From positions 19,164,525 through 19,228,524 of the forward strand of contig NC_060893.1 in assembly GCF_014805685.1 (NCBI RefSeq): DNA of 64,000 nucleotides, read 5' to 3'. Within the stretch, counting starts at the first letter, position 1; every line of letters starts with the position of its first letter. The notes beneath the pieces are model-generated. The model was given only the letters and a program-made list of their open reading frames with translations. It was not told the origin of the DNA and made no database searches. Below are positions 1-64,000 of this stretch, piece after piece. The position numbers and the translations under genes are program-made. This stretch comes from Silurus meridionalis (Eukaryota > Chordata > Actinopteri > Siluriformes > Siluridae).

Positions 1-2536
1 AAGGCCCATGGGCTACTCATGTGATCCTTGCGGGCAACCTGACCCCTAAAATAGACAAAGGTAATTTTCTGAAGAAAAGTAGCAAGATTTATCACAATTC
101 TCAGTTACACTGCAGGTAAATTTTCTATGAAAACAACAAAAATTGTACAAGCACAGGTTTGTTAAGTATCCACTGGAAATGCACTATTACTATTCAAGTT
201 TCATTTAGACTATGCGATGCAAAACCCCTACTCTCCACAGTTTTAAACATTCAGACAAGTTGCATCCACACTTGCATAAGAAATGAGTAGGTGGGAAAGA
301 GAGTTTGGAAGAGGGAAAAGGACCAAGAGTCAAAGAGAATAAGAAATGGGAAAGAGGAAAGCAGGTGAAAGAAGTACAAGAGAAAGGCAGTGAGAGGAGT
401 GCAAGGCGCAGATTTTGCAGTGCATGTGATGTAACTGAACTAATGAGTGCTTTTGCATGAAAGGTAAGATGTTTATTTTTAAATTGTGAAGTGCCATAAT
501 TCCACACCAATGGCAATCAAGTAAAACACGCATCCTTTTTTTTAAAAGGATTGTCAGGAAAAATTTCACTGGTTGACGAAATTTTAAATAAAGTACAGGT
601 TCCTAGGTAAAATCCTACAATTCCTCTAATTGGAAATAATGTCTATGTAAACACATTATCATAAACCTTTTGGTGTAATGATAATGTTTATGTGAACACA
701 TTATCATAAACCTTTTGGTATAATGACTGGAGGGGGTGGGGGAGGGTTTTTCTAAATTCTGGTTTACTGCTTTACTGTATTTACTGTATGTGATATAAAG
801 TGTAGTGCCATTGCAAATGTTCTGTTTCAATATGTAGGCAAGTAAATATTCTTAACATTTCACTGCATTTAAATACTATTTTAGGTGATTAGAATCTGAA
901 GTCGGTTAGCAGTCATCAGTGACATGCTCTCTTTTGCCATGCAATTGCATCATTTTTACCTGTGAATAGTGTTTATTGTATTCATAGAACTCTGTTCTTT
1001 CTCTCACTCTGTTCTTCCTACGACAATATTGCACTTGTTTCTGGGCAGTTGGTGAAATGTTTTGAAAAAGAACATATGTAAAGACTCAACTATCTGACAA
1101 GTCAGTCAATGTTAATGTGGAAAGACAGCACAGGTTGTAATCTACATGACATGAAGATAATTGTTTACTTCAAAATAATTATCTCATTAAAAGTGCACTA
1201 GTTTCAAAAAATGAATAAAACACACATACACACACACACACATATAGAAACATTTTGATATACATTTGATATACATTTTAAAATGTATAAATTTAAAACC
1301 AATAGCTTTAACTACTAAACCCCCACGAATCCAAATTCCGACCCAGGTAGCAGTGAAAACAAATGTTCCAGCCTGCTGTCACAATGCAGGCAGCTTTCTA
1401 TGAGTAATGAGATTCTCCAAATAAGGGAAGCACTTGCAGGCGGGCAGTGAGTCTGTGAGGAATAATGATCATGCCAAGATTCCCAGAGCACAAGAGCTTT
1501 TGCAGAGTCAGGGACAGGCGAAAAAAAAAAAAAAAGTTTTGCTGAACATTTCTTCAGGCTCTGACATTTTATGAAAATAAAAACTCGAGGAAGCCATCGT
1601 CCTCCCGAATTAGACTCGAGCTCTATGAACCAGTCATGCTTCTATGTCTTTCAGTGTAGCACAGGGATGTTAAGCTTGTTAGCTGACTATCTACCTATAA
1701 AGCCTATTCATTGTGCCTAAAGACTAAAAAGGAGAAGTAGAACATTTGTGATCTGAGGTGTGTGTGGGTATCAGGAAGAAGGGTAGACACTGTAGACTGT
1801 CTAGGACTTTGAAATACATTGAAATTGACATTAAAATACAGGACAGATTACTTGGCAAAGAGGACATCAATATAGGGTTTTATTTTTGGTATCGATATAA
1901 AATTATATAAAGATTACAAAGGTGTCAAGATAAGGACTAAGCACAACAGTAACCACTAATGGTTGTTAGAAAAACTGGCCAGAAATTTGCAAAGGTGTGA
2001 TGCTCAGCTTACTTTTAAGCCCAGACTGTAGCTTCATGCATCGTATCAGAGACAGCTGTAGTAAGTCATTATACTGAGTGGAACGTCTGCTAAATTTGAT
2101 CTTTATTTTGAGCTGATATGAGAAACTTAGCTGCTTTTCAGTATGATGGGTAATTTTGTCACCTGCATATGATGTTTTAATTAACTAATGAGTTAAGAGA
2201 TGTTCTTTGCCAACATGTATTTCTGAAATTCTAGCTAGCCATGAATTACTCTGCTTATACCGTTGTCAATTGCCAGCACTGACAAGTTAAAACATTTACT
2301 GATGTTTGAAGGTATAAAAAGTAGTGGATTATTTTATTTTTGTGTTAATTTATATACCGGTTAGATTTTCCAATATTTTATAAACCACCACTGCCATGCT
2401 ACCAGCATATACAGTATTTGCTTCATATTTGTATTACTAGGCTCTGAAGTTAATAAATGTTTTATTATTGTTTTATGTATCAATCATTTTTGTGTATTTT
2501 AGTTTAGTTCAAGTTGGGTTAAGTAATATTGTTTAT

Positions 2537-2543
<7 letters not shown>
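1..2543. other. Gene-free AT-rich DNA
   Basis: No exon, RNA gene or recognisable transposon was found. It contains a 45-bp tandem duplication (638-727), a short CA run near 1219-1245 and oligo-A at about 1520-1535. The stretch 1320-1640 is less AT-rich than its surroundings but has no coding signal. Confidence 0.5.
638..727. repeat. 45-bp tandem duplication, two units
   Basis: Units 638-682 and 683-727 differ at only a few positions; both contain ACACATTATCATAAACC and CTTTTGGT. Confidence 0.9.

Positions 2544-2620
<77 letters not shown>
2544..2620. repeat. (TA)n microsatellite
   Basis: About 38 uninterrupted TA units. It abuts the left end of a Tc1-like element, whose target site is TA. Confidence 0.97.
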
Positions 2621-2624
<4 letters not shown>

Positions 2625-4096
2625 TTGAACACCCTGCTATTTTGCAAGTTCTCCCACTTACAAATTATGGAGGGGGTCTGAAATTGTCATCGTAGGTGCA
2701 TGTCCACTGTGAGAGACATAATCCCAAAAAAAAAAATCCAGAAATCACAATATATGATTTTTAAACTATCAATTTGTATGATACAGCTGCAAATAAGTAT
2801 TTGAACACCTATCTATCAGCTAGAATTCGGACCCTTAAAGACCTGTTAGCCTGCCTTTAAAATGTCCACCTCCAATTTATTATCCTAAATTAGATGCACC
2901 TGTTTGAGGTCGTTAGCTGCATAAAGACAGCTGTCCACCCCATACAATCAGTAAGAATCCAACTACTAACATGGCTAAGACCAAAGAGCTGTCCAAAGAC
3001 ACTAGAGACAAAATTGTACACCCCCACAAGGCTGGAAAGGGCTACGGGAAAATTGCCAAGCAGCTTGGTGAAAAAAGGTCCACTGTTGGAGCAATCATTA
3101 GAAAATGGAAGAAGCTAAACATGACTGTCAATCTCCCTCGGACTGGTGCTCCATGCAAGATCTCACCTCGTGGGGTCTCAATGATCCTAAGAAGGTGAGA
3201 AATCAGCCCAGAACTACACGGGAGGAGCTGGTCAATGACCTGAAAAGAGCTGGGACCACCGTTTCCAAGGTTACTGTTGGTAATACACTAAGACATCATG
3301 GTTTGAAATCATGCATGGCACGGAAGGTTCCCCTGCTTAAACCAGCACATGTCCAGGCACGTCTTAAGTTTGCCAATGACAATTTGGATGATCCAGAGAA
3401 GTCATGGGAGAAAGTCATGTGGTCAGATGAGACCAAAATAGAACTTTTGGGTCATAATTCCACTAAACGTGTTTGTAGGAAGAAGAATGATAAGTACCAT
3501 CCCAAGAACACCATCCCTACTGTGAAGCATGGGGGTGGTAGCATCATGCTTTGGGGGTGTTTTTCTGCACATGGGACAGGGCGACTGCACTGTATTAAGG
3601 AGAGGATGACCGGAGCCATGTATTGTGAGATTTTGGGGAACAACCTCCTTCCCTCAGTTAGAGCATTGAAGATGGGTCGAGGCTGGGTCTTCCAATATAA
3701 CAATGACCCAAAGCACACAGCCAGGATAACCCAGGAGTGGCTCTGTAAGAAGCATATCAAGGTTCTGGCATGGCCTAGCCAGTCTCCAGGCCTAAACCCA
3801 ATAGAGAATCTTTGGAGGGAGCTCAAACTCCGTGTTTCTCAGCGACAGGCCAGAAATCTGACTGATCTAGAGAAGATCTGTGTGGAGGAGTGGGCCAAAA
3901 TCCCTCCTGCAGTGTGTGCAAACCTGGTGAAAAACTACAGGAAACATTTGATCTCTGTAATTGCAAACAAAGGCTACTGTACCAAATATTAAAATTGACT
4001 TTCTCAGGTGTTCAAATACTTATTTGCAGCTGTATCATACAAATAAATAGTTAAAAAATCATACATTGTGATTTCTGGATTTTTTTTTTTTTTCCC
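2621..4096 (+). mobile_element. Tc1-like DNA transposon, right end truncated
   Basis: The left terminal inverted repeat starts GTATTTGAACACCCTGC. Inner inverted repeat arms at 2727-2810 and 4007-4093 (TATTTGAACACCT / AGGTGTTCAAATA, CCAGAAATCACAAT / ATTGTGATTTCTGG) flank a transposase pseudogene. The outer about 105 bp of the left repeat have no partner on the right, so the right end has been lost. Confidence 0.92.
2971..3992 (+). pseudogene. Tc1-like transposase, frameshifted
   Basis: DDE transposase that would cut and paste its own element at TA sites. The N-terminal helix-turn-helix reads [16 protein letters not shown] to about 3195, where a one-base loss puts TGA at 3196-3198; the rest continues in another frame to 3992 and ends CTKY. 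The first catalytic Asp is present (WSDET, 3426-3428) and the Glu of NPIENLW is present, but the second catalytic Asp is Asn (QYNNDPKH), and SPDLNP reads SPGLNP. The copy is therefore dead by frameshift, catalytic substitution and loss of an end. Confidence 0.93.
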
Positions 4097-4684
4097 TACT
4101 AGTAAAACACATAAAAATTCAAATCTATCGAAATGTACTGCAAATGTAAACTTACTAAATATGTATACTATTACAACTGTGCAGTGTGAAATTGATGTAA
4201 TAGAATATTGGGTAACAGAATAATTCTAATTACTTCAAAACATAGATTACAAATCTGCAATCAATGAGAACAGCAGTTCTGTAATTTTGATGAACCATGT
4301 CTGGTCTGATCATTCAGAAACAAGTTTGTGTTCTTCATCAAACCATACACATTTTGTTTAGAAACACCTAGTCTTTTATAGTTTTTGAGACACATGCATG
4401 TTTCTTTTGAATTAAACAGTGAATGACTTGGCAAAAAAAGGTGAACAGATGAGTTCATATTTGACAATTTTTACTCTAACAGAAGAACTTATGTAAGATG
4501 GAGAACAGGAAAGGACAGGATGTGTTAGCAGGCTGCCTTACACCCAAAATCAAACAGGAAGTCATTTAATTCTGCTTCGACTGAAGTTAATTGAAACCAG
4601 CTTGCCACAATAACCACAATAAGACTGTAAGACTCTGTAAGTATTGTTTAGAGATCAAACAGTCAGCTGGAGTGTTATCTACTG

Positions 4685-4905
4685 TATAACAGATTGGCCT
4701 GCCCAGTTACTGCACCTAAATCCTATTAAACTACTCTGGGATGAACTGGATTAAAAGGTCGATAAGAAATCTCCAATTAATAAAGAACACCTCTGGCAAG
4801 TTTTACAAGAGTCGCAGAAAGTATTTCTTTATGAATGTTTGGAGAAAAAACTGTCCAGATGCTAAGCTTGTGCAAAGCTGTTACTCATGATAAAGGGGGA
4901 TTTTT
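4685..4905 (+). mobile_element. Degraded fragment of a second Tc1-like transposase
   Basis: Conceptual translation contains DWPAQ, LNPI and LLWDELD-like words typical of the C-terminal third of Tc1 transposases, with stops. It comes from a different family from the element at 2621. Confidence 0.55.
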
Positions 4906-5040
4906 TATGAAAATAAATATTAATATCTGTACACGTATTTGTTTAATCAAAGTTAATATTCATACAGTTAAATTTTTAGCTTTTGAAAGGTCAGCTTTGC
5001 AAGTCCATATACCAACCGTTAACATCTTGTCCACTTGTAT

Positions 5041-5420
5041 CAATGTCATCTAACAAGATTGTGACTCTAACACTTGACAGACTTAGGAAAGCTGAGGAAT
5101 GGAAACGATTACTTCAACTCTGCACTTTATCTACATCTGATAAAGCTGGTACCCAGGTGAACAGTGAAACAGCACCCACTTATTTCTATTTCAGTTTCTC
5201 AGGGGAAACCAAAACAAAGAGCGTGCCAAGGACCGCTTTTTGAGGGTCGCCTCATTTGCAGCAGAGGATCCAAAGCCACTGCACATTTAGGAAAATGGAA
5301 ATGAGGAGTTTCAGGAGTGTTTGGATCCACTCCATGATGACCAGCCGTCACGAACACCAGCTGGAACTCCAGATAACTTTTTGGTTTCATCTTATTTAGG
5401 GGTTTTATAGTGTCCGACAT
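5041..5420 (+). pseudogene. Coding-like relic of unknown origin
   Basis: Two open patches resemble exon remnants: 5047-5154 (LTLDRLRKAEEWKRLLQLC) and, after a pyrimidine-rich CAG, about 5201-5410 (NKERAKDRFLRVASFAAEDP, then EEFQECLDPLHDDQPS). The second patch is broken by TAG at about 5288. Composition looks coding, but I do not recognise the protein. It could be a decayed gene or an unfamiliar transposon ORF. Confidence 0.3.
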
Positions 5421-5946
5421 TTTGTTCTCTGCTTATTTTAGAAAAATCTTTCATTCTTTAAATTCAGTGCAGAAGCATTAGCAATAAAGAACAGTAGCTT
5501 TAAAAAGTTGTGAATGCTATTCAATATGATTTAGAATAAGGAAATAAATCATAATTAAAAAAAGTAATTGTTTATTTGAATTTAGATTCTTGCTGATATC
5601 TAAGGAATGGAATTTTTGTTTAATCGGTTTTGAATATGTTTTTAGCCTTGCCTGTTCCCACACATTGCTCAGCAAATATGTTTGCTTCATGGTTTGTTTA
5701 ATTGTGTTCATTTGTTCATGCGCTTTATATGCAAGCAAAAACATGGTTCGTGCTCAAGCAAACAGACAAATAAGTGAGAAACGCCTTAGGACTGTCAAAT
5801 ACCGAAAGCTAAGCTAATATTAGCTCAATATAAATGTATGCTTTGGGTCATTGCTGTGCTAAAAGGTATTACGAGACTCCTGAGCACAAAAAAGTATTTA
5901 GAGTACTTATTAAACTCACTAATTTATATCAACGTACCCTTTTTCA

Positions 5947-6066
5947 CTTATACAACTGAGCAGTTGAGGGTAAGAGTCTTGCTCAAGGGCCCAGCAGTGG
6001 CAGCTGAGTGTTCTTAGAATTTGAACTCCTTACGATCAGACGTCTAATTATCTACTGAGCTACCAT
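5947..6066 (-). mobile_element. tRNA-derived SINE fragment
   Basis: On the minus strand it starts GGTAGCTCAGTAGATAATTA and contains an A-box-like and a GTTCAAATTC B-box-like element, then the GGGCCCTTGAGCAAG-type core shared with the copies at 26071 and 39545. Confidence 0.65.
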
Positions 6067-6084
6067 ATCTCTCATATTTGAGCT

Positions 6085-6500
6085 ATTCAAACACCAGTTC
6101 TGGCAGAAAAAAGCAGCCCTAAATCATGATACTGCCACCACCATGCTTTATCATGGGTATGGTATACATTTGGTGATTTGCTTTTTGGCAGAATGTGGGA
6201 TTATAGAATTATTATACCCTCTTACACTGTTCTTATCAGACTAGAACACACTTTGCCAAATAGTTAGGGGGGATATAGTTAATCTTGGATGATTTTATGA
6301 GAAAAAGCTTTAGGCTGGCCACCCTAGCCCATAACCCAGACATGTAAAGGATAAGAGAGATTGCTGTCACATGCAGAGTATAATCTGTACTTGTCAGATA
6401 TTCCTTTAGCTCCTTTAATGTTGCAGTAGGTATCTTGGGATCCTCAATGGTCCCTGGTAAGTTTTTGTCTTGTTCCTTTTTTAAGAGTTGCTGTTCTTAG
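6085..6500 (-). mobile_element. Decayed DNA-transposon relic
   Basis: It contains the words ACTGCCACCACCATGCTTTA and TTATCAGACTAGAACACA, which recur in antisense Tc1-like elements of fish. It is too decayed to assign. Confidence 0.4.
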
Positions 6501-7258
6501 TGATATCAATGTGGAAAAATATCATCCATTTTTTCTTTCTTTGTTGATGGTGGCTTTGGACATCTGATGGTTACTGACATTCTTTTATACAACTCTCCAG
6601 ACCGATACCTTTCAACAATATACTATACATTCTTTTTATACTGTTTTTTTTTTGGACAAGGTTTTAGCAGCCAGAAGAAAACAAAAATATGTGAAGAAAA
6701 TCTTACAGAAAAAGAATAATTTTATTGATGACAAAATAATTACATTTCAACTGGAGATTGAATGTGGTTGGATGCATTTTTATTTTTTATTTTTTTTATG
6801 TTTCTATGTTGAGACTTCAGATTGAGGATGGAAAAGGACTCTGGCATTCATGATTTTATCTTAGGTTAATTTATTTACATAAAAATATTTTAACAGAGGT
6901 GTGGCTTCTTTATATTCTCTGAACATCGCATCATCATTTGCTAGTGTGAAAGTAGAGTAAGTCATACTTATCCCTGAACTGTTTCTTTTTCCGAACTTGG
7001 CATTTTAGCTCATAATTCTCTGCTCCTGGTTTTAACTGAAAGGTCTCAGTTATACTTTTTGCTGGACAAGTAAAACACATTTTTAATAGGTAGTTCATTT
7101 GCAAATTGCTATCAAAATGAATTCATCCGGAGTGACTTGAAAATGCCTGTAAACACAGCCATTGTTGCAGGTGAAGAGCAGAAATAATGAGCGTAATCAA
7201 AATTGCTGCTGGAGCTAAAGATACACAACCACCCCACTCAACCAACCCCCCCCAACAC

Positions 7259-7259
7259 T

Positions 7260-7325
<66 letters not shown>

Positions 7326-7326
7326 A
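7259..7326. repeat. (AC)n microsatellite
   Basis: About 30 AC units with one interruption near 7318; open reading frames through it are repeat artefacts. Confidence 0.97.
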
Positions 7327-7510
7327 ACCTGGACCATTAGCTGCCTAATTAACATTCAATGTTTATGCCTTTTCTCTGAGAAGCTAATTGCAGATGGAAG
7401 TGCACAAGGGCTGAATGCAGAAAGTTGCAAAGTGTGTGTATGGTATTGCTCAATGTGTGCTTCCCGCATGACTGAGAAAGTGCTGCGTCAATTAGACATA
7501 ATCTACCACT

Positions 7511-7524
7511 TTCTCTCTCTCTCG

Positions 7525-7564
<40 letters not shown>
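7511..7564. repeat. (CT)n microsatellite
   Basis: CT units with two CG interruptions. Confidence 0.95.
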
Positions 7565-7567
<3 letters not shown>

Positions 7568-7818
7568 ACGTAAGCTGTACCCTACTTTTCTGCTACTTGC
7601 CAGCTTACGCAGCACTGCACTCTCAGTCTAAATGGCATGTGTATCTGTGTGTCTGAATGTGCACTTGAGTAGAGGCTGTAATCATCCCGAATGCAGGTGC
7701 AAAGCCTCTGTGCTAATCTTACACAATAGCATAAACAGTATGTTTATTTCAGTAGAACGGTGCACGTGGTAAGACACAATCACGCAGCCTGATAATCATT
7801 ATTAAACTATAAACTGAA

Positions 7819-7819
7819 C

Positions 7820-7871
<52 letters not shown>

Positions 7872-7877
7872 CACACA
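7819..7877. repeat. Compound (TA)(CA)(TA)(CA) microsatellite
   Basis: TATATA, a CA tract, TATATATATA, then CACACA in succession. Confidence 0.92.
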
Positions 7878-7879
7878 AT

Positions 7880-8228
7880 ATCTTTGGATGCAGTAGCATT
7901 AAATTTTAAGTCTAGGAGACCTAAACCTGGAAATTAAGATATGTTGGAGTGGATTTTGGAGTGCCCTGCTGTAGAGCTTTGACATCAACCATACTGAATA
8001 CCTTTGGACTGAATTTGGGACACTGACTGCACCCCAGACTTTTGCACCATACAGTACATCAGTTCCTGACTATAAATACTCTTGTGGCTGAATGAGCACA
8101 AATCTCCACAAACACACTCTAAAATCTAGTAAAACATCTTTCCCAAAGAGTGCAATTTATTATAACAGCAAATGTGGAATAAATTGTTAAAACACGCATG
8201 GTGTCCTCAAACTTTTTTCCATACAGTG
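7880..8228 (+). mobile_element. Tc1/mariner-derived non-autonomous repeat, copy 1
   Basis: It shares ATCTTTGGATGCAGTAGCAT, CTCTTGTGGCTGAATGAGCA and AACAGCAAATG with eight other copies in the window. The consensus reads as a decayed Tc1 transposase end (TNALVAEW-like), and the end resembles CATACAGTGT. Confidence 0.75.
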
Positions 8229-9770
8229 TGGCAGAATGGCATGTTATGTGTACATCACATTTATACATTTTATACAGTCAGAGGAAATTGTAAGTTCACA
8301 GATTTCTTTATTTTATTTAACAGGGTGAGATGAAGAGACAGTAAATTGTTTAGCAAGGTTAAAGTGATGTTTCACTGGGTTGCTTCAGGATGGTAATAGC
8401 GATAGCTCTAAATGAAGATTGCACATTACCACATGCATAGAGTCAATAATGACAGAAGACACAACATGAGGGAGGTCTTGTGAGATGGACTGGAGGAAAC
8501 GGACAAGATCCAACAGACTGTTATTCCTGGGATATATTCCAGATTCACCACAACCATGACCACATTAAACTGCATAATTAATATGTATGAATGATTAGAA
8601 CTTAGTAACAGTGTTGCTTCATTATAGAATTGCCCATTATTGACAAAATTTATTCATATGCCAATATGTATTAGTGTTATTGCGGTTCACTAAAGTAGAA
8701 TCTTACGTGTTTCGTAAAATTACTTTACTATCGATTTTAAATGTATTTAGCATTTAAATTTATATTAAATATATGAGCAGAAGTCAATATTTATTGATAC
8801 GTTGAAAGTGTTTGTGTGCCATGCTGTTTTTTACACAACTTTTGATTTAGCTTTGAAAAATGCATTCTCGCTAGTCTGGGCTAGTGTGACAACATCTGGA
8901 ACTAGGGAATTTTGCCTGTACACCATGTGTGTTTCTGTGGCAGGGGAGGAAAATGCATTGCCAAAAAACAAATAAGACCACAATCTGACCCCGGCTGTTT
9001 TAGTTTTCCATGACAACTCAAAGTGCCCACTGAGATTATTTTTCATGTGAAGATAACTTGCATCTGCAAGGAAAGAAAAGTATTCAGTATTATTATATGA
9101 AAAAAAAATTCTTGCGAAACAGGATAAAGATTGTCCACAACATTTTATCTGGAATCACAGACTCATGCTTCAGGAATCCTTGTGACATTGCTTAATATGG
9201 GTCTTTAAACTTTTTTGAAAATCTGTGCATTCATATTTGTTCCATTGTTCAGTCTACTTGTCACTTCTGTTTATTTTGTTTATTTTAGTTCACTAAAAGG
9301 TCTACAAATTAAAAATACTGCACAATTCTGTTTCTGATTGCATCTACGCTATAATTCACACGATAATGCTTGGAGCTGACAGCCTCCGAGCTTTTCAGGC
9401 TGCTACTTAAACACAAATCTCCTACAACTGTCACATTTTTAACACTGACAGAGAATAGGGTGAGTTTTGCCAGAGCGGAACTCGTAACGGATTCGAATTA
9501 AGTTTACTCTTATTACAAATAATTTCACCGCTGGGGGAAAAAATAAAATGAAAAATTTACACTGTGCTAAAGCTGTTTCACTAATTTCCTGATCAACCTA
9601 TTAGCAGTATTTTGTGAATAGTAAGATATTATACTGCATACATTTTGGAAATCAGCAAAACTAACAAAGAATCTAAGTTTAAGAGTCTAAGTTGAATAGG
9701 AACACAAAATCTTAGTATCCATCAAAAGTAAAAAAAAATTCTATAGACAATATAATGCACAGGGGCTTAA

Positions 9771-9968
9771 ACATCCATCTATCCATTATTTCTAGTGCTT
9801 ATCCAACACACAGTCACAGGAAAGCTACACTAGGGAACTCAGGGCAAAGGCTGGGGGACACCCTGGGTGCCAACACATTGTAGAGCATGACTGCACACAC
9901 AACAGGCAACTTGGAGATGCCAATCAGGGGATGAGACCCAAGAACACAGTCACAGTCTCAGTAAACCT
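9771..9968. mobile_element. Old interspersed repeat, left part
   Basis: CATCCATCTATCCATTATTT, GACACCCTGGGTGCCAACAC and ACTTGGAGATGCCAATCAGG are words of a widespread fish repeat whose remainder resumes at about 10261 (GGTGGTGGGATTTGAAC) after a SINE insertion. Confidence 0.6.
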
Positions 9969-9984
9969 CTAATGCACTCAGAGA

Positions 9985-10244
9985 ACTTTCCTTCATCTCC
10001 TCCTATTAGGGGTCGCCACAGCGGATCATCCGTATCCATGATCCGCATGTTCGATTTGGCACATGTTTTAACGCTGGAGCCCTTCCTAACGGAACCCTCC
10101 CCATTTATCCGGGCTTGGGACCGGCATTAAAAGTGCACTGGCTTGTGCAAACCTAATGGCTGGGGTTGGTTCCCTGACTGGGAACGAACCCTGGCCACGG
10201 CAGTGAGAGTGCATTCTAACCCGCTAGACCACCAGGGAACCTCC
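9985..10244 (-). mobile_element. tRNA-Glu-type SINE with RTE-like tail
   Basis: On the minus strand the head is GTTCCCTGGTGGTCTAGCGG with a GGGTTCGTTCCC B box, closely resembling tRNA-Glu. The 3' part contains GATCCGCTGTGGCGACCCCT, which is also the 3' end of the RTE copies at 26365 and 31500. Perfect 16-bp target-site duplications, CTAATGCACTCAGAGA, lie at 9969-9984 and 10245-10260. The A and B boxes mark an internal Pol III promoter. Confidence 0.92.
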
Positions 10245-11299
10245 CTAATGCACTCAGAGAGGTGGTGGGATTTGAACAAATGTTCCAACCACTAAAATAC
10301 ACCAAAAAATAAAATAAAATAAAAAAAATTCAATGTAATTCTTAAAAATGGACTTGAGAATACTCAAACCTGATTGGTCAGAAATTGTTGGGTAATTAAT
10401 TCCATAACAAGTTTTATATTAGTGCACGCAATGTTATAATTTCTCCAGAAACAACATACCAAAAGACCTGTTTGTTACACAGAAGAGTGCTAATTGATTT
10501 TGAGAAGAATCAGTATTTAAACCCAGTATTTCATTTTTGCAAGATTATGTGAAGAATTGTAGTGTTGAGAAATGAGGTTTTGTTAAATAAACACTCTTTC
10601 CTGCAATGTGTTTAGGCACCTGAACACATCTTTAGGGCCATAGCATTGTGTATTTAACATTCTGGGCTGAATCCTGAATCATGTCAACAAGAAAAGATGT
10701 AAAGGACGCCCCCTTAAGGTCTCATTAGAGAAGGACAAACTATTTTTTGGCTCAGCTTTTAGAGCAACCATTCTGCTCAACATAGTTACAGCCATTGTGC
10801 CTTCTGTAGTTATGTCTGAAGTGTGTGTTTTAGTAGATGTTTTTGCTCCGCTTTCACTGGTGCAGTCACTCCTGCTAACCCATGTTGCTTGTGTGAATGT
10901 GTAAACCTTGGCAGTCGATTGTTTTTTATTTTTTATTTTATGGAAATGTTATGGAAATAAGCTGTGTAAAACATTAGCATATTTGGCAACCAGTTAATTT
11001 GCATATTCGATTTTTGTTCGATTTTTGCTTTTCGGGGGCAGTTTCATCATGGGAAAAGCAAATATGAAGACAGCATCCAGTTAGAGATGCAATTTCATAA
11101 ACTGAGTTAGAGTTTTTTTAATCGATGAATATTGTTGTACACACATTCACAAAGACAGTCGTGCTCTTATATAATGCCTTTGTCTTTAAAATAACTGATA
11201 CTTTGTATCACCCGTTCCTTTGATTCATCAAATAATTTATATTGAGTATAATTATCACTTTCTTCTGGAAATCATGGTGAAATCTGAATCTCAGGAGCA

Positions 11300-11550
11300 C
11301 TTTGCACAAGGTGCAGCAACTTCCCTGATAGGACGCCAGTCCACTGCAGGACACATTCACACACTCATATATTTTAAATGGCAGTTTAGAGTAGTCTGAC
11401 TGCAAAAGACATTTTCTAAAAGTGGAAGAAAACCAGGAAACCCTCACAAATGCAGAGAGATCATGCAAAATGTAATTTAGACAGAAACTTTGTCAGAATT
11501 GAACCCCGGACCCTGAGGCAGCAATGCTACCCGCTGCGCAGTTCCGGTGA
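11300..11550. mobile_element. Old interspersed repeat, same style as 9771
   Basis: It contains GACGCCAGTCCACTGCAGGA and GAATTGAACCCCGGACCCTG, ends of a dispersed fish repeat. Confidence 0.5.
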
Positions 11551-11704
11551 CGTATAATAAAAATAGATGGAGCTATGGTTAAATCTACACAAAATCTACA
11601 CAAAACACATTTCATGGCCAAAACAAGAACCCACTGCTTAACAGTACAGATTTACAGAAACAACAAAAGTAATAAAATCTGGGACGAACAGACAGACAGA
11701 TAGA

Positions 11705-12120
11705 CAGCTTTTTTATGTCGTCTGAGAAGATGTTCCACTAGATTTTGGCGTGTGCTTGTGAAGATTTGTGCTCATTCAGCCTCAGGGTGTTAGTAAAGTC
11801 AGGTACAGATGTAGGGTGAGGAGGCCTCGGGTGCAGTCAGCATTCCAATACATATCAAAGGTGTTCAGTAGGGTTCAGGTCAGAGCTCCACAGCAGCCCA
11901 CGCAAGATCTTTCACTCCAAACCATGTAAAGCATATCTTTATAGAGCTAATTTTGTGCGTGCTGGAACAGGTTTGAGTCTCCTATTTAAAGGGAAAATTA
12001 AATGCTATCACTATTTAAAAGGCATCCTATAAAATTGTGTGCCTCCATTGTTGTGGTAGCTTTGTGGGAAAGAAACACATATGATTTTTCATATATCTTA
12101 ATAATTTTGTTCATATAGTG
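11705..12120 (-). mobile_element. Tc1/mariner-derived non-autonomous repeat, copy 2
   Basis: Inverse orientation to copy 1: CTAGATTTTGGCGTGTG, TTTGTGCTCATTCAGCC, GTGCTGGAACAGGTTTGAGT, ending CATATAGTGTA. Confidence 0.8.
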
Positions 12121-15100
12121 TAGATAGATAGATCTACCAGTTATGCAATCTTACACAGCCTTATATCTGAGGATGATATTTGCCAAAAAAAGAGCCTCCA
12201 GTCCCAACCAATCTGTTTAGCCACCCATAGCGGCGATTAACTGCTGTCGCGTGTGTAGTGAACAAGAAACAATACGTGCGCCTTAGTAGCATGTCTCATC
12301 TCCAAACACATTTCAGTGCAGTCCACCTCCCATATGTCCACCTAAATCATCAACCACAGAAAGCTTTCACTTGTCCAGGCCTGTCAAATCCACCTACCAC
12401 TGATTCACAACAGACTTTGAGAATAAAAAAAAGGCACTCAATAGTGACACCATACAATTACCTACTGCTCAGAATCCTCAGGCTCCTGCCAATGTCATAG
12501 TCCGCTGGAAAAAAATAGACAAGCTAATACAGGAGTTTCAGCGCTTGTGGTGGCCAAAAACTCCCAATGTTTTTGTATTGGCGATCCGAATGTAGATAAT
12601 GAAAAGCTCAATTTTTTATGTTTATACACACTGCACACGTCTTGCTGACTTTTGTATTTCAGACATTCACAAAAATAAAAAAAACAATGTACTGAAAGGA
12701 CTAATTGGCAATGCGTCAAAATGTTCTTCCCAGTCTTGTTATTATTAAAAGTACATTGGACTATGAAAAGTACTTTTATTTCTTTTATTTCTATTAATTA
12801 TTTCTCTAAATGTGGCATTTAGACCATGGACATTATCAGATTATAATAAGAGGATGATGTTGCTGTGAACAGAACAATATCAAAAGTCTGTTTAAACATC
12901 TCAATTGAATTTATTGTTGAGGAACGATTTTCCTATTACACTCACAAATTGTAACAAATGTACACGGATGTTTTAATTGAAAAAGATCTGAGTCTAAGCA
13001 TTTTTTATACTTGCTTTGTGTGCTGTGAATAATTAGTGCATAATTATGTTGACATCATTTTTTCCCCAATCTACTTATTCATTCTAGGATCACTTTATAG
13101 TATTTGTCAGTTAGTGGAAATTTTTCTAATCGAAATGTTCAACTAGGAGAAATAGAATTATGTTGCCAAATGTCATTTCTTGCTAGCGTTATAAATTAAA
13201 GCCATTGAGGTTCAAACCGATTCGACTGAAATGAATTGCAGTGAACGCTGATTCCCGAATAGCTGATATAAGAGTGGAGCTTAAAGCATCATCTGTGTTA
13301 AACAGGTGGACCTGCAGGCAGATTGAGGCTGATTGTGTTGTAGTAAGCAGCGGGTTGCTGTCAGCATTGATGATGCTTTCTGAAGACTTGCACTCTTTCA
13401 TTAACTTCAAAGCTCTATTAATGAGCTCCTGCTGGAACCCATAGGGATCTCCTCTGTCAGTGGCCAATGTGTGTCAGCTGTATGTGGAGCGAGTAGAGAG
13501 TTTCATTAACAGAAAGAGTAATTAGAAGTGAAGTCGAGGATGTGATAGAGCCCGTTATTTTGGCTTCATTATGACAAGACTGTCTGAGCAACAAGCATCT
13601 TGTCTGTCTCTTAAATGCAAATATGTCAACATTATGAAGGTTGACAGATCTCTAGAAGCTGGAAGAAAAGCACCGCCAGCTCACACCTTAAGATTTCTAT
13701 TCTTTTCCTTGGCATAGATCATTTTTTATGTACTGTTTTTGTGCACGTTTGTGTGGGTTCTCCAGATCCCCAGTTTTCTCTCATAAACAGGTAGTTGTTT
13801 TTATATGTTAAATTGTCATTAGGTGCATGTGTGTGTCTTTGTGTGTATGGTGCCATGTGATAGACTAGAGTCTTATTCAGAATATATATATAGATCTGCC
13901 ATAGCACTGAATCTGATCAGAATAACTGCTAACAGAAGATGAATAAATTCAAGAGCTGATCTCCACAACAACTACTCTCTAATAATTTTTTTATATATAT
14001 TTAAATAACCAGTTACTGATAGTGTTATGGATACTGTTACAGTCTCTTTAAGTGCATGTCACATCCTCACTTTGTTCCATACTCATTTATTTAATGCTGT
14101 CTCATTTTGTGGACCATCTGGGAAACAACTTCTCTCCTAAATATTACTATGCAACTGCTTGGTTGACAGGTTTACTGAATACCTGATTGATTGACTGACT
14201 GAATGATTGGTTGATTGATTGATTGATTAAATAAAAACATCCTGATTGTTCGAAATAATTACTCCTGATCCATTGTTAGATTTTACCTGACTGACTTACT
14301 GACTGATTAAGGGCTTGATTTATTGATTGATTGATTGATTGTTTAATTGATTGATTGATTGATTGATTAGGAAGTAGAAGAATGCAGCTGAAAACTCAGG
14401 ACTATCTGGTAGGTCTAATTATTATAAACAATAAGAGATAAATTGCATTAGGTGGGCAACAGCATTATAATAAGAAGAAAATGGAAGTGGCGAAACAATA
14501 TGAGTGACTTGACATCAATCTTAGTTTGCTGTATGATTTTTTTTGTTGTTTAATTCTGGTAATTGTTTTTTATTTATTTGATTATTTTAGTCTCAGTCCT
14601 TTATTTTTTTTATCCCCCAACTGACATTTAAACCAATCTCATAGTCACTGAATGTATACAGTATATTTTGATTACTGTTTGATTTGATTTTTTTATAGTT
14701 GACTTTCGCAATCTCTTTGAATTACACAATGATTTATTGTAAAAATGTAAATAAAATAAAGAAAATATATATTATTATTAATAGTTATTTTATTCACCTA
14801 ATTTATCAGCTTGCATACAGTGTTGTGTGATTCCACCAATATTATTACATGCCTCACTAAACTCACAATAACCTTTGGTTTTAAATGAAAAAAAAACTTT
14901 GGTAAATGACCTGTACATAATGTCTTTATTTTCTTGCTAAATAAATCACAGAATTTGTCACTTTTTGCCAGAATCAACACATTGTAGCAGGCTGGATTAT
15001 TCATTTACAGTACCTCGGTATTAATTAATGTTGCAGCTGAACAATAAACAGTTTAAACACTGCTTTAGTAAGACCTACTTATTAATAATTTGACAAATAT

Positions 15101-16422
15101 TTACAGGTTTTACAGATTAGATTATCTGAAAGCACCAGTTTTAAAGCAACAGTGATTACAGTACATGGTAAGAAATAAAAGTAATATATAAATAATATAT
15201 AATTTTAATTTAATTATAATTTTCTATTGTAATTCCTGTTGATTATGAAAATTATTCTATGTTTGCTTTTGAATAAGTGAATGTTAAATAATCACTAGCT
15301 GGTACAGGACAAAGCGATCGATGACAAGTCAATTCATGAAGTGTGAAAAAAAATGTATTCTTGATAGAACGCATAAAATCAATCCTGCTTCATGTCAGGA
15401 TAAATGAGGGTAAAATCAAAAGAAAAGAAAGTAAAGGCATATTTACAAAATGTACCCTTTATAAAGTAGTGCTGATAACATTTTGACATTTTCATAGTGA
15501 TTGTCGAATGGTCTACATTACAAATGTCATAGAAATGCCATACAAAACAATTTAAAGTTTAGACTTTAATAGTGAAGCTCATACACTATCCCGGTGCAAG
15601 GTGCATGGAAAAGCATGGGAAAATATTTTCAAATATAAGCAATATTGGAAATCTCTTATTAGCAAGTACTCAGACTTTTTTTTCCTAACTCTCGAACAAT
15701 GGAAAACACTAACAAAGGAAAGCACTTGCATTGATATCTTTCAGTGCCTGTTGTGTTGCAGTGTCATTGTTGGTGTTTAATAGCTTCACCTTGTGTGGGA
15801 ACCCAAAATTGGTCTGTCGGTTGCATGAGACTATTATCTGGGGCCTTCAATCATGTGTGTTTTAAACACAGGGCACGTAATGACCCAGACTTGGCTTCTT
15901 TTCTTCTACAGGTTTATCTTTTTGATTAACAATTTCTCTCACTCGCTATTATCTATAAAACAGCACAATTCTAATAGTATTTATGAAGCTAAATATACTC
16001 ATATAAAAGCAGCTAGAGCACCAAATACAAGTATATTTATCTATTAAAAAACTGCTTCTAGCCTATAGGTGCAAGTAAACATCAATGTATCTGATATTCT
16101 CTGACTGGGATATCAGATTCCAAATCAGTTCAACACTACACAGTTACCTACCTTTGATTTAATACTTTCGTTCAAAGTGGTATCTGTGCGGGGGTTTGAA
16201 TTTAGGACAGTGAGATCAGTATCCCATAATCACACGTCATTCATAGAGAACAATTAACAATGTTGAGATGCTTCGCCAAAAAATAATCTTCTGCAATGCT
16301 GTAATTTGTTAAAACTGTGTATAAAAAAGATGCTTTATCACACAAAAGCAAACAATTGTCTGTTTCAAAATAACTGAGTTCTATCACTTCTAGACCTGAG
16401 AAAAACAAACTGGCTGTGGGGT
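12121..16422. other. Gene-free DNA downstream of slc34a1
   Basis: No exon supported. It includes GATT tetranucleotide tracts (14170-14370) and a stretch at 13190-13700 that is less AT-rich and free of transposon words, possibly conserved non-coding DNA. Confidence 0.4.
14170..14370. repeat. (GATT)n tetranucleotide tracts
   Basis: Two GATT/GACT-rich runs, 14180-14232 and 14296-14370, separated by unique sequence. Confidence 0.9.
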
Positions 16423-16428
16423 TTTATT
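16423..16428 (-). terminator. Possible polyadenylation signal of slc34a1
   Basis: AATAAA on the minus strand, only 12 nt past the stop codon. Use of this signal would give a very short 3'UTR, so a more distal site is also possible. Confidence 0.3.
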
Positions 16429-16440
16429 GGGTTAATCTTT

Positions 16441-34442
<18,002 letters not shown>

Positions 34443-34448
34443 GGCTTC

Positions 34449-36190
34449 CTGGAAACAGCAGCATGGAATCAGGAGTATGAACAATTAGTATAATATAATG
34501 TGGCTTTAGCAGATATACCAAAATGGAATCAATATAACAGAGAGATGATTTGTAGCGTTCCTTTAAACACAGTAGCCTGCTGTTATTCACAAGAGATCAA
34601 TTATCAAAGCACTTGTGTAAGATGTAGACAACAAAGACAACCACTTGCAATCTTAGGTGGCCACTGAAGACGCTAGTCTTGGCTAATTGCTTGAACTACC
34701 TTCCGCTGCCATTACCTTCAATTCTGAAGTAGCGTGTCTAAGAATAAATGCATTTTTCATGTCAAGGTTGAGGAAATCCAGTCTCGTAGGAGGCTTCACT
34801 AATGCATTTTTCAAAAACAGGAAGTCTGAATGCCATTCAAATTCTAGTGACAGACTCATTTGCAGCTAACGAGGCATTACAATTTCTTTTAAACAGCACT
34901 TTGGTGGACTGAATAGGCACTGACCAATTCTTCGAATGATCCTTTGTATTATTATTTTTTTCTTTATCTTTTTGTTTACTTTAGAGAGATTAACCAGCTT
35001 TGCTACAGCATGTAGGTGGGCTTAAGTGAATGGTATGGTCAATTTTCTTTTTTTTTTTAATTCTTTTTATACAAGTCATTCATGAGAGCATTTTTATTTT
35101 TCCTCTAATACAAAAAAAAAATGGTTTATTCCAACAGCCAGGTCATACAACTTTGAAACCAACACTGACACAGTTTATTATGGTGTATTAGAGAGCAGAA
35201 AAATATGTCAAATCTATAACTAACTCTTCAGTATCTCACAATCAGAGTGAATTTTGAGGCCTAAACACTTATTTAATAAGTTATAATTTACTCATTGCCC
35301 TGTACTGAAAACAAGTTCAACTTCAGCTCGCACATCTGTCTCGCACTTCTAACATCACATATCAATATTTAAAAGCCTTATTACACCAGTGTAGATTTAC
35401 TCCACCCGAAAGAAATACGAGTGAAGGAAAGGCGATGTCTCTCCGTCTCTCCTTCTAAAAATTTTATGTTGTACTATAATTGCATGGTCTGTGGTTTAAT
35501 ATCGCAAAAATACATAACATTTCTCCTGGGATGTAAATGAATGTGTGTGTAAGAATGCTTGTGGTGCCCTGTGATGCCATCCAGTGTGCGGTCCACACAA
35601 TGTTTCTTGGATTGCTTCCAGGTCCTCTGTGACCCTGGCCAGGATAAAGCCACTTACTGAAAATAAATGATTACATTTAAATGCATTTAGTACATGCATA
35701 AAGTCTGATGTGCTGAGCCGTTTACTCATCCTGTCATGTGCCACATTCTGCACAAAAATCCTTATTATGTACAAAACATAATAGCGTTCAAGCCAAATGC
35801 ATTTAAAACTCCTCTTAGAAAACTGCAACATGCTAAGTGGGCTTCTTCCATTATACATATCGAAATTAAGCTGAATTGCACTTAAAGGGTGATTTTAGCA
35901 CACAACTTGAAGTGGGCAATTAGCTGAGGGTAGTTTTGCGCACATTTTTTTCCACCTTACAACGCCTTACTTGTGCTTTATGGTGTAACCTTGTTCATGT
36001 GGAAGGATTTAAAACCAACGGGGAATAATTGTTTCTTTATTCTATCTTGAAAGTGGGCACGCATTCCCATTTTATTTACTTAATAAAAATGCTGTTAAAA
36101 TGATGTTTCTTAATAAACTTAATATGCGTCTGTTGGGGCTCTTTTAACGTGCAGATCTGGTAAACCTGGTTATAGCATCTTCAACAAGTG
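34449..36190. other. No gene found; upstream of slc34a1 coding exons
   Basis: The first untranslated exon or exons and the promoter of slc34a1 must lie to the right of 34448, but I could not identify them. No transposon words were noticed here. Confidence 0.4.
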
Positions 36191-36198
36191 CATTAAAT

Positions 36199-36675
36199 GG
36201 ACACCTACAAAAGTATTGGGACACCTGAATTTTCTAGAACTATGCGTTTCTTCCCCAAACTATTAATATAGAGGCACACAATTGTATATGATATCTTTGG
36301 ATGTAGTAGCATTACATTTTCCCTTTACTTGAACTAGGAGTCCCAAACCCAAACAAGTTTCTTAATAGCAATGCCTCTGTGCACAAAGCTAGCTTCATTA
36401 GGATATGTTGAAATGGAAAATCTTAAGTAGCCTGTTAAAGAGCTCTGAACTCAACCCTACTGAAACCTTTGGGATGAATTGGAAAGTTGACTGCACATCA
36501 GGTTTCCTCACTCTACTGTACATCAGTACCTGACTTCACAAATGCTCTTGTGAGCACAAATCTTTAGTGGAGGTTACTTTAACAGCAAATGGGTCAGTGT
36601 GTACAAAGAGATGGTCAAAAAATATATGCAAATATATTAGGGTTAGGTATCCACAAACACTTGTCCATATTGTGT
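36199..36675 (+). mobile_element. Tc1/mariner-derived non-autonomous repeat, copy 5
   Basis: GGACACCTACAAAAGTATTG, ATATCTTTGGATGTAGTAGC, CCTTTGGGATGAATTGGAAA and CACAAACACTTGTCCATATT span nearly a full copy. Confidence 0.8.
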
Positions 36676-38660
36676 TTTCTGCAAATTTCAACAAAGTTTG
36701 AATTCACCTCACTTTCTTTAAGGTATTTCACTTGGACACCTCAGTGATATTAATGCCTTCCACAGCTCTTTTTTTCCTGATGTAAGTCTTCATTTAAAAA
36801 CATATTTATTACTTTGATACTCCATTTTTTTTACCTCAATCTTTTTTACAGTTTTATGGTTAACCATTTACCACATAATCAATTATAATCAAACCTTATG
36901 TGTATTTATTCATGTCATCTGAATTCTCCTAGAGCATCATCTGAATTACATGCTGCTTATCACAAATATACAGAAAATACAGAAATATATATATATATTC
37001 ACATAATTGTAAAAAGGCATACACCACTTCTATATGTGAGATTAATAAAGCCAAACGTAATTTATATTATAAGAGTGTCTAAATGATATAATTTGTTTAG
37101 CTTTAATGTAATAAACAAGGTGACCTTAAAGCCTTAATATGTAGCAGAAATTAAAGTTATAGTACAAAGATGTAAGGGAACACATTCAAAGTGCAATTCC
37201 ACACATAACACCAAATGTGTTAACACAAGTTCATTATTAATGGAAGAGTGTGTGTTTTTCAAAGAAATGGCAATCATGCAGAGCAGGTTTTGGAAATGCA
37301 ATTACATTTAGTTCACAAATGTTCATGTTTATCTATGTATGGAGATTTCTGGGGCCCCTTTTATTATTGGGTTAAATGTGCACTTTCACAGTGATTCACA
37401 AAATCTAGCAGGCTGTCCACGTTTCACACATACTGTAATCTCAGAGGATATTATTTTCCTCTGAGTTATGAGGTGCTTGCATATTTTTTAATGCCATTAT
37501 CTTGGCTTCATAGATCACCTGAATTGTCTGACTGGAGAATTCACACTTTGGCATTCTCAGGATTTGAACACACACATCTCCCAACCAGAGGCCTAACATG
37601 TTGATTATAATGTTTGGGATAACTTTTATGGTAGAGTCATGAATAAAGCCAGCATTATTCATATAGCACATTTTTATCCAGGACACACATGGTTTGAAAT
37701 ATTTCCTGCAAATTCTATTCATATTATAAGCATGCTGTATACTCGATTAACACTTGGTGTTCTTTTCTTGATGTATACTTTCACTTATCCCAGTATTGTA
37801 ATAAAATTGTAAATCTATGATTTATTTTACACTCGGTGCACTTATGAATGTATATGAATATACTTGTTTACTTTGAGAAAACAATACATTAATATAAATA
37901 TATTTTATATAAACACTTTAAAAAAAACTTGAACCACACCCCTAGAAAAATAAATAAAAATAAATAAATCTGACAAATGTAATTGCATCTTACCTTATTA
38001 AATGAACAGAGATGTAATTCTCTATTCAGCAAGTAAGAAGTCTTTAAAGATGAAGACCCTTAATGTAAAGGATTCCCAGGCTTATAAAAGAAGCACCAAC
38101 CATGTGAACTGGGTATCATTTAATTCTCTCACTAATTAACCGAGACGAACTCTTCACTGCCCACTCAGCAACTCAATAATCCACTGCCCACATGTGTATC
38201 AAGGCATGAAAATGAAAGCTTGGAGTTACTTCAACTAATGACAAACTTTTAAAAAGCTGAAGAATAGCAATATTTAACCATAAGAAACTTAATTTAAGCT
38301 TTTGGCATCTTGTAAAAACCTGACATCTTGTGGCAAAACCGTGCCAAAATCTGCCTTTTGGGAGGAACAAACCGTTTTTTACATGTTGTTGTTGTTGTTT
38401 AACCCCTTTATATTGTTTTTTTGCAGGTTTTAAAGTTTAGGTTACACTTGTAAAGTTTACTGGGAACAGTAAATATGGTTTTGACCTCTTGAAAGTCATC
38501 CATGCTTTGACTCCTTTGGTTTTCAGCACCTTTTCATACTTTTGGATAAAAGCTTGACCTCCACAGCTAGATATCCCAAAGGTCTTTAGTTTCTGCCAGC
38601 TGGCACTCAAGTCTGCATACCGGACTTGAGTGCAAGCAAAATCAGGGGTTTTCCTCGAAT
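36676..38660. other. Gene-free DNA
   Basis: AT-rich sequence with short ATAT and A-rich runs. No exon with usable splice sites or homology was found. Confidence 0.4.
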
Positions 38661-38668
38661 AAGATATT

Positions 38669-39050
38669 ATATATTCAAAAGTATTGGGACACGACTTTTC
38701 CAGCCTTTTTCATATTTGTTTCTTTCCCAAACTGTTATCACAAAGTTTGACGCACACAACTTTATATGGTTTTATTGGATGTGTTAGCATCTAATTTTCC
38801 ATTTCCTGAAACTAGAAGACTGTTCCAGCATGCAATTTGCCCCTGTACACAAAGACAGCTCTATGAAGATATGCTTTGCATTAGTTGGAGTGGAAGATCT
38901 TGAGTGACCTTCTATAGAGCTCTGACCTCAAACTTATTGAAAAACTTTGGGATGAATTGTAAAGTGGACTGCACCCCAGGCAAATACTAAATATAGAATT
39001 GGATGTTCAAAAAGCACATACTGTATGAATCTTATGGTCAGGTGCCCACA
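38669..39050 (+). mobile_element. Tc1/mariner-derived non-autonomous repeat, copy 6
   Basis: AGTATTGGGACACGACTTTT, CTGTTCCAGCATGCAATTTG and CTTTGGGATGAATTGTAAAG match the family. Confidence 0.78.
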
Positions 39051-39544
39051 AAAGCTGAGTATCCTCTTCTGCTTGCATTTCATCTGAATAAGGAAGACTG
39101 TTATCAAGGGATCAAAAACATTTTAGCTAGGCAGCTGGACAAATCTTCATTAAACTATTTGGTACATTAAGTGCACTTCTGCGGTTATTTCGGGATAAAT
39201 TGTTAAAGTCATTGGAAAACAATGTCGGCCCGGGTTCCAAGGTTGTTCTGATCTACAAACTCAGAGGGTTCAGTGGAGCCAGGAATCAGTTAATGACTGC
39301 TGATGGACCTGTGGAGTCAGCATCAACACACACACTGTGATGGACCTATTAACCTCATACAAACTATAACCTGAAGTAGAAAAGCATGCACGCATGAGAT
39401 CATCACAGACTTTAGCTTTTTGAAGATAAAACAAAAGATAGTATGGTCAATACTAACAGGTATGATGTATGTGCAAATGTTGTATTTTTTTATGATTATG
39501 AATTGACATTTATTTTAATTAAATCTAGTTTATTGATGGAGCTA

Positions 39545-39720
39545 AAAGAGGTAGCATAGTGATTAAGATGTTGGACTTCAGATCAGAAAGTTGAGTTCAA
39601 ATCGCAGCACTGCCAAGCTGCCACTCTTGAGCTCGTGAGCTTTAACCTACAGCTGCTCAGGTGTGTAAATGAGATAATACGTTTCTCTGGATTAGGGTGT
39701 CTGTCAAATGCCATGGATGA
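39545..39720 (+). mobile_element. tRNA-derived SINE copy
   Basis: AGGTAGCATAGTGATTAAGA head, GTTCAAATCGC B-box-like element, CCAAGCTGCCACTCTTGAGC core and GTCTGTCAAATGCCATGGAT tail; same family as 26071. Confidence 0.78.
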
Positions 39721-40839
39721 TGTCAAGTTTCAGTAAGGTTCAACATTAAAAACTAAACTGCTTTTGTTTTTCTTCAGTATATAACATAATTTGGCTGAGT
39801 GTTAGTCTGGCCTTTTTAAAATAGTGGACAGAAGGCCAAATGTTGACCCAGCAATGTATGACAGCACAATAATAAACAAAATGGAGCCAAGCTGGAAAAA
39901 TTATCATTGTGCCTATAGACACATTGTGGTAGCAAGTCTTCTGTTGTGACCAATAAACATTGTCAATTATTTATCGATAAAGAAAAAGTTGTCTTTTTTT
40001 TTTTTTACTGCAGTAACTATAGGATTTTTGCTAAAAGAATGGAGACCCACTAGTACAGAGCCTGAAGAAGCAGCAAGACCCCATGTTTAGTGTACTAAAA
40101 TCTCCGATTTTCTGAATGCTAAATGCTTAAAGGAATTATAAAAAAATAAATCTAATTGAAGTTAATAGGAAATTAAATTAAATGATGTTTTATTTTTGCA
40201 TTTGAATCCAATAGAATGTTCTAAAATAAAGCTTTTCTAGTCACTGCCAGTGCTGAAACACTGAGAATACAGTGGCAGTCATAATCAGTGCCTGAATAAT
40301 GCATGCTGGAAAGAAAGTGCTTCAAATTGGTCAAATTTAGACATTTACCATTTTTACCGATAATATTATGAGTTTTTAGACATTTGACAAAGTTATGGAG
40401 GTGCTGAAGCACAGAGTGAATCAAGAGTGCTCCAAGTGTTCTAAGGCACTTCACATTTCAATCTTTAAAAGCTTCCCTAAAGTCCTTTTTCAATTCACAG
40501 TCTGTATTTTATTCAATGTGTTTCAGGGGATTTTTTAAAGATGATTAGTTATGTAAACTACATTTAAAATGAGAGATCAAAAAATGGATTTGCTGCCTTA
40601 TAATTCATTTTCTGATCTTCCTGACTGTAACTGTAATCAGGACTCCAAGAAGTGACACAACACTTTAGAATTTATTAGGAAAATTTGAACTTAAGTCACA
40701 TTTCTGCTCATTTTATTGTTTGTATAGTCATTATGCATGATTTATTGTCGAATCGTCACTTCACATTTAAGTGCAACTGAGACAGACTGAAGTCAGGTGT
40801 CAATGGCATGAAGTACTGTTCGTTCTGAATGTTATAACC
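39721..40839. other. Gene-free DNA
   Basis: AT-rich sequence without exon or transposon evidence. Confidence 0.35.
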
Positions 40840-40840
40840 C

Positions 40841-41395
40841 CAATTCCAAAAAAGTTGAGAAGCTGTGTAAAATGTAAATAAAAAACAGAATGCAATGATC
40901 TGCCAATATTACAATCCCATATTTTGCTCTCAAGAGAACATAGACAACCTATCAAATGTTTCACCTCAGTAAATATTAACAATTTTAAGGAAGGAATAAG
41001 GCCTGCTGTCCAGACTTTTCTGTTACTGAAAACATTTGGCACAGCATTAAATGAAAACTATAACAAAGAAGATCCAGGACTGTATTCAGGACTGTATCAG
41101 ACATCAATGGGACAACCTTCCTCTTCCAAAACTTCAGCAACTGGTCTCCTCTATTCCCATACATATACAGACTGTTGTTAAAGAAGGGGGGATACTTCAC
41201 AGTGTTGAATACGGCCCTGTCCCAATTCTTTTTTAGATGTGTTGCAGTCATCAAATTTAAAATGATCTTTTTTTGCTTAGAATGGCACATTTCCTCAGTT
41301 TAGGAATTTAATATGTTTTCTATGTTCAGCTGTGGATAAAATATGGGTTTTTGAAATAAGGGTCCCAAACTTTTTTTTTTTTTTTTTTTTGAGTT
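40841..41395 (+). mobile_element. TIR transposon derivative (CCCCAATTCCAAAAAAGTTG family)
   Basis: The left end reads CCCCAATTCCAAAAAAGTTG. The interior has GATCCAGGACTGTATTCAGG, AATGGGACAACCTTCCTCTT and CCCTGTCCCAATTCTTTTTT, typical of a very common fish DNA transposon. The right end is approximate (CCAAAC with a poly-T run). Confidence 0.75.
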
Positions 41396-41620
41396 TGTAA
41401 CAATCAGAACAAACAATACTTCATATCATTGTCATCTGACTTTTTCCACAATTTTTTTTTTATTTGCCATGTATTTAAATGTTGTTTCATCAAAAATTCA
41501 ATTTTTAAAACTTTAGTTAAGGATGTTCAACATCCAAACCTATTCTGCTTTTACTCGCAAACACACGCAAACACACACAAAATGCTTTAAATACACTAGA
41601 CAAGCCATGGGTTTCACAGG

Positions 41621-41626
41621 TTTATT
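41621..41626 (-). terminator. Possible polyadenylation signal of the 64-residue gene
   Basis: AATAAA on the minus strand about 1 kb past the stop codon. The intervening sequence (41640-42560) is mostly unique, as expected of a 3'UTR. Nearer AATAAA motifs at about 41788 and 41809 are alternatives. Confidence 0.3.
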
Positions 41627-42563
41627 TTGAACAGTACATCAGAGAGCATCTTTATAAAGTAACACCACCTCCTCAAACCCATAAATATAATACACTCAAC
41701 ATCGCAACATCTATAGTGACCATGCCTAAATATGAGTTATGATGGCAAAGCATTTAATGTCAGTCAACTCCAGAATTATCTGCCTTTTTATTTAAATGAT
41801 GAATAATTTATTAATTTATTTGTTTTTTTCATTTTAGACATCTGCTGGGATGTTTTTTGAAAGTGGAATGAAATTGGAAACCTCTCATGCATCCACAGAA
41901 TCCCATGCGCACAGAAAATAAGTGTTCGAAAAGTTTGATATTAAATTGAGAACTCTTGAGCTATGAAGCACAAATATTGTTTCCTGTCATGAGCAAAAAT
42001 TACATTCATTTCCCACTTTAAAAAACTGAAAACTGAAAACAAACAAGCAAATCAATACAGTGATGATAGGGTTTTCCAAGTGCCTTAGACCATTTGGTAA
42101 GGCATTAATCTTCAATTAAAAAAATCTAAATAGTAGAAAACCTAAAAAGTGGTTTTTCATTATCCTTTAACAGAACATGTAAACCTCTGTAAATTAAAAA
42201 AAAAAAAAAAGGGGAAACCCAGTTGCCATTATCCAATTCCTGTTTCCATATTGCACACATTTGCCTTTATACTGAATACAGTACTGATTTACTATAGTTC
42301 TTTATACTGATTAGTTGTTGAGCCAGAAATAAATTTCACAGACACAGCAGAAAGAAGTTACACATTTATAAACCATGCTAAATATGTTGCTGAATGCATG
42401 AGCATACTGGACTCACGGTTATGAAGGGCACCAATAATTTTGGAGTCGACTGTATATGAGCATCAAATGACACATGGAACTGACTGAAATACATTTAGTT
42501 GATATGTGAAGCAGTCAGAGTTGTTGCACAGACATTGGGAAGTGCATCTGATGTGTATATTTA

Positions 42564-42566
<3 letters not shown>

Positions 42567-42620
<54 letters not shown>
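42567..42620. repeat. (TG)n microsatellite
   Basis: About 26 units just downstream of the stop codon of the 64-residue gene, so (CA)n in its presumed 3'UTR. Confidence 0.95.
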
Positions 42621-42621
<1 letters not shown>

Positions 42622-42641
42622 TTGCATTGTTCCAAGCTACA

Positions 42642-42695
42642 TTACTTTGAATCTTCTGGGGCTGATGTGGGGGTTTCAGATTCCTCCTGAGTCTC
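42642..42695 (-). CDS. Small gene, terminal coding exon
   Basis: Acceptor CCTCTCATTCTAG, stop TAA at 42642-42644; 17 codons encoding the acidic tail [18 protein letters not shown] (CA)n tract follows in the presumed 3'UTR. Confidence 0.62.
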   Translation of the reverse strand, partial: ETQEESETPTSAPEDSK

Positions 42696-45600
42696 CTAGA
42701 ATGAGAGGAACATGCACATTTTTTAACAATGAAGAACATTCTTCTAATATATAAATACAGTAGGTGGTTGGGACACTACTACGATCAGAACTTTGTTCAG
42801 TGCTGATGCTAGTGCTTAACTTAGCAAGTACAATAGCTAGCATATTTATTTATGTGCATTATTTATTTATTTGTAGCCTTCATGCCAGCCATTCAACTTT
42901 GCATTTTAAGTGGTAGTCAGTAACAAAGGTCAAGTGTCTGGACTTTATCAGAATATTTACATTTTGGAAAAGTTTTATTTCCCTATATTTTAACTCCACA
43001 ATTCCACAATCCTTGTGAAAGTTTCAACAGAGTAAGAATACTCACTGATATTGACAATCTTCTCTAATTCTATTTAAACTTGGTCAAAAATGAAAATTGG
43101 ATTATTTTAGAGTAGCAAATTTGCAGCTTGTATAGTATATATTAACTGTCCTCTGAAAATAACAACATACAGCCATTATTGTCAAAATAACTGGCAACAA
43201 AAGTAATAATATGAAATATTTTGTGTGAGCACCACTGTTATCCAGCACTGCCTTTATCCTTTTAGGCATAGAATTCACCAGAGCTGCACAGGTTTTTGCT
43301 GGAATCCTCTTCCACTCTTTCGTAATGAAAAAAGAAAAAGCTGCTGAATGTTAGAAATGGTGCTTTTTCTGCATGAGGATGCCGCACAGGTGTTCAATAG
43401 GGTTCAGGTCTGGAGACATACTTGGCCACTCCATCACCTTCAGCTTCCTCAGGAAGGCAGTCATCATGGCAGTGTGTTTGGGGTTGTTAATTATGTTGGA
43501 AAACTGCTGTCCGGCTAAGTTTCTGAAGGGAGAGCATCATGTTCTGCTTCAGACCGCCACAATACATTGGAATTTATGTTTCCTTCAATGAACTACAGCT
43601 TTCAAATACCAGCAGCACTCGTGCAGCCCCAGACCATGATGCTACCACCACCATGCTTGACTGTAGGCAAGACACAATTTTCTAGGTCCTCCTCACCAGG
43701 GCGTCACCACACATGCTGGACAAAATCTGAGCCAAACAAGTTTATTTTAGTCTTAATAATACGATAATGGCTGTATGATGAGTTCTTTTTTTAGATGACA
43801 AAACAAGCTGCTAACTGACTACTCTGGAATATATCCAAGTTTTATTTCTATCTTATTGTTCCTTTAGAAGATATACTAAATGGTTGCTGAAATGGGACAG
43901 ATTATGATAATATATATACCAGAGCAATGCAAGGGTGTGTTTTGTTTTTTTGGAGCATTTTATGGTTTGTGTAGATAGAGAGGAATGAAGATGTTTACTT
44001 TTGTTTTTGCATGGAATAGGGAAGGTACTTTTGAAAAATTCTCAGGGAGCAATTTTGTTATTTTCACCATTTTGCCTTCATGATGCAATTCTCTGACATG
44101 TAGTGTGTTTTTGTACATTTTGCAGTGTGTTCATTTGAAATTGGCAAATCTGATGTCAGACGTCTAATGCATATGTTACAGCGCTTGCTTTTTACTTGCA
44201 TGACAAGCTGCCTAGTCTTGTTTATAGGAAAACTTTGTTTAAACTTTTATTATAGTAAAAAAAAAATTCTCCAACTCAACAGATATTTTTTGTTCATAGT
44301 TTAAGAAGTTCACTGGGAGTAACAGTGATAGTGGTATAATTAGGACGGTTTTATCACAGTAGCTGTTGGATCCTTTTGACCTCAAAAATCATGGTTAATA
44401 TTTAATAAGAGCACAATGACCTCACTGGAGAGCAGCTATAATAACTGACATATTGGAAAGTCTGTAAAGAATAGTAACTAAAATGAGGAAGAGCATTTGG
44501 GTTTTTTTTTTCATGTTGTTGTTGTTGTTGACTTGTCCTTAGTTGAACTGTGGTTCAACTCACCTTCACTTTGTCTAAATCTGATCCACCAGGAAGAGAC
44601 TTCTGAGGTATGTGGAAGGCCTAGAATATTTAGATCATTATATTAATACAAATCAGTAAATGTTGCATTTACATCAAACCTTTCATCTGAACATGACATG
44701 AACCGTGCATCTCTTAATTCAATGTGACCTGTTAACACTTCTTTCTACCTGAAACAATGACTGTCTACAGTTTTAACTGGGTTGCTACTATAAATTATGG
44801 ATAAAACATGACAAAGCATGCAGTCAAAGAAAAATAACCAGAGACACAATATGCCAGTGCATGTTTTATATTTAAACAATAGCAGGTCATGATTTTTTTC
44901 CTTTACAGTTACAATTAATTTTGTGGAATTTCTATAAAACTCCTTTAGTTAATAGTAATTATTTATTATTAGTTACACACTATCAGTGGCGGATAGTAAC
45001 AGAGTAATTTGTTACTGTAGTTAAGTAGCTGTTTTTGTATATCTGTACTTTACTGTATTTTCATTCGGGGACTTTGACTTTACTCCATTTTAAGGATTTT
45101 AAGGATGTTAGTAAACTCCGGTACTGATGTAGGAGAGGTGATGAGTCCTGTCCTGAGTCAGTGTTCCAATTCACCCAAAAGGTGTTTACTGGAATTGAGG
45201 TCAGAGCTCTATAGCAAGATAAGATATTCCACTCCAACTCATGTAAAGTATATTTTCATGAAGCTGATTTTGTGCATGAGTCACTGTCATGCTGGAACAG
45301 GTTTATGTTTCCTGGTTCAAGTGAAGGGAAAATTAAACGTTACTACATCCAGAAACATCCTACACATCTGTGTGCCTCCAGCGTTTTGGTAACAGTTTTG
45401 AAAAGAACCACATATTGCTGGGAAAGGCAGGTATCCCAATTCTTTTGTCGTTATAGTGTATGTTTACGCAAGACTGCACTGCCAAACTTAATCACAGGTT
45501 AATAATTTCAACAACAAATTGTTGGTTCGAAAATGAACAAGAATGAACAAAATGCATTCCTGAGTCTTCCTGTCACATGTCACACAGAGGTAAAATTATG

Positions 45601-48335
45601 ATAATGATGACAATGTTTTGATATAAAATGCAATTGTATCTGGGTTCATGCAATCTTAGAGTATCATTGAGTAAAACCTTAGAACCTTAGTAAAGAAAGG
45701 AAAAAAGCAAATCTTTTATATACTAAGTTACTTTATCTATTTGTTTAATTTTTGCTAAATTTGTCACCAAGAATTGTTATTAGGACCATTCAAATATCTT
45801 TCTCTCTCTTTCATTCATATTTTCTTACCACCCTTAATAAACAAATGCAGCACCACTGCTGTATAACATCTTAATTACTTCATAACATTTAAAGTTTCAG
45901 CAGAGCTTGTTCAGCTTTTGCCACTTTTTACTGAATCATGTTCATTTCATGTCTTTTTGCTTCAAATTCAACTGACCACAATTACACTTGCACACAAAAA
46001 CAATAAGCAAACTGAGAAAATAAACTGTACAGAAAGTACAAGTTACAGAAGTTTTCTGGGATAAACTGACATCAAGCTGAGTGAGAAGAACGTGCATGCA
46101 CAATAGCCTAAAAATATATATATATTTTTTTTTGGATGAGCAGTTACACTATCCATTACTATCACTGGTTAAATCGATGTTAATTAACTAGTGAGTGGCC
46201 AATAAATCATAATACGCTTAAATTCAGAGTTGTCCGAGTTCCATAACAGAATCCCTCACCTTCTTGGCTTGCTGGATTTCTTCTGTAGACTTGGACCTGC
46301 TCTTCACCATGTGCCTCTGAGGCGATGTTGTCTGAGGAAGTAGAAGAATCATATGGCTTTTTTCAATAATTTATAATAATTTAGTATTGTTCTGTAAGAG
46401 CTAAACAAACTGAAATAGCCTCATTGTATCCCAAATTGCACACTCTACTCAATAATTAAAAATTATTCAGCATGTGCAGATGTGTACTTAATAATGCACT
46501 GTTCAAATGCAAACAGTCGTGAACGAAAAGCATGCAATTTTTAGCGCCCCCTGCTGCCCACAAGGTGAATTTGAACATTCTCTTCCTTCTCCCTTCTTTA
46601 GCAGTCGAGGGTGGAGTTCATCATCATGCTGGGATTTTTTTCTTCTTTTCCAAGGAATTTTCAAACTTGGCAACAGTTTTAAAAAAAACCCACAAAAACT
46701 CGTTACTGGCCTTATTTTTTAGGCATGCACATTCTGTTTGTAATCTGCAATAAACCTTTTCCTTTTTGTGGCATGGTGCAAGATGGGTCATGACAAATTA
46801 TATATGTATATTTAAAAAATATTATAGGGCTATTATTATTAATATTAATATTATTATTATTATCATCATCATTATTATTAATAGTAGTAGCATATTCTAT
46901 TTTTATTTATTTATTGCATACATAAATGCATACATGCTACGTGTGTTCGTATTTCTTTGGGTGGTCATGTAATTTACTTTCTTTGCACAAACCGTGATCA
47001 TCTATATTACTGTAATCATAGTGCCTCACAATTCAAAGTCCTCATACACACATAACATCAGTATCTTGCCTGATAACCCAAAGTGTAGATGGATTTATTG
47101 CAAGAATAATACATGAATCCAAAACTCTGGCTACAATATATTAAAAGCATTTTTCACCATTTTCACAAAAGCAGGCTGTAAGCTGACTTGAGTAATGTTA
47201 AGACTGTGAGAATTGTTCCCTGCTTTCAGCCCCAGGGTTCATCGTGTACAGACATGCTGCTGATCCCTGGTCTGAACGTACTAAACAAGAAAAGAAAGGT
47301 AATAAGTACTGTACAGTTCAGTAAGGTAACGGTAAGGTACATTTAAAAGTACAGTAATAATCCTTAACATCCATTACATGAATTCCATTCCCATCGATTT
47401 TAAAAACTTGATAATATCCTCTAGGATCTTAAAACTGATGTCACCAAGAGTTCATGAAGTATAACCAGGGAGTATGTTTTTTAAATATTATTCAGAACAA
47501 TCCAGCATCCTTAATTGTAATTGAAAAGGTTTAATCCAGACTTTAATAACTAATAAACAAGTAGGTCTGTAAATACTGTCAGTGCAACTGTAAATGTGGT
47601 CACTTTCTGACTGCAAAAAGTTCAAAAAGCCCTGTTGCTCTTCTAGGTTCTTAAACTAAAGGTATACTAACAGTACCCATGATGCACCCTGATATATACC
47701 TTATACAACAGCTATAGATATTTATGGTATGAAATCTCAAAATCACCAGCAACAGAGTCAAAGCTACTACTAACACTGACGAACCTAAAATATTATTCAG
47801 AACTCCTTTAAAAGGATACTGTGTTCAATAACAATTGTAGTTATAGTACTGTAGTATTTCTTTCTTAACTTTATACAGTATAATAAAAACAGCACCAAAG
47901 CAAGACAAGCAATCTCTCCAGAGTGTTGCGATCAGCTGAGCTGCAAACAACTTTGTTTTTCCCTCGTATGCAATTACATTATTTATTGTAATATTATAGT
48001 CGCAGGACATTTAAACATATGTTGTATTTTATGTTATATTGTTTACTGTGTATGTATTTGTAAAAGGTGGAAATAATATCGTAACTCGAGTATAATGATG
48101 AGATATTAAGAAACAAGTGTCTTTGCCCCTGTCTGTGGTTAATACATTTAAAATCGAATAACAGTCTAAGGCAATAACATTAATCATGTAGCCATTAAGA
48201 TGATGAAAAGGGCCAATTTGATTGCATTCAATCAGCCATCCTTATATGTGTTTAATTTTAAATCAACCTCTTCTCTTATTTATTTATTTTTTTAATGGTT
48301 TGGATCCAAATCTCTTTTCTTACCTTCTGCTCCAT
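42642..48335 (-). CDS. Unrecognised four-exon gene for a 64-residue charged protein
   Basis: CDS joins complement(42642..42695, 44564..44620, 46260..46331, 48324..48335): 195 bp, 64 residues plus TAA. All junctions are phase 0 with GT-AG sites, and the ATG has a strong context (A at -3, G at +4). The product is basic in the middle ([18 protein letters not shown]), contains a Pro/Gly patch ([17 protein letters not shown]) and ends acidic ([17 protein letters not shown]). There is no signal peptide or membrane segment, and it is probably largely disordered; RSKST could be a basophilic-kinase site. It lies between rgs14 and slc34a1 on the same strand. I do not recognise the family, and this is not a known human neighbour. 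It was found from splice sites alone, so expression evidence is lacking. Confidence 0.65.
43150..43780 (-). mobile_element. Tc1-like transposase relic (antisense)
   Basis: GAATTCACCAGAGCTGCACA, AGGTGTTCAATAGGGTTCAG, CTTGGCCACTCCATCACCTT and CCACCACCATGCTTGACTGT are antisense Tc1 transposase words. It lies in an intron of the 64-residue gene. Confidence 0.78.
44564..44620 (-). CDS. Small gene, coding exon 3
   Basis: Acceptor ATATTCTAG, donor AGTGAAG/GTGAGT; 57 bp, 19 codons in phase 0 encoding [19 protein letters not shown]. Confidence 0.65.
45095..45465 (-). mobile_element. Tc1/mariner-derived non-autonomous repeat, copy 7
   Basis: CAATTCACCCAAAAGGTGTT, GTCATGCTGGAACAGGTTTA and TTGTCGTTATAGTGTATG match the family. 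It lies in an intron of the 64-residue gene. Confidence 0.78.
46260..46331 (-). CDS. Small gene, coding exon 2
   Basis: Acceptor TTCTACTTCCTCAG with a good polypyrimidine tract, donor CCAAGAAG/GTGAGG; 72 bp, 24 codons open in phase 0. It encodes [18 protein letters not shown] and IQQAKK. Confidence 0.65.
46826..46892. repeat. (ATT)n-rich simple repeat
   Basis: ATT units with ATC and AGT variants; Ile-rich frames through it are artefacts. Confidence 0.9.
48324..48335 (-). CDS. Small gene, first coding exon part (M-E-Q-K)
   Basis: ATG at 48335-48333, donor GCAGAAG/GTAAGA. Only four codons lie in this exon. Upstream DNA contains an ETS-like CTTCCGG at roughly 48351-48357, which may mark a promoter-proximal 5'UTR. 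Confidence 0.55.
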
Positions 48336-49980
48336 GATGGAAAATATTGCAACCGGAAGACACAGGAGGGTGCAGAAGGATGCTGAATGCAGAAGAGACA
48401 CGTTTTATCTTTATCACTCGCTCAAGGCCTGTCAGTGTGATAAAGCAAAATCGCGTTAACAAGCATGTAATGCAATGAGTGCACAAATGTCACAATGTGA
48501 TGTGAGACATCACCACTAGAGGTCGCCTGTTTTTTTTTTCATTCGTATCCATTCAGACATGCTCAGCAGCTTTAAGGTGTTTAGCTAATGTAGGATCCAT
48601 GAAGATTAGAGATGGAATATTATGTACATAAAGCATTAATGAAAACCTTCTACTTCTAGTAATACGCTGTTAAAGTTTAACCATTTACATTATATGTATG
48701 CATATAAAGACAGCAGAGGTGTTGATGCATACATGATTATGAGCATGAGCATTGATCTGCCAAGGCCAGAGGGGACACATGGTATTAACAGAGGCCAGGT
48801 CACCATGGAAACACAAAAGAGTGACTCCAAGTATTAAATTCTCTCATCGCACAGACACAGTTACAAAAATGTTAATTAGAAATTAGTCCTAGTGTTCGCA
48901 AGGTAATATGGTACTATGGTATGGCAATAAAGTACCTTTGTCCATTCACTAACAACCCCCCCCCCGTTTAAACACACACTGTACAATCAGGCAGTCCAAA
49001 TGACTCATACCTTTTATTATTTCTACATTTGCTTTAATGCAATATCAATAATCTAAAAGAAAAAAATGTTAATATTTTAATGGCATTCCCACAGGACCAG
49101 TGTTGATTTACCATGTAGTAGTAGTAGTGTGTTTTTACTGACTAAAAAATTAATGGTGGTCTCAGGCCCATAAAGCAGAGACCTAAGATAGAAAACTATA
49201 ACTCCTTTGTGTGTGAACATGGGCATAGCCCTGAACTGGTGCCCCAGTTTTACTAGCAGCCATTCCATCTACACTCCTAATAACCGTCTCCACTCTTCGG
49301 CTAGTCAGTCATATCCATAATCTGCTGTTGCATTAAGTGTCACTGTATTTTTTCTCCATTATGTTTAATTACTAATTTATATTCGCAATACAGGATATTC
49401 TATACAGACTATGTCAAACACTACTTAATACTTCCTATAGAGTATTTGTGGATGCACAAAAATACAGGCTTGTAATAATGCACTATGCCACACCTTGAAA
49501 TACTTCTATCGTAGATGGCATTTGGTGCTAGACAGTGACTTTTCGAGTGAATCAAAATGTCTTTTTTTCCCTATGGAATAATCAGTCTACAGGGAAAGGG
49601 CAGGTTACACTTTTTACATGTGCATATATATAATCTGACAGTTCTGTGATTGTATGACATTTCAGATATAGAGTGTCTATTTTTTTCAATAGTGATGCAT
49701 ACATTTTAGGTTTATGCTATTCTCTATGGCACGTAAATAATACAATTAAACATTTTAAGCACCTCAGGCACCCAAATGGCATTATTGTTCATCCTACCCC
49801 TTCATTTTTATCCATATATTAGCGGTACCTTTTTAAAAAAACAGCTTGTACGTCATAGGAATGACATGCTGTAGTTGCTTCCTGGCTCCTGATGATGAAT
49901 GGATCCGAATCTGACTGTGCACTGTGTAACACGAATGTAAAAGACATCTAAAGCACTCGAGCACAAACCAGTCACAACCC

Positions 49981-50013
<33 letters not shown>
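49981..50013. repeat. (CA)n microsatellite
   Basis: About 15 CA units. Confidence 0.93.
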
Positions 50014-50018
<5 letters not shown>

Positions 50019-50337
50019 TTATGCCTGTCTGCTTGCCCTTTATTGATCTTGAAACCAGTGATGCCTACTAATTCTCAGATGAACACACATGATTGACTTT
50101 CTATCACAGAAACACACAGGTTATCAGGCATGTACACGTTCAGTGATAAATTGCACACTAGAAACGGCATGCTGTACTTTGAAAAGCATCCTGCTTTGTA
50201 CAAATGCACCCAGTAAGAAAAAAAAAAGGATTCTTACCGTCTTCTTGCCCACCTTTGACAGTGAGGTTGTGCTGCTAGATTATAATCCTATGCCTCTAGT
50301 GATACGCCTTTTCTCTCTTCATTCCTCCCTTTCTCTG

Positions 50338-50392
50338 CGTCTCTCTCTCTCGCTCTCTCTCACACACATACACACACACCCCATGCTCGCTG
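50338..50392. repeat. (CT)n followed by (CA)n
   Basis: CTCTCTCTCTCGCTCTCTCT followed by CACACACATACACACACA. Confidence 0.9.
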
Positions 50393-51250
50393 TCCATTCA
50401 TAATTTTGCAGACACGCATGACAAGTGCACACACCCACCAGTCCAGACACACACTGACGTTGATGGTGGCTTGTAATGTAGTGTGTGTGGATTTATTTTT
50501 CCCCAATAGAAAATGAAAAAATAAACACCTTTTTAAGTCTAGTGTTTAAGCGTATGTGTGTGCGCGCATGCATACATTTACTAGATGTATACCGCAGCCT
50601 GTACAGGTTTCACTCCTGTGAAACAAGAACAGAAATCTAATGTGGTCTTCAGATGTTAAAGCCTACTGACCACAACAGTGTAGATCATGTGAGATCTGTT
50701 CACCATGGTTATAAAGAGTTTATTCAAGCTATTGTTTGTCTGAGCTGTTGCTCACTGTTTATTTTTTTTTTACACCATTTTGGCATTCTGTGTGAAATTT
50801 CCACATGACCAGATGCTCCATGAAATTGTTATAATGAGACTATGGATATTTTTCCCCTGATTTTTGCAATTAGAACATTAAAGCCTGCACATGCACCATC
50901 ACAGTGTGCTCTGTACTGATGTCACATGACAGGATCATGTTGCATTAACAAACAGGGTTCCAGGTGTTCCAATTAAAGTGGCCAGTGTGTTTATCAGCGT
51001 TATAGTACATAACCAAAAATTATAACTCAGCACCTTAAAGCAGAAGTTACTGTATGAAATAAGCAAAGTTCCATTATTATCTTTTGTTCCTAATTTGCAC
51101 AAAATAATTAAAATTGATATGAAAACAGCCAATTAAATCAGAGAAGTGACCTGTTCCTCACTCTTGCTAAAACAGGAAGAATCCACTCCATGAAGGCATC
51201 AGGAGTGCTAAAATTAATTCGATATGAATTCAGATAAACAGTGAAATACA

Positions 51251-51600
51251 CTACATGGACAATCGATCTGTGGACACCTGATCACAAGATCCATATTTGC
51301 TTTTTGAAAATCTAATTCACCCTAAAGGTGTTCATAAAGGTTGAGGTCAAAACTTTATAGCAGGCCACTCAAGATCTTCCACTTCAACCCATATCTTCAT
51401 AGACATTGCTCTGCACACAGGGGCAGTGTCATGCTGGAACAGGTTTGGATCTTCTTTAAATGAAGAAAAAAAATTTAATCTTTCGTCCAAAGACTTGCTA
51501 TGCAATTGTGTGCCTCAATCGTTGTGGTAACAGTTTGGGAAAGAAGCACATATGGCTGGAAAAGCCAGCTGTCCCAATACTTTTGTATATGAGCAGAGAT
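51251..51600 (-). mobile_element. Tc1/mariner-derived non-autonomous repeat, copy 8
   Basis: CACTACATGGACAATCGATC, CACCCTAAAGGTGTTCATAA, GTCATGCTGGAACAGGTTTG and CAATACTTTTGTATATGAGC. Confidence 0.8.
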
Positions 51601-51667
51601 GAGAAATATTTAGGATGGTTGTAATAAATCCAAGGATGAATCAAGTAGTAGCAAATAGTAGAAACAC

Positions 51668-51673
51668 TTTATT
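51668..51673 (-). terminator. Possible polyadenylation signal of rgs14
   Basis: AATAAA on the minus strand about 740 nt past the stop codon; I saw no closer one. Use of this site is an inference. Confidence 0.2.
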
Positions 51674-52413
51674 CATTCTATTTGAACTAGCAAGCGTTGC
51701 ATTCTCGCTTCTGATTGGTCGGGGAAAACAGCTGCTCTGATAGTATTTCCGTCTGTACTTAATCATCACTATAAGCTACTTCACAAATTTGAGGCCACTT
51801 ACTGTACAGTGGAAAATACTGTGTAGTCATGTAGATGATTTCAAACCATTCACTTTTTACTTGAGTGTTTAAAATTCTAGTACACTTTATACAAGGTACC
51901 TTGAATTTTTAAGGTTTGGACACCTCTGTATATCACTAAGTGATCATGTTATAACTATTTATAACTAATATGTTATAAATTAGACAAGGAGATTGTTCAC
52001 AGCTTATCGTCCAGTATCAGACTGTATTAGATCTGAAAAGCTATGAGCAAACAGTGCAGAGAACAAAATCACAAAACTTAAACAAAAGACACAATTCCTT
52101 TTTTTTTTTTTTTAACAAATTCATCCAAGTGAAGAAAAAAAAAAAAAAACATGAGTGAATAAAAATTTCACATAAAGCATGTGCAAGTGCATCAAATGAT
52201 ACTAAATAAATATATAATGAGCATGCTTGATTGTAATGCTAAAAGGACAAAATAAATACAAAATACAGAAATCTCACATCTCTGCACTGCCTGGCTTCTG
52301 TTTTGCCTTTTCATAAAGAATACAGCATCACTGTTTTAAAGTATTTACAAAATAATAATATGAAGTCTGGTCCACACATTCAACATCCATACACACACAC
52401 ACACGCAATCGTC

Positions 52414-52706
52414 TCAATGCGACGTCCCTTTGGCCGCACCCGTTTTGTTCTTCTCTACGTTAGAGTCTTTATGATTTCCATTAATACGCAGCATCTCTTC
52501 ATGATTCACTGCTTTTTCCGCAGGTTTCATGTGACTGTTTGAGCATCTCTCCTGTACCTTCTCAGGATTCTCTTCTTTACTCTTTCGGTCATACTGCTGA
52601 GCAGGAATCTGCAAGAACTTTGGCAGCTCCAGTTGTTCTTTGGTTAATAAGCCACGCTGGTCGTCCGCACGGCTGCACTGCACACGGGTCAGCATCTCCA
52701 CCAGAC
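52414..52706 (-). CDS. rgs14: rgs14 terminal exon with GoLoco motif
   Basis: Acceptor ATCATTCAG, stop TGA at 52414-52416; 293 bp. It encodes [20 protein letters not shown], whose D-Q-R triad is the Gi-GDP binding signature of GoLoco motifs, then [10 protein letters not shown] and a hydrophilic tail. Confidence 0.96.
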
Positions 52707-55700
52707 CTGAATGATTTGATATTTATTATGTAGTTACTCTGTGTTAAACAGGACCGATTTTGAATCGGCCAGTCACTAGGTGACCATCACTTTCAGGTGA
52801 GCAAGAGGCAGATTTAACTTGCAGCATAATCAGTATTAAGTATCTGACAACCTACAGTAACATCCTCACTAGGGGTGGTTAAAGTGGTTAATAATCTATA
52901 TATTTCTGTTTTTTATTTACTTTGGTCATCAACCCAATAGCTTTCAAACGGTGTAGCAATATTCATCTTGGTTAATTCTGCTTACCAATGTGCCTTTATT
53001 ATACATCATTCCTGCTGAAATTCAGTATATGTGTAAATAAGGCATCAAAATACCTCACTGCAATATTGTGCCGTTTGTTCATTTAATACCAGCTGTTTTC
53101 AGGAAACGTGCCCAGCCTGTGTGGTCTTCTAGAAAAAGCCATAGGCAATGTAGGTCCATTGTTGTATGTTTTTTGTAGGAGCCCATAAAACAATTATATA
53201 TTATCTATTGAAGAAAAAAAGAAAAATAAATAAAAAACACTATCGCCTGTCTTTTTTCCTTTTTTATTGGAGTCACAGGACTGAAATAGCGCACTGATTA
53301 GGCTCATTAGCTGCAGGTGTAGTGCAGAGAGCTGCACTCCCACGGGACTCGACGCAATCGAGTGCAGCACGAGGATAAGATTTAATTGGTGAATGTGGGT
53401 GCGAGCGGTAAAATACTCGTGTGTGGGTTGCGGGAGAATAAAATCATTCGCAGGATTCGCGGAAAAATGGCCATAAAAATATATGAAAAATAATAACAAC
53501 TAAAAACCAATTTATGTATCTACCTCAGAAAAGCAACAATGGCAACTAAAATAAAATAAAACTATTTACAGGCACAAGGTTGAACGTGAACTCTCGTTTG
53601 GTTTATGTGCAAGTGAAGCAAGTAAAACTAAAAGAGAGTACGGAAAACAGTCAGTGTATTAAAAATAAAACTACATACATTCTTGCAGCGGGAGCAGTAC
53701 AAAGCTTAATATTGCAGGTGGCAGTGGGAAAAAAATAAGGTTTTTGCAGGAACAGGACTGAGAAATCCATCCAGTGCTTGTCTCTAGTGTAGCGTTTTGC
53801 TCGTTTCATCGGACTCCGCCCTCCGCTCCTGAACCACTGCTATATGCTTATTTTCATTACTGTTTTAATGATCACCATTGGATATGAAAGCGTACCCATA
53901 AAGCTTTTACCGACTTTTAAGCCTTTACTTTGCCTTTAATAGATTATATATAATTGTTTGTTTCCTAGGATCCTTTAAAAACCATATAACGATAGACCTT
54001 CATCGTCTATGGCTTTTTCTGGGACACTACTAGACCCTGCACTCGTGAAACGCTGCCACAGAGCGTGTGGACCATTTTGTTCTTTTATAAACCCTTTGAA
54101 CAGACTATTGACCAGCATTTCAATCTTAGTCATTCCACTGCACAGCATTTGAAGTTACTGCACTGCAGAGTTCTGTTTGTAAGCTAAAATCAACTACTGC
54201 AACAAATGCAGAGTTTTTATTACTTACACATGAATAAAACTTTTTTTCATTGGTGACACTAAAAATTAAACACTATAGCAGACCAAAGGCCACAGCAGAT
54301 TTGTAATTCAAATGTCATTCAGCAAAAACATGTTCGTGCGTCGGTCTTGGTACAGCTGATTAGATGATTGGTTGTCCTGAGAACAAGCACATGTACTGCT
54401 GGCCTTGTTTATAGTATTAAAAACCACCAGTTGCCTCAGGGTTGGTGGTGTTAACATTTTTTGCTTTGCTTCCCCTAAATAGTGCAAACTTTGCAAATAA
54501 CTTTTGCTTGGTCACAGACAATAAAACAACTAATGACAGTTTTTACATTTCAGAAGACAGCTTTTTCCTCTCCCTCTCCACACATGCATAAGTTCTACTA
54601 TGTTGAGAATTGTTCTCCAAAGGGGTCAACAAAAATCTATAGTACTGTTGAACTATGACATTGTACTGCATTTTAGCAGCAACTCTTCCTAATACCAGTT
54701 GTAGACAGTGTAAAATATATGGCAGAATATGATAGCAGCACAATAAGTTATTTACTGTTACATTTGGTGTACAACGATAATAGAATTTTGATGGTACTTA
54801 CCATCCATCTCATTTCTGGGCTTGGTACTTATTCGGACTCTGTCTACAGCTGGACTTGGCTTTACATCACCCCCACCTCCTCCTGCTCCATCTAGAGAAA
54901 CACAAAATACAAAAAGTCAGTCAAATGTAAAACAGGGTACCGGTGGATATTGGGCTACTGTTTGCCAAAGAAGGAGAAGGATAGAAGGAAGACGTCTACA
55001 GAGACAGCAGGAAAAGGAAGCAGAGGAGAGTGGAGGTTCAGGTTGGTACAGGATGTGGATGATGTGGAGTTGGTGAAGCAGGAAGTGGAAAGGATTAGTA
55101 ACAAGGAAGTGAGAGCAGCGATTAAGAGGATGAAGACCATATGACATACCAGTAGAAGCATAGAGATGGCAGTGGAGTTTTTATCAAGATTGTTTAACAA
55201 GATTTTGGAAGGTGAGAGGATGCCTGAGGAATGGAGATGAGTATGCTGGTACCAATTTCTAAGAATAATGGAGATACCTACTGGGGAATAAAGTTGATCA
55301 GTCACAAAAAATTATTGGAAAGAGTAGCAGAAGCCAGGCTGAGAAAAGAGGTGACCATCTCTTAGCAACAGTATGGTTTCAGTATGCCGAGGAAGAACAC
55401 TACAGACCCATTTTTTGTTTTGAGAATGTTGATTGAGAAGAATACAGAAGGTCAAAAGAAGTTGTATTGTTTGTGGATTTAGAGAAAGCGTACGACAGGG
55501 TGCCGAGAGAGGAGTTGTGGTATTGTATGAGGAAGTCTGGTGTGTCAGAAGTATGTGAGGGTGGTGCAACACATGTATGAGGACAGTGTGACAGCAGTGA
55601 AGAGTGCAGTAGGAACGACAGACTGGCTCAAGGTAAAGGTGGGACTGAATTAAGGATTGGCTCTGAGCCCTTTACTGTTTGCAGTGGTGATGGATGAGGT

Positions 55701-56201
55701 CAGACAGGAGTCTTAATGGACTATGATGTTTGTGGACTATGTTATTTGTGGTAAGAGTAGAGAGCAGGTTCAGTAAAGCCTGGAAAGGTGGAGGTACATG
55801 CTGGAGAGAAGGGGAATGAAAGTCAGTAGGAGTAAGACAGTACATGTGTGTGGATGAGAGGGAGGGAAGTGGAGTGGTGCGGTTGCAGGGAGAAGAGGTG
55901 GAGGAGTTCAGGTACCTGGGGTCTACAGTGCGTTAGAGAAGTGAAGAAAAGAGTGCAGGCAGGTTTGGGTGGAGAAGAGTGGCAGGGTGATTTGTGATAG
56001 AGTATCTGCAAGAGTGAAAAGAAAAAGTTTATAGGACTGTGGTGAGACCTGCGATGTTGTATGGTTTCGAGACAGTGGCATTGAGTAAAAGACAGGAGGT
56101 GGAGCTGTGGGTAGCAAAGCTGAAGATGTTGAGGTTTTCGTTGGGAGTGACAAAGATGGACAAGATTAAAATAAAAGTTAAATAATAAAAGTTAAATAAA
56201 A

Positions 56202-56290
<89 letters not shown>

Positions 56291-59200
56291 GCTCAAAGTG
56301 CGTGCCATAGACTAAACTTGGGGTCTGCCTCAATATGTTGCTGGGGAATTGAGATTTTGTTCTGCACAAAAAAAAAAAAAATTAAAAAAAAAAAAAAAAA
56401 AAAAAAGCATTACATGTTTACCGTTACACCCACGTGTGCGCACACACGCGCTGGTTCACCCGTTCCTTCCTTGGACCCCATTTGATATATAGTGACCACC
56501 GCAGACTGAGAACACCTCACAAGAGCTGCAGTTTTGGAAATGATCTGAACCAGTTGTCTAGCCATCAAAATTTCACAATTAGCCAGAAAAAGCATGTCTA
56601 ACCAGCCTTTGCATGCAAAGCACTTGTCTGGGATGAAGGAATCTCATCACTGGATTTGGTGTGAAGAAGCCACAAAGTATTTACAAAGTAACAAAGTGAT
56701 GCATGCAGTCTCACAAGCTCCTTAAATGCACTCTTAACGTAAAAGCTTCAAGTATGCTTTGGAAATATTGTGGTCTGCTAAAGCCGTTCCATTTTAACCA
56801 CTTGCTTCTACATGGAAACTATGTGTGGTTTGTCAGAGGAACCAACTTGATAGCCTTTAAGGAAACCATATAGAACATTTTCATTCTAACCCGGAGTTCA
56901 TCCAGAGCAGCAAAGAAAAAGAAAACCAGCTAAAGTATGGTTCCTGTGCTAGCACTCTGATTAGCATAGAAAAACCCACAGACTCTGAGTACAGTCTAAT
57001 GCAATGTGAAGGGGGTTTCAGCCTCTGAGGAACCTGTAAACTGAAACATTTATACAACAAAATATGAAGGCATAAGAGAGCTGCTAAAGATATATTAGAA
57101 TGCATGTGGGGTTTTTTTGTGTTTGTTGTATTTTTTTTTTAAAACTTACTTTTGACTTTGTCCAGACAGAGTGTCTTGTTGCTGAGACGTAACACAGTGG
57201 TGTCCATGTTTAAGGGCTCATTCGATCCACTCTGACAGAAAAAAATATTCAGAATGTGGTTAGGAAATAATTTCACAATGTAGAGGTTTAAACAGCCTCT
57301 GCAAATGTTTTAATAAATGCAGGTAACCTTTAGATAAGACAGAATTTGGAAAACTTGCACAACACAAACCAGGGTGATGATGGCATCCTGTTGTCGAAGC
57401 TGCTGTTTCTGTAGGACAGATGACACTGCGTCTGCTAGGGTCTTACTTGATTTGGCCATGATGACTATAGTCTTTCCTGTGAACACTATCTCCAACCTAC
57501 ACATGCACACAAAAACATGCTAGCGTGTGAGAAACTCTTGAATATGCACTCAAATCTGTCTTATTTCTAAAAGAACACTGTAATTCTTGAATCTGATAGG
57601 CCAAAAAGTGTTAAATCATTTTATAAAACAGCAGCTTCACCTGTAGTTTAAATAAAAAATTAGCCCGTTCAAATATGTTTGCATTTCTACAACTTCCATT
57701 AACATTTATGGCATATGTCCCATACAAACAGCTTAAAAAAAATAAATAGTACTGATAAAGTTTTCTGCAAGGAAATGTTCAGAATTTATAGTAGGAGTAC
57801 GTACAGTTCAATGTAAGGCATAAAAATAAAGATCTGTATCTTTCAGGTTTTCCATCATGTCAGAGTCTACTGTATGTGGTTTCTTGGTAACGTTTTTGGC
57901 TGTGTGTGTGGGTGCTGTTTATAGCTGCTATAACGCAGGTGATAATGGGTAATACTTTGCCCAAACGTTGCACTGTATTACATACTATAGTCAGGAAAAA
58001 AAATTTTGATAATCCATAAAACTGTATTTAAAAAAATTGCTGTTTCTGAAGAGCAAAAACTGCTTTGATAAATGCTGTTAAAAGGAAAAAAATAACTTGT
58101 GTGACATTTAAAAAACACTTTTCCACAACCCTTACTCCAAAAAAGTTGAAATAAAAAAAATTATAAAATACAGAAGAATGCAATGATTTGCAAATCTGCA
58201 ACTCATTTTACATAAAGTAAATATAAACTGAAAATGCACCATTTTAAGGAAAAATATAAAATATGTAATGAAACTTTTTTTTGGCTGCAACACGTATCAA
58301 AAAACATTGGGACAGGACCATATCCCACATTTCCTTTTTTAAAAACAACAAACTATACATCTGGGAACTAAAGAGACTGGTTGCTGGAGTTTTGAGAGAG
58401 AAATGTTGTCCCATTTGTGTCTGATACAGGATTCTATCTGCTAAACAACTTTGTCATATTGTTTGTTTCATGATGCGCCAAAAGTTTCAATTAATGAAAG
58501 GTCTGGACCACAGACAGGCCACTTCAGCAAATGGAATTGTTGCTCTAAAACATGCAGATAACCTTTTAGCATTGATGGTGCCTTTCCAGTCGTGCTGCCT
58601 ATTCCTTGGGCACTAATGCGCTCCCCTACCATCATAGATGCAGGCTTTTAAACTGAACGGTGATAATTGGGGATGAGATGGTCCCACTCCTCTTTAGTTC
58701 AGAGGAAATGGTCTCCATAGTTTCCAAAAAGCATTTTACAGTTCAGTTCTTCTGACCACAAACAATTACCTGCAGATTCTTTTTGGCAACTCTTACTTTT
58801 CCAACCTTTCGTTGCCTCGTTTTATCTTTAAGACATGTTGCAGCCATCAAATAAAAATTTACCTTAACTTCTTCCTGAAAATAGTTTCATCAGTTAAAAC
58901 TATTTACCGTATTTTCCGGTCTATAAGCCGCTAATTTTTTCCCACGTGGCTTAAACAACGAAGCGGCTAATTTATGGATTTTCCCGGGGTTTTTCCCAGT
59001 TTCACAAGCTTCAAGACAGAAAACTGAGCACCATAACATTAGACCAATGAAATAGCTGAATGGGTTCAGGTGAACCAATTAAACTCTTTATATTAAATCA
59101 GATGCACCACATCATAAATATGGATGAGGTTCCTCTGACGTTTGACCTGCCGCTCACTCGCACGGTCTACAGGAAATGCAAATCATTCGTCATGCTGAAA

Positions 59201-61372
59201 ACAACCGGGCATGAAGAAACACACTTCACCTGTGTTCTGAGATGCACGGCATTGGGAGAAAAGCTTCACCGATGGTGATTTTTAAACGCACAACGATGCC
59301 AAAAGAAAACCTCCCGAGAGAAATAGTTGTGAAAGGAAGGACAGTGAACAATGACTTTCTTGGTAGGCTACTGTTTAGATACAAGCCGTGTAACAGACAC
59401 TGTCTTTCATTAAAGCCTGTGTAAAGTTTATTGGTTTCAGTGTAGACACCTGTGGCTTATAGACAGGTGCGGCATATTTATGTTCAAAATAAAAATCTTT
59501 GTAAAATATAGTGCGGCTTATATTTGGGTGCGCTTAATAGTCCGGAAATTACGGTATATGTTTTGGGTCTTTTTTGCAAGTCAATGCATTCTGTTTTTAA
59601 TTGACATTTTTCCAAACTTTTTTTTTTTTATTAGGGTTGTATATTAAAAGTCTGGTCATTCCATTTTATAATAATCTTAGTGAATTTTTTTTTTTTTTTC
59701 ATTTGATAAATCTTATATTATGGATATTTGATTATTAGATTAAGCATTTGGCAAAGGGACTCACGTAAATGTTATTCTGAGTTCCAGAGTGACCTGCTGA
59801 TCCTGCAGGACAGAACTGTCCTGGTCCAAGGAGAGAGGCTGTTGCCTCTGACACACATTCTGCAAAATACAACATCACAGTAGAGCATTATTTAACTGCT
59901 GCAAAATCAAAGATAATATCAGCTGTCAGTCTATTACCAAGCTGTGGTTGTTAAATCAGTGCTGAAATTACTAGTTAACCCCACAGATCACAGATTTAAC
60001 ATATAAATAAATAAAAGGACTGATCTGACAGCAGTTCACATAAGACACCAGGTGCTTTATGTAAGAAAATTTAGGACAGTGCGTGTGTGACCTTATCCTT
60101 GCCCTGGAGGTAGATAACGATGTCTTTCATGGGGAAGCCTCTTTTCTCACACAGGCCGCTGAGCATGTCCCGCAGAGTCATACCGGCTCGAGCCGGCGCA
60201 AGGCTCGCAGTGCCATCGGGCAGAAACACACAGCAGTACTTATCCGCTCGACCTGACGAGTTCGGCTCTGGACCAGAAAGACACCCATCCTGAAGAAAAT
60301 GCAGGATTACAATATAGCATGGCAAATGGAAGACAAAATACCAGATTCTGACTGCAAAAATTCATCCTGCAATAAGGAAAAAGTTTCAATATTTCATTTT
60401 TAGATTATTCTAAAAACAAAACTGAAGCCAAAGGAAATTATTTCTTGGCATGTGTACTAACAAATAAACCCTTAAAATGTGTAAAATTATCCACCAATAG
60501 AACAAGATGTATTTACAATATATATGTATTACATAAATATTGTAGTTAAGTAAAAAAATTACTAATTGTAAATAAAACCAAATTCTAACAAACAAACAAA
60601 TAAAAACTATAGTGACTGCCCAATAACAGTACAAACATTTGTGGACTGCTGACCATCTGATTTTTTATGTACGTTCTGAACATCCAATTGCATATTTAGT
60701 CCCCATTTGCTGTTATAATAACCTCCACTCCTCTGGGAAGATGCTACACTAGAGTTTGGAGTGTGGGGCATTAGTAAAGTCATGTACTGAGTACGAGGAG
60801 GAGGAGGCCTGGGGTGCAGTCAGTGTTCCATTGTATCTTAAAAGGTGTTCAATAGGGTTGAGGTCAGAGCTCGGTAGCAGGCAGCTCAAGATCCTCCACT
60901 CCATAGAAATTATATCTTAATGGAGCTGGCTTTGTGCACAGGGGCACGGTCATGCTGGAACATGTTTGGGTCTCCTAGTTCAGTTGATGGGAAAAGTTAA
61001 TCCTGCATCCAAAACCCTCGTTTACAGTTGGATCAACTAACTTTGTAATAGCTTAGAGAAGCACCACATATGGATAGAGAAGTCAGGTGTCCATTTAGTG
61101 TATATTGAATATATATTTTCTCAAATATAGAAACAGCATGGAAACAATTTTTCTATGGCAGATATTTGCTACTGAATTTCATTCTGCATGAATTTCAGGT
61201 TTGTGGCCGATATCTGGATCAGTCATTTAGGATTTGTACTGTTATACTTGCACACAGACACACATACATCTGATTTGTTGGCTAGTGACCCCAACTCCAC
61301 ACTGCTGCTGGATTTCACGGAAATCTGAGACTCCTGCCGCGACACAGTGACCTGCCGGTAAGACAAGTCTAC

Positions 61373-61439
<67 letters not shown>

Positions 61440-63334
61440 TCAGCAGAAAGCATGATTACATTTGGCCCAGAAGCCTTAAGTCCATCAGATGTAAACACTA
61501 TTACATCAAAGCAGTTCTGCAATACCTCCCCATGATCCTCTCTTCTCGATCTTCTTGTTTTTGGTGGCTTTGCTGTCAGACGATGGCGTTTTCACATTTG
61601 TGGTCTGCTCACACACACACACACACACACACAAACAAACACATCAGGCCACATTAAATGTACTGTACATATAGTCAAGTACAAAAGTCTGCATCACCTT
61701 AGAACAATAAAAAAAATATATATATTTTAAAGCAGCACTTAGTTTTAGGAGTTACTTTATTAGAGACTGGAAACAATTAATTCATTTTAAATAAACAAAG
61801 ATTAAAAATCTAAATTACATACAACTAATATCCTGCTAATCCTTATTTGCTTCATTCATTAAAAACTTGTAATATTGTTCAGTATATTAATTACTTTTAT
61901 TGTAATCTTTTTTTGACCAGTCATGCTAGTGTCTTGATAACCAATTTTGTTTCTGTGATTTTTCATACTTTGTTATATTACTGTTGCTATGTGGATCTGT
62001 CGCCTGATAGTTTCGGTTTTTATACTGTATTATAGCGAACTGACCGTATTCAGTTAGCACTTGTGCTGCTGTGATGACACAGTGTACATTTACAGTCATT
62101 CTTTATCAAGTCAGTGAGTCAGTTCTTACTCTCAGTATCCACAGGCACCTTATTTACAAATATTATTATTAGTAATGAATTTATGTAGTTTCGTGGTTAA
62201 TTTTGATTCTGAATTGAAAAACAAGATGTGAATTACAATGCCTTCATTCCTTGTTTGTTTTTGAGCGTGCACACAAATGTTTTTATAACGCATAATAATA
62301 AAGCAAAGGAACGCATTAGCACGTCAATCAATGAAGCTTAAGATTTCTGTTCACACAAGCAATGTGATACAGACTTGTCTCTAATGGGTGTGTAGCAACC
62401 GCTACGACCTTCTGTTATGGGTGTGGCCCTTCAGACATTTATGATATTTTCCATATTTTCTATTTTGAGACCATAACATTAGTTTGCTTGTTTGTGCATC
62501 TTGCACAACATTGCACAAAACACGTTACCCAATTCTGTATAGTTCCTCTGTGCAAGATTATGTAAAATATTAACATTACATTTTTTTTTTACCTTTCTTT
62601 ATTCATATGAATATCATTTTATTAATAATGTTCACAGCAGCATAAATAAAGATTTCAGTATACAAGGGTGACAATCTTTATCTGATGATCAGAGCTAAAA
62701 GAAGTACAGGCTATTTGTTTTGATATAGCATAATATTAAATATTGCAATATGGAAATGGTGATTAAAAGTTTATTAATGAATGCAGGTGGCAACCAACTG
62801 GCAATTTATGTTGACTTATTTAAAGACTGCATTGAAATTGAATTGTGGTTCCATGTTGCACATTAGTTTAGGAATTTAAGTCACAGCATCAGTGATGGAA
62901 TTAAATTAAAACTGTTACCTTTCTGCCACTGTTTGGAGTGACAGACTTATTTTGAGGTTCAAGGTCAGGCAGGGGTCGTCCCTCTACGCTGGCCAGCATG
63001 CAGTTTTGGTAGAGTGGAGACCGCACGAATCGTGCGTAACTATCAAACTTCATCAGCTTATAGATCTTTTCATAAAAGGAAAGGAAAAAAATAAAAACAA
63101 AATAAAATTCACACACAGATAAAAGCATCCAGCCACATCTTGATTGCGCAGACCAATGCGTACAGACCAGTGTGTGTGTGTGTTGTGTACCTGTTGCTGG
63201 GCTTTGCTAAACATTTCTGTTGTCGGTTTCTCCAGGTCACGCTCGTTAATGCGTGCCGTGTCGTCTATGTTCACAGCGTTGAAGGAACTCTCCGATATAT
63301 AGAGATCAAAAATGGATCGAGCTTGCTTTTTCAA
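52414..63334 (-). CDS. rgs14: Regulator of G-protein signalling 14, 3' part (10 exons; 5' end outside window)
   Basis: CDS in the window joins complement(52414..52706, 54802..54891, 57150..57231, 57370..57496, 59765..59859, 60092..60289, 61268..61368, 61526..61604, 62919..63065, 63191..63334): 1356 bp, 451 residues plus TGA, phases closing throughout. Order of domains: second half of the RGS domain (residues 1-80, with [17 protein letters not shown]), a linker, Ras-binding domain 1 (about 174-254, [20 protein letters not shown]), Ras-binding domain 2 (about 255-324), and a GoLoco motif (about 355-376, [10 protein letters not shown] with DDQRGLL). This RGS-RBD-RBD-GoLoco order occurs only in RGS12 and RGS14; lack of a long C-terminus and linkage to slc34a1 favour RGS14. 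The protein accelerates GTP hydrolysis by Gi/o, and its GoLoco motif binds Gi-GDP. The RGS N-terminal half is missing only because the window ends. Confidence 0.93.
53105..54050. mobile_element. DNA transposon with long imperfect inverted repeats
   Basis: Left arm about 53105-53182 and right arm about 53966-54050 share AGAAAAAGCCATAG and GTTRTATG words in inverse orientation. The interior holds G-rich words (GGGTTGCGGGAGAATAAAAT) but no ORF, so it is a non-autonomous element of unassigned superfamily. Intronic in rgs14. Confidence 0.75.
54802..54891 (-). CDS. rgs14: rgs14 exon between RBD2 and GoLoco
   Basis: Acceptor TCTCTAG, donor GATG/GTAAGT; 90 bp. It encodes a Gly-rich then basic linker ([20 protein letters not shown]) leading into the GoLoco motif. 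Confidence 0.87.
54930..56170 (+). mobile_element. RTE-like retrotransposon, copy D
   Basis: In successive frames it encodes [24 protein letters not shown], the catalytic [18 protein letters not shown] and MRKSGVSE, then post-RT words. Stops and frameshifts are frequent. It begins about 40 bp beyond an rgs14 exon, opposite strand. Confidence 0.88.
56204..56286. repeat. (AT)n microsatellite at RTE copy D 3' end
   Basis: About 40 AT units directly after the A-rich tail of the RTE copy. Confidence 0.96.
56366..56406. repeat. Poly-A tract
   Basis: Two A runs separated by ATT. Confidence 0.95.
57150..57231 (-). CDS. rgs14: rgs14 exon, Ras-binding domain 2 end
   Basis: Acceptor TTCTGTCAG, donor GTCAAAA/GTAAGT; 82 bp. 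It encodes [20 protein letters not shown] and LCLDKVK, matching the end of RBD2. Confidence 0.9.
57370..57496 (-). CDS. rgs14: rgs14 exon, Ras-binding domain 2
   Basis: Acceptor ATGTGTAG, donor CACCCTG/GTTTGT; 127 bp. It encodes [20 protein letters not shown] through DAIITL, the start of RBD2. The GTTTGT donor is non-consensus but preserves the phase. Confidence 0.88.
58907..59554 (+). mobile_element. Pogo/Tigger-type element, internally deleted, TA target duplication
   Basis: Terminal inverted repeats CCGTATTTTCCGGTCTATAA (58907-) and CCGTAATTTCCGGACTATTA (reverse of the right end) are flanked by TA at 58905-58906 and 59555-59556. Sub-terminal GTGCGGCTTATA-like repeats are present. Confidence 0.9.
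59120..59370 (+). pseudogene. Pogo-type DDE transposase fragment
   Basis: It reads [20 protein letters not shown] and [15 protein letters not shown], then a frame change near 59268 leads to [16 protein letters not shown]. These are the central words of Tigger/pogo DDE transposases. Both the N-terminal DNA-binding part and the C-terminal catalytic part are missing. Confidence 0.85.
59765..59859 (-). CDS. rgs14: rgs14 exon, Ras-binding domain 1 end
   Basis: Acceptor TTTTGCAG, donor TTTAC/GTGAGT; 95 bp, phase 0 in and 2 out. It encodes [20 protein letters not shown] and RITF, aligning with the last strands of RBD1 in RGS14. Confidence 0.93.
60092..60289 (-). CDS. rgs14: rgs14 exon, Ras-binding domain 1
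   Basis: Acceptor TTCTTCAG, donor GATAAG/GTCACA; 198 bp in phase 0. It encodes [20 protein letters not shown] and [15 protein letters not shown], nearly identical to human RGS14 RBD1. The donor is weak, but phase and homology fix it. Confidence 0.95.
60634..61110 (-). mobile_element. Tc1/mariner-derived non-autonomous repeat, copy 9
   Basis: ACATTTGTGGACTGCTGACC, GCTGTTATAATAACCTCCAC, GGGGTGCAGTCAGTGTTCCA and TTTAGTGTATATTG delimit a nearly full copy. Confidence 0.85.
61268..61368 (-). CDS. rgs14: rgs14 linker exon B
   Basis: Acceptor TTAGTAG, a tandem NAGNAG site whose alternative would end the exon at 61371; donor TCAGAT/GTATGT; 101 bp. It encodes a Ser-rich linker ([20 protein letters not shown]) like that between RGS and RBD1 of RGS14. 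The intron ends in a long (TG)n tract. Confidence 0.82.
61374..61436. repeat. (AC)n microsatellite abutting an rgs14 acceptor
   Basis: About 31 units; in the transcript (UG)n ends about five bases before the 3' splice site of the exon at 61268-61368. Confidence 0.97.
61526..61604 (-). CDS. rgs14: rgs14 linker exon A
   Basis: Acceptor GTGAGCAG, donor GGGGAG/GTATTG; 79 bp, phase 0 in and 1 out. It encodes a Lys-rich linker ([16 protein letters not shown]). A (TG)n tract begins about 4 nt upstream of the acceptor. Confidence 0.85.
61608..61632. repeat. (CA)n microsatellite abutting an rgs14 acceptor
   Basis: About 12 units; (UG)n just before the 3' splice site of the exon at 61526-61604. Confidence 0.95.
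61911..62080 (+). repeat. Dispersed direct repeat, unit 1
   Basis: It shares GACCAGTCATGCT, GTTATATTACTGTTGCTAT, GGATCTGTCGCCTGATAGTT and CAGTTAGCAC/TTTAGTTAGCAC words with 63823-64000 in the same order. Family unknown. Confidence 0.85.
62919..63065 (-). CDS. rgs14: rgs14 exon, end of RGS domain
   Basis: Acceptor ATGAAAAG, donor CAGAAAG/GTAACA; 147 bp in phase 0. It encodes [20 protein letters not shown] followed by a Pro-rich linker ([14 protein letters not shown]), matching RGS14 closely. Confidence 0.95.
63191..63334 (-). CDS. rgs14: rgs14 exon, RGS domain middle
   Basis: Acceptor CATTAG, donor CAACAG/GTACAC; 144 bp in phase 0. It encodes [20 protein letters not shown] through the conserved VNIDDTAR and MFSKAQQQ, the central helices of an RGS box. 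Confidence 0.93.
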
Positions 63335-63822
63335 CTAATGCAGAGAAAGTGGAAGAGGCATAATGAGCAGATGTTCACGTCAGCATTGTGTTACTGTGAT
63401 CATATTAAACACTGGACTTTGCCATATGGCAGCATACAAGACAATTGAATGCTAATTCATTAAAATAAGAATGAAAAAAAAGAAAACGAATGTTCAATCA
63501 GCTGCTGTGAGTTAAAAAAAACATTTTTATAGCCCTTTGATGATCTTGAAACTTATCGCCGATCATTGAAACTCCCATCACATGACAGCTACACATCATT
63601 ATATTGCTTGTTTTAAAAATCATATGGTAGCTCAGCCAAGTTAAACATCACCACACCCACAGTGTCTAGTGGAAAGTAACAAACGAATGTGTGAGACTTT
63701 CTTTTTCCTGTTAAGCAGGTAAGGCATTGTAGTTGTTCCCCAATTTTAATGGGAAGTTCAAATGAATGATCAGTTGTTTAATTTTCAGGGTAGAATTTGA
63801 ATGATTGCCCAATTGCAAAGCT

Positions 63823-64000
63823 ATTTTGACCAGTCATGCTGGTCAAGCTAGAGACTTCATAACCAATTTTGTTTTCGTAAATTTTCCTGCTTGGTTATAT
63901 TACTGTTGCTATTTGGATCTGTCGCCTGATAGTTGCAGTTTTCACACTATCATATCAAACTGACGTATTTAGTTAGCACGTATACTGCTGTGATTACCAA
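63823..64000 (+). repeat. Dispersed direct repeat, unit 2 (may run past window)
   Basis: Second copy of the 170-bp unit at 61911, in another rgs14 intron. The window end prevents defining its right border. Confidence 0.8.

Follow-up and report, generated by a model that had tools for sequence, protein, structure and literature searches.

A conserved four-exon gene for a 64-residue protein between the putative rgs14 gene and slc34a1 of Silurus meridionalis

The window analyzed here is a stretch of 64,000 nucleotides of Silurus meridionalis DNA (contig NC_060893.1, positions 19,164,525 to 19,228,524). Reading its minus strand from 48335 to 42642, we obtained an open reading frame of four exons (12+72+57+54 nt) that gives 195 nt and a product of 64 amino acids (Table 1). 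The introns are all GT-AG and each junction is in phase 0, so that skipping of exon 2 or exon 3 stays in frame. The ATG has a good context, with A at -3 and G at +4, and the acceptor of exon 3 is weak, with pyrimidines at 7 of 12 positions. No signal peptide or membrane stretch was seen by eye in the 64-residue product, and a scan of the window for RNA families gave none at or above the gathering score.

Exons with Ras-binding and GoLoco matches lie on one side of the gene and Na/Pi-cotransporter exons on the other, all on the minus strand, in agreement with the position between rgs14 and slc34a1 proposed in the first-pass annotation. Pfam alone cannot separate rgs14 from its paralogue rgs12; the upstream gene is presumably rgs14, given its neighbour slc34a1. 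The slc34a1 exons match P0079, a single gene model from Hemibagrus in which exons 2 and 3 of the microprotein gene are joined with a reverse-transcriptase piece and with exons of slc34a1. P0079 thus spans from exons 2-3 into slc34a1, which shows the same gene order in a second catfish. The possibility that the four exons are part of rgs14 was ruled out, the reading frame having its own, conserved start and the Ras-binding and GoLoco exons lying upstream.

Table 1. Features of the window, with positions counted from its first letter; a slash marks an exon boundary.
Feature	Position	Strand	Remarks
Ras-binding match, rgs14	in frame 60071-60361	-	Pfam; upstream of microprotein gene
GoLoco match, rgs14	in frame 52414-52722	-	Pfam; upstream of microprotein gene
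5' leader and promoter side of exon 1	48336-48460	-	presumed, by inference
Exon 1, coding part, MEQK	48335-48324	-	12 nt; donor AAG/gtaaga
Exon 2, 24 aa, core motif	46331-46260	-	72 nt; acceptor cctcag/A; donor AAG/gtgagg
Exon 3, 19 aa	44620-44564	-	57 nt; acceptor attctag/G; donor AAG/gtgagt
Exon 4, acidic tail of 17 aa and stop	42695-42642	-	54 nt including TAA; acceptor attctag/G
Possible ATTAAA polyadenylation signal past the stop	42560-42565	-	pattern only
First AATAAA downstream of the stop	41820
slc34a1 Na/Pi exons	33899-33717, 32100-31948, 27912-27727, 25998-25780, 25381-25298	-	match Hemibagrus P0079
Last slc34a1 exon	17076-16441	-	presumed
P0079-type reverse-transcriptase fragments	30628-30970, 55366-55710	+	with stops
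Tc1-like transposase-like piece within intron 3	43351-43536	-	DDE_3, E 1.2e-4, below curated cutoff
Long open Tc1-like transposase frame	3102-3992	+	HTH_Tnp_Tc3_2 and DDE_3 matches

The first-pass annotation had rated the chance of such closure in random intronic DNA as low, and shuffled sequence bears this out. Under strict rules for donors (NAG/GTRAG), with simple rules for acceptors and start and with thresholds set when the exons were already known, none of 200 dinucleotide shuffles of the 5.8 kb contained a closed four-exon phase-0 chain. Looser donors gave a chain in 11 of the 200 shuffles, and one of the 200 reached the real count. The real piece yielded 72 chains in the strict test. 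When overlapping pieces of 5.8 kb from across the window were put through this test, 0/291 pieces were positive on the plus strand and 10/291 on the minus strand, and all ten overlap the microprotein gene. Pieces without exon 4 were still positive (64 chains from 42800), indicating that the three donors and the internal exons are what the test marks out, to the exclusion of exon 4 and the start. The gene, exon 4 included, is decided by its homologues rather than by the chain test.

All 13 candidates of a single-sequence search matched, with E values from 5.5e-26 to 2.1e-8; they came from Pangasianodon (89% identity), Ameiurus, Astyanax, Albula, five frog species, a gecko and two others. Of 5162 candidates in a profile search, 78 were hits at E<=10, and for 74 the E value was 1.3e-4 or lower. 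This search added the fishes Callorhinchus, Scyliorhinus, Chiloscyllium, Acipenser, Erpetoichthys and many teleosts, along with the tetrapods Xenopus laevis and Pelobates and the lizards Podarcis, Varanus, Phrynocephalus and Lerista. For P0077 and P0078 (E 2.7 and 6.9 in the profile search), the common part is only AFHTPQKSLP. Among longer candidates (about 166-527 aa), five of 28 matched, namely P0079, P0015 and three intron-reading proteins, and two of these were already known; on this outcome we rejected, for proteins of that length range, the idea that the product is one domain within a longer known protein. The searches together gave 81 distinct related proteins. Conservation in related fish, a test named beforehand, thus came out in the gene's favour, and the suggestion that the gene is fish-specific was wrong, since frogs and lizards also have homologues. 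No mammal, bird, turtle or crocodile was found among the 60 relatives with an organism name, where each cluster carries one representative name. We treat the absence from mammals and birds as a lead and not as proof of loss, the record being one of annotated proteins, among which small ones are easily overlooked.

Two versions of the protein were found in six teleosts (Albula goreensis, Anguilla, Arapaima, Synaphobranchus, Danionella and Astyanax), consistent with the teleost genome duplication. In a tree of 48 rows and 65 columns, in which 20 of 45 inner branches were open, the window protein groups with the catfishes Pangasianodon and Ameiurus (96/93), the tetrapods form one group (95/87), and the cartilaginous fishes group with one further row (93/80). 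In its broad outline the tree agrees with that of the species. On this sequence evidence, the gene is an ancient, four-exon gene of jawed vertebrates with a product of roughly 64-76 residues.

The exon boundaries can also be recognized in the relatives. Fifteen of the 81 depart from the family sequence exactly after the terminal KK of exon 2, each with V (13 detected by script; P0074 and P0076 added by eye), and we attribute this V to read-through of a phase-0 GT donor at the position of the window's donor. Inspection by eye placed the end of exon 1 after four residues also in P0063 (MEQK/V...) and P0062 (MDPK/AFHTP), and slightly later in P0072 and P0076. In P0072, P0077 and P0078, unrelated sequence gives way to the family sequence at the first residue of exon 3, again by eye. 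P0072, from a contig of 3743 nt, was read by eye as four exons and three intervening stretches in frame, with a return to the family sequence at the exon 4 junction. Two exon-skipped forms, which are gene models and not reads, keep the frame: P0062 (Anomaloglossus isoform 2) joins MDPK to AFHTPQ and skips exon 2, and P0065 (Albula glossodonta) cleanly skips exon 3, as judged by eye. In a Synaphobranchus copy (P0045), an additional Q stands between exons 2 and 3, which an alternative CAG acceptor would explain.

P0002 and P0004 align to the window protein across all four exons without gaps. Both are among 18 'lgn' proteins, which we take to be derived from assemblies of public sequencing runs. 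Seven of the 18 are complete family ORFs (P0002, P0004, P0016, P0028, P0034, P0048 and P0066, on contigs of 981 to 3371 nt), and the other 11 run into introns, suggesting that the source predicts ORFs without splicing. If it does, the seven complete ORFs are spliced transcripts or, less likely, retrocopies.

The homologues decide whether the four exons could be a chance splice-like pattern without a gene. Such a pattern would suit the very small exons, the weak acceptor of exon 3 and an exon 4 that the chain test does not single out, but it would leave 81 related proteins to be explained, 15 of them breaking exactly at the exon 2 donor, together with the gap-free match of P0002 and P0004 over four exons. 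The homologues rule this reading out, and we give it a negligible probability. That the gene is real we regard as practically certain; the reading frame, the splice sites and the homologues confirm the claim of a real coding gene of four exons, with the coordinates exact.

We analyzed conservation in an alignment of 38 full-length rows, made up of 37 of the 78 relatives and the window protein. Residues M1, R16, S17, S19, E22, Q34, S36, L37 and P38 are invariant, and S7, P8, Q9, K10, K14, K18, T20, F30 and E48 are kept in at least 90% of the rows. The window protein has R at position 10, where the family has K, and three rows have M instead of K at position 18. Conservation is strong around the RSKSTEE...QKSLP core, with percomorph rows more divergent there, e.g. 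KNRSKSTEEMQQSKKAF-SSQKSLP. The mean match to the window protein was 0.72, 0.70, 0.62 and 0.36 for exons 1, 2, 3 and 4, respectively; exon 4 is the least conserved and, judged from the alignment, exons 2-3 are under strong protein-level constraint. The window protein and its nearest otophysan relatives lack the T-P of TPQKS and read HIPQK; percomorph and salmonid-like rows (SSQK) lack it too, though the second otophysan version keeps it. Because it is missing in several groups, the T-P site cannot be essential.

An AlphaFold2 model of the relative P0002, made with 36 others, had a mean pLDDT of 60.7 and a single helix at residues 20-30. The microprotein is probably mostly disordered, a reading that takes low pLDDT as an indirect sign and P0002 as stand-in for the window protein. 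The earlier description of a small product, basic then acidic and probably disordered, was right, and a low-confidence model with one helix is what a disordered protein would give. A search over the 38 rows gave seven Pfam families, in one or two rows each, the best being NYAP_C at E 0.0035 in one row. A relative in the PDB was also sought and rejected, the best E being 2.4 by sequence and 0.31 by profile.

The location of the exons directly upstream of slc34a1, on one strand, suggests another reading, in which they are alternative 5' exons of slc34a1 or belong to a joint transcript, and the small ORF is an upstream ORF or bicistronic leader tuning the output of the phosphate transporter. The Hemibagrus model that joins exons 2-3 to slc34a1 exons would fit this reading, as would the sturgeon relative P0020, which is named sodium-dependent phosphate transport protein 2A-like. 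However, the small ORF is conserved at the amino-acid level and has its own start and stop codon, and the reverse-transcriptase piece included in P0079 suggests a wrong gene merger. We consider a leader of slc34a1 quite improbable.

As a class of mechanism, we infer that the protein could be a phosphorylation-switched docking peptide, with a probability of about 0.5. The microprotein would be cytosolic or nuclear. The conserved R-S-K-S, which we read as a basophilic-kinase, 14-3-3-like context (RSxS), would be the target of a basophilic kinase. A proline-directed kinase would phosphorylate S-P-Q-K, with S-P-x-K taken by us as a CDK-type site, and also T-P-Q-K, presumably a second proline-directed site, where it is present (in many relatives, not in the window protein). 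One partner would be bound through the helix and the QKSLP motif, with phosphorylation leading to gain or loss of this binding, and the variable acidic tail would tune it; skipping of exon 2 or exon 3 could yield forms without one motif. Short motifs match by chance. The RSxS site is fully conserved, with R16, S17 and S19 the same in all 38 rows, and the proline at +2 of 14-3-3 mode I is not present in these rows, residue 21 being E or D, or G or S in four of them.

The basic R-S-K-S stretch and the helix might instead occupy the active cleft of one kinase or phosphatase, making the protein an inhibitor of that enzyme. Small PKI and ARPP/ENSA proteins inhibit by occupying the active cleft, and the size, the probable disorder and the one conserved phosphorylatable basic stretch beside a helix are what such an inhibitor would have. 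Against it, the window protein matched no Pfam family, ARPP/ENSA and PKI included, with scattered weak matches in the 38 rows, and S19 is invariant, which favours a substrate over a pseudosubstrate. We hold an inhibitor to be unlikely and retain the docking peptide as our preferred reading.

An ORF of fewer than 100 codons, protein-level conservation from chimaera to lizards, no known domain in Pfam and probable disorder by the P0002 model place the gene, itself uncharacterised, among the deeply conserved, motif-rich microproteins. Conserved small-ORF products are disordered and rich in linear motifs according to the excerpted text of PMC4568590. The animal small-ORF micropeptides of that excerpt share with the window protein a length below 100 aa, protein-level conservation, probable disorder, richness in motifs and no homology found to larger proteins; the window gene is unlike them in its four coding exons and its reach to cartilaginous fishes. 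Full-text literature searches did not find the core peptides, and none of the matches listed points, in its title or the opening of its abstract, to a gene lying between RGS14 and SLC34A1. In the excerpted main text of PMC6886504, neither RGS14 nor SLC34A1 nor 5q35 is mentioned. The function of the 64-residue protein appears not to have been studied yet. Its core is kept from sharks to lizards, and such a core very likely does something. This conserved core has no name or match in Pfam, the PDB or the literature searched, as expected from the first-pass annotation, which recognised no family. Zebrafish and Xenopus would lend themselves to a knock-out of the gene.

RGS14 and SLC34A1 (NPT2A) flank the microprotein gene on one strand; the microprotein differs from both in having no RBD, GoLoco or Na/Pi domain, given that no Pfam family matched. 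In kidney cells, hormone-sensitive NPT2A transport is repressed by RGS14 (PMC12133299, in excerpt), and the human 5q35.3 locus has kidney-stone associations (PMC3291538, in excerpt). A role shared by the microprotein with RGS14 and SLC34A1 is speculation based on the neighbourhood only. A wider proposal strikes us as far-fetched: that the microprotein belongs to jawed vertebrates, has been lost or is hidden in mammals and birds, shares its regulation with rgs14 and slc34a1, and regulates the phosphate transport pathway under the control of phosphorylation. The distribution raises the question of whether some amniote lines have lost the gene or simply lack its annotation, in an interval that shows associations with kidney stones in humans.

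The earlier suspicion that the gene is unannotated holds in that it has no named family, but many genomes list an uncharacterised protein and a few give it a neighbour's or an unrelated name. The named uncharacterised homologues include PHYPO_G00241490 (Pangasianodon), XELAEV_18017292mg (Xenopus laevis) and V9LEF8 (Callorhinchus), each a sequence homologue of the window protein to which the search listing gives no function. The source names of P0020 (phosphate transporter), P0027 (SEC7) and P0049 (TCEA3) are, in our reading, not supported by their sequences, and they look like annotation errors or the names of neighbours.
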